Positions 1 through 64,000 of a DNA stretch of 64,000 nucleotides are shown piece by piece. Location of the stretch: the NCBI GenBank assembly GCA_021832345.1, contig JAKBKY010000001.1:272385-336384 (forward strand). Direction: 5' to 3'. The stretch's first letter is position 1. Each line of letters opens with the position of its first letter. The stretch is from a bacterium (lineage in GTDB: Bacteria > Vulcanimicrobiota > Vulcanimicrobiia > Vulcanimicrobiales > Vulcanimicrobiaceae). The notes under the pieces were generated by a model that did not search any database, had not been told where the DNA came from, and saw only the letters and a program-made list of their open reading frames with translations. Both the position numbers and the translations under genes were made by a program.

Positions 1-485
1 CCGGAGGAGATTTTTACAATCCAGTCCCCGCCTGCGCCATGCGCCGGGATCGTAAGGTAGTCGGCCTCCCCTAGTAGCGCGCTGAGTTTGAGTTGCACTC
101 CTGGCAGCGCGAAGGTCAACGCATCTGCCGCCGGCGACTCGATGGGCTCTGTGGGTGAGAGCCGTACCGCACCAATGAGATCGCCGCCCAAGTATGCGAG
201 TAATGGGAAGTCGCGATTGGGCGAGACGCGCAGATACCGTGCGATGATCGTGCGCAGCCCACCCTCGGGCAGGAGGTTTGAAAAGAATGGCGGGGCGAGG
301 CGACGCGCACTCTGCGCCTCCTCGCGCAGGTTACCGAGATCGTCCAAGAAACTTTGGCTCAACACGGGCCGCGCATCATTTTCAACGTACTCTGGAGAAA
401 AGGCAAAAACCGTGCGGTCGTTGACCAGGTGCGTCAGATATCCAACATGGGCATCGCCTAACTCGACCGCGAGCGTGCGGATCAC
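1..485 (-). CDS. hipA: HipA-type serine/threonine kinase toxin, N-terminal part (cut by window edge)
   Basis: The gene starts at GTG 485, overlaps the hipB stop by 3 nt (GTGA) and runs off the left edge, leaving 161 codons. The translation has the N-terminal HipA pattern: a short beta-rich start (LAVELGDAHVGYLTHL), then RRLAPPFFSNLLPEGGLR, the GVQLKLSA stretch, and GDWIVKISS just before the cut, where family members enter the kinase core. HipA toxins phosphorylate a cellular target such as glutamyl-tRNA synthetase and induce dormancy; the partner HipB neutralises them. The kinase catalytic residues lie outside the window, so activity cannot be judged. The coupled start implies translation directly after hipB. 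Confidence 0.88.
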   Translation of the reverse strand, partial: MIRTLAVELGDAHVGYLTHLVNDRTVFAFSPEYVENDARPVLSQSFLDDLGNLREEAQSARRLAPPFFSNLLPEGGLRTIIARYLRVSPNRDFPLLAYLGGDLIGAVRLSPTEPIESPAADALTFALPGVQLKLSALLGEADYLTIPAHGAGGDWIVKISS

Positions 486-727
486 GGCACGCTCGCGATG
501 ACTTCGCGGACCAGCGCAAGCACCTTGCGTGGGACGAGCTGCGGTACAAGATCGAGCGCAGCGGCGAGTTGCGTGAAGGTCGATAGTCGCAGATCAGCGC
601 CGCGTTCGGCGAGCGACACCGTGGCTTGCGTGACCCCAGCCTGCTGGGCCAGCACTGCCTGGCTCAGGCCCGCTCGTAGACGCGCTGACCTCAAGCCCTC
701 GCCCGTATATGGTACAGCATATATCAT
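482..727 (-). CDS. hipB: HipB-like XRE-family antitoxin/repressor
   Basis: An 81-residue Cro/C1-type helix-turn-helix protein. The HTH covers roughly residues 11-65: LRSARLRAGLSQAVLA, then the recognition helix VTQATVSLAERG and LSTFTQLAAALDL. HipB proteins bind the HipA toxin and repress their own operon. I chose ATG 727 because a promoter (TTGCGC, 17 nt, TATAAT) lies at 762-734 and would start transcription at about 727, which gives a leaderless mRNA. A longer frame from ATG 745 (six more residues) exists, but that codon lies upstream of the predicted transcript start, and neither start has a Shine-Dalgarno sequence. The stop is coupled to hipA. Confidence 0.82.
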   Translation of the reverse strand: MIYAVPYTGEGLRSARLRAGLSQAVLAQQAGVTQATVSLAERGADLRLSTFTQLAAALDLVPQLVPRKVLALVREVIASVP

Positions 728-762
728 GCTTGGATTATACGCCATACCATATTAGTGCGCAA
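707..762 (-). promoter_or_regulatory. hipBA promoter flanked by an inverted-repeat operator
   Basis: On the minus strand, TTGCGC (762-757), a 17-nt spacer and a perfect TATAAT (739-734) form a sigma-70-type promoter. The 8-bp inverted repeat ATATGGTA (707-714) / TACCATAT (745-752) brackets the -10 box, and a smaller GCAT-N5-ATGC repeat (718-730) lies between. This fits autorepression by HipB. Function is inferred; the sequences are directly visible. Confidence 0.6.
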
Positions 763-1072
763 GGAGCCGCGCAAGGTGTGCGTACGCGAATTCCTCAATC
801 GTTCGTGGTGCTCGGGGTTCGCAGACGGGCGAATGTTGGAATTGTTGCGGCTCGACTGCGCCCCACAATCACCGCCGCACCACGGCAACTTTGAACGACA
901 AAAGTTATACTACCGCCGCTTTACGCTATCTCGATTGCTGTAGGTTGCCAGGAAGTCGGCCTTCCTCCAGCCTCCTCGACGACTTCGAACGTTCCACATG
1001 TGCGAGGCCGGAAGCCGTACTTGCGACGCCGAAATTGCGGCAGGTGATTACTCCTTAGTAATCGGGAGGAGC
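763..1072. other. Intergenic region, no gene supported
   Basis: Between the hipBA promoter and the next gene. Short overlapping open frames occur here, but none has a ribosome binding site or a recognisable sequence. It must hold the promoter of the gene starting at 1073; I see no clear -35/-10 pair. Confidence 0.5.
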
Positions 1073-1564
1073 ATGATGAAACACCTCGGGATACTATCAC
1101 TCCTGGCTGCGCTCGCCTTCTCGACGAATGGCGCGCACGCCGCGCCGGCCTCCATCAACCCATGTGCGGTCGTGACGCGCGCCGATGCGAGCATGGCGCT
1201 CGGGGTTCCCGCCCCACCGGGGTTCGCCGCCTCGCATATCGTCAATGCCGAACTTGGCGGGGGCCATCCCGTGGGACCAAAGGTGCTTTGCCGGTACCTT
1301 ACCTCGGTTGGCGATGTAAATGCACACATCCAGTCGTACGCGTCGGCGCGCAGCAAGTTCGACGCCGATCGTAAAGCCTGGTGGCCGACGAAAGCGTACA
1401 CGGGGATCGGCGATGGCGCATTCTATGCCGGCGGCGGCAACATGGAAGTGCTCAAGGGTCACTATATCCTGTGGCTCTCGCTGACGTTCAAGAAGCAAAT
1501 TGCGCCGCGCTACGCGGACCCGCGTCTTATTGCGCTCGCCAAGAAAGCCGTTACGCGCCTATGA
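1073..1564 (+). CDS. Small secreted protein of unknown function
   Basis: A 163-residue protein starting with MMKHLGILSLLAALAF and a signal peptide probably cleaved after AHA (about residue 23). The mature part begins PASINPCAVVTRADASMALG, a pattern common in exported DUF3558-like proteins where a Cys and an 'A-x-x-ALG' helix follow the cleavage site. A second Cys (LCRYL) could pair with it. ATG 1073 is chosen because GGGAGGA lies 5 nt upstream; the frame stays open for 25 codons before it, without support. Monocistronic, with no neighbour suggesting a role. The family assignment is tentative. Confidence 0.7.
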   Translation: MMKHLGILSLLAALAFSTNGAHAAPASINPCAVVTRADASMALGVPAPPGFAASHIVNAELGGGHPVGPKVLCRYLTSVGDVNAHIQSYASARSKFDADRKAWWPTKAYTGIGDGAFYAGGGNMEVLKGHYILWLSLTFKKQIAPRYADPRLIALAKKAVTRL

Positions 1565-1592
1565 ACGACTCCATCTGATGCGCCGCCTCGCG

Positions 1593-2759
1593 TCAACGCG
1601 GCATGCGTACGCGTTCCAGGCCTAGCCACTGCGCCATCGCCTCGAGATCCTCGCGCAGGCGCGGGCGCAGGCTGCGCGCGTCGACGTTGGGTTCAAGGTG
1701 GACCGCATGCACGAGCAACGAACCGGCAGCGCGATCGGCTTTCACATCCACGCGCGCCACCAGCGTTTCACCGAAGAGGTACGGCAGAACGTAGTAGCCG
1801 TGGATGCGTTTGTGCACGGGGGTGTAGATCTCGATACGATAGTGAAAATCGAAGAGGCGCTTCGTCCGCTTGCGATTCCATACCAGTGAGTCGAACGGCG
1901 AGAGCAGGGCACGCGCTTCCATGCGGCGGGGTAGGCGGGCATCGCGGTGCAGATAGGCGGGCTGCTTCCAGCCGTCGACGTTCACCCGCTGCACGCACCC
2001 TTCTTCCACCAGTTCGGCGAGAGGCAACGCCGCATCGACAGCATCGAGGCGAAAGTAATCGCACAGATCGGCCTGCGTAGCTATGCCAAAGGCGCGAGCG
2101 GCGATCGCCAGCAGCGTGCGGTGCGCGTCGCGCTCCGTCATCTGCGGTGCATGCAGGAGTTCCGGCGGAAGAATGCGCTCGGGCAGATCGTAGACTCGTT
2201 CGAAGCTCGGCCGTCGCGTCGCCGCCAAGAGCTGACCGCTCCAAAACAGGAACTCGAGCGCGCGTTTGGTATCGCTCCACCCCCACCAACTGCCCGTACT
2301 CTTGGCATCCGTGAACTGCGAAGCGCTCATCGGGCCGTTCGAAGCGATCGTCGCTCGAACGCGCTCCACCAACTCCGCGGCCTCTCTGCCCACTCGCGCG
2401 ACGTTGCCCCAGGTGCCGCGACCCTGACGAGCTCGCTCCATGCGCCACCGGAACACCGGATACATTTCGATGGGAACGAGCGACGCCTCATGCGCCCAGT
2501 ACTCGAAGAGCCGGCGCTTGCGCCCGTACGCAAGCCGCTCGAGGGTTGCGCGATCGTAAGCGCCGAAGCGCGAGAACGCAGGAAGAAAGTGCGATCGAAC
2601 GAGCACGTTCACCGAATCGATCTGCACTGCGCCAAGCCGTTGCACCAGCGTGCGCAGCCGCCGCGCCGTCACCGTGCCCTCGACCGTTCCGAAAGCCTGC
2701 GCTGCCAGGGCGATGCGCCGAGCTTGCGAGGCGCTCAAGTCGCTACGGCGTTGACTCAC
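1593..2759 (-). CDS. Winged-helix DNA glycosylase of the YcaQ/AlkX (HTH_42) family
   Basis: A 388-residue protein of the COG3214 family. YcaQ-type enzymes unhook interstrand crosslinks and remove N-alkylated purines. The family's catalytic Q-x-D motif is visible as Q46-I-D48 in LGAVQIDSVNVLVRSH, followed by FSRFGAYDRATLERL and FEYWAHEASLVP, both typical of the family. Winged-helix repeats follow, with SPFDSLVWNRKRTKRLFDFHYRIEIYTP near the C-terminus. The start is GTG 2759, overlapping the TGA of the upstream YqaJ-like gene (GTGA), so the two should be co-translated. Specificity for crosslinks versus monoadducts cannot be read from sequence. Confidence 0.86.
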   Translation of the reverse strand: MSQRRSDLSASQARRIALAAQAFGTVEGTVTARRLRTLVQRLGAVQIDSVNVLVRSHFLPAFSRFGAYDRATLERLAYGRKRRLFEYWAHEASLVPIEMYPVFRWRMERARQGRGTWGNVARVGREAAELVERVRATIASNGPMSASQFTDAKSTGSWWGWSDTKRALEFLFWSGQLLAATRRPSFERVYDLPERILPPELLHAPQMTERDAHRTLLAIAARAFGIATQADLCDYFRLDAVDAALPLAELVEEGCVQRVNVDGWKQPAYLHRDARLPRRMEARALLSPFDSLVWNRKRTKRLFDFHYRIEIYTPVHKRIHGYYVLPYLFGETLVARVDVKADRAAGSLLVHAVHLEPNVDARSLRPRLREDLEAMAQWLGLERVRMPR

Positions 2760-3652
2760 TTGATGCGCAAGACACGGCTCTGCTCGGTAACCGTCAACTC
2801 AAGCGCAAGTTGCGGGTGCTGCGCCCGCAAGGCCGCGAGATCGACCCGGCTACGAGATTGATTCTTCCAGGTGACCAGCGTCGCACCGCCGTCGACGAGC
2901 CGCTCGCGTTCACCGAGCGCCAACATCAGTGTCGTTTTGAGGGCCTCTTCACGTTCTTCAAGCGCGCGCACCTGCTCCCGGAGATTCCGCAACTCGGCAA
3001 CGGTCCCACGCAAGGCATCGTCGGCGGCCAGGGTCTTCCCGGGATCGGCGAGCGGATAGGCCAGACGCGCATCCATCAGCGTACGCAGTGCAGGCGGCTC
3101 GCGCCGCTGGATGCACTCCCAGAAGGCCAGCTCCTCGGCGATGAGGCCTTCGATAAACTCATCGTCGCGCTCGTATGAGTAGACGCGCAGATCGTTACCG
3201 CCGATCAACACCGCGATGTCCCAGACCGCCCACCCGGTGACCGCCAGGTAGTGCTGGATCTGCGCGTAGTAGCTCGGCGGAACCGCATCGGGGGAGCGCG
3301 CGCCGTCATCGCCCCACTGATTCGCGGCAAACGCTGAAGCGGTCTTGCACTCGAGCCCCACCTCTTTGCCCGCCACGGCGAAGTCGATATGGGCACCCAG
3401 CATGGGATGCTCGGGGTGAACGAGCATCTCGGGGTGGCGCACCAAGCGTCGTCCGGTCCTCTCGGCGTAGGCTTCGCCGACCACGGGCTCCAAGCGCCTT
3501 CCCCAAGCCGTAGAGTGGTTCTCGGCTTCGATTCGTTCACTCTGCCCGGTCTTCTCGAGCCAGAGTTGGTAGGGGCTCGTATAGGCGTTCACTCCGAGAA
3601 TCACCCCGGCGTCGCTTCCCCCGATGAAGTCCCTGCGCTGCGATGCATCCAT
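2756..3652 (-). CDS. YqaJ-family (lambda exonuclease-like) recombination nuclease
   Basis: A 298-residue protein starting MDASQRRDFIGGSDAGVILG; the GGSDA motif is the usual N-terminal signature of YqaJ recombinases. The PD-(D/E)xK nuclease residues are visible: E55 (GRRLEP), D90 (GAHIDFAV), then E101 and K103 (GLECKTAS). The C-terminal third (about 205-255) is a charged coiled-coil stretch rich in R, E and L. Relatives are 5'-3' exonucleases, usually in phages with a Bet/RecT annealing partner; no such partner or other phage gene is present here. ATG 3652 is preferred because longer frames run into the divergent hydrolase region. It is translationally coupled to the YcaQ-like glycosylase downstream. 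Confidence 0.84.
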   Translation of the reverse strand: MDASQRRDFIGGSDAGVILGVNAYTSPYQLWLEKTGQSERIEAENHSTAWGRRLEPVVGEAYAERTGRRLVRHPEMLVHPEHPMLGAHIDFAVAGKEVGLECKTASAFAANQWGDDGARSPDAVPPSYYAQIQHYLAVTGWAVWDIAVLIGGNDLRVYSYERDDEFIEGLIAEELAFWECIQRREPPALRTLMDARLAYPLADPGKTLAADDALRGTVAELRNLREQVRALEEREEALKTTLMLALGERERLVDGGATLVTWKNQSRSRVDLAALRAQHPQLALELTVTEQSRVLRIK

Positions 3653-3746
3653 GAGCGCGCTCTTCGACGCGAGCCGGCCGGGACCGTGCCTGGGCCGCTG
3701 TGGGAAGACGCTCAGAAGGCAGGGACCATCTGCCGAGAGCATACTC

Positions 3747-4844
3747 GTGAAGGTGACCGCGCAGACCCCGCTTTGGACGAGCACGATCGTCTCGTTATGT
3801 GTGACCGCTCTGCTGATGCTCGTTCCACGGCTAGCCGACGCGCGCGTGACGCCGCTCGGCCCGGTGCAGATCGTCCACCTCGACGAGATCGTGCGCACCG
3901 TGATGGGCGAATCCCACATCAACGGCCTGGCAATGGGCGTCGCAGAGGGTGGGATGACCCTTTACGCGCACGGCTACGGCTTTGCCGATCGAGCTCGTCG
4001 CGTACGCACAACGCCGGCCACCGGCTTTGCCATCGGTTCGATAACGAAGAGCTTTACGGCGGCCGCAGTGCTGACGCTCGTCGCACGCGGTGATCTCGCA
4101 CTCAACGATCGGCTCGGTACTCTGGTGCCGATGTATCGACGCGGGCACGACGTGACCTTACGCGACGTGCTGCAACAGACCAGCGGCATCCCCGATTACA
4201 CCCATCTCCCGTCGTTCGACCGATCACGGCGCCGGCCGGTCTCGGCGCACGGCCTCGTCGGGCGCATCGCGTCGCTGCCGCTGCGCTTCCAGCCCGCAAC
4301 CGACTGGGCGTACAGCAACACGAACTACGTGCTGGCGGCGCTCGCGGTGCAGCGCACGAGCGGCCAACCCTACCAAGCCTATCTCCAGCGCGCGTTGCTG
4401 ACGCCGCTGCACCTGCACCGAACGCACCTTGCCTGGCCCTTCCTGCGCAACCCCGACGATGCGCAAGGCAATCTGCCGCTCGGCTCGCCGACGCTCGCCT
4501 TCGGCAGCGCCGATCTCTCCTCGGATGTTCCCGATCTGCTGCGCTGGGGCAGCGCACTCATGGCGGGGCGCGCGCTCCCGCGCCGTTATGCGCGAACGCT
4601 CTGGCAGCCGGCGCAGCTTGCGACCGGCCAGCGAATCGGCTACGGAGAGGGTCTCTTCTTGGAGCGGGACTTTGGCCGGAGGGTCGCGTGGGCGAGCGGC
4701 TACGTCAACGGCTTCTCGGCCTTCTTCATGCTTGTGCCGCAACGTCGCGTGGTCATCGCGCTGCTGGCCAACCAGAATGCCGTCGACCTCGGGCCGCTGG
4801 CGCGCAGCATCCTCGCGATCGTTCTCGATGCGCGCGACCCATAA
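3747..4844 (+). CDS. Secreted serine hydrolase, class C beta-lactamase/DD-peptidase fold
   Basis: A 365-residue protein of the penicillin-binding-like family. The active-site SxxK is S98-I-T-K101, and YxN is Y189-S-N191 (DWAYSNTNYV). The third motif is an HxG-type element expected near WASGYVNGFSAFF but less clear. An N-terminal hydrophobic segment (about residues 10-31) acts as signal or anchor. The start is GTG 3747; a second GTG follows two codons later. The frame extends upstream to 3624 but there overlaps the divergent exonuclease gene. Members include esterases, D-aminopeptidases and lactamases, so the substrate is open. It converges with uppS 4 nt downstream. Confidence 0.83.
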   Translation: MKVTAQTPLWTSTIVSLCVTALLMLVPRLADARVTPLGPVQIVHLDEIVRTVMGESHINGLAMGVAEGGMTLYAHGYGFADRARRVRTTPATGFAIGSITKSFTAAAVLTLVARGDLALNDRLGTLVPMYRRGHDVTLRDVLQQTSGIPDYTHLPSFDRSRRRPVSAHGLVGRIASLPLRFQPATDWAYSNTNYVLAALAVQRTSGQPYQAYLQRALLTPLHLHRTHLAWPFLRNPDDAQGNLPLGSPTLAFGSADLSSDVPDLLRWGSALMAGRALPRRYARTLWQPAQLATGQRIGYGEGLFLERDFGRRVAWASGYVNGFSAFFMLVPQRRVVIALLANQNAVDLGPLARSILAIVLDARDP

Positions 4845-4848
4845 GCGC

Positions 4849-5565
4849 TTACGCGCCGAAGCGGCGTTGGCGCTCGCCGAACGTATCCAGCGCTTGGCCG
4901 AAGGCGACCTCGTCGAAATCCGGCCAGAGCACCGGCAGCGTCATGAGTTCGGTGTAGGCCAGTTGGTAGAGCAGAAAGTTTGAGATGCGAAAATCGCCGC
5001 CGGTGCGGATGAGCAGATCGGGATCGGGCGCGCCAGGCGCATCCATGCGCGAGCGCAACGCCGCCTCGTCAACATCGGCTGCTCGCAGACGACCGCGTTC
5101 GACATCCCGGGCAAGAGCCTGCACGGCACGGACGATCTCTGCCCGGCCGCTGTAGTTGAGCGCCAGACTCAAAGTCAGACGCGAGTTCTGCGCGGTCGCA
5201 CGAACCAGGTCCCGCACCGCGGCACGAGCCGGAAGGATGAACGCATCAAGGTCCCCGATGACCTCGACCCGGACGCCTTGTGCGCAGAGTCCCGCCGATT
5301 CGCTGCGGGCGCTCGCGGCACAGAGTTGCATGATGAGGTCGACTTCGTGCGGGGTACGGCGCCAGTTCTCGGTGGAAAACCCGTAGACGGTCAGCCGAGC
5401 AACGCCACGGTCGATGGCAGCGCGCACCGCGGCGCGCAACGCCGTTACCCCACGACGGTGCCCCTCGACGGCGGGCAGCCCATGGAGGGCCGCCCAACGC
5501 CGGTTGCCGTCCATGATGATCGCCACATGGGCCGGCGCCGGATCGAGCGCGCGAGCGTTGAGCAT
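4849..5565 (-). CDS. uppS: Undecaprenyl diphosphate synthase (cis-prenyltransferase)
   Basis: A 238-residue enzyme that condenses farnesyl diphosphate with eight isopentenyl diphosphates to give the C55 carrier used for peptidoglycan and other surface polymers. Family signatures are complete: HVAIIMDGNRRWA with the catalytic Asp near residue 19, GHRRG, YGFSTENWRR, LSLALNYSGRAEI and the C-terminal RTGGDFRISNFLLYQLAYTE. Length is normal for the family. Divergent from the tricorn gene with about 100 nt between starts. It supplies the lipid carrier for the mraY/murG steps encoded at 58-63 kb. Confidence 0.96.
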   Translation of the reverse strand: MLNARALDPAPAHVAIIMDGNRRWAALHGLPAVEGHRRGVTALRAAVRAAIDRGVARLTVYGFSTENWRRTPHEVDLIMQLCAASARSESAGLCAQGVRVEVIGDLDAFILPARAAVRDLVRATAQNSRLTLSLALNYSGRAEIVRAVQALARDVERGRLRAADVDEAALRSRMDAPGAPDPDLLIRTGGDFRISNFLLYQLAYTELMTLPVLWPDFDEVAFGQALDTFGERQRRFGA

Positions 5566-5665
5566 CCCTCACTTTGTACCACAGAGACAAAACTACGGCA
5601 AGTCCTTCAGCGCGCAAGCGGGCAGCCTGGCGGAACGGCGCACCCCCGTCGCCAAAGGGAGCGCC

Positions 5666-8600
5666 ATGGATCAAGGCTACTACCGTCATCCGACGATTGC
5701 ACAGAACCTGCTCGTCTTCGTCTGTGAAGACGACCTCTGGAGCGTCCCCGCCTCCGGTGGGAGCGCAACGCGCCTGACGGTCAGTTTCGGCGCCTGCAGC
5801 TTCCCCCGACTCTCGCCCGACGGTACGCGTCTGGCCTTCATTTCGACGGACGACGGCAATCCGGAACTCTACGTGATGCCGGCGGCCGGCGGCACGCCGA
5901 CTCGCCTCACCTTTCTCGGCGGCACGATGCTGGCGACCTTGGGCTGGAGCCCCAACAGCGAAGAGATTCTCTTCGTCGCCAATCCGAGCGCGTGGTACGA
6001 ACGCGAAACGCGCGCCTTCGCGATCGGAGCCGACGGCGGGCCGCCGCGCGAACTGAATCTGGGGCACTGCAAGGCGCTAAGCGCCGGCCCGAACGGCGGA
6101 ACGGTGATCGGACGCAACAGCGACGATCCCGCTCGCTGGAAACGCTACCGCGGAGGCACCTCGGGCGAGGTCTGGATCGATCCTAACGGCGACGGGAACT
6201 TCGAGCGTCTACCGCTGCCCGCCGGCAACCCGGTTTGGCCGATGTGGATCGGCGAACGCATCTACGTGCTGGCCGACCACGAAGGCATCGGCAATCTGTA
6301 CTCGTGTCTCCCCGACGGCAGCGATCTGCGGCGTTGCACGAACGAAGCCGAGTACTACGTGCGCTTTCCATCCACCGACGGCACGCGCATCGTCTATGCC
6401 GCGGGCGGCACCCTGCAGTGTTACGACGTCGCCTCCGAGACGACGTCGCAGATATCCATCGATGCGCCCTCCACCGCGCCGCAGGCCGCGCGGCGCTTCG
6501 TTTCGGGTGGCGATGAACTCGAACATATGGCCGTGCACCCCGATGGTACGCGCGTGGCCCTGATTGCACGGGGGCAACCGTTCACGATGCCGCTCTTCGA
6601 AGGCGCCGTCCTCCATCACGGGATCGGCAGCCGCGCGCGATATCGACTCGCCGAATGGTTGCACGACGGGACGCGCTTCATCTGCGTCACCGATCGCAAC
6701 GGGCACGAGCAACTGGAGATACATCATCACGATACCTCCCACGAACCGCGAATCGTCTCCAGCGGCGATATCGGGCGCGTCACGGATCTGGTCGCTTCGC
6801 CCTGCGCCAACCTTGTCGCCTTTGCCAACCATCGTCACGAACTCTGCGTTCTCGATCTTGACGACGGCAAACTACGCCTGCTCGACCAGAGCCCGGCGTA
6901 CCGGATCACCGACCTTGCCTTCTCACCCGACGGACGTTACCTCGCCTACGCCTGGTGGCCGGCCGAGGGGACTTCGCAGATCCGCATCGTGAAGATCAAG
7001 TCGGGCAAAGTACACGAGATTACCTCACCCTTACGGGTGGATCGTTGCCCGGCGTGGGATCCAGAAGGCAAGTATCTCTACTTCATCGGTACGCGTGACT
7101 TTCACCCGGTCTACGATGCGCTGCAGTTCGATCTCAGTTTCCCGCAGGCGCAGCGGCCGTTTGCCGTCACGCTGCGATACGACGTGCCGTCACCCTTCGT
7201 CGCGCAACCGCGCCCCATCCACAACGACCACCACGATCACGGCGATGCCAAAGACGACGACAAGGAGAAGAAGGCACCGCGCATCGAGATCGATTTCGAC
7301 GGCATCCAAGGGCGGGTGCTCGCCTTCCCCATCGATGAAGGCGACTACCAGCAGATCGTTGCCGCCAAGGGACGCGCCCTCTTCACGCGCTTCGAGGTTC
7401 GCGGCATCGTCCCATCCGGGCGTGCCTGGGACGAAGAGGATAACGTTGGAACGTTGCTGGCGTACGATTTCGAGCATCAACGCTGCGCGACCGCGGCACA
7501 CGACGCCGGCGAGATTCGCCTGGGGAGCGATGGGCATACGTTGCTCTACACGTCGCACGAACGGCTACGCGCGATCGATGCGCTCGCCGAGTTGCCCGAG
7601 GAGGGTGACGAACCGAAAATCCCGACCGAGCCTGGTCGCAAGAGCGGGTATCTCGATCTCGATCGCATCGAGATCGAGATCGTCGCTCGCGACGAATGGG
7701 CACAGATGTATCGCGAGGCATGGCGACTGCAAACCGAACAGTTCTGGGTCGAGGATATGAGCGACATCGACTGGGATAAGGTCTACGATCGCTATCTGCC
7801 GTTGCTGGCGCGCGTTCGCACGCGGACGGAGCTCTCCGATCTCATCTGGGAGATGCAAGGAGAACTTGGCACGTCGCATGCGTACGAAATCGGCGGCGAC
7901 CTGCGCGTTCCACCGCAGTATCAGCGTGGCTTCCTCGGCGCCGACTACGCCTGGGACGGCCAACGCGAAGGCTATCGCATCGAGCGCATCTATCGCGGCG
8001 ACTCGTGGATTCGTCACAGCGACTCTCCACTGGCCGAACCGGGGCTCGACATTCGGGAAGGCGACCTGCTCTTGGCCCTCGGCGGCAAGCGGCTCACGCT
8101 CGAGTTTCCGCCGGAACGCGCGCTCGTCAACGCCGCCGGCCGGGATCTCGCGCTCACCTTGCGCCAGCGGCGTGACGAAGAGCGGACCGTGGTCGTCAAG
8201 GCGCTTGCAAGCGAAGCGAGTCTACGGTATCGCGCCTGGGTGGACGCCAATCGCGAACACGTGCATACCGCCACGAGCGGTGCCGTCGGCTACGTTCATA
8301 TCCCAGACATGGGGCCGTGGGGATTCTCTGAGTTTCATCGCGGCTTCTTAAACGAGTTCGATCGACAGGGGCTCATCGTCGACGTGCGCTACAACCGCGG
8401 CGGACACGTATCTCCGCTGTTGCTCGAGAAGCTTGCGCGCAAACGCGTCGGCTTCGACGTACCGCGCTACGGCAAACCGCTCCCGTATCCGCCCGAGTCC
8501 GTCGCGGGGCCGATGGTCGCGCTCACCAATCAGTTCGCCGGCTCCGACGGCGACATCTTCAGCCACTGCTTCAAGCTCTACGAACTCGGGCCGCTGGTTG

Positions 8601-8896
8601 GCAAGCGCACTTGGGGCGGCGTCATCGGCATCAACCCATACCATCGACTGGTCGACGGCACGGTGACGACGCAGCCGGAGTTCTCGTTCTGGTTTCGCGA
8701 CGTCGGTTGGCGCGTAGAGAACTACGGCACCGATCCCGACTACGACGTCGACATCGCTCCGCACCACTACCGGCAAGGGATCGATCCTCAACTGGAGACC
8801 GCCCTTCGCCTGATTCAAACGGCGCTTGAGCAGAGCACACCGCTGCAGCCCGATCTCTCGACGCGCCCGTCGTTGCCGTTGCCGACGCTGCAGTAA
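5666..8896 (+). CDS. tri: Tricorn protease homologue
   Basis: A 1076-residue cytosolic peptidase close to full tricorn length, which trims oligopeptides released by Lon or proteasome-like proteases. Domain order: beta-propeller repeats with DGTRLAF- and DGRYLAYAWW-type blades (about 1-680), a His/Asp/Lys-rich linker (HNDHHDHGDAKDDDKEKK, about 515-532), a core domain, a PDZ-like domain (about 770-860) and the C2 catalytic domain. Catalytic residues line up as S737-H738 (GTSHAYE), nucleophile S960 with D961 (FAGSDGD) and E1018 (WRVENYG), so an active enzyme is expected. The start is ATG 5666 with AAAGGGA just upstream; the open frame before it overlaps uppS antisense. Monocistronic. Confidence 0.95.
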   Translation: MDQGYYRHPTIAQNLLVFVCEDDLWSVPASGGSATRLTVSFGACSFPRLSPDGTRLAFISTDDGNPELYVMPAAGGTPTRLTFLGGTMLATLGWSPNSEEILFVANPSAWYERETRAFAIGADGGPPRELNLGHCKALSAGPNGGTVIGRNSDDPARWKRYRGGTSGEVWIDPNGDGNFERLPLPAGNPVWPMWIGERIYVLADHEGIGNLYSCLPDGSDLRRCTNEAEYYVRFPSTDGTRIVYAAGGTLQCYDVASETTSQISIDAPSTAPQAARRFVSGGDELEHMAVHPDGTRVALIARGQPFTMPLFEGAVLHHGIGSRARYRLAEWLHDGTRFICVTDRNGHEQLEIHHHDTSHEPRIVSSGDIGRVTDLVASPCANLVAFANHRHELCVLDLDDGKLRLLDQSPAYRITDLAFSPDGRYLAYAWWPAEGTSQIRIVKIKSGKVHEITSPLRVDRCPAWDPEGKYLYFIGTRDFHPVYDALQFDLSFPQAQRPFAVTLRYDVPSPFVAQPRPIHNDHHDHGDAKDDDKEKKAPRIEIDFDGIQGRVLAFPIDEGDYQQIVAAKGRALFTRFEVRGIVPSGRAWDEEDNVGTLLAYDFEHQRCATAAHDAGEIRLGSDGHTLLYTSHERLRAIDALAELPEEGDEPKIPTEPGRKSGYLDLDRIEIEIVARDEWAQMYREAWRLQTEQFWVEDMSDIDWDKVYDRYLPLLARVRTRTELSDLIWEMQGELGTSHAYEIGGDLRVPPQYQRGFLGADYAWDGQREGYRIERIYRGDSWIRHSDSPLAEPGLDIREGDLLLALGGKRLTLEFPPERALVNAAGRDLALTLRQRRDEERTVVVKALASEASLRYRAWVDANREHVHTATSGAVGYVHIPDMGPWGFSEFHRGFLNEFDRQGLIVDVRYNRGGHVSPLLLEKLARKRVGFDVPRYGKPLPYPPESVAGPMVALTNQFAGSDGDIFSHCFKLYELGPLVGKRTWGGVIGINPYHRLVDGTVTTQPEFSFWFRDVGWRVENYGTDPDYDVDIAPHHYRQGIDPQLETALRLIQTALEQSTPLQPDLSTRPSLPLPTLQ

Positions 8897-8902
8897 GCGC
8901 TT

Positions 8903-9613
8903 CTACGTCGTCGTGTAGGCGTAGTGGTACCGTAACTGCAGGTAGCCGATCGTGGCTACCTGCGAGGGCACCGCGAACGCTTTGGGGACGAGGTTCGCAA
9001 GCAAATCGTTGAGGACGGCTTGCGCCGTCATGCCGGCGGGCGCAGCGCCGCCGGCCACCAGTTCTCGCGCAAGATCTGCGGCCGCCGTGTGGCAGGCCAG
9101 AAAGACCACGCCGCGACGCTGGAGCGCTTGAACGGTGCCGTCTTGATACATCGCGTGCGGATCGTTCGGATCGGCCAGCGTATCGTAGGGAGTTCGCGCC
9201 GGATAGAAGATGTTGGTCGTGATGATGTCGCCGCTGGGATCTTTGAGGCCCAGGGCCTGACCGAGGTGGTAGCGCTGCCACAGATGTTCGTTGTAGAGAT
9301 ACGCATTCGCGGCACCGTGGAAGCATGCAGCCATCGCGATCTTCTCGGGCGCTAGCCCGAAACCGAACTGCCAACCGTTGAGCGCGTTCTTGATAGCTCC
9401 GAGCACGAGCGGATCGTAAGTGCCGCTATCCCAAAGTTGGCGCGCGAGCGCATGGGGCGCATCGACCAGTTTGGCAAACGTCGCCCGGTCGAACTGCGCG
9501 CTTGGTTCAACCAGCTCCAACTCGCTTGTTTGAGGGTTTCGGGCGCACGCCACCGCGCCGGTCGCAGCGAGCACTGAGGAGACGAGAAAGACTCGTCGCT
9601 GGATCGATCCCAT
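8903..9613 (-). CDS. Exported or lipid-anchored protein, possibly DsrE-like
   Basis: A 236-residue protein. The N-terminus MGSIQRRVFLVSSVLAATGAVAC has a positive n-region and hydrophobic core, ending at a Cys that may be a lipobox (AVAC, a weak match) or a Tat-like QRR signal. The mature part contains KIAMAACFHGAANAYLYNE and VVFLACHTAAADLARELV, which resemble the beta-strand-plus-Cys pattern of DsrE/YchN-fold proteins; the fold call is an inference. ATG 9613 is chosen because AAAGGAGAGG precedes it. It converges with the tricorn gene (6 nt apart). No function can be assigned. Confidence 0.68.
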   Translation of the reverse strand: MGSIQRRVFLVSSVLAATGAVACARNPQTSELELVEPSAQFDRATFAKLVDAPHALARQLWDSGTYDPLVLGAIKNALNGWQFGFGLAPEKIAMAACFHGAANAYLYNEHLWQRYHLGQALGLKDPSGDIITTNIFYPARTPYDTLADPNDPHAMYQDGTVQALQRRGVVFLACHTAAADLARELVAGGAAPAGMTAQAVLNDLLANLVPKAFAVPSQVATIGYLQLRYHYAYTTT

Positions 9614-9696
9614 CGCTGCCGTTGCCTCTCCTTTACGCCGCGTTACGCCGCGCATCTTTGCGCCGCGCATCGCCGGGCTATTGCCCCGCTAGCCGG

Positions 9697-9718
9697 CGCG
9701 TTCGCCGAGAGCGCCGCT
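9697..9718. repeat. 22-bp direct repeat shared with 15343-15364
   Basis: A 22-bp stretch (CGCGTTCGCCGAG followed by AGCGCCGCT) is identical at 9697-9718 and 15343-15364. Both sites are intergenic, so this is probably a small interspersed repeat, not shared coding sequence. Confidence 0.7.
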
Positions 9719-9769
9719 TTACCCCATGTCGTCCCGCCGCCGGCAAGTCGGGCGCTTGGGTCCGGGTTG

Positions 9770-9835
9770 CTACGGCACGATCTTGCCGATACTAGAGTCG
9801 CCGTATTCGATGAGCCGGATGGTTGCCGTATCGGC
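9770..9835 (-). pseudogene. Decayed C-terminal remnant of a Vgb-like gene
   Basis: Read on the minus strand, 21 codons plus TAG give ADTATIRLIEY and GDSSIGKIVP, which align in length and pattern with the last residues of the neighbouring Vgb-like protein (GPDGNLWFTEEQGNKIGKIFP, then stop). The DNA is also recognisably related. Upstream in this frame is a stop (TGA) and no Vgb repeat, so only a tail copy remains. Likely a duplication or recombination relic of the adjacent repeat gene. Confidence 0.6.
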
Positions 9836-9836
9836 T

Positions 9837-9864
9837 GGGAGCCCGGGACCGATCACGGGCTCCC
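9837..9864 (-). terminator. GC-rich hairpin downstream of the Vgb-like gene
   Basis: A 9-bp perfect stem GGGAGCCCG (9837-9845) / CGGGCTCCC (9856-9864) with a 10-nt loop lies 37 nt past the stop of the Vgb-like gene. There is no U-run on the minus-strand transcript, so it may stabilise the 3' end rather than terminate on its own. Confidence 0.45.
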
Positions 9865-9901
9865 AAAGCGTACGGAATCACCCGCGCAACGCGGATCGCT
9901 G

Positions 9902-11464
9902 CTACGGGAAGATCTTACCGATCTTGTTGCCTTGCTCTTCGGTGAACCAGAGGTTGCCGTCCGGGCCCGCCGTGATGCCGAACGGAGCAGCGCTGCCCGT
10001 TGGCACCAGATACTCGGTGATAACGCCGCTCGTGGTGATCTTGCCGATATTGTTACCGGTGAATTCGGCAAACCAGAGATTACCGTCCGGGCCCGCCGTG
10101 ATGCCGAACGGAGCAGCGCCGGCCGTTGGCACCGGATACTCGGTGATAACGCCGCTCGTGGTGATCTTGCCGATATTGTTACCGCTGAATTCGGTGAACC
10201 AGAGGTTGCCGTCCGGGCCCGCCGTGATGCCCATCGGCTGCGCGCCGGCCGTCGGCACCGGATACTCGGTGACCACGCCGCTCGTGGTGATCTTGCCGAT
10301 ATTGTTACCGCTGCCCTCGGTGAACCAGAGGTTGCCGTCCGGACCCGCCGTGATGCCGTACGGCAGTGCGTTCGCCGTTGGCACCGGATACTCGGTGATA
10401 ACGCCGCTCGTGGTGATCTTGCCGATATTGTTGCCGTTCTGTTCGGTGAACCAGAGGTTGCCGTCCGGACCCGCCGTGATGTCGTACGGACCAGCGCCGG
10501 CCGTCGGCACCGGATACTCGGTGACCACGCCGCTTGGGGTGATCTTGCCGATATTGTTGCCGGTGCCCTCGGTGAACCAGAGATTGCCGTCCGGACCCGC
10601 CGTGATGCCGAACGGATTCGCGTAGGCCGTTGGCACCGGATACTCGGTGATCGTGCCGCTAGGGGTGATCTTGCCGATATTGTTCCCGCAGTATTCGGCA
10701 AACCAGAGGTTGCCGTCCGGGCCCGCCGTGATGCCGATCGGAGCAGCGCCGGCTGTTGGGATTGAATACTCGGTGATCGTGCCGGGCCCCGGCGTTGGCG
10801 TCGGCAGCACCGTGGCATTCTCGACGATGGCGAAGATGTAAGCGCTATTTGCGCTGAGCGCGAGCGGCGGCGACGCATCCAACTGGGAGGGGAGCGTCAC
10901 GCTCGTTCCGCTCGCCGACACCGGGCCGGCAAGGGCGTTCCAGCCGAGTTGGGGATTTGTCGGATCGAAGAATGCAACGTAGGCGTAGCCCTGCAACGCG
11001 CCGGTAGGGAAGGTGAACGTTAAGCCGGGCGTCGCTCTGAAGGTCAGTGCGCTGCTGGGGGTAACGACGATGTAGGCCAGCGGCGTGACCGACGCGCCGA
11101 GGCTTTCCGGCTGGCGACCGGCGCTTTGGAGATTCACCGATTGCGGAACCGGTACGCCGGTCGGCAGCGTTGACTGCAGCGTGACCGTCGCCAAGCCCTG
11201 GCCGGAGCTCGTGGCCGGGAAGGCCACGCTTCCCGACGCCCCCGAGGCGATCCCGGTGAAGGTGACCGCCTGTGGCAGCCCCAGCGTCACGGTCTGCGTT
11301 TGGGTCACGGGGGTGGTCGCGACCGGACTTGGCGCCACCGGTGGCCGCACTCCGTGCGGGACCACGCTGTTACTGTTCCCGCCACCACAGGCGGCAAGCG
11401 AGATGGCGAACGCAAAGCTCGCAAGCAGAACGGCAGAACGGGTAACCAACATTCGACTCTTCAT
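9902..11464 (-). CDS. Vgb-like beta-propeller lipoprotein with seven 42-residue repeats
   Basis: A 520-residue protein. The signal ends in a clear lipobox (ISLAAC, Cys at about 26) followed by GGGNSNS, so it should be a lipid-anchored surface protein. Residues 27-240 form a linker and beta-rich domain with PxPTPTPGPG before the repeats. Seven near-identical 42-residue units follow (ITAGPDGNLWFTE, NNIGKITTSG, VITEYPVPTAG), the pattern of virginiamycin B lyase-type seven-bladed propellers. Vgb linearises streptogramin B, but most family members with such perfect repeats have no known reaction; binding or redox roles are equally possible. It lies downstream of the sedolisin gene on the same strand, separated by a strong hairpin. 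Confidence 0.85.
   Translation of the reverse strand: MKSRMLVTRSAVLLASFAFAISLAACGGGNSNSVVPHGVRPPVAPSPVATTPVTQTQTVTLGLPQAVTFTGIASGASGSVAFPATSSGQGLATVTLQSTLPTGVPVPQSVNLQSAGRQPESLGASVTPLAYIVVTPSSALTFRATPGLTFTFPTGALQGYAYVAFFDPTNPQLGWNALAGPVSASGTSVTLPSQLDASPPLALSANSAYIFAIVENATVLPTPTPGPGTITEYSIPTAGAAPIGITAGPDGNLWFAEYCGNNIGKITPSGTITEYPVPTAYANPFGITAGPDGNLWFTEGTGNNIGKITPSGVVTEYPVPTAGAGPYDITAGPDGNLWFTEQNGNNIGKITTSGVITEYPVPTANALPYGITAGPDGNLWFTEGSGNNIGKITTSGVVTEYPVPTAGAQPMGITAGPDGNLWFTEFSGNNIGKITTSGVITEYPVPTAGAAPFGITAGPDGNLWFAEFTGNNIGKITTSGVITEYLVPTGSAAPFGITAGPDGNLWFTEEQGNKIGKIFP
9905..10786 (-). repeat. Seven tandem 126-bp coding repeats
   Basis: The marker CCGTCC recurs at 9957, 10083, 10209, 10335, 10461, 10587 and 10713, exactly 126 bp apart each time, so all seven units are the same length with no indels. 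Units are highly similar at the nucleotide level, which suggests recent expansion or gene conversion. Seven units is the count needed to close one propeller. Confidence 0.93.
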
Positions 11465-11498
11465 GGGGGCCTCTCTATGGCAGGTTGTAGTTCCCGAG

Positions 11499-11536
11499 CC
11501 TTGAGGTGGCTCGCCAACGGGCGGGCCACCTCAAGG
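11499..11536 (-). terminator. Long hairpin between sedolisin and Vgb-like genes
   Basis: A 12-bp perfect stem CCTTGAGGTGGC (11499-11510) / GCCACCTCAAGG (11525-11536), with an inner CGCC/GGCG pairing, starts 5 nt past the sedolisin stop. No U-tract follows in either direction, so it is a probable 3'-end or Rho-assisted structure separating the two tandem genes. Confidence 0.55.
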
Positions 11537-11541
11537 GCACA

Positions 11542-13170
11542 TTAGTGATTCACTAAGACCGCGTCGCACCTGGCGAATCCCGGTAGCGCCTTGGGGCAAA
11601 CGCGGCTAGTCGGTGTGCCTGCGGCCGGCAGAAGAACGTGCCGCCAGACGCGGTGGCCGACCGGTTGCGCCGATTGTGCTGATACCAGAGCGGGACCACC
11701 GAAGGCGCCGGTACCCAGCGGCGTTCCATTTCCCGTCGGCCCGTTATAGCCGACTCCAGCGGTGCAGAAGTACGCGGGTGAGCAGGAGCCACCATAGAGT
11801 TCGTTGTTCCCGGAGGTTACATTGTTGAGCGCGCCCGGGTTACCGTACGAAGACGATCCGTAGGTGAGCGACGCGCCGTTGCCGCCGAGGGCATAGACGC
11901 CGGCAATGATCGGTGTCGCTACGCTCGTTCCACCGTAGACGTTCCATCCGGCACTGTTCGGCCCCCCATTGAATAGGTACGTGTCGTAGACGGCGACGCC
12001 GGTGTAGGGATCGGCGACGGCCGCGACATCGGCCTCCATACGATTCGGGCAACCGGTGTCGGTTTGCCATGCCGGTTTCGGCTCGTAGGCGCTGCACCCG
12101 CTTCCGGTCCCCTGTTGTTCTGCGTTGTTCCATACGACTTCGTTCCAGCCGCGACCGTTGGACGCAACGGTGAGGTTGGTCCCGCCGACGGCGGTGACGT
12201 AGGGGGACGTGGCCGGCCACACAGCGCCGTAGTCTGAGTCGCCGGCGGCGACTGTAATCATGATACCGGGATGGTTAAAGGAGGCATCGAGTGCGGTCTG
12301 TCCGCTGAACTCGGCTGCGGCCCAGCTATTGCTGATCTCCGTTGCACCGAGGGTTGCGGCCTCGTCTTCCGCAGTGTCCAAGTCGCTGAAAGAGGGGCTA
12401 TTCGCCTCGACGAGGATGATGTGGCAGTTCGGACAGATCGCCGAAACCATGTCGAGGTCGAGGGATTCCTCTGCGGACCAGCCCGTCGTGTCGGCAGGTG
12501 GGGGGCTGCCTTGGACGCCCTTTTGATTGACTTTCTCGAAGCAACCGTTGGCGGTCGTGCAGGGCGGCAATCCAAACTCCGACCGGTACACGCCGAGGTC
12601 GGCTTCCGCGTTCGGATCATCGTACGCATCGACGATCGCGACCGTCTGTCCATATCCGGCGGTCATGCTCGGAAGCGAGTACGCGTTCTGGAGGTCGCAC
12701 GGATAGTAGCCGCCGATGTTCTTGAAAGTCGAGCAGACGGATCCATTGGAGAGGAGGGTGACTTGACCGGAGACGGATCCTTCCGTAGCGGTGATCGTCG
12801 CGCCTTGGAAGCCTCCCAAGGGCGATCCGCCCAGGCCGTTATAGGTCAGCGAGACGGCGGTGGCGGAGTTCGGCACGCTGGTCACGCTGAGGTGGGTGGC
12901 GCCGCTCGTATCAGAGTCGGAAAGGATAATCGGCGTGGGGTACGTGCCCGTGATGACGGCGCCGTCGGCGCTCTCCGCGGTGATCGAAAGACTGTAGGTT
13001 CCCGGGGTGCCGATCGTCGGCGTGCCGTTCACGACAACAGGGATCCTAGCGATAGCCAGCGGCGTATTCGGCACCGGCGCCGTCGGCGACACCGACTGCG
13101 AACCGCCGCCGCAGGCCGTTAGCAGCACCGCGGCCACGAAAGTTCCTAAACTTAGTCGAAGCAACTCCAT
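11542..13170 (-). CDS. Sedolisin-family (S53) serine-carboxyl peptidase, lipoprotein
   Basis: A 542-residue protein. The N-terminus MELLRLSLGTFVAAVLLTAC is a lipobox signal (LTAC). Residues about 30-150 form a beta-rich propeptide-like region. The catalytic domain shows the S53 set: E and D in SAEESLDLDM, an oxyanion Asp in VAAGDSDYG, and the nucleophile in YGGTSVATPIIAGV. Sedolisins are acid-active endopeptidases. Family members usually end near GPTGNGTPLGTGAFGG, but here about 50 more residues follow (from about 11694 down to 11542). They are rich in R, P and A and unlike a domain, suggesting loss of the original stop codon. It precedes the Vgb-like gene on the same strand. Confidence 0.87.
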   Translation of the reverse strand: MELLRLSLGTFVAAVLLTACGGGSQSVSPTAPVPNTPLAIARIPVVVNGTPTIGTPGTYSLSITAESADGAVITGTYPTPIILSDSDTSGATHLSVTSVPNSATAVSLTYNGLGGSPLGGFQGATITATEGSVSGQVTLLSNGSVCSTFKNIGGYYPCDLQNAYSLPSMTAGYGQTVAIVDAYDDPNAEADLGVYRSEFGLPPCTTANGCFEKVNQKGVQGSPPPADTTGWSAEESLDLDMVSAICPNCHIILVEANSPSFSDLDTAEDEAATLGATEISNSWAAAEFSGQTALDASFNHPGIMITVAAGDSDYGAVWPATSPYVTAVGGTNLTVASNGRGWNEVVWNNAEQQGTGSGCSAYEPKPAWQTDTGCPNRMEADVAAVADPYTGVAVYDTYLFNGGPNSAGWNVYGGTSVATPIIAGVYALGGNGASLTYGSSSYGNPGALNNVTSGNNELYGGSCSPAYFCTAGVGYNGPTGNGTPLGTGAFGGPALVSAQSAQPVGHRVWRHVLLPAAGTPTSRVCPKALPGFARCDAVLVNH

Positions 13171-13592
13171 ATTATTAAACCTTCAGACACACACAGAAAC
13201 AAACAAAAAACTACCATTCCCAATGGAAACCAGCGTAGGCGGTGTCCCACTTGTCTTTTTGGTGACTATACCAGGGGACAGACGGATGAAGGAGTGCCGT
13301 CCACCGCTAAACCTGCCGTAAACATGACATTTTAGAAGAGGTTAAGTTTCTGGTTGTTACTAGGTCGCGAGAAAAGGCTGGAGCGGCTATCGCGCCGTGG
13401 TTTTGAGGCGGTTTCGAGGAGCGAGGAGCGCAGAATGACCACGCCATTTCAGCAACGAGCGACGACGAAAGCGACCAAAGCGGGGTGCGAGAGATGTGCG
13501 GGCCTTCTTCCGCTTACGTGCTCGAAAACGATCACCATCGCCGCAATCGTCCCGTCTCCCGCAGTGAAGATTGAGGTGGCGCCGGGGCTGGA
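13171..13592. other. Intergenic region holding an inverted-repeat-family fragment
   Basis: About 420 bp between the TPR regulator end and the sedolisin start. It holds the sedolisin upstream region (A-rich at 13186-13210) and a partial copy of the 19.6-kb repeat family at 13362-13425. Open frames on both strands are arginine/serine-rich shadows without ribosome binding sites. Confidence 0.55.
13362..13425 (+). repeat. Partial copy of palindromic repeat family 1
   Basis: 64 bp matching 19580-19643 with only a few differences, including the identical core GCTATCGCGCCGTGGTTTTG followed by AGGCGGTTTCGAGGAGCGAG. Unlike the other copy it lacks the right terminal inverted repeat and continues into unrelated sequence, so it looks truncated. 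Confidence 0.8.
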
Positions 13593-15203
13593 TCAAGCAC
13601 GCAAGGTCGCGAAAATCTCTTCTGCCTCGGTCCGATGACGGGCGTTTACCGTGATTTTTGCCGACAACTCGTAGGCCAGCGCGAGCGAGAAGGGGTGTCC
13701 GCGGCGTTCGAGGATGCCGATGGAAGCGTCTATAGACTGTACGGCTTTGCGCTTCCGCCCAATTGCGACGTACGCGCGTGCCTCTAAGTAAAGCGCAGAA
13801 CCAAGATAGCGGGCCATACCGAATCGATCGAGTTTCAAAACAGTCGTCGTAGCCAGCGCGGCGGCTCGATGCGGCTCACCCACATTTAGGAGTAGTTCAA
13901 CCTCGTTTAGATCCGTCAGCATTCGCTGCATGCAGTTCTTCTCTAATCGCAAACGGCTCTCTTTCAAGAGACTGAGCGCGAGACTGCTTCGTCCCGCCAT
14001 TGCCTCGACACGGGAAAGGTTGGCCGCGTTCGTTGCGAAGGTTTGGGCACTCCAAAAAGAACGGCCCAATGCGAGCGCGCTCCGGCCGTACGACGTAGCC
14101 GAATCCAGATCGCCACGAAAAAGTGCGACGCTAGAGAACAGTGCAAATGCTTCGGCCGCTTCGTTCGGTAGATTGTAGCGCCTCGCGCACTCAAGAGCCT
14201 GGGACAATTCAGCCGTGGCAAGCGACAGTCCGCCGGTCATCAGCATGTAGGTCGACGCGAGATTGAGGTGAAGATGTGCCCGTAGTGTTGCCGGCGGATC
14301 CGGCATGCGAGCAAGCATTTCACGAAATCGTCCGCATGCGGCCAGCGACGCCTCAGGGTCGCCGATGACGCGATAGAGTGCCCCCATGAGGTCAAGCGCC
14401 TTAAGCTCAACGCCACGGTCGAAGAAAGGCTCGTCGAGCGTCTGCAAGAGAGTGAGGCTGCGCTTGTTGGCCGCCATCGCTTCGTTGGCATCGCCGCTCT
14501 CCCAGGCGACTTGAGCCTTTGCAAGTTCCATTTCGGCGAGCATCAACGCGGCATCGGGCCTACAGACGGAATCGTCGGAATGCACGCGCCACATGGTGTC
14601 GAGCGCTTCACGCGCCTGGACGATGCGCCCCGCGGCGCACAGAGTCGAGACGATCTCACTCAAAGCGCGGATCAAATCCGGCGCATTCGTGACCTCTGTG
14701 GCGAGCGTCCGCAAAAGTTCAAGGGCGACATCGAACTGGGCGCATTCCCGTAAGTGGATGGCATAGTTCAGGCGCATCACGAACTCGGTTGGCGTGGTTC
14801 GAATGGGTTCGACTGCGGATGTGAAGGCCCCGAGGAGCAAGCCGCCGACACGCAAGCATGCGGAACGTCGCTCGCGATAGAACTGCCTCTCCGATAACCC
14901 TAAGTCGGCAGCGACGACGCGATGCAATTCGCCTCCCAAGTCGCAGCGCATGATGATTGCGTGCTGCCGCTGAACGGCACGCTCCATGCGACCACCGCTG
15001 CGCTCGGACCGCAGCATCTGGGCGGCCGTGAGGACGACGGCCCGTACGTGCGCGAGCACGGCTTGCTCTTGTATCGGATGCAGGGGTTCGTCGCCGACGA
15101 AGAGATGCTGCACGATACGGTTATGCTGCAACGTGCGCGCATCATTGAGATGACGGAGGAGATGCTGAACCTCCCTGATGAGGTCAGGCGCTCGCGATTT
15201 CAC
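13593..15203 (-). CDS. TPR-repeat protein with an HTH-like N-terminal region, probable regulator
   Basis: A 536-residue protein from GTG 15203. Residues about 90-115 (VVAADLGLSERQFYRERR) look like a helix-turn-helix, with a recognition helix like those of AraC/sigma-type proteins. From about residue 140 on, helical repeats of TPR type run to the C-terminus (for example LRTLATEVTNAPDLIRALSE, CGRFREMLARMPDPPATLRA, ALYLEARAYVAIGRKRKAVQ). It could be a transcriptional regulator sensing a ligand or protein through the TPR array; no target is evident. The open frame extends to 15395, but those extra codons lie in interspersed repeats (15301-15395), so the shorter start is preferred; its ribosome binding site is weak. 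Confidence 0.65.
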   Translation of the reverse strand: MKSRAPDLIREVQHLLRHLNDARTLQHNRIVQHLFVGDEPLHPIQEQAVLAHVRAVVLTAAQMLRSERSGGRMERAVQRQHAIIMRCDLGGELHRVVAADLGLSERQFYRERRSACLRVGGLLLGAFTSAVEPIRTTPTEFVMRLNYAIHLRECAQFDVALELLRTLATEVTNAPDLIRALSEIVSTLCAAGRIVQAREALDTMWRVHSDDSVCRPDAALMLAEMELAKAQVAWESGDANEAMAANKRSLTLLQTLDEPFFDRGVELKALDLMGALYRVIGDPEASLAACGRFREMLARMPDPPATLRAHLHLNLASTYMLMTGGLSLATAELSQALECARRYNLPNEAAEAFALFSSVALFRGDLDSATSYGRSALALGRSFWSAQTFATNAANLSRVEAMAGRSSLALSLLKESRLRLEKNCMQRMLTDLNEVELLLNVGEPHRAAALATTTVLKLDRFGMARYLGSALYLEARAYVAIGRKRKAVQSIDASIGILERRGHPFSLALAYELSAKITVNARHRTEAEEIFATLRA

Positions 15204-15379
15204 AGGCGCTTCAATGCAAGCACATTCTTCAGTCCTTTTGCCCCAACCTAAAGCGTTCCTGTTGAGTGCCTCTGGCAGATAGGCAGAGATGGAGGCGAGT
15301 CCTTCGAGAAGCTCAGGGTTGTCTCGGCGGGAGATTCCCCGACGCGTTCGCCGAGAGCGCCGCTCTCCCTCACAGTTTA

Positions 15380-15542
15380 GGGCACCTCGATACATCCAGG
15401 CACTCGTCTTGAACCCTCGGAGAACGCACCTGCTTCGTCGTGTGTTCAGTCACAGATCACGCTGTATATGCTCCCTCGCACCCTCCTCGCATCTGCATTT
15501 CCCGAGCGTCCAATCCGGGCACCTGGATTTATCGAGGCGCCC
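15380..15542. mobile_element. MITE-like element, family 2, copy A
   Basis: A 163-bp element with imperfect terminal inverted repeats of about 26 bp: the left end GGGCACCTCGATACATCCAG mirrors a right end that reads, in reverse complement, GGGCGCCTCGATAAATCCAG. The internal left half matches the copy at 29168-29289, while the right half carries about 40 extra bp. No open frame suggests a transposase; it would be mobilised in trans, if at all. Confidence 0.75.
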
Positions 15543-15567
15543 TTTATAGTTTTATCAATGCCGCATA

Positions 15568-15595
15568 TTGACAAACCGAGCGGCTCCTCTATACT
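15568..15595 (+). promoter_or_regulatory. Sigma-70-type promoter of aceA-aceB
   Basis: A consensus TTGACA (15568-15573), 16-nt spacer and TATACT (15590-15595) lie just after the family-2 element and about 95 nt before the aceA start. This is one of the best-looking promoters in the window. Confidence 0.72.
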
Positions 15596-15689
15596 TTAAT
15601 ACCATCCAACGGTTCTAGTAAACCAGTCCAAATAGAGGTCCATTGGGGAAGCTGGAGCCGTCCATTTTACGCCCGTGCAGGAGGATATC

Positions 15690-16985
15690 ATGACCGCACA
15701 CGCCGCCGACCTCGCGCATCTCTGGAGCAACGCCCCCCGCTGGAAAGGCATCGAACGCCGCTATGCCCCAAGCGACGTTCTCCAACTGCGAGGCAGCGTC
15801 GTGGTCGAGCAGAGCTTGGCGCGCCTGGGCGCCGAACGCCTCTGGAAGCTCCTGGAACGCAACGAACCGGTGACGGCGCTGGGCACCATGACCGGCGGTC
15901 AAGCGGTTCAAGCCGCCAAGGCCGGCTTGAACGCCATCTACTGCAGTGGTTGGCAAGTAGCGGCGGACGCCAACCTCTCGGGCGCAACCTACCCCGACCA
16001 GAGCCTGTATCCGGCGAACAGTGCGCCGGCACTGGTAAAGCGTATCAACAATGCGTTGCAGCGATTGGACCAGATCGAAACGCTTGAAGGCCGCGGCGGA
16101 GCGCACCTCTACCTGCCGATCGTGGCCGATATGGAAGCCGGGTTCGGTGGACCGCTCAACGTCTTCGAACTCATGAAGTCGATGATTGAAGCCGGCGCCG
16201 CCGGCATTCACCTTGAAGACCAACTCTCCTCAGAGAAGAAGTGCGGTCATCTCGGCGGCAAAGTGCTGATCTCCACCCAGGCGGCCGTGCGCCATCTGCA
16301 AGCCGCAAGACTCGCAGCCGATGTTCTCGACGTCCCGACCGTCATCATCGCGCGCACCGATGCCAACGCCGCCACCTTGGTGACCAGCGACATCGACCCG
16401 CGCGACCGCGCCTTTACCACCGGCGAGCGGACCCCCGAAGGCTTCTTCGTCACGCGCCAAGGCCTGGATGCGGCGATCGCACGCGGCCTCGCCTACGCTC
16501 CCTTTGCCGATCTGCTGTGGGCCGAGACGTCGGAGCCGAACCTCGAAGAGGCGCAGCGCTTTGCTCAAGCCATCCATGCACGCTATCCCGGCAAACCCCT
16601 CGCATACAACTGCTCCCCGTCGTTCAATTGGAAGAAGAAACTCGACGACCGCACGATCGCCCACTTCCGCGAAACGCTCGCCGGCTTCGGCTACACGTTT
16701 CAGTTCATCACGCTCGCCGGCTTTCACGCGCTCAACCATTCGTTCTTCGAGCTGGCACGTGACTTCCACGCTCGCGGCATGAGCGCATACGCGCAATTTC
16801 AAGCCATGGAGTTCGCCAGTGAAGCCGCAGGCTACACCGCCACGCGCCACCAGCGCGAAGTCGGCACGGGCTACTTCGATGCCGTCGCGAGGGTGATTGG
16901 GGAAGGGCAATCTTCAACAACCGCTCTGGCAGGTTCCACGGAGGCCGAACAGTTCTACGATGGGCGTGCGGTCGTCTCGGTATGA
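15690..16985 (+). CDS. aceA: Isocitrate lyase
   Basis: A 431-residue enzyme that cleaves isocitrate to glyoxylate and succinate, the first step of the glyoxylate shunt. The signature KKCGHLGG is present with catalytic Cys at 185 ([12 protein letters not shown]). Also seen are [20 protein letters not shown], the metal-site region [11 protein letters not shown], and [11 protein letters not shown] near the C-terminus. Length fits the short bacterial form. ATG 15690 is chosen for the AGGAGG motif just upstream. Its TGA overlaps the aceB start (ATGA), so the two enzymes are translationally coupled and driven by the promoter at 15568. Confidence 0.97.
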
Positions 16986-18487
16986 ACGTCGCACCCGGTC
17001 GCTTCGACATCACACGCGATCTTCCGCAGGGTTTCGCATCCTTCTACGAGCCGCTGCACGCGCGCTTCACGCCCGAGGCACAGCGCCTGGTGCAAAGCCG
17101 CCATGCGTGCTTAGCGAAGGCCCATGCCGGAGCTCTTCCGGACTACCTTTCGCCCTCGCAAGCCACCACGAGAGACTGGCAGATCACGCTGCCTGCGTGG
17201 TGTCGCGATCAGCGCAATCAGATGACCGGCCCCGCCGACGATGCCGAGCTGGTCGTCAAAATGCTCAACTCCGGCGCGCCCGGAGTCATGCTCGATCTGG
17301 AAGATTCGATGGCGAACGAGTGGGAGCACCTGATGAACGGCCACGCCAACGTCGTATCGGCACTCTACGGCGAGCTCACCTACGATGATCGCAAGCGGGC
17401 GACGCGCGTCGGGATTAAGCCAAGCCAAACCGTGACCTTCGTGCGCGTGCGCGGCCTGCATCTCTCCCAAGCCGGCATCCTACCCGACGAACTGACGAGT
17501 GCCTCGCTCTTTGATCTCGCACTGCTGATCTATCGCCTCGACTACGCGCGCCTGCAGCACCCGCTGTGCATCTACATCCCAAAGTCGGAGAGCGCGGAGG
17601 AGGCGCTTTGGTGGAAGGGCGCCTTCGATGCGCTGATCGCTGCGAAAGGTTGGCCCCTTGGGTCCATTGCCTGCATGGCGTTGGTGGAAGCGCACCCGCT
17701 GCCCTACCAGATGGAAGAGTTTCTCTTCAATCTGCGCAATTATATCCTTGGATTGAACCTGGGGCGCTGGGATTACATGGCCAGCCTCATCCACTACAAC
17801 CTCGCCGATCCCGAGTGGGTCTTGCCCGACCGTAATACCATTCCACTGGACGTTGCATTCTTTCAAGCCGTACGAGGCCTGATGGTAGATATCTGCCACA
17901 AGCACGGAGCGCTTGCGATCGGCGGCATGACCGCGCTCTATCCCAGTCGCGAGGATGCCGATCTCAACGCACGAGCGCTTGCGGTTCTCGAGCGCGACAA
18001 GCGAAACGAAGCCGACTGTTTGATGGACGGCGCCTGGACCGGTCACCCCGATCAAAACGCCGTCGCGGTCGCGCAGTTTCCCTATCCGAATCAACTCGAC
18101 CAACGCCCACATCTGCCCGACATGCACCCGAATCTGCGACCGATCCCACGCGATGTCGGCAAGACGACGCTCGAAGGCACACGCGCCGCGGTACGCACCG
18201 CGATTCGTTACCGATTCGGGGTGCTCGAGGGGCGCGGCGCAAGTCTCCTCGACGGCTATATGGAGGATCTGGCAACCGATCGTATCTACCGGCTGATGAT
18301 CGCACAGCGCCTGCGCTTCCCGGGAGCCTATACGCCGGCGTCGCTCGATTCGATGTTCGACGATGAGCTCACGCGCTTGCTCGCCGAGCTGCCCTCCGGC
18401 ACACCGAGCACAACGCTCGAACGCTACCGCCGCGCGCGCGATCTCTCCGAACAGATGATCCTCACCGGAGCCTTCGACCCGCGCTAG
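16982..18487 (+). CDS. aceB: Malate synthase (A-type)
   Basis: A 501-residue enzyme that condenses glyoxylate with acetyl-CoA to malate. Catalytic elements are present: the Arg in VRVRGLHL, the Mg-binding Glu in [13 protein letters not shown], the Asp in GLNLGRWDY, and the base Asp in [12 protein letters not shown]. The family signature before GLNxGxWDY normally has His; here it is Tyr (RNYILGLN), and the Phe after WDYM is Ala, so this is a divergent A-type member. [13 protein letters not shown] replaces the usual IPKLESH-type helix. The start overlaps aceA by 4 nt. Together they allow growth on acetate or fatty acids. Confidence 0.94.
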
Positions 18488-18550
18488 GAGGCAAACTCAT
18501 CGCTGCCGCCGCGTCCCCGGTAGCGCACCGCTGCGCAGTGGAATAAAGGT

Positions 18551-18563
18551 CTATAGATTATAG
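18551..18563. promoter_or_regulatory. 13-bp AT-rich palindrome upstream of the MauE-like gene
   Basis: CTATAGATTATAG is a near-perfect palindrome 21 nt before the start at 18585. It could be a -10 region (TATAGA/ATTATA) or a small operator; I see no good -35 box. Confidence 0.35.
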
Positions 18564-18584
18564 GAACGGTAAGAGGGAGAGGAG

Positions 18585-19031
18585 ATGCAGGCCGTCATTG
18601 CGATCCTCCGCGTTGCCGTCGGGGTGCTCCTCATCGTGACCGGGGCCCTGAAGGTCGGCCATCCCGGGAGCTTTGCCGCCTCCATCGCCGATTTCCGGCT
18701 GCTCTCGCCCGCGCTCATCCGACCGCTGGCGCTCTTTCTCCCGATTCTGGAGATCGGCGTTGGAGTCTATCTCGTCGCCGGGCTCTTCACTCGCGCCGCG
18801 GCGATCGTGGCGGCCTGCCAGTTTGCGCTCTACGCCGGCGTCATCGCGTCGGCGATCCTACGCGGCTTGCCTGCGAACTGCGGCTGCTTCGGCCCTGCCG
18901 ATAGCGCCCCCGCCGACTGGCCGCACGTTCTCTTCGACCTGGCGTTGACCGTCATCGCGTTGCTCGTCGCCGTTTTTGCACCCGGGATCCTTGCGCTCGA
19001 CCTTCGCTTGAGGAAATCTGATGAACCGTAA
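18585..19031 (+). CDS. MauE/DoxX-like four-helix membrane protein
   Basis: A 148-residue integral membrane protein with four hydrophobic segments (about 1-24, 42-66, 72-94 and 112-135). The loop ANCGCFG between the third and fourth helices holds the two-Cys motif of the MauE branch of the DoxX superfamily. MauE-type proteins are thought to pass electrons to periplasmic thiol proteins. The gene overlaps the following thioredoxin-like gene by 11 nt, supporting a shared redox role: a membrane partner that re-oxidises or reduces it. A GGGAGAGGAG ribosome binding site precedes ATG 18585. Confidence 0.86.
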   Translation: MQAVIAILRVAVGVLLIVTGALKVGHPGSFAASIADFRLLSPALIRPLALFLPILEIGVGVYLVAGLFTRAAAIVAACQFALYAGVIASAILRGLPANCGCFGPADSAPADWPHVLFDLALTVIALLVAVFAPGILALDLRLRKSDEP

Positions 19032-19578
19032 ACTGTTGCTGGGCATTACCGTCGTACTCGTGGCCGCTGCCGTGATCTTTGCGCTCGTCATGCAACGCCG
19101 CGTACCAAAGTCATTCACTGCGGCGCCGATCATCGGCAAAGCCGCGCTGGGTCAACCGGCACCGAACTTTCGCGCGCTCACGACGCACGGTCTCTTCGTG
19201 CTGGATAAGGCGAAGAAGCCGGTGCTGCTCGAAGTGTTTGCCACCTGGTGCCCCCACTGCCAACACGAAACGATCGCCCTAAATAAGCTCTACAGGCGCT
19301 TCGGTAAGCGGATCGATTTTGTCGCGGTCTCGGGGAGTACGATGGCGATGGATGGGCAGTCGCCCGAGAATCAAGTCGACGTGCTCGCCTTTGCAAACCG
19401 CTTTCATGTTCGCTATCCCATCGCCTACGATCCGACTCTCAAAGTCGCCAACAGCTACCTGCAAGGTGGTTTCCCGACCATCGTCGCCATCAACCGTGCC
19501 AAGAAGATCGTCTACCTGCAGAGCGGCGCCGTCCCTGCCTCTCAATTGGTCCCGATTCTCCAGAAGGTGCTGCCTTAA
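19021..19578 (+). CDS. TlpA/ResA-like membrane-anchored thioredoxin-fold protein
   Basis: A 185-residue protein. The N-terminal hydrophobic helix (about 5-25) anchors it outside the cytoplasm. The thioredoxin fold begins at GQPAPNF and has the active site ATWCPHCQHE (C-P-H-C at about 79-82); the cis-Pro element is GGFPTIVAI. The CPHC dipeptide is typical of DsbA-like and some TlpA proteins. Probable role: thiol-disulfide exchange with exported proteins or cytochrome maturation, driven by the overlapping MauE-like partner. Its stop codon TAA lies inside the left arm of a palindromic repeat (19575-19664). Confidence 0.9.
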   Translation: MNRKLLLGITVVLVAAAVIFALVMQRRVPKSFTAAPIIGKAALGQPAPNFRALTTHGLFVLDKAKKPVLLEVFATWCPHCQHETIALNKLYRRFGKRIDFVAVSGSTMAMDGQSPENQVDVLAFANRFHVRYPIAYDPTLKVANSYLQGGFPTIVAINRAKKIVYLQSGAVPASQLVPILQKVLP

Positions 19579-19664
19579 CAGGTCGCGGAAAAAGGCTGGT
19601 GCGGCTATCGCGCCGTGGTTTTGAGGCGGTTTCGAGGAGCGAGCCTTTCCCCGCAACCTGTTAA
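19575..19664. repeat. Palindromic repeat family 1, complete copy between convergent genes
   Basis: A 90-bp element with terminal inverted repeats TTAACAGGT...AAAGGCT (19575-19597) and AGCCTTT...ACCTGTTAA (19642-19664). The stop codons of the upstream thioredoxin-like gene and the convergent tag gene both fall within these ends (TTAA...TTAA). Folding would give a bidirectional 3'-end structure. A truncated copy is at 13362. Confidence 0.82.
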
Positions 19665-20218
19665 AGCATGGTCGCGCAGAAGCAGTCGGCGAGATGGTCG
19701 TCGACCAGGCCGACCGCCTGCATGAACGCGTAGCAAATCGTCGGCCCGACGAACGAGCATCCTCGCGCGCGCAGGTCTTTGCTGAGTGCGTGTGCGACCG
19801 GCGTCGTCACCGGAATGTGCTCTGCTGTGCGCGGACGATTGCGTTGCGGCCTGCCCGCGACATAGCGCCAGAGATAGGCATCGAAGCTGCCGAACTCGCT
19901 CTGGACCGAGAGAAATACGCGTGCGTTGGTCACCGCCGAGACCACCTTCAGGCGATTGCGCACGATACCCGGATCGCTTAGAAGCGCTTCGATGCGCCGC
20001 GGCGTATAGCCGGCGACACGCAGCGGATCGAACCGGTCGAACAGCTCCCGGTAACGTTCCCGCTTGCGCAAAACCGTCTCCCAACGTAAGCCCGCCTGCG
20101 CACCCTCCAACACCAGGAACTCAAAGAGGCGCACGTCGTCATGCAGCGGCTTGCCCCACTCGGTATCGTGGTACGCCACCAGCAACGGCGTCGTCGCCCA
20201 CGCACAGCGTGACGGCAT
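19661..20218 (-). CDS. tag: 3-methyladenine DNA glycosylase I
   Basis: A 185-residue enzyme that excises 3-methyladenine from alkylated DNA. Tag signatures are present: the N-terminal zinc Cys and His (MPSRCAW, YHDTEWG), the helix-hairpin region GAQAGLRWETVLRKRE, YLWRYVAGRPQRN, and the C-terminal GCSFVGPTICYAFMQAVGLVDDH that completes the zinc site. Length equals that of the E. coli protein. The ATG shares one nucleotide with the stop of the upstream hydrolase (TGATG). Its own stop is part of repeat family 1, so the last residues could have been shaped by that insertion. Confidence 0.95.
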   Translation of the reverse strand: MPSRCAWATTPLLVAYHDTEWGKPLHDDVRLFEFLVLEGAQAGLRWETVLRKRERYRELFDRFDPLRVAGYTPRRIEALLSDPGIVRNRLKVVSAVTNARVFLSVQSEFGSFDAYLWRYVAGRPQRNRPRTAEHIPVTTPVAHALSKDLRARGCSFVGPTICYAFMQAVGLVDDHLADCFCATML

Positions 20219-21072
20219 CAGCCTGCGCTCTCGGCGCCGGCGCTCGGTAGCTGGTCGAGCGTTCGAAGGACCTGCGCAAAGGCCAACTGCGCCAATCCCG
20301 AGCTGCGCTCGGGTTCGATGATGTCGTGCGACGGCGGCAGGCCCTCAATGGACACCTCGTCCACCCAAGCACCATGCCCGCGCCAGAGTGCGGCCAGCCG
20401 CGCTATCGCGCGATTATCCACCCCGATCTCATTCAGGTTGGAGACCAGCGTGATGCGGCGGGTTGCCGGCGCTTGGAGCGCCGCGTCCGCGAAGATGCTT
20501 CGCCCAAAACGATAAGCTCGTGCCATGCCATGCGTGGAGAAGCGGGGATACCCGTGCGCCGGGCCGAGGCGTTCGCGCAAGCCGCGATCCCACCACAGAA
20601 AGCGATTTGGGCACCAGAGTGCAAGCTGTGCCACGATATCGAACCGGCGCTGCGACATGACGGCGACGCCGAAGAACGGAGCAATCGGCACGGCATGGTC
20701 GACAGCTTCATGCTGGGCAATCCACGCCGCCAGCACGCCGCCAAGCGAGAACCCCGCCACCAGGACGCGTTGCCCGAGGCTGCGCGCCCATGCCAGGCTC
20801 CGGAGGCTACATGCGGTCAGCCGCTCGGCGGTCAGATACGCCAAGGCCGGACTCATCCGGTCGATGTGCCCGTGCGCCGGAAGCCGTGGGACGAGTACGT
20901 TGTAGCCTGCCTCATGCAGCGACTGAGCGTAGCGTATGAGTTGACGCGGGCTCGCCGACATTCCATGAAAGAGCAGCGCGACCCGATCGGTACGCCCGGC
21001 ATGGAGCAGCACGATGCTGCGCGACGAGGGTGCGATGTGGTCGTCGTCACGCATCAAAAAGGAGGGTTCCAC
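20218..21072 (-). CDS. Alpha/beta hydrolase
   Basis: A 284-residue protein with an alpha/beta-hydrolase fold: oxyanion-region HGMSASP at about 36-42, the nucleophile elbow GFSLGG at about 107-112, and a C-terminal His candidate in PPSHDII. Such enzymes are esterases, lipases or C-C hydrolases; the substrate is unknown. The lid region (about 140-190) is W/R/F-rich. The start is GTG 21072 with AAGGA about 9 nt upstream; ATG 21054 is an alternative. It ends coupled to tag. Confidence 0.8.
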   Translation of the reverse strand: MEPSFLMRDDDHIAPSSRSIVLLHAGRTDRVALLFHGMSASPRQLIRYAQSLHEAGYNVLVPRLPAHGHIDRMSPALAYLTAERLTACSLRSLAWARSLGQRVLVAGFSLGGVLAAWIAQHEAVDHAVPIAPFFGVAVMSQRRFDIVAQLALWCPNRFLWWDRGLRERLGPAHGYPRFSTHGMARAYRFGRSIFADAALQAPATRRITLVSNLNEIGVDNRAIARLAALWRGHGAWVDEVSIEGLPPSHDIIEPERSSGLAQLAFAQVLRTLDQLPSAGAESAG

Positions 21073-21109
21073 TGGGGTCGATCCTTAACCCATAGAGAGA
21101 AGCGTTCCT

Positions 21110-21137
21110 GGAACGTCGGCTTGTGCCCCGACGTTCC
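21110..21137. promoter_or_regulatory. Perfect 10-bp inverted repeat between divergent genes
   Basis: GGAACGTCGG (21110-21119) and CCGACGTTCC (21128-21137) are perfect inverted arms with an 8-nt spacer. A second overlapping palindrome, GTTCCTGGAAC (21104-21114), could pair alternatively. It lies in the shared 107-bp control region of the hydrolase and ornithine aminotransferase genes, so an operator is plausible. Confidence 0.5.
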
Positions 21138-21179
21138 CTCTCGATCGAGGGGTAAACGCACGCGGCGCTAACGGATACT

Positions 21180-22394
21180 ATGAGCGTTTCGCAACAATCG
21201 TCGATTGACCTCATCGCGCTCGAAGAGCGGTACGGTGCGCATATCTACCATCCACTCGACCTTGTCGTGGAACGCGCCGAGGGCGTCTGGTTGTGGGACG
21301 TCGAGGGACGGCGCTACCTCGACTGTATCAGCGCCTACTCTGCCGTGAACCAGGGGCACGGCCATCCGCGCATTCGGGCCGCCTTGATCGAACAAGCACA
21401 GCGCGTCACGCTCACCTCACGCGCCATGCGCAACGACCGCTTGCCTGGGTTTCTCAAGCGCCTTACCGAGTTCTGCGGTTACGACATGGCACTTCCCATG
21501 AACACCGGGGTCGAAGCCGTCGAAACCGCGATCAAACTTGTGCGCCGCTGGGGGTACGACGTCAAGGGCATCGCCGAGGATCGTGCCGAGATCATCGTCT
21601 TCTCCAACAACTTCCACGGGCGTACGACCACCGTCATCGGCGCTTCCACCACACCCGAGTATCGTCGCGCTTTCGGACCGTTTGCACCCGGCTTCGTGGC
21701 GGTCCCCTACGGCGACGTTGCGGCGCTGGAGCGTGCGATCGGCCCGCGGACCTGCGCCATCCTCATCGAACCGATTCAGGGCGAGGGCGGCGTCATCGTT
21801 CCACCTGAAGGCTACCTCAAACGTGTTTGGGCGATCTGCAACGAGCATCAAGTGCTCTTCGCCGCTGACGAGATTCAAACGGGCTTCGGGAGAACGGGCG
21901 ATCTCTTCGCCTGCGATTATGACTCCATCAAGCCCGACGTCCTGATCGTGGGCAAGGCGCTCGGCGGAGGATTCTACCCGGTCTCGGCAGTGCTCGCCGG
22001 CCAAGCGTTGCTCGGACTCTTTGCCCCCGGCGACCACGGCAGCACCTTCGGCGGAAATCCGCTGGGAGCGGCCGTCGCTTCGGCAGCCCTCGATGTGATC
22101 GTGGACGAAAAGCTCACCTCGCGCGCGCGCTACGCAGGCGCCAAGATCATGCAGGGCTTGCGTGCCCTCACCTCGCCGCATATCCTCGACGTGCGAGGCC
22201 GCGGTCTCCTGCTTGGGGTCGAGTTTGACCAACCCGCGCGCCGCATCTCGGAAGCCTTGCTGCAGCGCGGCGTTGTCGCCAAGGACACCCACGAACGCGT
22301 ACTGCGCATCGCGCCGCCGCTCGTCATCGACGATGCGGCAATCGAGTTCTTCCTTGAGGCCTTCGCGGATGCGGTGGCGACGCTCTCTTCCTAA
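21180..22394 (+). CDS. rocD: Ornithine aminotransferase
   Basis: A 404-residue class III PLP enzyme that moves the delta-amino group of ornithine to 2-oxoglutarate, giving glutamate semialdehyde. Features: YLDCISAYSAVNQGHGHP, MNTGVEAVETAIKLVRRWGY, NNFHGRT, EPIQGEGG, ADEIQTGFGRTG and the PLP-Lys motif GKALGGGFYPVSAV. The NTGVEAVETA and GGGFYPVS forms are typical of ornithine rather than acetylornithine aminotransferase. Role: arginine and ornithine catabolism to glutamate/proline. It converges with the PsiE-like gene. Confidence 0.94.
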   Translation: MSVSQQSSIDLIALEERYGAHIYHPLDLVVERAEGVWLWDVEGRRYLDCISAYSAVNQGHGHPRIRAALIEQAQRVTLTSRAMRNDRLPGFLKRLTEFCGYDMALPMNTGVEAVETAIKLVRRWGYDVKGIAEDRAEIIVFSNNFHGRTTTVIGASTTPEYRRAFGPFAPGFVAVPYGDVAALERAIGPRTCAILIEPIQGEGGVIVPPEGYLKRVWAICNEHQVLFAADEIQTGFGRTGDLFACDYDSIKPDVLIVGKALGGGFYPVSAVLAGQALLGLFAPGDHGSTFGGNPLGAAVASAALDVIVDEKLTSRARYAGAKIMQGLRALTSPHILDVRGRGLLLGVEFDQPARRISEALLQRGVVAKDTHERVLRIAPPLVIDDAAIEFFLEAFADAVATLSS

Positions 22395-22400
22395 GTTAGT

Positions 22401-22892
22401 TCACGTTTCTTCGCTTCCTCGTAATATATACAATGCAGCGACAAAGGCCATCACCACAAACGCCAGGACGGCCAAGTCCAACGTGGTGCGACCGATCGGG
22501 GCCGAGCCCCTCACGTGTGGTTGCACCTCTTGGATCGTAGTCACGAGCACTCGCCGGATGACCGCGATCAACCCGACGATGAGAAACGGTCGCGGCGAGA
22601 GGACCATGCCGCGCACCGAGAGCGATACCGTATAGATGATCTCGGCGATCATCAGGATCGAGAGCACAAGATCTAGGAAGCCGGCACTTAGCGTCACGAC
22701 CGTCGCTTTCGGCGCGGTCGCCAGCACCAGAAGTGCGCCGAGCGCCCGCCACGCCAGCACCAGCGCTGCGATGAAGAGCAGAATGCCGACAATTACGAGA
22801 ACCAACCGCTCACCCGTGGAAAGCACTTTGCCCGCAAGCGCCAGTCCCGACGATCCGTTCTTGGCGACGCTCTCGCCCGATTCATCGTGCAT
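22401..22892 (-). CDS. PsiE-family membrane protein
   Basis: A 163-residue protein with four hydrophobic segments (about 30-55, 65-90, 98-118 and 138-158). The ATAPKATVVTLSAGFLDLVLSILMIAEIIYTV segment and the later RPFLIVGLIAVIRRVLVTTIQE resemble phosphate-starvation-inducible PsiE proteins, whose exact role is not known. ATG 22892 follows a GGAGG 6 nt upstream and is favoured over a frame starting nine residues earlier. It lies downstream of the methyltransferase gene on the same strand. Confidence 0.75.
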   Translation of the reverse strand: MHDESGESVAKNGSSGLALAGKVLSTGERLVLVIVGILLFIAALVLAWRALGALLVLATAPKATVVTLSAGFLDLVLSILMIAEIIYTVSLSVRGMVLSPRPFLIVGLIAVIRRVLVTTIQEVQPHVRGSAPIGRTTLDLAVLAFVVMAFVAALYILRGSEET

Positions 22893-22971
22893 GGGGCCCC
22901 TCCGTCTCGCCGGTGACATGCTCGGCTCACTTCGCAGGCAGGCTTCAAGCGCCCTGGGCGGCGGCGAGCGC

Positions 22972-23730
22972 TTAGGCTAGGGCTAGCGCCACGTACATCG
23001 TCACCGTGTATAAGAACTCACCCCGCGCGGCAGCGTCTCGAAGTTCAACGTTGCACAACTCCGCTTCATCGGCGTCAAGCCGGCCACTGCGCAGTGCAAC
23101 GTCGAGCGCAGTCGCCAAGACGAATCGGTACGCCTGCTCGTAGGAGAGGCGCGCGACGACCGGGTGCACCACGACATCGCGAAACCCGGCACGCACCAGC
23201 TGCCGGGCATGCTCGAGCCCCGCATGCGGATTCGTAATGGAGGCGCAAAACGACGCTCGGAGCGCCATGCGAAAGCGCGAGGAGGTTCCGTCGACTGCAA
23301 GCGTACCCCAATCTTGATCGGCGACCAGCAGTCGCCCACCCGGACGCAGTACCCGGCGAGCCTCCGAGAAAGCTCGCTCGGGTTGCGCCAGATGCTGGAT
23401 CACGCGTTCGGCGCGAAATCGGTCAAATGCGCCATCCTCAAATGGGAGCGCCTCTGCACTGCCACGCAGGAAATGCGCGTTGGGCGGCACCCCACGTCCG
23501 ATACACTCGGCGATGAGTGCGGCGCTGCTGTCGATGCCGACAACGCTGCCGCTGCTCCCGACCAGCTCGCAGATCGCGCGCACGTCATCACCGTTACCAC
23601 AACCGACGTCGAGCACATGGAGTCCGGAGGTGATCTCCAAGAGCGCGTGCGAAGCCAACTTCGCTTGCTTGGCGACGGCAGCGGTTTCATCGAGATAGGC
23701 GATGGCTCTGCGCGCGTCGTCGCCGTCCAC
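22972..23730 (-). CDS. SAM-dependent methyltransferase (class I)
   Basis: A 252-residue protein with Rossmann methyltransferase motifs: motif I HVLDVGCGNGDDVRAI (about 37-52), motif II VVGIDSS, motif III AEALPFEDGAFDRFRAERVIQHL and motif post-II EARRVLRPGGRLLVADQDWG. This is the UbiE/Methyltransf_11 type, acting on small molecules or lipids; the substrate is undefined. GTG 23730 is the likely start, without a strong ribosome binding site. It follows the M61 peptidase gene by 29 nt on the same strand and may be co-transcribed. Confidence 0.83.
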   Translation of the reverse strand: MDGDDARRAIAYLDETAAVAKQAKLASHALLEITSGLHVLDVGCGNGDDVRAICELVGSSGSVVGIDSSAALIAECIGRGVPPNAHFLRGSAEALPFEDGAFDRFRAERVIQHLAQPERAFSEARRVLRPGGRLLVADQDWGTLAVDGTSSRFRMALRASFCASITNPHAGLEHARQLVRAGFRDVVVHPVVARLSYEQAYRFVLATALDVALRSGRLDADEAELCNVELRDAAARGEFLYTVTMYVALALA

Positions 23731-23759
23731 ATTGGAGAAGGTGGGCGTTCCACCCGTCG

Positions 23760-25664
23760 TTACTTCGTATATGGCTTGACGACCTCACTTAAGCGATTTG
23801 GCGTGCCTTTGATGCGGACCAGATGCGGGTAGCGCGGCCCGGAAAAGTAGGCTATGGCGATGGTCCGGTACGCACCCGTATGTTCCACCAACAAACTGAT
23901 GGGAGTTTTCGTCTTCTTTGCTGCAACGATCGCATCATAAAGAAGATTGTCGGAGTACGCGCGACCGTTTACCGCCACCAGTCGCGTATTGATGCCCAGG
24001 CCTGCCTTCCAGGCCGGCGATCCAAACTTCACGTCGGCTACCGTGCCGCGCACGTTCGATATGCCCAAGGAGTACCAGAAGTTGCGTTTGGGCACGGCAT
24101 GGGTCGGCGTAGCGGTATAGACCAGCTTCCAACCATCGACGGTGAATGCATCCGGAGGATGGGACGCCACCGAATAGACCCATTTGTGGAAGAACCCGGC
24201 CCAGTCGTAGGGCAGCACCTTGTTCAATCCGGCGATGATGTCGTTGCGCGTATAGGTGACCACGATCGGCCCGGTGGTCTTGCCGCCGAAGAACTCGCGT
24301 GCAAAGGTATCCAGCGACTTCTTCCCGTTAGTTCTTGCGCGAATGATCGAATCGACGCGCAGCCACATCAGCTCGCCTTCTTCGTAGAAGTCGCCGGCAC
24401 TGCGTCGCTCGTTCGCATACCCACGCGGAGCATAGTAGAGGTAGGGGCCCGAGGTCGCCGTATCCACGAGCGGTCGCCACATTCTGCCCGGTTCATTATC
24501 GTAGTACGCATAGATTGCGGCGAGATGATTCGGCCAGCTCTTGGCCTTGCGAATGCCGTCGCGATAGGACATGACATCGCCGTAGTATTGCGTCATCCCC
24601 TCGTAGACCCACAACAACGAATCGTCGTAGGGCATCTGGAGATTCGGCGGATAGAGACCGGCAGGCATCCGATACTTGCCGTCCCAGGAGTGGTTGAACT
24701 CATGCGAGAGCAGATCGCCGCCTCGCCGCAGCACCTTGAGATTCGTCAGATAGTCACCCGGACCACCGTCATCGCTCGATTCGTGGTGTTCGATCCCCTC
24801 ACCGGGCATAACGTCCGACACGGTGAGAAGAAAGTTATAGTTACGCCAGTGCCGCGCACGGTACATGGCAAGCATCTCGCGCACCAGTTTCTTGTAGTGA
24901 CCGATAACGCTTGGCTTGACGTCGAGTTCCGACGGGATGTCGGCGAAGACGTTGAGGTAGGCATGCGCACTGCCTTGTTGCCAGAGCAGCCAACGGCGGT
25001 AGTGCGTCCCCATGTCGATCGGCGAATCGATCAGGTGTTCGAGCGAGACCGTATCGAAGCTGACCGTATCGCCGCGGCGGATACCGCCGACCAGTGCCGT
25101 GGCGTACTTCCACGCGGCTGCCGGCAGGGTAATCGACGGCTTGAAGAACGTGTCTTGGATCGTACCGGTCGAGGGATAGAAGAGGCTCTGGTTCCAGGTG
25201 ATGACCGCGATGTTCGAGGTGGCTAACCGCGCCGAGGAGTAGCGCCCGAAGGTGGCTCCAAGATAGGTAAAGCCGACATGGAGCGCGCTCACGCCGGGCG
25301 GCACCGTGAGGTCGAAGGCGAACATGTCATGCGGCTCGCGGCGCCAGGCGATGACTTTGCCGTTGCCGGTGAGGATCAGGTCGGCCACGTTGACGATCGG
25401 CCCGACCGGCGCATGCTCTCCGGGGATCCATTTGGGATAGTAGAGCGTGAGCGGCCCCGGCTTGACCGGGATCACTTCACGCGTCACGGCGATGTTCTGA
25501 CTGGGGGCCTTCGTCAAATCGACGTGCAGGGTGATCGGCGCGCCGGCCGCCGGCTTCGGCGTCGAGACGGGGGCAGCCGACGCAACCTGAGGGCGGGACA
25601 CGAGAGCAACGACAAGGACGACACCGCCAAGAACGGCGCGCATAAGGGTCAACGAGCGCTTCAT
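23760..25664 (-). CDS. M61-family glycyl aminopeptidase-like metallopeptidase, secreted
   Basis: A 634-residue protein. Signal peptide MKRSLTLMRAVLGGVVLVVALVSRPQVASA. The zinc motif is H321-E322-F-N-H325 (LSHEFNHSWDG), where most M61 members have HEFFHxW. The third zinc ligand is the Glu in LWVYEGMTQYYG about 30 residues on. An N-terminal beta domain precedes, and a PDZ domain (about 540-610: LGISNVRGTVADVKFGSPAWKAGLG) follows the catalytic part, as in the family. It probably removes N-terminal residues from exported peptides. Divergent from the infC operon. Confidence 0.9.
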   Translation of the reverse strand: MKRSLTLMRAVLGGVVLVVALVSRPQVASAAPVSTPKPAAGAPITLHVDLTKAPSQNIAVTREVIPVKPGPLTLYYPKWIPGEHAPVGPIVNVADLILTGNGKVIAWRREPHDMFAFDLTVPPGVSALHVGFTYLGATFGRYSSARLATSNIAVITWNQSLFYPSTGTIQDTFFKPSITLPAAAWKYATALVGGIRRGDTVSFDTVSLEHLIDSPIDMGTHYRRWLLWQQGSAHAYLNVFADIPSELDVKPSVIGHYKKLVREMLAMYRARHWRNYNFLLTVSDVMPGEGIEHHESSDDGGPGDYLTNLKVLRRGGDLLSHEFNHSWDGKYRMPAGLYPPNLQMPYDDSLLWVYEGMTQYYGDVMSYRDGIRKAKSWPNHLAAIYAYYDNEPGRMWRPLVDTATSGPYLYYAPRGYANERRSAGDFYEEGELMWLRVDSIIRARTNGKKSLDTFAREFFGGKTTGPIVVTYTRNDIIAGLNKVLPYDWAGFFHKWVYSVASHPPDAFTVDGWKLVYTATPTHAVPKRNFWYSLGISNVRGTVADVKFGSPAWKAGLGINTRLVAVNGRAYSDNLLYDAIVAAKKTKTPISLLVEHTGAYRTIAIAYFSGPRYPHLVRIKGTPNRLSEVVKPYTK

Positions 25665-25783
25665 GGTGGCCTGCTACGCGAAGGGAGACGGCTCCCCTTT
25701 CAAGGCGAGCTCAAGAACGCTCAAATTCTTCTCACTCCCACCGCCGATAGGACGCGCGGTGTGGGCGCCTGCCGCGATGCCGT

Positions 25784-25814
25784 TTGACAGCCCCCCCTGG
25801 GCGTGTGCTACACT
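25784..25814 (+). promoter_or_regulatory. Promoter of infC-rpmI-rplT
   Basis: TTGACA (25784-25789) and the extended -10 TGC-TACACT (25806-25814) with a 19-nt spacer. Transcription from about 25821 would give a 160-nt leader before the infC start, containing the terminator-like hairpin. Confidence 0.6.
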
Positions 25815-25886
25815 CGGCGAGCCGAAGTAGCCCTCCGTTCGCGGAGCGCTCACCGGATGCCGAGAGGCGATCCGGTCTTCTCGTGA

Positions 25887-25942
25887 GGAGCCGCCGGCCG
25901 GTCTCCGTCGCGATGGGGTCGCTTCGGCGGTCCTTTTTTTTT
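25887..25942 (+). terminator. Attenuator-type terminator in the infC leader
   Basis: The stem GGA-G-CCGCCG (25887-25896) / CGGCGG-TCC (25925-25933), with one bulged G and an inner GCGA/TCGC hairpin, is followed immediately by nine T residues (25934-25942). It lies before the infC start, so it should stop transcription prematurely unless disrupted. This is the layout of the L20-controlled infC leaders of Gram-positives; control by L20 is inferred. Confidence 0.68.
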
Positions 25943-25967
25943 CGCTTCGGCATAGAGGAGACTTTGC

Positions 25968-25985
25968 ATGGGAGTTCGGCCATAG
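25968..25985 (+). promoter_or_regulatory. Five-codon mini-ORF overlapping the infC start
   Basis: ATG GGA GTT CGG CCA TAG encodes MGVRP. It has the best-placed ribosome binding site here (GAGGAG, 7 nt before ATG 25968), and its stop TAG (25983-25985) overlaps the proposed infC AUA start (25982-25984) by 2 nt. This would favour termination-reinitiation onto infC. Confidence 0.45.
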
Positions 25986-26635
25986 CTCGACCGCTTCGCA
26001 TCAACGATCAGATCCGCATCCGCACGGTGCGCGTCATCGACGATGACGGCCAACAGCTAGGCATCATGGCGACCGAGGATGCACTTGCCCAGGCGCGCAC
26101 CGCAGGGCTCGACTTGATCGAAATTTCGCCGACGGCGCAACCCCCGGTCTGTCGCATCGGGGACTTCGGCCGACTGAAATACGAGCAAGCCAAAAAAGAC
26201 AAGGATGCCCGTAAGAAACAGCGGCATGTGGAACTGCGGGAAGTCAAGCTTCGACCGAAGATCGAGATACACGATTACGAAACCAAGGCCCGCATGGCGG
26301 AGCGCCTGCTGATCGACGGAAGCAAGATCAAAGTGACGATCATGTTTCGAGGGCGCGAGATCACCTACACGAGCTTTGGAAAGCGCTTACTCGATCGCAT
26401 GGCCGAAGATATGGAACCACTGGCGATCGTCGAGCGAGAAGCGCGTCTCGAAGGCCGCAACATGTTCATGATCTTGGCACCCCGCGTGGCGCCGACCGGT
26501 CCGCCGAAATACTCGCTTCATCGTGACGCCGAGAAGGACCATGCAACCACCGTCGCCGCGACGACGGCCACAGACCCCGAAGATGTTACAGATCCCGCAG
26601 ATACGGATGACACGAAGGAGCAGACCAGTGCCTAA
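25982..26635 (+). CDS. infC: Translation initiation factor IF-3
   Basis: IF-3 keeps 30S subunits free and checks the start codon-anticodon pair. The protein begins ARPLRINDQIRIRTVRVIDD and carries the two-domain fold: N-terminal LGIMATEDALAQARTAGLDLIEISPTAQPPVCRIGDFGRLKYEQ, then helix KKDKDARKKQRHVELREVKLRPKIEIHDYETK and the C-terminal GSKIKVTIMFRGREITYTSFGKRLLDRM. The acidic tail after KYSLH (to TKEQTSA) is longer than usual. I place the start at ATA 25982, since GGGAG lies 7 nt upstream and this gives the usual IF-3 N-terminus; no in-frame ATG fits. TTG 25964 is the alternative, with its ribosome binding site too close (3 nt). It overlaps rpmI by 8 nt. Confidence 0.93.
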   Translation: MARPLRINDQIRIRTVRVIDDDGQQLGIMATEDALAQARTAGLDLIEISPTAQPPVCRIGDFGRLKYEQAKKDKDARKKQRHVELREVKLRPKIEIHDYETKARMAERLLIDGSKIKVTIMFRGREITYTSFGKRLLDRMAEDMEPLAIVEREARLEGRNMFMILAPRVAPTGPPKYSLHRDAEKDHATTVAATTATDPEDVTDPADTDDTKEQTSA

Positions 26636-26834
26636 GATTCGAACCCACCGCGGTACCGCCAAGCGCGTCAAGGTGACGGGCAACGGGAAAGTGCTGCATC
26701 GCCACCAGTTTAGCGGATGCGGGCATATTCTGAGCAAGAAGACGCGCAAGCGCAAGCGCAACTTCCGCAAGGATCAGCCGACGTTCAAAGGCGATCTCAA
26801 GCGCCTGGCTCCAACGATTCCGTACTTGGTATAA
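26628..26834 (+). CDS. rpmI: Ribosomal protein bL35
   Basis: A 68-residue basic protein of the large subunit: VPKIRTHRGTAKRVKVTGNGKV, then HILSKKTRKRKRN and LKRLAPTIPYLV, the standard L35 pattern. It starts at GTG 26628 with AAGGAG 7 nt upstream, inside the end of infC, so translation is coupled. It is followed by rplT after 15 nt in the classic infC-rpmI-rplT order. Confidence 0.96.
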   Translation: MPKIRTHRGTAKRVKVTGNGKVLHRHQFSGCGHILSKKTRKRKRNFRKDQPTFKGDLKRLAPTIPYLV

Positions 26835-26849
26835 GGAGGGCTTCAACAG

Positions 26850-27209
26850 ATGGCACGCATTAAACGCGGCGTCAGCGGTCTTAAGCACCGCCGCAAAGTC
26901 ATGAAGCTCGTTAAGGGCTTCCGCGCAGCGCGCCGGCGCAACTATCGCGTTGCAAACGAGGCGCTCCTCAAGTCGCTCGCCTATGCCTTCCGCGATCGTC
27001 GCGTTCGTAAGCGCGACTTCCGCTCGCTCTGGATCAGCCGCATTAACGCCGCGGTCCGGCGCGAAGGGCTCTCGTACTCGCTCTTCATGCACGGCTTGAA
27101 GAAGTCCGGCGTCACGCTGAATCGCAAGGCCCTGGCCGACCTGGCCGTCCGCGACAGCCAAGCGTTTGGCTCACTCCTGTCGCTGGCAAAACAAGCCGTC
27201 CAGAAGTAA
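26850..27209 (+). CDS. rplT: Ribosomal protein bL20
   Basis: A 119-residue early assembly protein of the 50S subunit, also the usual autoregulator of this operon. Sequence: [78 protein letters not shown], typical L20. An AAGGAGGG ribosome binding site lies upstream of ATG 26850. The gene converges with the Nudix hydrolase, 6 nt apart. Confidence 0.97.
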
Positions 27210-27215
27210 GCGCTC

Positions 27216-27779
27216 CTACGACGGGGCTTGAACGCCGATCGGCTCGTCATACCGTCCGCGTTCGAGCCACTGCAAGGCCAGCACCGTCTTCGCATCGATG
27301 ATCTCCCCGGTGTGGAGCAGTCGCCGGGCGTCCTTTTGCGAGAAGACACCGACATCAATGGCTTCATCTTCATCGAGCGATTGCGTGCCGGCCTGCAGGT
27401 CGTCCGCCCAAAAGAAGTGCAGCACTTCGTCGCAGAATCCCGGCGTCATCGCCAACCATCCAAGCGGGCGAATGCGGCGTGCATGAAAGCCGGTCTCCTC
27501 GGCGAGTTCACGGAGCGCCCCGGACACCATCTCTTCATCACGCTCTGCGGTGCCGGCCGGAATCTCCCAGAGCATGCGACGCAAGGGATGGCGATACTGG
27601 CGCACCAGCACGATGCCGGCGTCCGCCGTCGCAATGATCCCATACGAACCTCGGTGCCCTACGATATCGAGCTTCATCGTCCGGCCATCGGGCCCACGCA
27701 CTTCGTCGGTTCGAACGGAGAAGACGCGCCCGGAGAAGATCGGGGTCGAGGCCAGCACGGCAAACTCATCGCAAGACAT
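27216..27779 (-). CDS. Nudix hydrolase, ADP-ribose pyrophosphatase type
   Basis: A 187-residue protein with an exact Nudix box, GX5EX7REUXEEXGU, seen as GTAERDE, EMVSGAL, RELAEETGF (about 90-112). Flanking residues VRQYRHPLRRMLWEIPAG are characteristic of ADP-ribose or GDP-mannose pyrophosphatases (NudF/NudK). It hydrolyses nucleoside diphosphate-linked compounds with Mg. ATG 27779 (MSCDEFAVLASTPIFSGRVF) is chosen; a longer frame to 27890 would overlap the divergent small membrane gene. Confidence 0.9.
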   Translation of the reverse strand: MSCDEFAVLASTPIFSGRVFSVRTDEVRGPDGRTMKLDIVGHRGSYGIIATADAGIVLVRQYRHPLRRMLWEIPAGTAERDEEMVSGALRELAEETGFHARRIRPLGWLAMTPGFCDEVLHFFWADDLQAGTQSLDEDEAIDVGVFSQKDARRLLHTGEIIDAKTVLALQWLERGRYDEPIGVQAPS

Positions 27780-27823
27780 AGCCGCCGTGTTCGACGCGCC
27801 CTTCAAGCCGGCTCCCGGATCGA

Positions 27824-28081
27824 ATGGCCGCTGAAAAACGGAGTCACGGACCTTCGGCGCGTACGTCCCCACGCGTGCAGCAACGTTCATCGATCGTGGC
27901 CGAACTGGGATGGCTCGGCCTCTTCCTGGGCATCTTCGCGGTGCTCGCCTACTGCTCGCTACGCTTCCTCGTCCCGCACCACTTCAACGATCGCATCGCC
28001 ATCTTGCTCAGCGCGATCGTCGCCGGCCTGATCTGGACGGCACTGCGCGCGCGGGCCATGCGACGGGGCGGACGAAACTGA
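27824..28081 (+). CDS. Small two-helix membrane protein, unknown function
   Basis: An 85-residue frame. Two hydrophobic helices (AELGWLGLFLGIFAVLAYCSL and IAILLSAIVAGLIWTALRA) follow a basic N-terminal part and precede a basic tail (RARAMRRGGRN), suggesting an inner-membrane hairpin with both ends in the cytoplasm. Its TGA lies one nucleotide before the GTG of the next gene, which supports a real, co-translated product. The start is uncertain: the first 25 residues are low-complexity and a GTG near 27896 is an alternative. No family recognised. Confidence 0.5.
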   Translation: MAAEKRSHGPSARTSPRVQQRSSIVAELGWLGLFLGIFAVLAYCSLRFLVPHHFNDRIAILLSAIVAGLIWTALRARAMRRGGRN

Positions 28082-28082
28082 C

Positions 28083-28883
28083 GTGCCGACGGTGCTGGGC
28101 GCCCACGCACCTCGTATCGGCCTGGTACGCGCCCTCTTAACCCCCAAGGGCCGGCGCGAGCAGAAGCGCTTCATCTTTGAAGGCGCGACGCTCCTTGGGG
28201 AGGCTCGCCGCAGCGGTCACACGATCGTCGCCCTCATCGCCACCGTTTCGGCCCTGGAAGCGTGCGCTGACGCGCGAGCGCTCGAAGGCGAGGGAACGCC
28301 CGTCTATCTTGTGGACGAGCGCACCTTTGCCAAGCTCTCGGACGTACAGACGCCGACCGGACTGCTCGGCATCGCCGCCATCCCACAAACCGGCGTGGCC
28401 GATATCCTGTGCCGCTCCGGCCTGGCGCTGGCCATCGCGGACCTCTCCGACCCCGGCAACGTCGGCACCCTCCTGCGCTCGGCCGAGGCCTTCTCAGCGA
28501 CCGGCGCCATCCTCGGTCGCAACGGCGCCGACCCCTACCAGCCGAAGGTCGTCCGCGCCGCCATGGGAAGCCTCTTTCGCTTACCGATCGCTCGAACCGA
28601 TCCCCAGGAGCTCGCGGCGGCCGCCAAGAGCGCCGGAAGCCTGGTGGTGGGGCTGGACAGCGACGGTGAGCCGCTCGAAGACGCCATCATGGGGACCGAT
28701 CGCCTCGTCATCCTTGTGGGACACGAACGAGCGGGCCTCGGCCCTTGGGCGGCAGCTTGCAGCCGGGTGGCGCGGATCCCCATGAGGGGTCCCGCCGAGA
28801 GCCTCAATGCCGCGATCGCGGGCTCCATTGCCCTCTACGAGGCCACTCGCCTCAAAGCTGTCAAGAGAGTCCTAACCCCCTAA
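28083..28883 (+). CDS. SpoU/TrmH-family RNA 2'-O-methyltransferase
   Basis: A 266-residue knotted (SPOUT) methyltransferase. Catalytic motifs: LSDPGNVGTLLRSAEAF with N and R, then LVGHERAGL, and the C-terminal knot IPMRGPAESLNAAIAGSIALYE. The N-terminal domain (REQKRFIFEGATLLGEA) is the substrate-binding L30e-like part seen in RlmB/TsnR proteins. The exact target (23S rRNA position or tRNA) is not readable. GTG 28083 follows the small membrane gene by 1 nt. Upstream of pheST, as in several lineages. Confidence 0.88.
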   Translation: MPTVLGAHAPRIGLVRALLTPKGRREQKRFIFEGATLLGEARRSGHTIVALIATVSALEACADARALEGEGTPVYLVDERTFAKLSDVQTPTGLLGIAAIPQTGVADILCRSGLALAIADLSDPGNVGTLLRSAEAFSATGAILGRNGADPYQPKVVRAAMGSLFRLPIARTDPQELAAAAKSAGSLVVGLDSDGEPLEDAIMGTDRLVILVGHERAGLGPWAAACSRVARIPMRGPAESLNAAIAGSIALYEATRLKAVKRVLTP

Positions 28884-28981
28884 AAAGTCAAGACTACCTC
28901 CAGAAAAAGTCGCATGGTATAGTCGAGGTGTCCGGCGCGAGGGCGTCGGATTCGCCGCTTGGAAGGGAGACCGTCGGCCTC

Positions 28982-29083
28982 ATGGCAACCTCCGATTTCT
29001 TCTGGAAGCTATTCTCAAACACCGGGTCGATCAAGGCATACTTGGCCTATCGCCATCTTCACCCGACACATCTGCCGACTTGA
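28982..29083 (+). CDS. YqzL-like microprotein
   Basis: A 33-residue protein: MATSDFFWKLFSNTGSIKAY, then LAYRHLHPTHLPT. The pattern WKLFSxTGxIxxYLxY matches the YqzL family of 40- to 50-residue proteins from Bacillus and related bacteria, whose function is unknown. GGGAGA precedes ATG 28982 by about 11 nt. An intrinsic terminator follows at 29116, so it closes the transcription unit of the SpoU gene. An alternative reading is a Phe-rich leader peptide for pheST (three Phe in eight residues), but the YqzL match is more specific. Confidence 0.7.
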   Translation: MATSDFFWKLFSNTGSIKAYLAYRHLHPTHLPT

Positions 29084-29115
29084 CATCCACACCTAGAAAT
29101 AGAGTAAAATTCGCC

Positions 29116-29147
29116 AGCGCCCGGAACTATGACCCGGGCGCTTTTTT
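29116..29147 (+). terminator. Intrinsic terminator upstream of pheS
   Basis: A perfect 9-bp stem AGCGCCCGG (29116-29124) / CCGGGCGCT (29134-29142), a 9-nt loop and a six-T run (29142-29147). It follows the YqzL-like gene and lies 145 nt before pheS. It may end the upstream unit, or act as a pheST attenuator if the two are one transcript. Confidence 0.85.
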
Positions 29148-29167
29148 GTGCCATGATTCTATGCTAT

Positions 29168-29289
29168 GGGCACCTCGCTACATCCAGGCACTCGTCTTGA
29201 ATCTTCGGAGAACGTACCTGCTTCGTCGTGTGCTCAGTCACAGATCACGCTGTCTATGCTCCCGAGCACCTGGATGTATCGAGGCGCCC
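29168..29289. mobile_element. MITE-like element, family 2, copy B, abutting pheS
   Basis: A 122-bp element with terminal inverted repeats: left GGGCACCTCGCTACATCCAG, right end in reverse complement GGGCGCCTCGATACATCCAG. It is closely related to copy A at 15380. Its right end finishes 2 nt before the pheS ATG, so it replaces the normal leader of pheS and probably supplies or removes its ribosome binding site. Confidence 0.78.
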
Positions 29290-29291
29290 TT

Positions 29292-30326
29292 ATGAGTGAA
29301 CTCGCACGAAACCTCAACGCCCTGGACGAACGCTTCGCTGCTGCGCTAGCGCAGGCCGATGACGAGCGAGCGCTCGACGCGGTCCGGGTCGCGTTTCTTG
29401 GCCGCAGCGGTGAGGTCACCGTGCTGCGGCGTTCCATCGGCCGGTTGCCGGCGCATGAGCGACCGGGTGCAGGCAAGGAGATCAACGACGCTGCGCTCGC
29501 GATGGAAGCACGCCTCGAAGATGCGCGCGCTGCGCTCCAACGCCACATCTTCGACGCCGATCTCGCGCAGTCGATCGACGTCACCTTCCCGGCCATCGCC
29601 CCCGTGGAGGGTTCGCTCCACCCGATCCGCCGCGTCCTGAACGACGTGTGCGCCTACTTCGAACGACGCGGTTTCTCGATTGTTCTCGGCCCGGAGGTAG
29701 AGCCGGACTACTATGTCTTCGACGCCCTCAACATCGCAACCGACCATCCTGCGCGAGAGGGTTTCGACTCGTTCTTTCTCTCCGACACGCTCTTGCTTCG
29801 CCCACACACCTCGCCGATGCAGATCCGCACGATGCAACTCCACACACCGCCGGTGGCCGTTATCGCTCCGGGGAAGTGCTATCGGCGAGATGCCGTGGAC
29901 GCTCGCCACCTCTATCAATTTAATCAGATCGAAGGATTGTTGGTGGCGCCGGGCATCCATTTCGGGCACCTCAAGGGGACGCTGCTCGGAATGTGCCGCC
30001 ACCTCTTCGGCCCGGATCAGCAAGTCCGCTTTCGTCCGTCGTACTTCCCATTCACCGAACCGAGCGCCGAAGTCGACACGACGTGCCCCCGATGCGCCGG
30101 TTTCGTAACGCAGTGCAAGATGTGCGGAGGCTCGGGATGGATTGAACTCGGAGGCGCGGGGATGGTCCATCCGAACGTGCTCCGTGAGGTCGGATACGAT
30201 CCGGAGACGGTCAGCGGCTGGGCGTTCGGCTTCGGCATCGAACGCTTGGGACTCATCCGCTACGACATCGACGATGTGCGGCGGTATCTCGAAAATGACC
30301 CCGATTTCTTGGAGCAACTCGGATAG
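29292..30326 (+). CDS. pheS: Phenylalanyl-tRNA synthetase alpha subunit
   Basis: A 344-residue catalytic subunit that attaches Phe to tRNA-Phe. The N-terminal coiled-coil (MSELARNLNALDERFAAALA) is followed by the class II core: HPIRRVLNDVCAYFERRGFSI with motif 1, LRPHTSPMQIRTM and YRRDAVDARHLYQFNQIEGLLV (motif 2), and GWAFGFGIERLGLIRYDIDDVRRY (motif 3). A Cys4 cluster, TTCPRCAGFVTQCKMCGGSGW, is unusual but known in some bacterial PheS. ATG 29292 starts 2 nt after the family-2 element; the open frame upstream is the element itself. The stop abuts pheT. Confidence 0.96.
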   Translation: MSELARNLNALDERFAAALAQADDERALDAVRVAFLGRSGEVTVLRRSIGRLPAHERPGAGKEINDAALAMEARLEDARAALQRHIFDADLAQSIDVTFPAIAPVEGSLHPIRRVLNDVCAYFERRGFSIVLGPEVEPDYYVFDALNIATDHPAREGFDSFFLSDTLLLRPHTSPMQIRTMQLHTPPVAVIAPGKCYRRDAVDARHLYQFNQIEGLLVAPGIHFGHLKGTLLGMCRHLFGPDQQVRFRPSYFPFTEPSAEVDTTCPRCAGFVTQCKMCGGSGWIELGGAGMVHPNVLREVGYDPETVSGWAFGFGIERLGLIRYDIDDVRRYLENDPDFLEQLG

Positions 30327-32693
30327 ATGCGCGTCCCTATAGGTTGGTTGCGCGACTACGTCGATCTTCCCGACGATCCACAGAAGATCGCCGACCGGCT
30401 AGCTATGCTCGGCTTCCCCGTCGAACAGATTGAAACGCGCCCGGTCATCTCCGGCGTCGTCGCCGGCCGCATTACAACCTTGGAGAAACATCCTCAGGCC
30501 GACCGGCTACAGGTGGCGAGCATCGATATCGGCGCGGATGCGCCGGTGGTGATCGTGACGGCCGCCACCAACGTCGCCGTGGATCAAGTGATTCCGGTCG
30601 CCGTCGCCGGAGCCCATCTGCCGGACTTGACGATCGAACCGCGCAAGATGCGCGGCATTCAATCGGAGGGGATGATGTGCTCGGCGCAGGAGCTGGCGCT
30701 ACCGGGTGAGTGGTTTGAAGACGGCATCATGCAACTCGATGCCGACCTCCCGTTGGGGAGCGATGTCGTCGCTGCCTTTGGGCTCTCCGAGGCCGTCCTC
30801 GATGTCGATGTCACAAGCAATCGCGTCGATGCGATGTCGATCTTAGGCATCGCACGAGAGCTGGCGGCAGCCTATACCACACCGCTCCGCGCGCCGTCCT
30901 TTGTGCAGCCCGCGCCTACCGATGCGCCGGCCGGCGATCTGCCGCGCGTTACCTTGGAATCTGCCGACTGTAAGCGCTTCATCGCTCAACGTATCGCCGA
31001 TCTTCCTGCGGGACCGGCGCCGAGCTGGATGCGCATTCGCCTGGCCCTGGCCGGCCAACGCCCGGTAAGTGCGGCCGTAGATGTCTCGAACTACGTCATG
31101 CTGGAGACGGCACAGCCATTGCACTTCTACGATGCCGCCAAGGTCGCCGGCCGCCATCTCGTCGTTCGCGACGCCCATCCGGGCGAGACGTTGCTGGGCC
31201 TAGACGGCATCGAGCGCACCCTCGACGACCGTGCCCTCGTCGTTGCCGACGAACGCGAAGCGTTAGGATTAGCGGGAGTCTTGGGCGGCGCCGCAAGCCA
31301 GATCACCGCGACGACCAAGGAGCTGCTGCTGGAGAGCGCGACATTCACGGGCGCTCGCGTGCGGCGCATGAGCATGGCCCTCGGAGTGCGGACTGATGCA
31401 TCATCACGCCACGAAAAGTTGCTCGCTCCGGCACTGGCCGATGCGGCTGCGGCGCGAGCCGCACACCTGCTTTGGGCGCTGGGAGCAACGGTCTACGCGC
31501 CGCAGATCACCGGCGCACCGCTCTGCGCACCGAAGGCGATCGATTTTGACGCTCGCAGCGTCGAACGATTACTGGGTTTTCCATTGGAAGACGCCGAGAT
31601 ACGTAGAGCGTTGCAGGCGTTGGGTTGCACCATCGAGCCGCTTGCGCCCGGCCACATGCGCGTCGCCCCGCCCGCATGGCGAACCGACCTCAGCATCCCT
31701 GCGGATCTCGTGGAAGAGATCGCACGCATCGTCGGTTACGACCGCGTTGTCGCAGTCAACCATGCCATCGCCCCACACACCATCGAGAGCCATGACTTTC
31801 ACGTCGAGGAGCGCCTGGCAAACGCCCTGGCTGCGCTCGGCTATCGGGAGATCGTCACCTCGGCCCTGCACGGCGCGCGACTCTTCGACATCTTGCGACG
31901 CGCGGGCCTAACGCCCAGCCACCTCTCGGCCGAAGTCCGCAACCCGCTCTCCGAAGACCAGCGCTTTCTGCGCTATTCGCTCGCCCCGGGAATCTGCGAG
32001 TACCTGGCTCGCGTCGATGCACCGATGCGTGTTTTTGAGATCGGGCATGTCTTCATGCGCGAAAATGGACACGTTGCCGAAGTTCCGGCCGTTCTCTTTG
32101 CATTCACGCAAGAGCCGGGCGACGAACCGGCTTGGCGCGATAGTGGATTTCTGCGCCTCAAAGGGGACACCCAAGCCCTCGTACGCCGGATGACGGGTGT
32201 TACGCCGACGGCCGCGCGCGATCGGCGTACCGGCGCGCATCCCGGCAAAAGCGCGGCCTTCCTGATCGAAGGGCGCGAGGTCGCGACTTGCGGCCGGCTG
32301 GACCCGCGCGCGGAGGTCGCCTTTGGAATCCGCCGCCCAACCTACGTCTGCAATCTCTACCTCGACTCTCTCCCTGACCTTGTGATACCACGCTACGTCC
32401 CCCGCCCGAAGTTTCCCACCACGTACCGCGACCTCGCGCTGGTACTGCCGCTGGATGTCGAATCGGCACGCGTCGCCGAAATCGCGCAAGGTGCGATCGG
32501 CAGTCTCTGCATCGGCGTCCACATCTTCGATGAGTATCGCGGTCCACAAGTTCCCCCAGGGCGCAAGAGCTTGGCGGTGCGCGTGACGTTGCAGCGCAAC
32601 GACGCAACCATTACCGACGAGCAAGCCGACGAAGCCGTCGGCCACGCCATCGCGGCCCTAGAGAGAGAACTCGGGGCGCAACTGCGCACATGA
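30327..32693 (+). CDS. pheT: Phenylalanyl-tRNA synthetase beta subunit
   Basis: A 788-residue subunit that binds tRNA and edits mischarged Tyr-tRNA. In order: N-terminal core, tRNA-binding EMAP-like domain (VVAGRITTLEKHPQADRLQV to IQSEGMMCSAQELAL, about 45-145), the B3/B4 editing domain (about 205-400), the B5 helix-turn-helix (about 400-475), the catalytic-like core (about 475-690) and the C-terminal FDX-ACB domain PRPKFPTTYRDLALVLP. ATG follows directly after the pheS stop (TAGATG). Its own stop overlaps the cvpA start. Confidence 0.96.
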   Translation: MRVPIGWLRDYVDLPDDPQKIADRLAMLGFPVEQIETRPVISGVVAGRITTLEKHPQADRLQVASIDIGADAPVVIVTAATNVAVDQVIPVAVAGAHLPDLTIEPRKMRGIQSEGMMCSAQELALPGEWFEDGIMQLDADLPLGSDVVAAFGLSEAVLDVDVTSNRVDAMSILGIARELAAAYTTPLRAPSFVQPAPTDAPAGDLPRVTLESADCKRFIAQRIADLPAGPAPSWMRIRLALAGQRPVSAAVDVSNYVMLETAQPLHFYDAAKVAGRHLVVRDAHPGETLLGLDGIERTLDDRALVVADEREALGLAGVLGGAASQITATTKELLLESATFTGARVRRMSMALGVRTDASSRHEKLLAPALADAAAARAAHLLWALGATVYAPQITGAPLCAPKAIDFDARSVERLLGFPLEDAEIRRALQALGCTIEPLAPGHMRVAPPAWRTDLSIPADLVEEIARIVGYDRVVAVNHAIAPHTIESHDFHVEERLANALAALGYREIVTSALHGARLFDILRRAGLTPSHLSAEVRNPLSEDQRFLRYSLAPGICEYLARVDAPMRVFEIGHVFMRENGHVAEVPAVLFAFTQEPGDEPAWRDSGFLRLKGDTQALVRRMTGVTPTAARDRRTGAHPGKSAAFLIEGREVATCGRLDPRAEVAFGIRRPTYVCNLYLDSLPDLVIPRYVPRPKFPTTYRDLALVLPLDVESARVAEIAQGAIGSLCIGVHIFDEYRGPQVPPGRKSLAVRVTLQRNDATITDEQADEAVGHAIAALERELGAQLRT

Positions 32694-33229
32694 TCCACCC
32701 TGGGTGGCCCGATGTCGTCATCGCCATCATCGCCCTGTTTGCAACCGTCCGCGGGTACCGGCGCGGATTCGTCGGAGAGCTCGCCGGCGCAGTCGCGCTG
32801 GTGGCGGCGTTGATCACGCCTTGGTGGTATAACGGCGCCGCCGACGGCATGTTGGAACGCTATCTGCACGTCGGCCCGGGTTCGTCGCACGTTCTGGGCA
32901 TGTTCCTGACCGGCATCATCACCTACGTGCTGGTGCTGCTCCTGGCTTGGGTGCTCGACCGCTTTGCGCGCTTACCGATTCTTGGCCTGGGCAATGCACT
33001 GGGCGGAGCGGCGATCGGCTTCGCCAAAGCTGCCGTGTTTCTCTGGTTCGTGCTCTACGTTGCACTCTTCTTTCCGCTCTCGCCGGACATCCGCACGGCC
33101 CTTGGCCGCTCGCAACTGGTCGGCTACCTCACCGCGCCGAACGCACGCATCGATCACGCGCTCTACTCAACGGTTCCCTGGTTTGCCCGGCCGTTCGTCT
33201 GGCCGTACTTCCGGCGACACCATCCTTAA
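32690..33229 (+). CDS. cvpA: CvpA-family membrane protein
   Basis: A 179-residue membrane protein with four hydrophobic stretches. The start GWPDVVIAIIALFATVRGYRRGFVGELAG matches CvpA, with VRGYRRGFV typical of the family. ILGLGNALGGAAIGFAKAAVFLWFVLY continues the pattern. CvpA is implicated in colicin V export and envelope stress in enterobacteria; its role here is unknown. The ATG overlaps the pheT stop (ATGA), suggesting co-translation. Confidence 0.86.
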   Translation: MIHPGWPDVVIAIIALFATVRGYRRGFVGELAGAVALVAALITPWWYNGAADGMLERYLHVGPGSSHVLGMFLTGIITYVLVLLLAWVLDRFARLPILGLGNALGGAAIGFAKAAVFLWFVLYVALFFPLSPDIRTALGRSQLVGYLTAPNARIDHALYSTVPWFARPFVWPYFRRHHP

Positions 33230-33236
33230 GGGAAGC

Positions 33237-34322
33237 TTACGGCGTCGCTGTATCGAGGACGGCCTTAATGGCAGCCAGCGCATCGCGCACGTCGCGCTCG
33301 TCGATGGCGCCCATCGTTCCCATACGCACGATCTTTCCAGAGAGAGGACCTTGACCACCGGACAGCACGACCCCGTACCGTTGCCGCAAGCTCTCCAGCA
33401 ACGGCGCCACCTCAACCCCCTGCGGCGGGCGCGCGGCGACGACCGTCACCGAATGGGCTCCCGGTTGCGAGAACAGTTCAAAGCCCATGGCGACGAGCGC
33501 CTCGGAAATCATCTGTGCGTGGCGCGCGTGCCGCGCGAACGCAGCGAGCGAGCCTTCCTGCCGATAGCGCTCCAGCGCAACGTCCAACGCACAGAGAATG
33601 GAGATGGGTGGAGTCCACGGGGTCTGAGCCTTCTCCGCGAACTCGAGCGCGACGCGAAGGTCGAAGTAGTAGCGCGAGCAGCGGGTCTGCTTGAGCTTTC
33701 CGACGGCGCGCGCACCGAGCGCCACCATCGCGACGCCGGGCGGCGCCGCCAACGCCTTCTGCGAGGCGCTCACCACCGCATCGTAACCCCACTCGTCCAT
33801 CCGCATCGGACTCGCCGCCAGGCCGCTGACCGAATCCACTAGCGTGAGCGCACCGTGTTCGCGCAGGCAGGGCGCAAGCGCCGCCAGGTCGTTCTGCACG
33901 CCCGTCGATGTCTCGCTGTGCGTGAGCAGGACGCCGGTGATGCGGCGCTGCGTATCGGCGCGCAGGCGCATCGCCAGCGCCGCCGGATCGAGCGCCGCGC
34001 CGTACGCCGTCGGCAGCACCTCAACCTCACACCCGAAGGCCTGGGCAATCCCGACGAGACGCTCTCCAAACACCCCCACGGGGCATGCCAGGAGGTGATC
34101 GCCCGGTGAAAAGAGGCTGGTCAGCGCTGCCTCCAATCCCCCCGTTCCCGACGAACCGAGGACGAGCACGGCACCGCTGGTCTCGAAGATCGGCTTACAG
34201 CCTTCGACGATACGCGCCAGCAACGCAGCGAACTCCGGACCTCGATGATCGATCAGCGGCCGCGACGCTACGGCAAGCACCTCATCCGCCACGCAGACCG
34301 GACCCGGAAGAAAGAGGAGCAT
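33237..34322 (-). CDS. Class V PLP aminotransferase (alanine-glyoxylate/serine-pyruvate type)
   Basis: A 361-residue protein beginning MLLFLPGPVCVADEVLAVA; the N-terminal pattern LFLPGP is typical of the AGXT/phosphonopyruvate-aminotransferase group. PLP-binding features: GSSGTGGLEAALTSL, HSETSTGVQNDL, DSVSGLAASPMRMDEWG and the Lys motif SASQKALAAPPG. A likely reaction is amino transfer between alanine or serine and glyoxylate, which would link to the glyoxylate shunt, but the substrate is not proven. ATG 34322 is preferred; a TTG four codons earlier abuts the lon stop. It probably shares the lon transcript. Confidence 0.86.
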   Translation of the reverse strand: MLLFLPGPVCVADEVLAVASRPLIDHRGPEFAALLARIVEGCKPIFETSGAVLVLGSSGTGGLEAALTSLFSPGDHLLACPVGVFGERLVGIAQAFGCEVEVLPTAYGAALDPAALAMRLRADTQRRITGVLLTHSETSTGVQNDLAALAPCLREHGALTLVDSVSGLAASPMRMDEWGYDAVVSASQKALAAPPGVAMVALGARAVGKLKQTRCSRYYFDLRVALEFAEKAQTPWTPPISILCALDVALERYRQEGSLAAFARHARHAQMISEALVAMGFELFSQPGAHSVTVVAARPPQGVEVAPLLESLRQRYGVVLSGGQGPLSGKIVRMGTMGAIDERDVRDALAAIKAVLDTATP

Positions 34323-34334
34323 GCGTCGTGCCAA

Positions 34335-36785
34335 CTAGCTGCGCGGCAAGCGTGCGGTGGTTTTTGCGCGCCTGCGGGTGCCGTTGCGTCGAATCGGAAC
34401 CACGTTGGTGTCGCGTTTGTTCGGCTCACCCAGTTCGACCGGTGAAATGATCCGCTTCCCCAGTGCATGATAGAGCACTTGCGAAAGCTCCTCGACCGGA
34501 ACGAAAGTCATGCTGTCGCGAACTTCTTTGGGGATATCTTCCAAGTCGCTCTCGTTGCGCATCGGCAAGAGCACCTTTGAGATGCCGGCTCGTTTGGCTC
34601 CCAGGACTTTCTCTTTAAGCCCGCCGATCGGCAAGACTTGACCCGTGAGCGTGATCTCGCCCGTCATGGCAAGGTTCGGATCGACCTTCGTTCCGGTGAG
34701 CATCGAGGTGATCGAGGTTGCGAGGGCAATCCCGGCCGACGGGCCATCCTTGGGCGTGGCGCCAGCCGGCACGTGAATATGCAGATCGTGCTTGGCAAAA
34801 TACTCGTCCGGCAGCCCCAACTCCGCGCTGCGCGAGCGTAGAAACGACACGGCCGCCTGCGCGCTCTCTTTCATCACATCGCCAAGTTGTCCGGTAAGAA
34901 TGAGCTTCCCGGTCCCAGGCATCGCTTGCGTTTCGATGAAGAGAATATCTCCGCCGACGGGCGTATAGGCCATGCCCGTCGCCACGCCGACCGACGCCAC
35001 GCGTTTCTTCACTTCGTTGTAGAACCGCGGGCGCTTGAGATACTCCAGCAGACTCTCCGGTTTGATTCGCGCTTTATAGCGTGGTTGCTCCGCAATCTTA
35101 CGTGCAACTTTGCGGAAGATCGTACCGATCTCGCGTTCGAGGTTGCGCACCCCGGCCTCGCGGGTGTAATCGGCGATGATCGCCTTGATCGCCATATCGG
35201 AGATCTGCGCTTGCATCTCTTTGAGCCCATTGGCCTCGCGTTGCTTCTTGACGAGATAGCGCTTTGCGATCTGTAACTTCTCGAGCTCCGTATAACCGGC
35301 CAATTGAATGATCTCCATGCGGTCGCGCAATGCCGGGGAGATCGTATCGAGGCTGTTGGCAGTGCAGACAAAGAGCACGTGCGAGAGATCGAATGGCAGA
35401 TCAAGATAGTGGTCGCGAAAGGCCTTGTTCTGTTCGGGGTCAAGCACTTCGAGGAGCGCGGACTGCGGGTCTCCGCGATAATCGGCGCCGACCTTGTCGA
35501 TCTCGTCGATCATCATGACGGGATTGAGCGTCGCGGAGTCGCGCATCGCGCGAATGATCGTCCCGGGCATCGCGCCGATGTACGTGCGGCGATGGCCACG
35601 AATCTCTGCCTCATCCCGAACGCCGCCGACCGAAAGGCGCACGAACTTGCGCCCCATCGCACGGGCAATGGATTGCCCAAGTGAGGTCTTGCCGACACCC
35701 GGCGGCCCGACGAAGCAGAGGATCGGCCCGGCCAAACGCTTCTTGAGTTTGCCCACCGCCAGGTACTCAACGATGCGATCCTTGATCTTCTCCAGATCGT
35801 AGTGATCCTGATCGAGAATCTGCCGAGCATGCGCGATGTCGATGTGATCGGGCGTCTCTTCATCCCAGGGAAGCTGCGTGAGCCAATCGAGATAGGTCCG
35901 GATCACGCTGTATTCAGGGCTGGCCTGTGGGACCTTGTTCAAGCGATCCAGCTCGCGGTCGGCAGCCTTGCGCGCATCCTCAGGCATCTTCGCGGCGTCG
36001 ATCTTCTGACGCAGCTCGTTGGTTTCAGCCTGCTGGGGATCGACTTCGCCAAGCTCCTCTTGAATAGCTCGTAACTGCTGCCTGAGATAGAACTCCCGCT
36101 GGTTCTTCTCCATCTCGCGTTGGATATCGCCTTGGATCTTATGACCAAGTTCGACGACTTCCAGCTCTTTGGTGAGCAACATCGTGAGCTTTCGCATCCG
36201 CTTCGCGGTATTGCGTTCTTCAAGTAACGCCTGCCGCTCGGCAGTCTCTAAGCGCATGGTCGATGCAACGAAGTAGGTCAGCACGTTCGGGTCGGAGATG
36301 TTTTGAACTTCCATCTCCATCTCGCGCGGTGCCTGCGGGAGATAGGAGAGCAGCTTTTGGAAGAGCCCTCCAAGGTTGCGATGCATCGCCACGAGTTCTT
36401 CGCTATCTCGCGTGATGTCGGGGCGCTCCGTATATGAGGCCACCATGTAGGGTTCCGTCCGCACGAACTGTTCGATCTTAAAGACTTGCTGCCCGGCTAC
36501 GATGCACCGCAGCGTTCCGTCGGGAACTTTCAGCATCTTCTGGATGATGCCGATCGTCCCGACCCGATAGATATCGCCCGGTCCCGGGTTTTCGATCTCG
36601 CGGTCTTTGAGGACGGTCAACCCGATCGGCTTGCCTTCGCGCAGCGCCTCTTCGACCAGCGCAATGCCCGGCTTCTTCACCACGGCGAGCGGGATGACCG
36701 TGTTTGGGAAGAGCACGGCTTCCTGGAGCGGCAGGATGCCGATGAGGTTTGTGGACGAACTCGCAGCGGCGCTTGATCGGGGCAT
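34335..36785 (-). CDS. lon: ATP-dependent protease Lon
   Basis: An 816-residue cytosolic AAA+ protease for misfolded and short-lived regulatory proteins. Substrate-binding N-domain (ILPLQEAVLFPNTVIPLAVVK), a long coiled-coil middle (about 200-270, LLTKELEVVELGHKIQGDIQ), Walker A GPPGVGKT at 360-367 (K366), Walker B PVMMIDEIDK, and the protease domain with Ser683 in PKDGPSAGIAL and Lys726 in GGLKEK, matching the E. coli Ser/Lys spacing of 43. The C-terminus is a basic tail. Next to hsp20 on the same strand, consistent with a quality-control group. The tricorn protease at 5.7 kb could finish Lon products. Confidence 0.97.
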   Translation of the reverse strand: MPRSSAAASSSTNLIGILPLQEAVLFPNTVIPLAVVKKPGIALVEEALREGKPIGLTVLKDREIENPGPGDIYRVGTIGIIQKMLKVPDGTLRCIVAGQQVFKIEQFVRTEPYMVASYTERPDITRDSEELVAMHRNLGGLFQKLLSYLPQAPREMEMEVQNISDPNVLTYFVASTMRLETAERQALLEERNTAKRMRKLTMLLTKELEVVELGHKIQGDIQREMEKNQREFYLRQQLRAIQEELGEVDPQQAETNELRQKIDAAKMPEDARKAADRELDRLNKVPQASPEYSVIRTYLDWLTQLPWDEETPDHIDIAHARQILDQDHYDLEKIKDRIVEYLAVGKLKKRLAGPILCFVGPPGVGKTSLGQSIARAMGRKFVRLSVGGVRDEAEIRGHRRTYIGAMPGTIIRAMRDSATLNPVMMIDEIDKVGADYRGDPQSALLEVLDPEQNKAFRDHYLDLPFDLSHVLFVCTANSLDTISPALRDRMEIIQLAGYTELEKLQIAKRYLVKKQREANGLKEMQAQISDMAIKAIIADYTREAGVRNLEREIGTIFRKVARKIAEQPRYKARIKPESLLEYLKRPRFYNEVKKRVASVGVATGMAYTPVGGDILFIETQAMPGTGKLILTGQLGDVMKESAQAAVSFLRSRSAELGLPDEYFAKHDLHIHVPAGATPKDGPSAGIALATSITSMLTGTKVDPNLAMTGEITLTGQVLPIGGLKEKVLGAKRAGISKVLLPMRNESDLEDIPKEVRDSMTFVPVEELSQVLYHALGKRIISPVELGEPNKRDTNVVPIRRNGTRRRAKTTARLPRS

Positions 36786-36788
36786 CGG

Positions 36789-37178
36789 TTAGACGTGTAT
36801 CCTTTTGACGATCAGGTGGATATGGGCGCGCGCGGTCGGTGCGTAGGCGACGGGCGCAATCGGTAGCCTCGCAAGCAGCATGCCGTTGTCGTAGGCCGCC
36901 TCGGCCTCGTCGGCCAGGACCTCGGACGGGAGCGCGACCTCGCGCACGAAGTCGCCGTAGGCGATCTCTTTCTGGGTGAAGCTTCCAAGCGAAGCGGGCG
37001 CCTGGTCCCGACGACGCCCCGCCACGATCAGGCAGCGATCGCGCAACCCAACCTGCAGGCTCGCAGCCTCCACGCCGGCGAGTTCCATGCTCACCAAGAT
37101 GATGCCCCGATCCTCGTCAACGAAGACGTCGACGTTCGGCTCGAAACCACCGACGCGCGGCCGCAGCAGAAAATCCAT
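36789..37178 (-). CDS. Hsp20/alpha-crystallin small heat-shock protein
   Basis: A 129-residue chaperone. Alpha-crystallin core: FEPNVDVFVDEDRGIILVSMELAGV, LRDRCLIVAGRRRD, GSFTQKEIAYGDFVREVALP and YDNGMLLARLPIAP, where NGMLLARL is the conserved NGVLxVxLP-type element. sHsps hold unfolding proteins without ATP. ATG 37178 (MDFLLRPRVGGFEP) gives the normal length; an open frame continues upstream but covers the antisense of a secreted-protein gene. Ends 4 nt before lon begins, so co-transcription is likely. Confidence 0.9.
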   Translation of the reverse strand: MDFLLRPRVGGFEPNVDVFVDEDRGIILVSMELAGVEAASLQVGLRDRCLIVAGRRRDQAPASLGSFTQKEIAYGDFVREVALPSEVLADEAEAAYDNGMLLARLPIAPVAYAPTARAHIHLIVKRIHV

Positions 37179-37186
37179 GTGCGTAG

Positions 37187-37741
37187 TTACATTGCCGGGT
37201 CGGGTAGCGGTTGGTTCGCCGGCCACGCGACACACGACTCCAGGCTGACCTGCAACGGCGCCAGGGCTGCCGCAGGGATACGCACCTGGAAGAACTCCTG
37301 GTACTTCGTTTTCACCCCATACTTGGTCTGCGGCGGGAATGCCGTCACCGGGTCGCTCGGCAGATGGGTGGAGGCGAGGACCTGGTTGGCTTGCCCCGCA
37401 TCGGCAGCAGACATATACTGCTGCGCTCGCTGCCCGAACCAGGTGGTGCCGTCCGCCAGCGTATAGAGAAAGCCGATCACCTCGCCCTGCGTCATGGTGG
37501 CCGTCGAGACGACCTTCTCGATGCCCACGATCTGCATCGGCTGCGTGATGGGCGGCTGCAGCACCTTCGGCACCGGGCGCGAATCGAGGCACGGACCGTT
37601 GTTAAAGACCGTTGCGGAGCCCGGGATGGGGGCCGCCAGTGGTATCGGCGTCGGGGTTGATGCCGGCATGGCCGGCGAGACCTGCGCGACCAGTGAACCG
37701 GATGCCAGGGCCGCGATCAAGGAAAGATGAGCAAACATCAT
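37187..37741 (-). CDS. Secreted protein of unknown function
   Basis: A 184-residue protein starting MMFAHLSLIAALASGSLVAQ with a signal peptide; mature residues begin about SPAMPAST, followed by Pro/Thr-rich sequence. The C-terminal half is mixed alpha/beta with two Cys (GPCLDSRPV, SLESCVAW) that may form a disulfide. No family recognised. Upstream of hsp20 by 8 nt and on the same strand, so it may be co-transcribed with hsp20 and lon. Divergent from the zinc dehydrogenase gene. Confidence 0.6.
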   Translation of the reverse strand: MMFAHLSLIAALASGSLVAQVSPAMPASTPTPIPLAAPIPGSATVFNNGPCLDSRPVPKVLQPPITQPMQIVGIEKVVSTATMTQGEVIGFLYTLADGTTWFGQRAQQYMSAADAGQANQVLASTHLPSDPVTAFPPQTKYGVKTKYQEFFQVRIPAAALAPLQVSLESCVAWPANQPLPDPAM

Positions 37742-37803
37742 GCGCGCTCATTCGCGCCGGGCGAGCCGCAACCATTGAACCGGGCGGTGGTTCCGCAGCG
37801 AAT

Positions 37804-38844
37804 ATGAAGGCTACCGTCTATCACGGCACACGCGACGTCCGGTTCGAAACCGTCGCGGACCCGGTTCTGCGCCGACCCACCGATGCGATCGTTCGTGTTA
37901 CGCGGGCGGCGATCTGCGGATCGGACCTCTGGTTCTACCGCGGCATCCGTCCCTGGACACCCGGGGAGCGCACCGGCCACGAGTTCATCGGGATCGTCGA
38001 AGCGGTGGGCGGCGAGGTCCGGACGCTTCGAGCCGGCGACGCGGTGATCGCGCCGTTTGCGATCTCCGACGGCACCTGTGGATTCTGCAAAGCGGGGCTC
38101 CAGACGAGTTGCCTCCATGGAGAAGCCTGGGGCGATGACGCGAACGGCGCTCAGGCGCAAGCTGTGCGCGTACCGTTGGCGGACGGCACGTTGGTCCGCA
38201 TGGCCGACGGCATGGCCAACGAACCGCGAACGCTCGCCTCGGCTCTCGCGCTCTGCGACGTCATGGGAACGGGGCATCACGGCGTCGTGATGGCCGGCGC
38301 ACACGCGGGCGGCGACATCGCCGTGATCGGCGACGGTGCGGTCGGGCTGTGCGGCGTGCTCTCAGCGGCGAAGGTCATCGGTGCCGAGCGGGTCTTTGCG
38401 GTCGGTCATCATCCGCATCGTCTCGACCTTGCGCGCACGTTCGGCGCAACGCACACCTATAACTCACACGATGCCGGCGTCGCCGCGCAGATCATCGAAG
38501 CAACCGGCGGCGGTAGCGCTGCAGTCCTTGAGGCGGTCGGCAACCAAGAAAGCCTCGATCTCGCCCTCCAGATCGTGCGCCCCGGCGGCACGGTGATGTT
38601 TGTCGGTGTGCCGGCAACGATGGAGCGTGTGGATTTTCGGGCTCTCTTTACGAACAACGTCGCGCTGCGCGGAGGCGTCGCGCCGGTTCGCGCCTACATC
38701 CCGTCACTGATGGATCACGTCATGAGCGGGCGCATCGATCCGTCGCCGGTATTCGATCTTGCCCTTCCGCTCGATCGAGTCGCAGACGGCTACGCAGCGA
38801 TGGACGAACGCCGCGCCGTCAAAGTCATCCTTAGCGCCAGTTGA
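37804..38844 (+). CDS. Zinc-dependent medium-chain dehydrogenase
   Basis: A 346-residue MDR-family enzyme. The catalytic zinc ligands are visible: C38 (AAICGSDLW) and H59-E60 (RTGHEFIG). The structural-zinc lobe has only three of the usual Cys (TCGFCKAGLQTSC), so the structural zinc may be lost or altered. The NAD(P) site is IAVIGDGAVGL. It is an alcohol, sorbitol or threonine-type dehydrogenase; the substrate is unknown. ATG 37804 is set by the family N-terminus MKATVYHGTRDVRFE. The stop TGA overlaps the next start. Confidence 0.87.
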   Translation: MKATVYHGTRDVRFETVADPVLRRPTDAIVRVTRAAICGSDLWFYRGIRPWTPGERTGHEFIGIVEAVGGEVRTLRAGDAVIAPFAISDGTCGFCKAGLQTSCLHGEAWGDDANGAQAQAVRVPLADGTLVRMADGMANEPRTLASALALCDVMGTGHHGVVMAGAHAGGDIAVIGDGAVGLCGVLSAAKVIGAERVFAVGHHPHRLDLARTFGATHTYNSHDAGVAAQIIEATGGGSAAVLEAVGNQESLDLALQIVRPGGTVMFVGVPATMERVDFRALFTNNVALRGGVAPVRAYIPSLMDHVMSGRIDPSPVFDLALPLDRVADGYAAMDERRAVKVILSAS

Positions 38845-39605
38845 GCGATCCACGCTTGCGCGCGGCGAGTACGACCTACGGCGCTCCCGGGCGACCGGCG
38901 ATCGTCTTGCTTCACGGCATCCGCCTCGGACGCGACATCTGGGTCCAGCATGCGCGCGCGCTTGCCGATGAGTTCTTCGTCATCACCCCGGATCTCCCGG
39001 GGCACGGTTGCCTTGTGGACGTCCCCTTCACCGGCGAAACGTTGAGCGCCCTTCTCGACGTCATCCTCGATGAACTTGTCGGTGCCCCGGCGCTGATCGT
39101 CGGCTACTCGCTCGGGGGATACGCCGCCATGAGCTACGCTCTTGCGCGCCCCGAACGCACCTGCGGCCTCGTCCTGGCGGGTTGCACGCTCGACTTTGAC
39201 GGCTGGAAAGCCTGGCCGGGGCGGGTCACCGGCTGGATGAGCCGGGCGATCCCGGCGCCGCTGCTGCGTACCGCGATGCGCGCGTCGCTGCGCGCAACGG
39301 TCGGCAGCCTCTGGGCCGAAACCATCGAGCCGATCCCGTTTTCAACCGACGTCCTGATGCAGATGCAGGGGCTCGCCTTCGCGGCGCGCCGGCCGAGCGC
39401 AGCGATGCACGCGTACGCGAAGCCCGTCCTCTACCTCAACGGCGCGAACGATCTGATCTTCCGTATCGACGAAGGTCGTTTCATGCGCGACACGCCGCGA
39501 GCCGAGCTGCGGCTGATCGACGGCGTCGACCATACCGCGCCGCTGCGCCGCGCCGGCACCTTTACCGATCTTGTGCGCGCCTTCGCCCAGCGAACGGCCT
39601 CCTAG
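38841..39605 (+). CDS. Alpha/beta hydrolase
   Basis: A 254-residue protein with an alpha/beta-hydrolase core: HGIRLGRDIW (oxyanion side), the GYSLGGYAAMSYALARPE nucleophile elbow at about 94-99, an Asp candidate in LNGANDLIF, and His in IDGVDHTAPL. It starts at TTG 38841, overlapping the dehydrogenase stop by 4 nt (TTGA), so translation is coupled. The pair may process the same metabolite, for example a lactone or ester made from the dehydrogenase product; this is inference. Followed after 50 nt by a permease gene. Confidence 0.82.
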   Translation: MSDPRLRAASTTYGAPGRPAIVLLHGIRLGRDIWVQHARALADEFFVITPDLPGHGCLVDVPFTGETLSALLDVILDELVGAPALIVGYSLGGYAAMSYALARPERTCGLVLAGCTLDFDGWKAWPGRVTGWMSRAIPAPLLRTAMRASLRATVGSLWAETIEPIPFSTDVLMQMQGLAFAARRPSAAMHAYAKPVLYLNGANDLIFRIDEGRFMRDTPRAELRLIDGVDHTAPLRRAGTFTDLVRAFAQRTAS

Positions 39606-39655
39606 GAACCGGAGCAGAAGGTCGCTCGCAGGGCCGGCGACAACCGCTGCCGGTT

Positions 39656-40972
39656 ATGGCTACTCTGCTTCGCCGGCTCGGCACGCGGGACGCAGCGCTC
39701 ATCGTCATGGGCGGAATCGTCGGCTCGGGCATCTTTCGCAGCCCCTCCGCAGTCGCCAAGATCGTACACGCGCCGGGGTTGGTGCTGCTGGCGTGGATCG
39801 TCGGTGGGCTCATCGCACTCTTGGGCGCAACGCTCTTCGCCGAACTGGCTGCGCGTCGCCCCGAGAACGGCGGGCTCTACGCATACCTGCGCGATGCATT
39901 TCATCCGGCGGTTGCCTTTGCGTACGGTTGGACCCTCTTGCTGGTTTCGCAGAGCGGCGGCGCAGCGGCGTCGGCCGTTACGTTCGCAGCCTATATCGGG
40001 CCACTGATCGGCATCCACGCGCCCGTTTGGATTCTCGCCGTGCTCGCACTTGCGTTTTTCACCTTCATCAATAGTTTGGGCGTACGCACGGGCACGACGA
40101 CGCAGAACGCCTTCATGGTCGCCAAGATCGTCGCCATCTGCGCGCTGGTCGTCGTAGGGCTCTTCGCGCCGCAGGCCGATGCGGCGGCGTCCGCCGCGAA
40201 TACCGTCTTCGCGGCCGTTGGCCCATCGCTCTTTCTCTTTGCCTTAGTGCCGGTGCTCTTCGCCTATAACGGCTGGCAGACCGCGAGCTTCATGACCGGC
40301 GAGCTGCGCCGGCCGGAGCGCACCCTGCCCGCCGGAATCATCTTCGGCGTCCTCGGCGTCATCGTGCTCTATCTCGCCGTCAACGTCATCTGCGTGCGCG
40401 TCCTCGGGCCGGTCGGCCTTGCGCAGACCACCACCCCCGCATCCGATGTTGCGCGGGTGGTCCTTGGCGGCTTCGGAGCGCGTGCCATGGCGCTCGTTGT
40501 GGCGCTCTCAACGCTCGGCTTCATGAGCAATCAGATCCTCACCGCACCCCGCGTCTACTTCCAGATGGCCTGCGACGGCATCTTCTTCGGACAGCTGGCG
40601 CGTCTGCATCCGCGCACACGCGTCCCCGTCATCGCGATCCTCGTGCAGGGCGTCGCAGCGATGCTCCTGGCGCTCACCGGGAGTTTCGATCGCATCCTCA
40701 ACTATGTCACGAGCATCGATTACGTCTTCTTTGCGCTGGCTGTCGTGGCGCTCTTCATCTTCCGGGCACGCGACCGGCGTGCCGGCAGCCCGACGATTCC
40801 TTTCCGCGTTCCGGGGCATCCATGGACGACCGCGCTGTTCGGGTTGATCTCGGTCGCCGTCGTGGCCACCATCGTCCTCCACGATCCGACCGATGCCGTC
40901 ATCGGCTTCGGCATCCTCCTGGTTTCACTTCCCGTCTACGCGCTCTTTGCTCGACGCCGGGTCAGCGTTTAA
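39656..40972 (+). CDS. APC-family amino acid permease
   Basis: A 438-residue transporter with about 12 hydrophobic segments. The conserved first helix IVMGGIVGSGIF (glycine-rich substrate site of LeuT-fold APC proteins) is clear, along with PENGGLYAYLRDAF, NSLGVRTGTTTQN and FAYNGWQTASFMTGELRRPERTLP. It imports or exchanges amino acids; specificity is unknown. It follows the hydrolase gene on the same strand and ends by overlapping the korB stop region convergently. Confidence 0.9.
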   Translation: MATLLRRLGTRDAALIVMGGIVGSGIFRSPSAVAKIVHAPGLVLLAWIVGGLIALLGATLFAELAARRPENGGLYAYLRDAFHPAVAFAYGWTLLLVSQSGGAAASAVTFAAYIGPLIGIHAPVWILAVLALAFFTFINSLGVRTGTTTQNAFMVAKIVAICALVVVGLFAPQADAAASAANTVFAAVGPSLFLFALVPVLFAYNGWQTASFMTGELRRPERTLPAGIIFGVLGVIVLYLAVNVICVRVLGPVGLAQTTTPASDVARVVLGGFGARAMALVVALSTLGFMSNQILTAPRVYFQMACDGIFFGQLARLHPRTRVPVIAILVQGVAAMLLALTGSFDRILNYVTSIDYVFFALAVVALFIFRARDRRAGSPTIPFRVPGHPWTTALFGLISVAVVATIVLHDPTDAVIGFGILLVSLPVYALFARRRVSV

Positions 40973-42000
40973 TCGGCGACCTGCATCAGCGCCGACCATG
41001 CATCTCGGCCGATGCGCAGTTCGTCTTCGCCCAACTCGACGAGCGGCTGCCGCGTCATGCGTTCGCGGCTGCAGAAGTCTTGCGAGCGCGTGTCGGCATA
41101 GAGCAGGCCCGTGATAAACTCTCCGCGCTCCCGCGAATGATGCAACATCGTGAGGGCCGCGATACGATCGGAGGGATCGTAATCGACGGCAAGTTTGCGC
41201 AATAGCACGCGAGAGCCGTCGTCAAATTCAACCTCTTGCACATTGCCCGGTTCGTAGTCCACGACGATCTCCGTGCCTGCGGCGATGTAATCAGCGGTAT
41301 GCAGGATGATATCGTGATCTTTGATATAGGCGTAGCTCTTGGTCGAGCCTTCATGGTCGTTGAAGGTCACGCAGGGGCTGATGACATCGACGATCGCAGT
41401 TCCGCGATGCGAGAACGCGGCCTGCAGGAGGGGGACGAGCTGCTTGCCGTCACCGGAGAAGGAGCGCGCCACGAACGTCGCACCCAGTTCGATGGCAAGG
41501 CCACAGACATCGATCATTTCATAGGCGTTCACCGTACCGCCCTTGAGCACTGAGCCCACGTCGGCGGTGGCCGAGAACTGTCCCTTGGTCAGTCCATAGA
41601 CGCCATTGTTCTCGATGATGTAGGTACAGTCGAGGTTGCGCCGGATCAGGTGGCAGTACTGCCCAAGCCCGATGCTGGCGGTATCGCCGTCACCGCTGAT
41701 GCCTAACACCATCAGGTCGCGGTTGGCAAGCTTAGCGCCCGTTGCAGCCGACGGCATCCGTCCATGCACGCCGTTGAAGCCGTGCGCCCGTTCGACGAAG
41801 TAGGCGGGCGTCTTCGACGAGCATCCGATACCGCTCATCTTTGCGAGCCGGTGTGGTTCGACGCCGTGCTCGTAGAGCGCCTTGATGAGGTGATTCGTGA
41901 TCGAGTTGTGGCCGCATCCGGCGCAGAGAGTCGTCGGCAAACCCTTGTAGACTTCTCTGGTGAGCCCGATGATATTGACCTGTGCGGTAGGCGTTGACAT
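40969..42000 (-). CDS. korB: 2-oxoacid:ferredoxin oxidoreductase, beta subunit
   Basis: A 343-residue thiamine-diphosphate-binding subunit. Motifs: LCAGCGHNSITNHLIKAL, GIGCSSKTPAYF, FNGVHGRMPSAATGAKLAN and the ThDP motif LGISGDGDTASIGLGQYCHLIRRN, with NNGVYGLTKGQFS. Cys of CAGCGH and GCSSK serve a [4Fe-4S] site. It decarboxylates 2-oxoglutarate or a related 2-oxoacid to acyl-CoA with ferredoxin as acceptor. ATG 42000 (MSTPTAQVN) is chosen on alignment grounds. Partner of the alpha subunit 22 nt upstream. Confidence 0.94.
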   Translation of the reverse strand: MSTPTAQVNIIGLTREVYKGLPTTLCAGCGHNSITNHLIKALYEHGVEPHRLAKMSGIGCSSKTPAYFVERAHGFNGVHGRMPSAATGAKLANRDLMVLGISGDGDTASIGLGQYCHLIRRNLDCTYIIENNGVYGLTKGQFSATADVGSVLKGGTVNAYEMIDVCGLAIELGATFVARSFSGDGKQLVPLLQAAFSHRGTAIVDVISPCVTFNDHEGSTKSYAYIKDHDIILHTADYIAAGTEIVVDYEPGNVQEVEFDDGSRVLLRKLAVDYDPSDRIAALTMLHHSRERGEFITGLLYADTRSQDFCSRERMTRQPLVELGEDELRIGRDAWSALMQVAD

Positions 42001-42022
42001 GATGGCAGTGCTCCTTTGTATC

Positions 42023-43858
42023 CTATAACGATCCGGTGCCGGTTGCTGCTGCCGCGAGACTATCTTGCGCTGCCAGGAACGGTTCGACGATCGCCTCGGC
42101 GTCGATCGGCACACCGTTGTAGTGGCGAATAGAAGAGAGCCGCGCCGCGATGTGCGGCGCACACTCCTGACGCAACAAACCATAGAGCTGGCCATCGCGA
42201 TTCTGCTCGACGACGTAGACGCGCTCGTGCCGTTCGATGAACGCTTCCACCTCGGCAGCGAGGGGAAGGGCACGTACGCGCAGGTAATCGAGCGCATACC
42301 CGGCTGCACGCAAGCGATCGCGCGCCTCGACGACTGCGTGGTGCGTCGTGCCGTAGGCCAGGATCGCGCACGCGTGGCCGGCGTCCTCGATGAGGGGCTG
42401 GGGAACTGCGCCGCGCGCCGTCTCGTGCTTGCGCACCAGGCGATCGAGGTTCTTCTGCCACACATCGGAGCGCTCGGAGTAGAGCGCGCGCTCATCGTGT
42501 CCGGTTCCGCGCGTGAAGAAGCCGGCGTTCGGGTGTGGCGTTCCGGGCAACGTGCGATAGGCAATGCCGTCGCCATCCACATCGCGATAGCGCGCCCAAT
42601 CCGGCAGCCGGCTCAGGGCGTGCGCATCGAGGACTTTCCCGCGATCGAAGCCATGCTCGGGATATGGGAGGGGCGGCGTCAGCCAGGCATTCATGCCGAG
42701 ATCTAGATCGCTCAACACGAAGACCGGCGTTTGAAAGCGATCCGCCAGATCGAACGCCGCCATCGCAAACTCGTACGCTTCGAGCACCGTCGCCGGTAAG
42801 AGCACGAGATGCTTCGTGTCGCCGTGCGAGAGGGTATAGGCGAAGGCAACGTCCCCTTGCATGGTGCGCGTCGGGAGGCCCGTCGACGGCCCGGCACGCT
42901 GCACGTCGAAGATGACGGCGGGGAGCTCCGCGAAGTACCCCAACCCGACGGATTCGGTCATCAAAGAGAGGCCGGGCCCCGAGGTTGAGGTCATCGCTCG
43001 TGCACCCGCCCAGGTTGCGCCGAGCACCATGCCGATCGCCGCCAGCTCGTCTTCAGCTTGGACGACCGCGACCCGGCGCTCGCCCGTCTGCGGATCGACC
43101 CGGTAACGCTCGCAGTACGCGATGAACGACTCACAGAGCGATGACGCCGGCGTGATGGGATACCAGCCAACCACGGTGCAGCCTGCCATCACGCAGCCAA
43201 GCGCCGCAGCCTTATTCCCATCGAAGAACATCAGCCCGTCGGTCATTCCGTGCATCGGCTCCAAGCGGTAGGGATCGCGCTTCGTCAGATTCGAGCGCGC
43301 ATACTCGGCTCCGAGCGTGACTGCGGTCATATTGGCTTCGACCGCCTTGGGCTTGCGTTTGAACTGCGCCCGCATCGAGGCTTCGATGGTGTCGAGCGGA
43401 ATGCCGAGCAACTCTGCCAGCACTCCGACATAGATCATGTTGAGCAGATATTTGCGCAAGGAGCCTGCCGGGAAGTGCGCCTTGGCCAGCTCCGTGAAGG
43501 GCACCGCGTAGTAGGTCAGGTCCGCGCGTGCCGCGACACCGCTCACCGGATAGGTCGCCTCGTGGACGACGACGCCGCCGGGTTTGACGGCCACGACATC
43601 TTCGGTCCAGGTCGCCGCATTGAGAGCGACGAGCAGATCGACCTCCCGGCTGCGACAGGTATAGCCCTGCGGTGTGACGCGCACGTCGAACCACGTCGGC
43701 AACCCTTCGATGTTCGAGGGGAAGACGTTCTTAGGCGCGACCGGGATACCGAGACGAAAGATCGCATGGGTGAGCACGAGATTCGAGGATTGGCTCCCCG
43801 AGCCGTTGATGGTTGCAACGCGAATGGTGAGGTCGTTGATCCTACTAGCTACAGTCAT
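42023..43858 (-). CDS. korA: 2-oxoacid:ferredoxin oxidoreductase, alpha subunit (gamma-alpha fusion)
   Basis: A 611-residue subunit in which the gamma domain (residues about 1-180: IRVATINGSGSQSSNLVLTHAIFRLGIPVAPKNVFPSNI) is fused to the pyrimidine-binding alpha domain (about 200-611: FFDGNKAAALGCVMAGCTVVGWYPITPASSL, EDELAAIGMVLGATWAGARAMTSTSGPGLSLMTE). This is the two-subunit KorAB arrangement. No ferredoxin delta subunit is encoded nearby, so a free ferredoxin is used. ATG 43858 (MTVASRINDLTIRVA) gives the proper start. It can run in the oxidative TCA direction, feeding the malate/glyoxylate route. Confidence 0.95.
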   Translation of the reverse strand: MTVASRINDLTIRVATINGSGSQSSNLVLTHAIFRLGIPVAPKNVFPSNIEGLPTWFDVRVTPQGYTCRSREVDLLVALNAATWTEDVVAVKPGGVVVHEATYPVSGVAARADLTYYAVPFTELAKAHFPAGSLRKYLLNMIYVGVLAELLGIPLDTIEASMRAQFKRKPKAVEANMTAVTLGAEYARSNLTKRDPYRLEPMHGMTDGLMFFDGNKAAALGCVMAGCTVVGWYPITPASSLCESFIAYCERYRVDPQTGERRVAVVQAEDELAAIGMVLGATWAGARAMTSTSGPGLSLMTESVGLGYFAELPAVIFDVQRAGPSTGLPTRTMQGDVAFAYTLSHGDTKHLVLLPATVLEAYEFAMAAFDLADRFQTPVFVLSDLDLGMNAWLTPPLPYPEHGFDRGKVLDAHALSRLPDWARYRDVDGDGIAYRTLPGTPHPNAGFFTRGTGHDERALYSERSDVWQKNLDRLVRKHETARGAVPQPLIEDAGHACAILAYGTTHHAVVEARDRLRAAGYALDYLRVRALPLAAEVEAFIERHERVYVVEQNRDGQLYGLLRQECAPHIAARLSSIRHYNGVPIDAEAIVEPFLAAQDSLAAAATGTGSL

Positions 43859-43954
43859 GGCTCTAGAAGTTTGTCTGACTTGAGCACATTCCCGTCTACG
43901 GGTCGCTTTTCGTCTCCGAATCCCAAAACGGGCCACGTCAGACGAACTCCTCGC

Positions 43955-43988
43955 GAAGAGGCCCCGGCATTACTGCCGGGGCCTCTTC
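43955..43988. terminator. Strong 15-bp hairpin between groEL and korA
   Basis: GAAGAGGCCCCGGCA (43955-43969) pairs perfectly with TGCCGGGGCCTCTTC (43974-43988) around a 4-nt loop. It starts 25 nt after the groEL stop. No T-run follows on the minus strand, but the stem is exceptionally stable; it should terminate or protect the groESL transcript ahead of korAB. Confidence 0.75.
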
Positions 43989-44013
43989 CCTGACTTGAGT
44001 TGCGCAAGGCAAC

Positions 44014-45696
<1,683 letters not shown>

Positions 45697-46002
45697 TTAA
45701 ACGCCGGCCGCGACTTTGTCGACGATGGCGAGGACGTCTTTTTCCGAGACGATCAGATACTCTTTACCGTCGATCTTGACTTCGCTACCCGAATACTTCG
45801 AATAGATGACGCGATCGCCGGCCTTGACGCTCATCGGCAGCGTCGTGCCGTTGTCCAGCACCCGGCCGGTGCCCACCGCGCGGACCATGCCCTCTTGGGG
45901 CTTCTCCTTGGCGGTGTCCGGGAGAAAGATACCGGCGCTGGTTTTGTCGTCTTGCTCGACATGCTCGACGACCACGCGATCGCCCAAAGGCTTGAGATTC
46001 AC
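45697..46002 (-). CDS. groS: Co-chaperonin GroES
   Basis: A 101-residue lid of the GroEL cage: [86 protein letters not shown]. The mobile loop KTSAGIFLP and the roof region are normal. The start is GTG 46002 with GGAGG 6 nt upstream. First gene of the groES-groEL operon. Confidence 0.98.
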
Positions 46003-46035
46003 GGGAACCCTCCAACTGCAATCTTCGATTGAAAC

Positions 46036-46062
46036 TTGGCACTCCTAGCAATCGAGTGCCAG
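46036..46062 (-). promoter_or_regulatory. CIRCE-like HrcA operator
   Basis: TTGGCACTC (46036-46044), a 9-nt spacer and GAGTGCCAG (46054-46062) match the CIRCE layout TTAGCACTC-N9-GAGTGCTAA, with one change per arm that is nearly compensated. It overlaps the transcription start region of groES, so HrcA-type repression is expected. The HrcA gene is not in the window. Confidence 0.88.
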
Positions 46063-46070
46063 CACTGGGA

Positions 46071-46099
46071 ATCTTAGCAGAGTCGAGGGGCGAGTGCAA
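46071..46099 (-). promoter_or_regulatory. groES-groEL promoter
   Basis: On the minus strand, TTGCAC (46099-46094), a 17-nt spacer and TAAGAT (46076-46071) form a good sigma-70-type promoter immediately upstream of the CIRCE-like element. Confidence 0.75.
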
Positions 46100-46113
46100 G
46101 CGCCTGGGTCAGC

Positions 46114-46401
46114 CTACATGCCGGTGGTGATCAGGAAGTAGTGGACCCCGATCGAGCCGCCCAGGGCGAAGGCCAGGGCAAAGGCCGTCAAGCCGAGCCG
46201 GAGGAGCCCCCCGCGCTGGACGACCGCCAAGCACGCCACCGCGAAGGCGCCGAGCAACATGAAGGCCCGCAAGAGGACCAAGTCGATCCCCGGTGGAGCT
46301 TGGGTCAAGACGACGTACGAAGCGCCTAGGCCGAGCAGCATGGCCAGCAGCCCGTCGGAGGCAGCGATGACGAGGGTCAAAATCCGGTGTTCCGCGTCCA
46401 T
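46114..46401 (-). CDS. Small membrane protein, unknown function
   Basis: A 95-residue frame from ATG 46401 (MDAEHRILTLVIAASDGLLAMLLG) with three hydrophobic helices: LTLVIAASDGLLAMLLGLGA, DLVLLRAFMLLGAFAVACLA, LGLTAFALAFALGGSIGVHYF. A longer start at 46479 is possible. Located upstream of the groES promoter and divergent from alr. No family recognised; the hydrophobic pattern suggests a real inner-membrane protein. Confidence 0.55.
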   Translation of the reverse strand: MDAEHRILTLVIAASDGLLAMLLGLGASYVVLTQAPPGIDLVLLRAFMLLGAFAVACLAVVQRGGLLRLGLTAFALAFALGGSIGVHYFLITTGM

Positions 46402-46588
46402 GCCTGGAATGCTAGCCGTCGAGACGTAAGAGTTCCTGAGGTCCGGATTAGAGGTTGAGAAGAGCCGCATGCGGGCCAACGAACGCGAGCGGTCGAACGC
46501 CCTGAAGCATGACGCGTATCACGCTGCCACTCGTTCTGCCTCGCCTCGCGTTCTGCGGCCTCTACCGAACGGTGTTGCGCCCAACGGT

Positions 46589-47746
46589 ATGACCGGTTCC
46601 ATCGAGATATCCCTGCCGGCGTTACGGCGCAACGCTCGGGCGCTGGCCTCGCTCATCGCACCGAGCAAGGCGGCGTTCGTCGTCAAAAGCAATGCCTACG
46701 GGCACGGCATCGTGGAGACCGCGCGTGGCATCGAAGGCCTGGCCTCGCATCTCTGCGTCTATGCGGTCGAAGAGGCCGTCTGTCTGCGCGATGCCGGCAT
46801 CACCAAGCCGATCATCGTTCTCGGACCGGTCGCCCCGGAGATGCTTGAGGCGGCCCTTGACGCCCGCGCCGAAATTGCGCTCTGGAGTACCGGAGGATAC
46901 CTGCGCGCACTGACCGCGCATGCCCGCCGGCGGCATACGCGCATGCGCGTCCACGTCAAGCTCAACACCGGCTTGAATCGCTTTGGTCTAGAGGTGACCG
47001 ATGCCGCCGGTGCGATCGAAGAGTACCTGCACCTGCCCGAACTCCAGCTTGCCGGCATCTTCTCGCATCTTGCGGCCGCCGAAGAGCTTGACTCACCCTA
47101 CACCATGCACCAACTTCAGCAGTTTGAGTCTGCGCTCGCGCACGTGCGCCCGATCGCCGCGGCACACCGGGCGCACATCGACGCGCACCTGGCCGCATCG
47201 GCCGCCGCCATGCTCTGGCCGCAGACCCGGCTCGATTTGGCGCGCTTCGGCATCGCGCTCTATGGGTTGTGGCCTTCGCCCCAGACGCAACAAGCGATGA
47301 ACGGCGACCTCGTCGACCTCGTCGCGGCGCTCTCATACCGATCCTCCTTGGTTTTCATTCGTGAGGTGCCGGCGGGCGCGCCGATCGGCTACGGATGCAC
47401 CTACCATGCGCCGCACTCGATGCGCATCGGCATCGTGCCGCTCGGGTATGCCGACGGCATCCCACGCGCGCTCTCGAACACCGGAGCGTTCCTGGTCGAC
47501 GGCGCCCGCTGCCCCATCATCGGGCGCGTCGCCATGAACGTTACCATCGTGGATCTGACGGCTGCCCCACGAGCCCAGGTCGGCTCGAACGTCACCTTGA
47601 TCGGCCGCGATGGAAGTGCAGCAGTCACCGCCGGCGATTGGGCGCTCTGGAGCGGCACCATCTCCTACGAGATCGTCACGCGGCTTCCGGCGGAGATTCC
47701 ACGCCGCTTCGTTCCGCCGCTCGAAGAAGACGGCAATGGCGTTTGA
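46589..47746 (+). CDS. alr: Alanine racemase
   Basis: A 385-residue PLP enzyme converting L- to D-alanine for the peptidoglycan peptide. The PLP Lys is in FVVKSNAYGHG; other family elements are VKLNTGLNRFG, HLAASAAAMLWPQTRLDLARFGIALYG, YGCTYHAPHSMRIGIVPLGYADG (second catalytic Tyr region) and GRVAMNVTIVDLT. ATG 46589 (MTGSIEISLPALRRN) is chosen; the frame upstream is low-complexity. Its end overlaps the next gene by 11 nt. It feeds D-Ala to Ddl at 55-56 kb. Confidence 0.94.
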   Translation: MTGSIEISLPALRRNARALASLIAPSKAAFVVKSNAYGHGIVETARGIEGLASHLCVYAVEEAVCLRDAGITKPIIVLGPVAPEMLEAALDARAEIALWSTGGYLRALTAHARRRHTRMRVHVKLNTGLNRFGLEVTDAAGAIEEYLHLPELQLAGIFSHLAAAEELDSPYTMHQLQQFESALAHVRPIAAAHRAHIDAHLAASAAAMLWPQTRLDLARFGIALYGLWPSPQTQQAMNGDLVDLVAALSYRSSLVFIREVPAGAPIGYGCTYHAPHSMRIGIVPLGYADGIPRALSNTGAFLVDGARCPIIGRVAMNVTIVDLTAAPRAQVGSNVTLIGRDGSAAVTAGDWALWSGTISYEIVTRLPAEIPRRFVPPLEEDGNGV

Positions 47747-49250
47747 GAGCCCAACGCTCTGGGCGAAGGTGCTCGATCAAAGTCGCTGCATCGGCTGTCA
47801 TGCGTGTACGACGGCCTGTAAGTCGGAGAACGAGGTGCCGATCTCGGTCACGCGGACGTACGTGAAATCCGTCGATGTCGGGAGCTTCCCGCAGGCTCGA
47901 CGCGCGTTCGCGGTGACGCGCTGCAATCACTGCGAGAACGCTCCGTGCGTTGCGGCCTGCCCAACGCAGGCGATGTACCGTCGTAGCGATGGGATCGTCG
48001 ACTTCGACAAATCGGCGTGCATCGGCTGCAAGGCATGCATCGCCGCCTGCCCATACGACGCCATCTTCATCAACCCCGAAGATCACTCCGCAGAGAAATG
48101 TAATCTTTGCGCGCATCGACTCGACATGGGGCTTGAGCCGGCATGCGTGACGGTCTGCCCGGCGGAGGCGATCCTGGTTGGCGATCTCAACGACCCACGC
48201 TCGAAGGTGGCGCAGATCGTCAACCGTCAGCCGGTCACGGTTCGTAAACCGGAGAAAGAGACCAAACCGAAGCTCTTCTATAAGGGAGCACATCAAGCGA
48301 CGCTCGATCCGCTGGCAGCGGCACGCCCAACCGGCGGCATCTATGCCTGGGCGGAGCAACCGCGCGGCGCCGGGCAGGTCGGTGCCGGGCACCCCGGGCA
48401 GCGCAACTCTTCGGCTGCCGCGCTGCTCTCCTACGACGTCTCGCATGTCGCGCCGTGGGATTGGCGCGTCAGCCTGTATACCTGGACCAAAGGGATCGCG
48501 GCGGGTGCCTACCTTGTGGCCGTTCTCGTTGCGTTGCTCTTGGGTGATTGGTCCGGGCCGCTTGTCGGGTGGGTAGCGCCCATCGTCTCCGGGGCGTTTC
48601 TGGCGTTTACCGGGATTCTTCTGATTTGGGACCTCAAGCATCCCGAGCGTTTCTACATGATCTTTACGCGCGCTCATTGGCGCAGTTGGCTCGTCCGCGG
48701 TGCCTTTGCCATCGGCGCCTACTCGGCGATCCTCGCCCTGCACTTCATCGCCACGCTCTCAGGGTTGACAAGCGTGCAACCGTGGCTCGCCGTTCTCGGC
48801 GTCCCGCTTGCGGTGCTGACCGGCATCTACACCGGGTATCTCTTCGCGCAAGCCAAGGCGCGGGATCTCTGGCAGAGCCCGCTCCTGCCGCCGCATCTCC
48901 TGGTGCAGGCGCTGATCGCAGGCTCCGCCGCACTCCTTCCGTTTGCAGTGATCTTCCAACCCGGGGCGGTCAGCCTGTTGCTGGCCATCCTGGGCATCAA
49001 CGCGGCGCTGCACGTCCTCTTCGTCCTGAGTGAGATGACGATGGGGCATCCAACGGCGCACGCGCACCTGGCCATGCACGAGATGACGCACGGGCGCTAC
49101 GGACGTTGGTTCTGGGCCGGCGGCATCCTCGTCGCCGTGGCCGTCCCGGCACCGTGGATTGGATTGTTCGCCGTGCCGGCGGCCCTGCTCGGGCTCATCG
49201 CCTACGAGCACGCCTATGTCCAAGCCGGCCAGTGTGTGCCGCTCGCATGA
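47736..49250 (+). CDS. Ferredoxin (NrfC/PsrB type) fused to NrfD/PsrC membrane anchor
   Basis: A 504-residue fusion. Residues 1-195 hold 16 Cys in four clusters (CIGCHACTTACKSEN, CNHCENAPCVAACP, CIGCKACIAACP, CNLCAHRLDMGLEPACVTVCP), the four [4Fe-4S] electron-transfer subunit of molybdenum enzyme complexes. A spacer leads to a membrane part (about 250-504) with about eight helices, starting WDWRVSLYTWTKGIAAGAYL, the NrfD/PsrC quinone-reacting anchor. In most systems the two are separate proteins. ATG 47736 starts inside the alr end. It overlaps the catalytic subunit by 4 nt (ATGA). Confidence 0.92.
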   Translation: MAFESPTLWAKVLDQSRCIGCHACTTACKSENEVPISVTRTYVKSVDVGSFPQARRAFAVTRCNHCENAPCVAACPTQAMYRRSDGIVDFDKSACIGCKACIAACPYDAIFINPEDHSAEKCNLCAHRLDMGLEPACVTVCPAEAILVGDLNDPRSKVAQIVNRQPVTVRKPEKETKPKLFYKGAHQATLDPLAAARPTGGIYAWAEQPRGAGQVGAGHPGQRNSSAAALLSYDVSHVAPWDWRVSLYTWTKGIAAGAYLVAVLVALLLGDWSGPLVGWVAPIVSGAFLAFTGILLIWDLKHPERFYMIFTRAHWRSWLVRGAFAIGAYSAILALHFIATLSGLTSVQPWLAVLGVPLAVLTGIYTGYLFAQAKARDLWQSPLLPPHLLVQALIAGSAALLPFAVIFQPGAVSLLLAILGINAALHVLFVLSEMTMGHPTAHAHLAMHEMTHGRYGRWFWAGGILVAVAVPAPWIGLFAVPAALLGLIAYEHAYVQAGQCVPLA

Positions 49251-52210
49251 GGAACACGATGGACGAGCTCGCAAAGATGCCCACTATTTTGGCGCTCAAC
49301 GAACGGGTGAGCGCTGCGCGCCACGAGGTCGAAGCGCGCGGCGAGACCTTCTACCCCGGCGCCAGCCGCATCCACTTGGCCGCCTTTCCGCCGCACGAGC
49401 GATGGAGCGACTGGGTCGAACTCGAGTCGAAGTCGTGGCCGCAGCGGCGTGAGCGCCGCTATATGCTCGTTCCCACGACGTGCTTTAACTGCGAATCGGC
49501 CTGCGGGCTGCTGGCCTATGTTGATAAGGAGACGCTGCAAGTCCGCAAGTTTGAAGGCAACCCGGAGCATCCCGGATCGCGCGGGCGTAACTGCGCCAAA
49601 GGTCCTGCCACCGCGAACCAAATCACCGATCCGGATCGCATTCTCTTTCCTCTCAAGCGCGCCGGTGAACGCGGTGAAGGCAGATGGGCGCAGATTTCGT
49701 GGGATGAGGCTCTGGATGCCGTAGCGGCACGCGTTCGTGCGTCCCTCGTCGCAGAGAGACCGAATGAAGTGATGTGTCATATCGGGCGGCCCGGCGAAGA
49801 CGGCTTCACCGAGCGCGTCCTGGCCGCATGGGGCGTGGACGGTCATAACTCGCACACCAACATCTGCTCTTCCGGCGGGCGCGCGGGCTACGCCTATTGG
49901 ATGGGCTTCGATCGCCCGAGTCCCGATTTCGCCAACGCATCCGTCATTCTGCTCGTGAGCGCGCACCTTGAAGCCGGGCATTACTTCAATCCGCACGCGC
50001 AGCGTATCACCGAAGCCAAGGCCGCGGGCGCTAAAGTTATCGTCGTCGATGTACGCCTCTCGAATACGGCGACTCACGCGGACCATTGGCTGCCGACGCA
50101 GCCGGGCAGCGAAGCGGCGATGTTGCTGGCGATCGCCAACCATCTCATCCAAACGCGCAGTTACGATCGCGAGTTCGTGCGACGCTGGTGGAATTGGCAG
50201 GAGTACCTCGCCCATGTTCAACCGGGCGCTCCACCGGCCTTCGACAACTTCGAGCGCGTACTCGGCGAGCTCTACGCGCAGTACACCTTCGAGTTCGCCG
50301 AGGCGGAGACGGGCATCGCGGCCGCGACGTTGCGCACCGTGGCCGATCTCGTTGCCTCGGCTGGAAGCCGCTTGGCCACGCACTGCTGGCGCTCGGCGGC
50401 CGCCGGAAACCTCGGCGGTTGGCAGGTATCGCGCTGCCTCTTCTTCCTCAACGCGCTGCTTGGCGCCGTCGCAACGCCCGGCGGCGTCTACCCCAACGCC
50501 TGGAACAAGTTCGTACCGCGCCCTATCTATTCACCGGCGCATCCGCCGAAGTGGAACGAGCTGACCTGGCCGCAAGAGTATCCGCTGGCGATGAACGAGC
50601 TTTCGTTCTTGCTCCCGCATTTTCTCAACGAGGGACGCGGCAAGATCGAAGCCTATTTTACGCGCGTCTACAACCCCGTCTGGACCAATCCCAACGGCTT
50701 CGCGTGGATCGAAGCCTTGAGCGACCAGAGCAAGATCGGCTTGCACGTTGCACTAACGCCGACGTGGAACGAAACCGCGTTCTTTGCCGACTACATTCTG
50801 CCGATGGGGCACTCCTCGGAACGACACGATCTCCATTCTTATGAGACGCACGATGCACAGTGGCTCGGTTTCCGCCAGCCGGTTCTACGCGCCGCACGAG
50901 AGCGCATGGGCGAGAAGATCACCGACACGCGCCAGGTGAACCCGGGGCAAGTGTGGGAGGAGAATGAGTTCTGGATCGAGCTTTCCTGGCGCATCGATCC
51001 CGACGGAGCGCTCGGCATTCGCCGCTACTTCGAATCGAAGAAGCAGCCCGGCACGAAACTGAGCGTCGATGAATACTACGCCTACATCTTTGAAAACTCG
51101 GTGCCCGGGTTACCGGAGAAGGCGGCCGAAGCGGGCCTGACTGCACTTGCGTACATGCGTACGTTCGGCGCCTTCGAGATCGCGCGCAACATCGGCCCAC
51201 TCTACCGTGAGCCGGTACCCCCGCAAGAACTCACCGATACCAGCGTCGGACGCTTCGAACGCGTTTATACGAGCGCGCCCAAGCCGATCTCCAGCAACGT
51301 CGTTCCCATTCCGTCTCCCGATGCCGATGCGCAAGGACGCCGCCCCGTGGGCGTTGAGGTGGACGGCGAGATCCTGCGCGGTTTTCCGACGCCGAGCGGT
51401 CGCCTCGAGTTCTTCTCGGCAACACTGGATGCATGGGGCTGGCCGGAGTACGCCATTCCGGCGTACATCAAGAGCCACGTCCATCCCGAGCGTCTCGCCG
51501 CGGGGCAACTCGTTCTGGTCCCGACGTTTCGTCTGCCGACGCAGATCCACACGCGTAGCGCAAACGCCAAGTGGCTCGATGAACTCGCGCATACCAACCC
51601 GCTCTGGATCGCTCCGGGTGACGCCCAACGCCTGGGCGGCATCATCACCGGCGACCTGGTTCGGGTGACCACCGACTCCGGCTACTTCGTCGTTAAGGCG
51701 TGGGTGACGCAGGGCATCCGCCCCGGCGTCGTCGCCTGCAGCCATCACATGGGTCGCTGGAAGCTCGGCGACCAAGGGCCGCGCCAGATGGCGGCGACCG
51801 TCGCGCTGGAGCACGACGGCGCGACGGGAGATCAGTGGGCGATGCACCGCAAGGCCGGCGTGAAGCCCTTCGCCTCAAGCGACCCCGACACGAAACGCAT
51901 CTGGTGGACCGATGTCGGCGTCCATCAAAACCTCACCTTCCCGGTCCACCCGGATCCGATCTCAGGGATGCACTGCTGGCATCAAGCCGTCCGAGTCGAG
52001 AAGGCCCAACCGGGCGACGCCTACGGCGACATCTGCGTCGACACCGGCCAAGCAGAGAGTATCTATCGCCGATGGTTGGCGCTGACGCGCGACGCACGCA
52101 CGCATTCACCCGACGGAACACGCCGGCCGTATTGGATCTTGCGTCCGCTCAAGCCCGGCCACGATGCCTTCCGACTGTTCGACCCAGCGCCGGTCGCCGA
52201 TCCACGCTAA
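49247..52210 (+). CDS. Molybdopterin-dependent oxidoreductase catalytic subunit (DMSO reductase superfamily)
   Basis: A 987-residue bis-molybdopterin guanine dinucleotide enzyme. The N-terminal [4Fe-4S] site is C79-x2-C82-x3-C86 and C116 (TTCFNCESACGLL ... RNCAKGPA). HNSHTNICSSGGR near 200-210 holds C207, a candidate Mo ligand. The C-terminal dinucleotide-binding domain (about 760-985) shows LVPTFRLPTQIHTRSANAKW and CSHHMGRWKLG. Unlike periplasmic relatives, no Tat RR signal is visible at the N-terminus (MRNTMDELAKMP), so it may face the cytoplasm. Electrons pass to the fused ferredoxin/NrfD partner. The closest named relatives I recall are phenylacetyl-CoA:acceptor oxidoreductase-like enzymes; the substrate is unknown. 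Confidence 0.9.
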   Translation: MRNTMDELAKMPTILALNERVSAARHEVEARGETFYPGASRIHLAAFPPHERWSDWVELESKSWPQRRERRYMLVPTTCFNCESACGLLAYVDKETLQVRKFEGNPEHPGSRGRNCAKGPATANQITDPDRILFPLKRAGERGEGRWAQISWDEALDAVAARVRASLVAERPNEVMCHIGRPGEDGFTERVLAAWGVDGHNSHTNICSSGGRAGYAYWMGFDRPSPDFANASVILLVSAHLEAGHYFNPHAQRITEAKAAGAKVIVVDVRLSNTATHADHWLPTQPGSEAAMLLAIANHLIQTRSYDREFVRRWWNWQEYLAHVQPGAPPAFDNFERVLGELYAQYTFEFAEAETGIAAATLRTVADLVASAGSRLATHCWRSAAAGNLGGWQVSRCLFFLNALLGAVATPGGVYPNAWNKFVPRPIYSPAHPPKWNELTWPQEYPLAMNELSFLLPHFLNEGRGKIEAYFTRVYNPVWTNPNGFAWIEALSDQSKIGLHVALTPTWNETAFFADYILPMGHSSERHDLHSYETHDAQWLGFRQPVLRAARERMGEKITDTRQVNPGQVWEENEFWIELSWRIDPDGALGIRRYFESKKQPGTKLSVDEYYAYIFENSVPGLPEKAAEAGLTALAYMRTFGAFEIARNIGPLYREPVPPQELTDTSVGRFERVYTSAPKPISSNVVPIPSPDADAQGRRPVGVEVDGEILRGFPTPSGRLEFFSATLDAWGWPEYAIPAYIKSHVHPERLAAGQLVLVPTFRLPTQIHTRSANAKWLDELAHTNPLWIAPGDAQRLGGIITGDLVRVTTDSGYFVVKAWVTQGIRPGVVACSHHMGRWKLGDQGPRQMAATVALEHDGATGDQWAMHRKAGVKPFASSDPDTKRIWWTDVGVHQNLTFPVHPDPISGMHCWHQAVRVEKAQPGDAYGDICVDTGQAESIYRRWLALTRDARTHSPDGTRRPYWILRPLKPGHDAFRLFDPAPVADPR

Positions 52211-52213
52211 ACG

Positions 52214-53074
52214 ATGGAACTCTTTCGCGCCCTCGGAGCGCTCGTCGAAGGAGCCGACGCGCCTGCCGTCGCTGCGGCCTTGGGGATGAACCAGCCGCTC
52301 GATCCGGCCGAACAGACCAATCTCTTCACCTTCCGGCTCTATCCGTATGCCTCGGTCTATCTGGGCCCGGAAGGCATGCTCGGCGGCGAGGCGCGCGACC
52401 GGATAGCGGGCTTCTGGCGAGCGATTGGGCGAACTCCGCCCGATGAGCCCGATCATCTGTGCGTGCTGCTGGCGCTCTATGCCGAGTTGAGCGAGGCGGC
52501 CGAACGGCAGACGAATCCGCCGCGCAAGGTGATGATCGATCACGCGCGTCGCGCGCTCTTCTGGGAGCATCTGGCAAGCTGGCTGCCGATCTACCTGGCG
52601 CAGGTCCATCGCATCGGCACCCCGGCGTACCGCCAGTGGGGCACCTTGCTTGAAGCGGCCCTTCTCTGCGAAGCGAAGACGCTCGGGCCGCCGGAGCAGC
52701 TCTCGCTCCACCTGCGCGCCGCACCGAGCCTCCCCGATCCACGGCAGGTCGGCGGCGAGTCGTTCCTCGCCGCTCTGCTCGCACCGGTCCGCAGCGGTTT
52801 CATCATCATGCGTGACGATCTTGCCGAGGCCGGAGAAGCCCTCGGCATCGGGCTGCGCCATGGCGAGCGTCGTTTCGTGCTCAAGGCGATGTTCGCGCAA
52901 GAGCGTCGCGAACTGCTGCGGTGGTTGGGAGCACTGGCACGGCGCAACGCCGCCGCCCATGCGAATCTCGCGGCTCCATGGAGCGATGTGACGGCGTTTT
53001 GGAGCGGTCGTGCCCTTGCATCCGCCCAGCTTTTCGAGACGCTCGCCGAGCATGCCGATCCCGTCGCGTCGTAA
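52214..53074 (+). CDS. TorD/DmsD-like molybdoenzyme chaperone
   Basis: A 286-residue all-helical protein starting MELFRALGALVEGADAPAVA. TorD-family features: TFRLYPYASVYLGPEGMLGGEARDRIAGFWRAIG, VLLALYAELSEAA and RRALFWEHLASWLPIYLAQV, the 'EH-x-W-x-P' region of cytoplasmic chaperones that load Mo cofactor and shield the apoenzyme. It begins 3 nt after the catalytic gene's stop, so it is the dedicated maturation factor of this complex. Somewhat longer than typical TorD because of its C-terminal part. Confidence 0.82.
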   Translation: MELFRALGALVEGADAPAVAAALGMNQPLDPAEQTNLFTFRLYPYASVYLGPEGMLGGEARDRIAGFWRAIGRTPPDEPDHLCVLLALYAELSEAAERQTNPPRKVMIDHARRALFWEHLASWLPIYLAQVHRIGTPAYRQWGTLLEAALLCEAKTLGPPEQLSLHLRAAPSLPDPRQVGGESFLAALLAPVRSGFIIMRDDLAEAGEALGIGLRHGERRFVLKAMFAQERRELLRWLGALARRNAAAHANLAAPWSDVTAFWSGRALASAQLFETLAEHADPVAS

Positions 53075-53127
53075 GGCGCCTCTACGGGAACGCGTCGCCG
53101 CCGCGATGCGTTATACTGCGTAGAAGT

Positions 53128-54606
53128 ATGACATTCCGACGCCGGGTTCTCGCACTTACCGCAATGGCTGCCGTCTGGCTTGCCGCCGGGCCGGCCTTGC
53201 CGCGCATCACCGTGAACGATCGCCCCCTCAACGTCGCAGCGATCCTGGACCAGAATCGCCTCATGGTCCCGATGCGGGCGATCTTCCAAGCCCTCGGTGC
53301 TCGCGTCGATTACCACAACCGCACGCACCGGATTGTGGCAACGCTGGGCAAGAAGCGCGTGACGCTCACGGCCGGTGTGCGCCGGGCTGAAATCGCGGGT
53401 GTACCGGTCAGGCTCAATGTTCCGCCGCGCATCATCGCAGCCCGCACCTACGTGCCGCTCCGCTTCGTCGCACAGGCGCTCGGAGCGGTCGTCGGATACG
53501 ACGGACCGATGCAGCTCGTGACGGTGACGCTGCCGCATCGCCATCCGGCGCGCGCGACGGCGGTGCGCATAGGAAAACTCCAGCCTCGCCGGGGCGCGAA
53601 CCTCGTGACGGGCTACCCCACGATCTCGGCGCGGCTGCGGCTCCCAGCGCATGCACACGTGCGTTCGTGGACGCTGCGCGTTGACGGCATCGATGTCTCG
53701 CGCGACGCGAGCTTCAACGGACGAACGCTCGTCTATCTGCCGCGCACAAGCCTTGATGCCGGCTCGCACCTGGTGCAGTTCTCCGGCACGCTCAGCAACG
53801 CCGTGCCGTTTCAGCAGCGTTGGAGCTTCACGACGACGCTCCCGCAGAGGCGAAACCGGCGCATGCCCTACGGTGGCTCCGGATACCCGTACCCATCGGG
53901 CGGATATCCCATGGGCGGCTATCCCTATGGGGCCTATCCGTTCGCACTCTCTGCGCCATACGGAACGTATTTCAATCTGGGCGACACGATGCAGTTTCTC
54001 TTGTACGCACCGCCCGGCGGCTTTGCGTATCTCTATACCTGTTACTCTGCAATACCGTATACGATGTGGTATGCAGGCCCGATGCAGTACGAGCTGATGC
54101 TCCCGGCACCGCCCGGACTTGCGATTGCCAGTTGTCCGATCACGGTAGAGTACGTCCAGCCGGACGGCATCGCCAGCTACCTCCCGTGGCCGATCTTCAT
54201 CGATCTGGCGACGAACACCAATCCGGAACCGCAACCAACCGCGAGCGCCCAGCCGACCCCGCAGCCCACCGCAACGCCCCAACACCGCTATCCATTACCG
54301 ATCCGCCGGACGCCGCCACCGACGCCACTACCGACACAGCACCCCATCCCCGCTCCGCGGCCCACGCTCGCGCCGCCGCCTCGGCTGCCGATGCCACACC
54401 CGATGCCCCACCCGATAGCGCACCATACCCCAGCGCCGCAGCAACCGCATTCTCAACCGCATCCTCAGCCGCATTCTCAACCGCATCCTCAGCCGCATTC
54501 TCAACCGCATCCTCAGCCGCATTCTCAACCGCATCCTCAACCGCATCCTCAACCGCATCCCAAGCCGCATCCAGCACCAAAGCGGACGCCCGACGCGCGA
54601 GCCTGA
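53128..54606 (+). CDS. Secreted protein with copper-amine-oxidase N-terminal domain and His/Pro-rich repeat tail
   Basis: A 492-residue protein. Signal peptide MTFRRRVLALTAMAAVWLAAGPALP. The domain ITVNDRPLNVAAILDQNRLMVPMRAIFQALGARVDYHNRTHRI to RTYVPLRFVAQALGAVVGYDG is the copper amine oxidase N-terminal fold, often a cell-wall-binding module in this lineage. A beta-rich part follows, then Gly/Pro/Tyr-rich spacer GSGYPYPSGGYPMGGYPYGAYPF, a Cys-containing domain and a low-complexity tail dominated by PHSQPHPQ repeats (about 440-480). His-rich tails can bind metal ions; this is an inference. A TATACT at 53112 may be its -10. Confidence 0.78.
   Translation: MTFRRRVLALTAMAAVWLAAGPALPRITVNDRPLNVAAILDQNRLMVPMRAIFQALGARVDYHNRTHRIVATLGKKRVTLTAGVRRAEIAGVPVRLNVPPRIIAARTYVPLRFVAQALGAVVGYDGPMQLVTVTLPHRHPARATAVRIGKLQPRRGANLVTGYPTISARLRLPAHAHVRSWTLRVDGIDVSRDASFNGRTLVYLPRTSLDAGSHLVQFSGTLSNAVPFQQRWSFTTTLPQRRNRRMPYGGSGYPYPSGGYPMGGYPYGAYPFALSAPYGTYFNLGDTMQFLLYAPPGGFAYLYTCYSAIPYTMWYAGPMQYELMLPAPPGLAIASCPITVEYVQPDGIASYLPWPIFIDLATNTNPEPQPTASAQPTPQPTATPQHRYPLPIRRTPPPTPLPTQHPIPAPRPTLAPPPRLPMPHPMPHPIAHHTPAPQQPHSQPHPQPHSQPHPQPHSQPHPQPHSQPHPQPHPQPHPKPHPAPKRTPDARA
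54445..54564 (+). repeat. 24-bp tandem repeat encoding PHSQPHPQ
   Basis: The 24-bp unit CCGCATTCTCAACCGCATCC-TCAG is repeated at 54445, 54469, 54493 and 54517, with a degenerate fifth at 54541. It lies in frame in the C-terminal tail of the copper-amine-oxidase-domain protein, giving an octapeptide repeat. The perfect units suggest recent slippage and probable length variation between strains. Confidence 0.92.
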
Positions 54607-54618
54607 ACTCCCACGCTG

Positions 54619-55098
54619 ATGGAGACGCTTGACGTTCGCGCGGCCACCGGCGACGAGTTGCCGGCCTGCGCCGATATGTACGCGGAGATGTACAAGGAGG
54701 CGAGGATGACGCCATGGGAGCCGCTCGACGGTGCGTGGCGAGCGCGTTTTGTGGCTCGCTACGCCGAGCGCATCGCTACAGGCGAGGTGCTCTACATGAT
54801 CGCACTATACAACGGGCAGATCGCCGGATCGGCTGCTGCAGCCGTGCGCTCGCATCCGGGATTCGCTCAGGAAATGCCGCCGATCGGTGCGATCTCAGGC
54901 GTCTATGTCCGTCCGGAGCATCGCCGCCGCGGCATCGCGCGGCGACTCACGCTCGCTTGCATCGAGTACTTACGCGCCAAAGGCTGTACGCGCATTCGCC
55001 TCCATGCCTCGGCGATGGGGCGACCGCTCTACGAGCAACTCGGCTTCCTGCATACCAACGAGATGGAGCTGCGCCTGGAAGGCTCGCAAGCGCGCTAA
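54619..55098 (+). CDS. GNAT-family N-acetyltransferase
   Basis: A 159-residue GNAT protein. The acetyl-CoA site is VYVRPEHRRRGIARRLTLACIEYL (R/Q-x-x-G-x-G/A type) and the C-terminal strand pair is GCTRIRLHASAMGRPLYEQLGFLHTNEMEL. The first part, METLDVRAATGDELPACADMYAEM, is the usual alpha1-alpha2 acceptor region. Acceptor unknown. The stop TAA overlaps the stop of the convergent citrate synthase fragment. Confidence 0.86.
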   Translation: METLDVRAATGDELPACADMYAEMYKEARMTPWEPLDGAWRARFVARYAERIATGEVLYMIALYNGQIAGSAAAAVRSHPGFAQEMPPIGAISGVYVRPEHRRRGIARRLTLACIEYLRAKGCTRIRLHASAMGRPLYEQLGFLHTNEMELRLEGSQAR

Positions 55099-55274
55099 CT
55101 GCCGGCGTCGCGCTCGGCTCGTTGACCGATCGGCATATATGGACCGGGCGGCGGCCCCGTATAGGCGGCTTGCGGCCGGATCAAGCGATTGTCCGCCAAC
55201 TGTTCGAGCACATGCGCGCTCCAACCGGCGATGCGCCCTCCAACACTGACGCCTCTCGGGGAGGAGTTGGCGAC
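55095..55274 (-). pseudogene. gltA: C-terminal remnant of citrate synthase
   Basis: A 59-residue open frame with stop TAG at 55095-55097. It reads RGVSVGGRIAGWSAHVLEQL, then ADNRLIRPQAAYTG and a PPPGPYMPIGQRAERDAG tail. GWxAHVLEQ and DNRLIRPxAxYxG are the last conserved blocks of citrate synthase. It begins right after an in-frame TGA just past the ddl stop and has no start codon, so the 5' part of the gene is missing. Probably left by a deletion or rearrangement that joined ddl to a citrate synthase gene. Confidence 0.8.
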
Positions 55275-55278
55275 TCAG

Positions 55279-56232
55279 TTATCCTGATCTGCGGTCTGCT
55301 CGCCCTGTTGCCGCCACCCGAGCGAGCGCAAAGCCGACGAGCCGTTCGACCAAGGCTTCGTAGGACATTCCGATCGCACGCGCAGCATCGGGAAGCAAGC
55401 TCGTAGCCGTCAAGCCCGGGGTCGCATTGATCTCTAAGAGGTACGGTCGCCCTTCCGGCGTCACGATGAAGTCCGCGCGCGAGTAGTCGCGCAGTCCAAG
55501 CAATCGATGCGCAGAGAGCGCGAGTGTCTGTAAGCGACCGGCTAAGTCATCGCCGATCTCGGCAGGAACGACGTGCGTACTGGCCCCCGCTTCATACTTG
55601 GCCTCGTAGTTGTAGAACTCGTCGCGATTGGGGATGATCTCGACGACCGGCAATGCGTCTTCACCGACGATCCCGCACGCAAACTCGCGACCCGGGACAT
55701 ACTCCTCGGCGAGGATCTGGGTGTACTGCCCTGCCGCCTCAAGCATAGCCTTGCCCCACTGCTCGTGCGTGCGCACGATGGCCACGCCCACGGACGAACC
55801 TTCATCACGAGGCTTGACAACCAGCGGCAGATCGAGAGAACCCGGCAACAACGGCAACGTGCCTCCGGCGACATCGAAGAGTTCCCACGACGGCGTCGGC
55901 AGCCCCTCGGCGGCAAAGAGCTTCTTCGCGAGGTGCTTATCGAGCGCCAGCGCACAGGCACGAAGCCCGCTGCCCGTATAGGCAATCCCAAGATGATCGA
56001 GCAGTCCCTGCAACTCGCCGCTCTCGCCGCCGAGGCCATGCAAGGCGTTAAAGACGGCGTCGGGTTCGAGAACGCGCACGGCATCGATAAAGCGCGCGTC
56101 GTAATCGAGCGACTGCGCGTCGTAACCAAGCGCATGCAGCGCACGCATGACGCCCGCCCCGGTCTGGATCGACACCTCGCGCTCGCTACTGCCCCCGCCC
56201 ATGACTACCGCGATCTTCGCCGATTTCGTCAT
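55279..56232 (-). CDS. ddl: D-alanine--D-alanine ligase
   Basis: A 317-residue ATP-grasp enzyme joining two D-Ala for the peptidoglycan stem. Features: AVVMGGGSSEREVSIQTG, FNALHGLGGESGELQGLLDHLGIAYTGSG, KPRDEGSSVGVAIV, and YLLEINATPGLTATSLLPDAARAIGMSYE near the end. The C-terminal tail (ARVAATGRADRRSG) is a little longer than normal, next to the citrate synthase remnant, so the 3' end may have been changed by the rearrangement. Overlaps murB by 4 nt. Confidence 0.95.
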   Translation of the reverse strand: MTKSAKIAVVMGGGSSEREVSIQTGAGVMRALHALGYDAQSLDYDARFIDAVRVLEPDAVFNALHGLGGESGELQGLLDHLGIAYTGSGLRACALALDKHLAKKLFAAEGLPTPSWELFDVAGGTLPLLPGSLDLPLVVKPRDEGSSVGVAIVRTHEQWGKAMLEAAGQYTQILAEEYVPGREFACGIVGEDALPVVEIIPNRDEFYNYEAKYEAGASTHVVPAEIGDDLAGRLQTLALSAHRLLGLRDYSRADFIVTPEGRPYLLEINATPGLTATSLLPDAARAIGMSYEALVERLVGFALARVAATGRADRRSG

Positions 56233-57197
56233 GCCGATCGCTCTGCCTCTCCTGCAACAAATGCACCGACCAGATGCACCTCAAGTTGCAACTCCACGCC
56301 GAAACGCTCGCACACCGCTCTGCGAACGCGGGCCAACAGTGTTGCAACATCGCAGGCCGTCGCGCCTCCTAGGTTGTTGATGAAGTTGGCGTGGAGCGTG
56401 GACACTTGAGCTGCGCCTTCGGACCAACCCTTGGCACCGACGGCCTCGATCAGCCGTGCCGCCTTCTCACCGGGGGGATTGCGAAAACACGAGCCCGCGT
56501 TGGGAAGCGCTATCGGCTGCGTTTGCTTTCGGCGCACGAGCTTGGCCTGCATCGCCTCCCGCACCTGCGCCGGATCTCCGTGCTCGAACGCCAAACGTAC
56601 GCGCGAGACGATCGCATCGCGAGGCAGGGTCGTATGGCGATAGAAGTATCGAATATCGACGCTATGCGGCGCTGGGCGGCTGGGGGACTGTACCCACACC
56701 TCTTGCACGAACTCGCCAAACTCACGATCCGTCCCGGCATTCATGCGCAACGAACCGCCGACCGTTCCGGGAATGCCGACCAACCCTTCGATGCCGAGCG
56801 CCCCTGCGCTCGCCCCACGCGCCGTTACCTGCGCCATGTTTGCCGATGCGCCGGCCTCAAGGACGACTCGTCCGCCGTCGACGTGCGCCTCGATCTGCGC
56901 GAAAGCGCCACCGAGCCGCAGGACGATGCCGCGGATTCCGCCGTCACCGATAAGCAGATTACTGCCGCTTCCCAGCACAAACCACGGCAGCTTCCGGCGT
57001 AAGCACAGTCGCATGACCCGTGCGATCTCTTCCTCGGACTGAGCGCATACGAGCGCGTCAGCCGGGCCACCGATCTTCCACGACGTATACGCCGCTAAGG
57101 GCCCATCGAACGCGACCCGTTCGGCAAACCACTCCAGGAGCGCAGCGCGATCGTCTTCGCGCAGAAGGCTTGCCTCGCTTGCAGACGTCACGTTCAC
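56229..57197 (-). CDS. murB: UDP-N-acetylenolpyruvoylglucosamine reductase
   Basis: A 322-residue FAD enzyme that reduces UDP-GlcNAc-enolpyruvate to UDP-MurNAc. Features: YTSWKIGGPADALVCA, VLGSGSNLLIGDGGIRGIVLRLGG, IEGLVGIPGTVGGSLRMNAG, PNAGSCFRNPPGEKAARLIEAVGAKGWSEGAAQVSTLHANFINNLGGAT. The Ser in NAGSCFRNP is the catalytic acid. Its GTG/ATG start at 57197 overlaps the murC stop (4 nt). Type IIb layout, as in Gram-positive-like clusters. Confidence 0.95.
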   Translation of the reverse strand: MNVTSASEASLLREDDRAALLEWFAERVAFDGPLAAYTSWKIGGPADALVCAQSEEEIARVMRLCLRRKLPWFVLGSGSNLLIGDGGIRGIVLRLGGAFAQIEAHVDGGRVVLEAGASANMAQVTARGASAGALGIEGLVGIPGTVGGSLRMNAGTDREFGEFVQEVWVQSPSRPAPHSVDIRYFYRHTTLPRDAIVSRVRLAFEHGDPAQVREAMQAKLVRRKQTQPIALPNAGSCFRNPPGEKAARLIEAVGAKGWSEGAAQVSTLHANFINNLGGATACDVATLLARVRRAVCERFGVELQLEVHLVGAFVAGEAERSA

Positions 57198-58573
57198 ACC
57201 GGCGCCTGGACCTGCGCGCGCAACTGGGTCGCTAGCGCCGCGGCGACATCGCTGATGTTTCCGGCCCCCAGCATCAGCACGAGCGCTCCCTGCGGAGCAT
57301 CGCGGATGAGGCGATCCACCAGGTCGTCGACTTGCGTGACATAAGAGACGCGGCCACCGGCACGTTCCAGCGGGTCTCCGACGGTATGCACGTCCACACC
57401 GGTGATCGGCTCTTCCGATGCGGCGTAGATCGGCGCGAGATAGATCGCGTCGGCGCCACGTAACGCATGCGCAAAGTCAGGTGCGAGATAGGCGGTCCGC
57501 GTATAGCGGTGCGGCTGGAAGGCAACGAGGAGCGGGCCTGCATGCACGGCTCGGGCCGCCGCAATGGTTTCGCGCACGGCCGTCGGATGGTGCGCATAAT
57601 CGTCGACCACGCTCATGCGCTCTCCGGCAAAAAGGACTTCAAAGCGCCGGCGCACCCCTAGGAAGGTTTCGAGGCCATACGCCATCCGCGCAAACGGGAT
57701 ACCGAGTTCGCCTCCAACGGTCAGCGCTGCGAGCGCATTGCGCACGTTGATCACGCCGGGCAGCGGCAGCGTAATACTGCCTAAACGGCAACCATCTACG
57801 ACCGCGTCAAACGTCGTCTTGAAATTTTCGCAACGAATACGCTCGGCTCGCACGTCGGCGCGGACGGCCAGACCGAAGGTTCTGGTTCGCACCGTACGCA
57901 GACCGGCAAGCAACTGCGCACAACGCGGATCATCGAGGCCCACAATCGCCACGCCCGCCCGTGGTAAGCCCGCGAGAAACGCCGCAAGACTCTCGGCCAG
58001 CGCCGGAAGCTCGTCGTCGCTTGCGAGATGGTCGTTTTCAACGTTCGTCAAGACGGCGATCCGGGGATGCAGGCGCATGAACGAGCCGTCGGACTCATCG
58101 GCCTCCGTGACGAACCAGGCGGCGGCCGGAGGCCAGGCATTCGTATCGAGCGCAATGTCGATGCCGCCGAGCGCCAAGCCCGCATCGATGCCGCCGGCAC
58201 GCAGGACTGCATGGGTCATCGCGGTCGTCGTCGTCTTGCCGTGCGTTCCGCAGATCGCAATCCCGTCACGCTCGTCCAGCAGTTCGGCCAAGAGTTCGCC
58301 GCGATGCACGATCGGAAGGCCCAGTCGCCGAGCCTGGACGATCTCCGGATTCTGCCGGTCGATCGCCGAGCTGACGATGACGCTATCGGCATCGCCCAGA
58401 TGAGCGGCGTGGTGTCCGATCGCAATCTGCGCACCCTCGACGCGTAGGCGAGCGATCAACGGCGTTTCCAGCACATCGCATCCGCTGACCCGCTCGCCGC
58501 GCGCCAAGAGCAGACGCGCCAGCGCGCTCATGCCGATGCCGCCGATCCCTACGAAGTGCCGATGCCGACTCAT
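57194..58573 (-). CDS. murC: UDP-N-acetylmuramate--L-alanine ligase
   Basis: A 459-residue Mur ligase adding L-Ala to UDP-MurNAc. Motifs: HFVGIGGIGMSALARLLL (N-terminal UDP site), the P-loop AICGTHGKTTTTAM, EADESDGSFMRLHP, VLTNVENDHL, VDDYAHHPTAVRETI and the C-terminal HxYxR region FQPHRYTRT. ATG 58573 (MSRHRHFVGIGG) overlaps the murG stop by 4 nt. The frame continues upstream into the antisense of murG and is discarded. Confidence 0.96.
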   Translation of the reverse strand: MSRHRHFVGIGGIGMSALARLLLARGERVSGCDVLETPLIARLRVEGAQIAIGHHAAHLGDADSVIVSSAIDRQNPEIVQARRLGLPIVHRGELLAELLDERDGIAICGTHGKTTTTAMTHAVLRAGGIDAGLALGGIDIALDTNAWPPAAAWFVTEADESDGSFMRLHPRIAVLTNVENDHLASDDELPALAESLAAFLAGLPRAGVAIVGLDDPRCAQLLAGLRTVRTRTFGLAVRADVRAERIRCENFKTTFDAVVDGCRLGSITLPLPGVINVRNALAALTVGGELGIPFARMAYGLETFLGVRRRFEVLFAGERMSVVDDYAHHPTAVRETIAAARAVHAGPLLVAFQPHRYTRTAYLAPDFAHALRGADAIYLAPIYAASEEPITGVDVHTVGDPLERAGGRVSYVTQVDDLVDRLIRDAPQGALVLMLGAGNISDVAAALATQLRAQVQAPV

Positions 58574-59682
58574 ATCGATGCCTTGCTTCGCTTTATCAGT
58601 GCCTCGATCCGCGCGAGAATGAGGCCCGTCGGATCGGCACGCCCTAGGCTGCGTGCCGCGCTGCCCATCGTTTGCAGGCGATCTGCCTCCAAGAGGGCGG
58701 CGAACTCCCGCGCCAAGCGCGGCGCATCGAACTGCGCGTCCTCGACAACCACCGCAGCGCCGGCCGAGGCCAGCGCCCGGGCATTGGCCATCTGGTGATC
58801 GCGCGCGGCATACGGATAGGGAACCAGGATCGACGGGAGGCCGACCGCCACGAACTCCGCGAGGGTCGAAGCCCCGGCTCGCGCCACGGCGAGATCGGCC
58901 ACCGCGTAGGCGTCGGCCATCTCCGGGAGGTAACCAACCACGCGCACGGCGGCTCCCGGATGAGCGGTCAAGCCCTCGAGCCGCGCGCCGTCGCGCTCGC
59001 CTGCCACCAGCAGCACCTGCCACCCTGAGGGGAGCAACGAGGCACTCAAAAACGCGACGACGAGCTCGTTGAGCGAACGCGCGCCCTGACTGCCCCCGAG
59101 GACCAACACGGTGCGCAGCGACGGATCCAGGCCGAGTCTGCGCGCGGCCGCTTCACGGCTGGGCAACGCCGCCAGGGCCGAGCGCACCGGGACACCGGTC
59201 ACGACGAAGCGCGCTCGCATGGAGCCCCGCGCGCGAGCGAACGCGGCGCCCCAGACTTCGTCGACGAGCGGAGCCAAGAGCGTGTTGCTCAGGCCTGCCA
59301 GAGCATTGGGCTCAAGGAGTGCCAGAGCCACCGGCATGCCGAGCCAGCGGCGTATCCGCGCGGCAACCACGACCGGCACGCTGACATAACCACCGGTGGC
59401 AATCACGATGTCCGGGCGCAGCTCACCGATCAGACGCATTGCCGCCGTCACGCCGCCGACGTTGGCTGCGAGTCCCCGCAGCGAGCCCAGCGACGGCCCA
59501 CGCTGCAACGGTGCAGCGGTGACGGTGAGCAGACGGTATCCCGCAGCCGGCACGATCTGCGCTTCCAGCCGATCTGCCGTCCCGATGAAGGTGATCTCGG
59601 CGCTCTTGCCAAGCGCGTCGGCGATCGCAATCGCCGGATAGAGATGGCCTCCGGTGCCGCCGCCTGCGAAGATAACGCGCAC
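58570..59682 (-). CDS. murG: UDP-N-acetylglucosamine transferase MurG
   Basis: A 370-residue GT28 enzyme that adds GlcNAc to lipid I to form lipid II. Features: FAGGGTGGHLYPAIAIADAL (G-loop), GYVSVPVVVAARIRR, ALLEPNALAGLSNTLLAP, VLGGSQGARSLNELV and AVARAGASTLAEFVAVGLPSILVPYPYAARDHQ. Peripheral on the inner face of the membrane. Starts 1 nt before the ftsW stop. Confidence 0.96.
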   Translation of the reverse strand: MRVIFAGGGTGGHLYPAIAIADALGKSAEITFIGTADRLEAQIVPAAGYRLLTVTAAPLQRGPSLGSLRGLAANVGGVTAAMRLIGELRPDIVIATGGYVSVPVVVAARIRRWLGMPVALALLEPNALAGLSNTLLAPLVDEVWGAAFARARGSMRARFVVTGVPVRSALAALPSREAAARRLGLDPSLRTVLVLGGSQGARSLNELVVAFLSASLLPSGWQVLLVAGERDGARLEGLTAHPGAAVRVVGYLPEMADAYAVADLAVARAGASTLAEFVAVGLPSILVPYPYAARDHQMANARALASAGAAVVVEDAQFDAPRLAREFAALLEADRLQTMGSAARSLGRADPTGLILARIEALIKRSKASI

Positions 59683-59683
59683 G

Positions 59684-60862
59684 TTAGGCCGCGTCGACGC
59701 GGCGTTGGCGACCGACGTTGGCGATCAGCGCGACGGCCACAAGATTCACGATGAGCGAGCTGCCGCCAAACGATATGAAGGGCAGCGGCACTCCGGTCAC
59801 CGGCCACGAGGACGTGACGACGCCGATATTGACAAACGCCTGGAGGACGATCATCGCCGTACACCCGGTCGCTAGGTAGCATCCAAAACGGTCGGGCGCC
59901 GCGACCGCGATGCGGATGCCGCGATACGCCAAAAGCACAAAGAGCGCCACGACGCTCACCGTGCCGATGAGCCCGAGTTCCTCGCCAAGGATGGAGAAGA
60001 TGAAGTCGGTATACTGTTCGGGGAGATAGAAGAACTTCGCACGCGAGTTTCCCAAACCCACGCCGAAGAAGCCTCCACTCCCCAGCGCATAGAGGGACTG
60101 CACGATGTGAAACCCGGTATTCTGCGGGTCTTTCCAAGGGTCGATGAAGGCCAGAATGCGCGCGCGCCGATAGGGGCTGGCGATAATCGCAAGGACCGCG
60201 GGTGGAATCGTGACGGCGCCGACCGCAATCAGATGCGTGATCCGCGCTCCGGCGGCAAAGAGCATGACGGCCCCAAAGAGCGCGTAGAGGCTCGCCGTCC
60301 CCATGTCCGGTTCCATCAACACGAGCACGGCCACCGCCACGATCGCGCCGCATGCCGGCAACAAGCCGCCGGCGAGCGAGATGATCTTCTCATTCTTCTT
60401 CGCTAGCAGCGCAGCAAGAAAGATGATCAGCGCCGGTTTGGCAAACTCAGACGGTTGCACAGAGAGCGCATGGAAGCCGAGCCACCGGCGCGCCCCGTTC
60501 ACCGCGATCCCGACGTGCGGCACCAAAACCGCCGCGAGCGTCAGCAGTGACAGGATGAAGATGGCGGGGGCGAGACGATAGAGCAGACGATAGTCAAGAC
60601 GATAGGCGATGTAGGCGCAGAGCAGCCCAAGGGCGAGCCACTCCGTTTGTCGCTTGAGGTAGTAGGCGGTGTCCCGGTGTTCGGCGTATGCCGTGGCGCT
60701 CGATGCGCTGAAGATCATCACCAAGCCGATGCCGACCAACAGCGCAACCGCGATGAAGAGCCAGCGATCCGGCGGGACCGCGATATACGAGCGACGCGAC
60801 GCGACGCTCGGTTCGCGTTCGACGATCCGTCGTGGATCGGTACGCGCGGCGGCGCTACGCAT
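59684..60862 (-). CDS. ftsW: SEDS-family peptidoglycan polymerase FtsW
   Basis: A 392-residue polytopic membrane protein (about 10 helices), the septal lipid II polymerase with its class B PBP partner. Features: IGLVMIFSASSATAY, VNGARRWLGFHALSVQPSEFAKPALIIFLA, LMEPDMGTASLYALFGAVMLFAAG, GFHIVQSLYALGSGGFFGVGLGNSRAKFFYLPEQYTDFIFSILGEELG and VNIGVVTSSWPVTGVPLPFISFGGSSL. The start could be ATG 60862 or ATG 60880; both overlap murD. The location between murD and murG is the canonical site for ftsW. Confidence 0.95.
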   Translation of the reverse strand: MRSAAARTDPRRIVEREPSVASRRSYIAVPPDRWLFIAVALLVGIGLVMIFSASSATAYAEHRDTAYYLKRQTEWLALGLLCAYIAYRLDYRLLYRLAPAIFILSLLTLAAVLVPHVGIAVNGARRWLGFHALSVQPSEFAKPALIIFLAALLAKKNEKIISLAGGLLPACGAIVAVAVLVLMEPDMGTASLYALFGAVMLFAAGARITHLIAVGAVTIPPAVLAIIASPYRRARILAFIDPWKDPQNTGFHIVQSLYALGSGGFFGVGLGNSRAKFFYLPEQYTDFIFSILGEELGLIGTVSVVALFVLLAYRGIRIAVAAPDRFGCYLATGCTAMIVLQAFVNIGVVTSSWPVTGVPLPFISFGGSSLIVNLVAVALIANVGRQRRVDAA

Positions 60863-62252
60863 GCGCTCGAGCCTCACCATTTCGCACGGCGGCGGCGAAC
60901 TGCTCGCCACGATCCTCGGCCGACGTGAAGAGATCGAAACTGGCACACGCCGGCGAGAGCAATACCACATCCCCGGGATTGGCCAGCTCCCGGGCTCGGC
61001 TCACCGCTTCCGGCATCGTCGCCGCTCGCACGATCGGGGTGCGCGTGATGGTTGAGGCGATCTCATCCGATGCTTCGCCCAGAAGCACGACGGCCTTGGC
61101 TCGAGCGTCGATCGCTGCACCCAGCTCGTTAAATGCCGTGCCTTTGGCGCGTCCACCGGCAATCAGAACGATCGGCCGCCGGTAGGAGCGTAGCGCGGCG
61201 AGTACCGCGTCCGGATTGGTCGCCTTGGAGTCATCGACGTAGAGTACGCCGTCGATCTCGGCCACCGGTTGGAGACGATGCGCCGGTGGGCGAAACGTCG
61301 CAACAGCCGCACGGAGCGATTCGCGATCGCACCCCAGGGCCAAGGCCGCTAAGAGCGCGGCCATGGTATTGCGGAGATTGTGCTCGCCCACCAAGGGAAT
61401 TTCGCTGCGCGCAAGCACCGTCTGCGGCCGCGGATCGCCGGTAATGGGTGCATAGATGATCTCGCCGCCGCGTAGGAACATCGTGGCGGATTGGTGATGC
61501 TCTCCCAGCGTATACCAAAGCTGGCGCGCCTGTAGCCGCGGCGTTCCCGCGCGCCAATGCAACGCCGCAAGCAACGGGTCGTCGAGATCGCCGACAAACA
61601 TGTCGTGGACGCCTTGGTTTGCAAAGATGCGCATCTTCGCTTCGGCGTACTCTTCCATAGACGGGTAACGATCGAGATGGTCGGGCGTTACATTGAGGAT
61701 GACGGAGACGAGCGGTCGAAACGCGCGGATCGTCTCCAGTTGGAACGACGAGACCTCCGCCACGACATACCCGTCGGCCTCGATGCCCTGCACTTGCGCG
61801 ATCAGCGGGCTGCCGATATTGCCGCCCACGCGAACGTCTTTTCCGCAGGAACGCAGGAGGTGCCCGATCAGCTCCGTCGTCGTCGACTTGCCTTTCGTTC
61901 CCGTGACCGCAATGATCGGTGCGCGGCAGAGACGATAGGCCACCTCGACTTCGCTCAGCACCGGGACATCGGCCGCCTGAACGCAGCGCACGACGTGACT
62001 GGTCAGCGGAACGCCGGGAGAGAGCACCGCAGCGCTAAGCTGCGGCGCCAGCGCGCTCAGCTCATCGGGCGCGACGAAACGCGCGCCGTAGCGCTCGATC
62101 TGCGCGCGCACATCGACCAGCGCGGATGCGGGCTTCTCGTCCGTGGCATACACGGTTGCGCCGCGCGCACAGAGGACATCGGCGCTCGCCACGCCGCTGC
62201 GTCCCAGGCCGATGACGAGGATGCGCTCGTTCGCGCCAAAGGTTAAACTCAT
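60855..62252 (-). CDS. murD: UDP-N-acetylmuramoylalanine--D-glutamate ligase
   Basis: A 465-residue Mur ligase adding D-Glu. Motifs: ILVIGLGRSGVASADVL, ITTG-type P-loop IIAVTGTKGKSTTTEL, GGNIGSPL, VVAEVSSFQLETI, ILNVTPDHLDRYPSMEEYAEAKMRIF, PLVGEHNLRNTMAALLA, FRPPAHRLQPVAEIDGVLYVDDSKATNPDAVLAAL and LLSPACASFDLF. ATG 62252 (MSLTFGANERILVIG) overlaps the mraY stop (ATGA). Confidence 0.96.
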   Translation of the reverse strand: MSLTFGANERILVIGLGRSGVASADVLCARGATVYATDEKPASALVDVRAQIERYGARFVAPDELSALAPQLSAAVLSPGVPLTSHVVRCVQAADVPVLSEVEVAYRLCRAPIIAVTGTKGKSTTTELIGHLLRSCGKDVRVGGNIGSPLIAQVQGIEADGYVVAEVSSFQLETIRAFRPLVSVILNVTPDHLDRYPSMEEYAEAKMRIFANQGVHDMFVGDLDDPLLAALHWRAGTPRLQARQLWYTLGEHHQSATMFLRGGEIIYAPITGDPRPQTVLARSEIPLVGEHNLRNTMAALLAALALGCDRESLRAAVATFRPPAHRLQPVAEIDGVLYVDDSKATNPDAVLAALRSYRRPIVLIAGGRAKGTAFNELGAAIDARAKAVVLLGEASDEIASTITRTPIVRAATMPEAVSRARELANPGDVVLLSPACASFDLFTSAEDRGEQFAAAVRNGEARAHA

Positions 62253-63211
62253 CGCACGATAGCCAAACCGAGCAGCGAGCAAACCAGCGACGCGATCCAA
62301 AAGCGCGTCGTGACCCTGGTTTCGCTCCAGCCGGAGAGTTCAAAGTGATGGTGCAGCGGACTCATGCGCAAGATGCGCTTGCCGTGAGTTATTTTGAAGT
62401 AGCTCACTTGCAGGATCACCGAGAGCGCTTCGGCCACGTAGACGCCGCCGATCACGAGCAGCAGCAGCATCTCGCCTTCGAGGATGGCGACGGCGGAGAG
62501 CAACGCTCCCAGTGCGAGCGAACCCGTATCGCCCATAAAGAGCTTCGCCGGATGGCGATTATAGATCAGGAAGCCGACGCAGGCGCCAAGGCCTTCGAGA
62601 GCCGCCTCGGCCGGCGCCCGCAATAGCGTCTGCGCGCCGATATAGGCCAGCACGGCCAACGGCCCGATCATCGTGCCCGCCGCTAAGCCGTCCAACCCGT
62701 CGGTCAAATTGACGGCATGCATCGTCCCCGTCATCGCGAGGATTCCTAAGATGAGCCACGCCCAGTGTGGAACAACCACAGCGAATGTGCCTGCGTGAAA
62801 GAGAACGTCGCGAGGGAAGAATCCGTACGACGCACTGACGGCATCGAGAAACAACACCGCTGCCAGCGCAGACAAGAGATACTTCGTCCGTGCCTGCAAG
62901 CCGCGGTTCCGCCCTTTGGCAATCGCCAAGAGATCGTCGATCAGTCCGATACCGGCGCAGACGGCAACCACGGCAAATAGCTGCCTGCCGAAGGGAGCGT
63001 TCCAGGCGAAGAGCAGCGGTACTAGTGCCGCGACGAACACGATTCCGCCCATGGTGGGAGTTCCGCTCTTGGCCTGGTGCGCCGGCGGGGCATCTTCGTA
63101 GGCACGCTGCGCAAACTGCAAGCGCCGCAACACCGGCAAGGCGCCCCCACCGACGAGGAACGCAATGAGGAAGCCCATCGCGACCGCACCGATCGTTGTC
63201 AAGAGCGCCAT
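62249..63211 (-). CDS. mraY: Phospho-N-acetylmuramoyl-pentapeptide-transferase
   Basis: A 320-residue integral membrane enzyme that attaches phospho-MurNAc-pentapeptide to undecaprenyl phosphate to make lipid I. Features: HQAKSGTPTMGGIVFV, IGLIDDLLAIAKGRNRGLQARTKY, MHAVNLTDGLDGLAAG, KLFMGDTGSLALGALLSAVAI and KRILRMSPLHHHFELSGWSETRVTTRFW, with the catalytic Asp and His clusters. ATG 63211 shares its A with the stop of the CofE-like gene (TAATG). Confidence 0.96.
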   Translation of the reverse strand: MALLTTIGAVAMGFLIAFLVGGGALPVLRRLQFAQRAYEDAPPAHQAKSGTPTMGGIVFVAALVPLLFAWNAPFGRQLFAVVAVCAGIGLIDDLLAIAKGRNRGLQARTKYLLSALAAVLFLDAVSASYGFFPRDVLFHAGTFAVVVPHWAWLILGILAMTGTMHAVNLTDGLDGLAAGTMIGPLAVLAYIGAQTLLRAPAEAALEGLGACVGFLIYNRHPAKLFMGDTGSLALGALLSAVAILEGEMLLLLVIGGVYVAEALSVILQVSYFKITHGKRILRMSPLHHHFELSGWSETRVTTRFWIASLVCSLLGLAIVR

Positions 63212-63915
63212 TATGCAGCATCCTCTGTCAGGAACGGATTCTCGCCCTCGCCGCGCCACTTCAGCACCACGACCGGCGTCTGTTCGTCGCCGTTTCCGTG
63301 CGGGTTATCGAGCAGCGCCCACTCGACCATCCGCCGGTCGACGCTCTGGGATGCGCCAAGAACCTTGACCTTCTGCAGGTCGTTCGCATCCACGACCGCG
63401 CAGGCGACACCGATGCGATCGCAGAGCGCCTGCGCTACCGCGTCCGGCTCGCGTGGCGCCAAGACGATCGCGCGTTCGTACGGTGGGAGCGTCCCGGTGT
63501 ATCCGTCGATCGCAGCAATGGCTTCGCCGAGAATCTCGTAGAACAAGCCGCGCCGGCCCCCCAACCGTCCAAGGACCTGCATCGCCGCCGCATAGAGAAC
63601 CTTCGGCGCGCCGACGCTCTCGATCACCAGTTGCATTGACTCCGGTTGATTGACCGTGGCAAGGGCCCCGGCGTGCCGCGCGAGCAGCAAGGCAAGCCGG
63701 CTTGGCCGCACGTATTCGGCAGCGACGAACGCACCCTGAGCGATGGCCACCGCCGTCTCGGAGACGGCGACGACATCACCGCGGCGAGCGATGCCGCGCA
63801 CCGCCGCTTCCACCAGCGCACCCAGATCATCGCCGGGGACAACCAAGCGCGTACGCACCGGCAGCGCAACGATGCCGGGCGCCCCCCCGGAGCGGCGGAC
63901 CTCAAGCGTTTTCAT
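63211..63915 (-). CDS. CofE-like (F420-0:gamma-glutamyl ligase fold) protein in the mur operon
   Basis: A 234-residue protein. VRTRLVVPGDDLGALVEAAV and RRGDVVAVSETAVAIAQG match the N-terminal half of CofE, where VVaqKvvSkaEG-type residues bind GTP and metal. The C-terminal half (YERAIVLAPREPDAVAQALC, DRIGVACAVVDANDLQKVKV, GASQSVDRRMVEWALLDNP) has the later family pattern with Asp-rich motifs. No F420 synthesis genes are in the window. Its position, coupled to murF and mraY (ATGA and TAATG overlaps), suggests a role on a cell-wall precursor or cofactor, for example amide or glutamyl ligation; not established. Confidence 0.75.
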   Translation of the reverse strand: MKTLEVRRSGGAPGIVALPVRTRLVVPGDDLGALVEAAVRGIARRGDVVAVSETAVAIAQGAFVAAEYVRPSRLALLLARHAGALATVNQPESMQLVIESVGAPKVLYAAAMQVLGRLGGRRGLFYEILGEAIAAIDGYTGTLPPYERAIVLAPREPDAVAQALCDRIGVACAVVDANDLQKVKVLGASQSVDRRMVEWALLDNPHGNGDEQTPVVVLKWRGEGENPFLTEDAA

Positions 63916-64000
63916 GCGACTCCCAAGCGAAGGACGATCTCCTCCAAGCGATACCGGCGCGATCCTTTCAACAGAGCGACATCCTCGCAGCGGCCGTTAG
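63912..64000 (-). CDS. murF: UDP-N-acetylmuramoyl-tripeptide--D-Ala-D-Ala ligase, C-terminal end (cut by window edge)
   Basis: The last 28 codons before the stop TGA 63914-63912 read CEDVALLKGSRRYRLEEIVL and RLGVA. DVxLxKGSRxxxLExIV is the C-terminal signature of MurF, the ligase that adds D-Ala-D-Ala to the precursor. The rest lies beyond the right edge. The TGA overlaps the CofE-like ATG 63915 (ATGA). Confidence 0.75.
   Translation of the reverse strand, partial: NGRCEDVALLKGSRRYRLEEIVLRLGVA

Follow-up and report, generated by a model that had tools for sequence, protein, structure and literature searches.

An AUA start codon at infC in an Eremiobacterota genome, and candidate leader reading frames ending on the overlapping UAG among its relatives

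That initiation factor IF3 holds itself in check through an unfavourable start codon is a textbook case of feedback, and the infC leader of Bacillus subtilis that interacts with L20 is represented in Rfam as RF00558. To our knowledge there is no precedent for a leader ORF on Escherichia coli infC. The E. coli gene resembles the locus described here in the non-AUG start of its IF3 gene, in its Shine-Dalgarno sequence and in the order infC-rpmI-rplT; it differs in that AUA, not AUU, is found here, in that an attenuator RNA stands in front, and in the leader ORFs of some relatives. In Staphylococcus aureus, retapamulin ribosome profiling (Ribo-Ret) shows initiation of infC at AUA, and autoregulation is proposed; the passages on it mention no overlapping leader ORF (PMC13009471). 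An AUA at infC is therefore not new.

Two further systems provide partial likenesses. Termination-reinitiation at overlapping stop and start codons has been demonstrated experimentally in E. coli and Haloferax volcanii for ordinary ATGA and TGATG gene pairs (PMC6728339), in which, as here, the upstream stop overlaps the downstream start and a Shine-Dalgarno sequence often lies near the junction. Here, by contrast, AUA or AUU serves as the downstream start (AUAG or AUUAG), the upstream ORF is just 5-14 codons long and, in some of the relatives, the upstream start is also non-AUG. The L20-interacting leader of B. subtilis (PMC6097659) likewise places a structured attenuator and an intrinsic terminator before infC-rpmI-rplT, whereas the RNA found here has no Rfam match at the gathering threshold and its antiterminator would come from the extreme 5' end of the transcript.

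The start codon of infC

The window analysed is a stretch of 64,000 nucleotides from an Eremiobacterota genome. The genes of the operon and the elements around the start of infC are as follows.

25955-25960, + strand: first Shine-Dalgarno sequence, GAGGAG, spaced for the mini-ORF ATG (7-nt gap to ATG 25968-25970); duplex energy -8.8 kcal/mol
25968-25985, + strand: mini-ORF ATG GGA GTT CGG CCA TAG (MGVRP), read from the sequence; not conserved among relatives
25970-25974, + strand: second Shine-Dalgarno sequence, GGGAG, inside the mini-ORF and spaced for AUA 25982; read from the sequence
25982-26635, + strand: infC (IF3), AUA start at 25982-25984 and stop at 26633-26635; Pfam IF3_N and IF3_C
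26631-26834, + strand: rpmI (L35), second gene of the operon; Pfam Ribosomal_L35p
26850-27209, + strand: rplT (L20), third gene of the operon; Pfam Ribosomal_L20

The coordinates of the ATG, GAGGAG, MGVRP, TAG (25983-25985), ATA and GGGAG given by the first-pass annotation were all verified in the sequence. The ATA is followed by ARPLRIN and is separated from GGGAG by a 7-nt gap, hence infC shares with the genes whose non-AUG start is discriminated by IF3 both a start codon other than AUG, GUG or UUG and a Shine-Dalgarno sequence at working distance. The anti-Shine-Dalgarno sequence, GGATCACCTCCTTTCTA, was read in the family member G008, whose infC also has ATA; a 16S search in the window's own genome found none. 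The 23S rRNA gene of the same genome is reported as three adjacent pieces (G000:C5:97833-100001).

Upstream, the infC frame stays open as far as 25784 and includes an in-frame ATG, at 25913; the start can therefore not be fixed on the AUA from the window by itself, and a comparison with relatives is required. It had been claimed that no in-frame ATG or GTG fits the IF3 N-terminus. The ATG at 25913 is in frame, but it is not conserved, has no Shine-Dalgarno sequence and falls within the attenuator and terminator hairpin. The in-frame TTG at 25964 is only 3 nt from the Shine-Dalgarno sequence.

IF3 was detected in 112 of 118 related genomes and in 86 of 99 genomes of the family. In the window's own family (f1), 83 of the 84 loci have ATA at the position homologous to ATA 25982 and one has ATC; the codon is ATC in all three loci of a family of the same order (f2), ATT in all 14 of another family of the same class (f3), and mostly ATT in the other classes of the phylum. 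In 58 of 83 f1 loci the 60 nt preceding the infC start hold no in-frame ATG, GTG or TTG. Because the ATA is conserved and most of these loci lack an ordinary in-frame start over that distance, the AUA start is real and goes beyond chance, and an indel or assembly error near it is ruled out by the conservation across relatives. Judged by this comparison of sequences, infC of the genome starts at AUA 25982, and the first-pass annotation was right to place it there. The alignment of infC starts that it called for gave a divided answer, as the ATA is conserved and the ATG mini-ORF is not. Of the 83 family loci scored, 59 have a proximal Shine-Dalgarno sequence at the position of GGGAG 25970-25974.

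Two observations concern the codon elsewhere. In locus L058 the infC start lies one codon earlier and an additional Ala codon is present (ATA GCA GCT), and both the ATA and the overlapping TAG are retained. ATA is also the usual infC start in an unrelated order, that of genome G144 (sampled loci L225-L254), where it adjoins a strong AGGAGG.

A structured RNA in front of the operon

Between a promoter-like sequence and the first Shine-Dalgarno sequence lies a candidate transcription attenuator.

25784-25814, + strand: promoter-like TTGACA (25784-25789) and TACACT (25809-25814), separated by 19 nt and preceding the leader; by eye
25817-25941, + strand: structured 5' leader RNA of infC-rpmI-rplT, candidate transcription attenuator; covariance model R1, 1.1e-20
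25821-25830, + strand: GCCGAAGUAG, proposed 5' antiterminator strand, with its complement in the terminator at about 25919-25928; pairs kept in 97% of cells across 35 leaders
25852-25876, + strand: near-invariant hairpin ACCGGA..UCCGGU of the leader; alignment A1
25915-25942, + strand: intrinsic terminator hairpin and T run, with 12 nt from its end to the first Shine-Dalgarno sequence; terminator scan, aligned in relatives

Similar promoter-like boxes are visible by eye in many relatives; a consensus promoter scan allowing spacers of 16-18 nt did not report the TTGACA/TACACT pair, the spacer of which is 19 nt. The covariance model, built from 35 family leaders, has one strong match in each of 65 f1 genomes, adjoining infC by coordinates, and a weaker match in four f2 genomes; in G034 the assembly is broken and the match is on a contig other than that of infC. 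Eleven pairs were changed on both sides, with 61 such cells against 20.2 in shuffles, a value above all 500 shuffles, and the signal was lost when partners were slid. These covarying helices upstream of the operon place the element among structured cis-regulatory RNAs. The leader's 5' end, GCCGAAGYAG, can pair with the terminator sequence YUGCUUCGGC, and this pairing is the proposed antiterminator. The sequence CGCTTCGGC occurs twice in the window, in the terminator (25920-25928) and just past the T run (25943-25951); the latter copy might pair with the 5' GCCGAAG as well.

Searches of the window and ten relatives gave no Rfam match at the gathering score and chance-level matches only at E up to 10; by the curated covariance models, the element is neither the Rfam L20 leader nor any other described ribosomal-protein leader. 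The B. subtilis case makes L20 the obvious candidate for the effector (PMC6097659). That the leader RNA mimics 23S rRNA was considered and set aside, local alignment with shuffles being not significant, and no consistent hairpin was found in f1 or f3 in a search for local folding that sequesters the infC start. Members of f3 (L075, L066, L071, L077, L079, L080 and others) have a different conserved infC leader RNA with its own terminator, beginning about 160-224 nt before infC, with the motifs CUACCCUUCGCACC..GGCGCC..GAAAGACGAAGGC..GGGUAGCC and a terminator, and absent from Rfam. In L021, L028, L030, L032, L040 and L042, which represent several genera, an extra, sometimes repetitive, insert lies between the terminator and the infC Shine-Dalgarno sequence.

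Leader reading frames and the overlapping UAG

A distal Shine-Dalgarno sequence followed by a leader ORF is present in 12 of the 14 f3 genomes, representing eight of nine genera; in L079 the sequence is a weak GAGG and was placed by hand, and genus g46 has a direct Shine-Dalgarno sequence and no leader. The core of the distal sequence ends 29-49 nt upstream of infC, and at an aligned spacing of 6 or 8 from it stands ATT, ATC, ATA or ACG, and never NTG. The ORFs opened by these codons are 8-14 codons long and end at a UAG overlapping the infC AUU (AUUAG). Leader starts at -22, -31, -34, -37 and -40 share one register, such that lengths differ by multiples of 3 only: codon identity, Shine-Dalgarno spacing and length all vary, while register and near-cognate class are constant. 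The leader peptides are not conserved in sequence, and between the close species L066 and L067 differences in the leader fall at second codon positions. In seven of the 14 genomes infC has no Shine-Dalgarno sequence of its own.

In shuffled sequence, the probability of such a non-AUG near-cognate codon is 0.06-0.09 per genus, and eight of eight leader-bearing genera are positive; since the genera are related, these probabilities must not be multiplied as independent. The background rate of such codons elsewhere inside f3 leaders is 5/92. The observed start codons, Shine-Dalgarno positions, registers and overlap suggest that the f3 leader is probably translated and coupled to infC by reinitiation, with gating by IF3 also probable.

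A similar layout occurs in g19, a genus of the window's own family, in six of seven sampled loci. It is clear in four, where the leader starts with ATC or ACG, and weak in two (L036 and L179), where it starts with ATT; L024 has no leader. The overlap in g19 is AUAG and the register differs from that of f3, and in both groups the leader tracks the UAG. Direct Shine-Dalgarno sequences are found throughout f2 and at infC in 16 of 16 loci from the other classes of the phylum. Leader-like patterns appeared in 1/16 of these control loci and in 5/54 from other phyla (about 6-9%). Mapped onto the IF3 tree, the leader requires four changes, of which well-supported branches impose two or more, and so its distribution is not a single simple inheritance. 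An apparently independent ATG mini-ORF seen in another phylum (L140, L147 and L150) was treated as chance, because among the 30 loci examined in its order, out of 70 matches, only these three close genomes have it. With leaders of both f3 and g19 ending on an overlapping UAG, the first-pass idea of a mini-ORF delivering ribosomes to the infC start is, as a general proposal drawn from sequence, better founded than the window alone could show.

The window's own mini-ORF is a different matter, and conservation lends the idea no support there. Its stop, TAG 25983-25985, overlaps the infC AUA as AUAG (25982-25985), as expected of a termination-reinitiation pair, but this TAG is automatic, because ATA followed by GCN (Ala) always contains TAG one base on. 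An ATG with a usable Shine-Dalgarno sequence is kept in no relative, as opposed to the non-AUG leaders kept in f3 and g19. Given a distal Shine-Dalgarno sequence, a near-cognate start in the UAG register arises with P = 0.21 in shuffled sequence. Together with the automatic TAG, this means that the mini-ORF by itself is not beyond chance. Among 77 unique sequences of family leaders, upstream ATGs at -25 to -3 number 17 in the UAG register, and 1 and 0 in the other registers; those in the UAG register are clumped by genus and mostly too near the Shine-Dalgarno sequence for use. Selection against AUGs that do harm in the remaining registers would explain this bias. The mini-ORF cannot be called functional from its sequence and could be chance; it may well be translated, and could then feed ribosomes to the AUA, without an IF3-gated first step.

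A possible pair of disfavoured starts in series

AUA is a start codon that IF3 disfavours, and through it the factor most likely restrains its own production, by analogy with the AUU of E. coli and with what is proposed for the AUA of S. aureus (PMC13009471). The leaders would add to this. Across the class, the non-AUG start of infC overlaps a UAG on which some lineages end a short leader ORF; in f3 and g19 a strong leader Shine-Dalgarno sequence precedes a leader start (AUU, AUC, AUA or ACG) that is itself disfavoured by IF3. When IF3 is scarce, ribosomes would initiate the leader, terminate at the UAG atop the infC start and reinitiate on infC; when it is abundant, the leader start and the infC start would both fail. 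The window has an AUG version of its own (MGVRP), which encloses a second Shine-Dalgarno sequence; since the first start is AUG, at most the coupling would be left and not the first gate. We lean slightly towards this explanation as a whole, namely AUA-started infC under IF3 feedback, coupled UAG-ending leaders in f3 and g19, and a private AUG version in the window. Imperfect pairing with initiator tRNA is the property tested by IF3 (PMC10158994). As the leader starts of f3 and g19 pair imperfectly, and the infC start is of the same class, two gates in series are the simplest reading. That Eremiobacterota infC can be under two IF3-disfavoured starts in series and be reached by reinitiation, the window being a lineage with an AUG first start and thus one gate released, is a proposition on which we are evenly divided.

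The most serious alternative, to which we assign somewhat less than an even chance, is that only the AUA start matters. The window's AUG mini-ORF would then be a chance by-product of ATA followed by GCN, with AUGs in the UAG register tolerated since they end at once and others purged. The 17:1:0 distribution of ATGs and their mostly unusable spacing, the lack of conservation of the window's ATG, the shuffled-sequence probability and the AUA's possession of its own GGGAG are all consistent with this, but it does not account for the strength and ideal spacing of GAGGAG, nor for the conservation of the layout with non-AUG starts in g19 and f3. It is unlikely, if conceivable, that the distal Shine-Dalgarno sequences of f3 and g19 (and that at 25955-25960) are standby sites from which 30S subunits slide to the infC start, no leader being translated; the infC start would lie within reach of a loaded 30S and the leader peptides are not conserved, yet this leaves unexplained why all eight f3 genera with the distal sequence retain a suitably spaced near-cognate codon and leader lengths that differ by multiples of 3.

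Programmed frameshifting, joining the leader frame to infC so that the leader forms the true N-terminus, would exploit the meeting of the two frames at a stop codon, as in prfB. We consider it very improbable: f3 would require slippage of +1 but f1 of -1, none of the final sense codons (CAT, GAT, AAT and CCA) is slippery, and in most other taxa the IF3 N-terminus aligns at a non-AUG codon with its own Shine-Dalgarno sequence. Least probable of all, and barely worth entertaining, is a start at the in-frame TTG 25964 or ATG 25913, or an indel that hides an ordinary ATG: the frame is indeed open upstream, but the positions of both codons and the f1 comparison argue against it.

Returning to IF3-gated leaders coupled to infC, no report of a leader ORF at infC was found in the open-access library searched. 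The AUA start itself is of a known kind; it is the non-AUG leaders of the relatives that would be a new form of IF3 autoregulation. If these leaders do start at codons other than AUG, GUG or UUG, they constitute a case of such leader translation in bacteria, and two gates in series, if true, could sharpen the response of the IF3 feedback. The attenuator RNA is a probable new family of infC-operon leaders. Gene finders that ignore ATA and ATT starts will misplace infC across these phyla.
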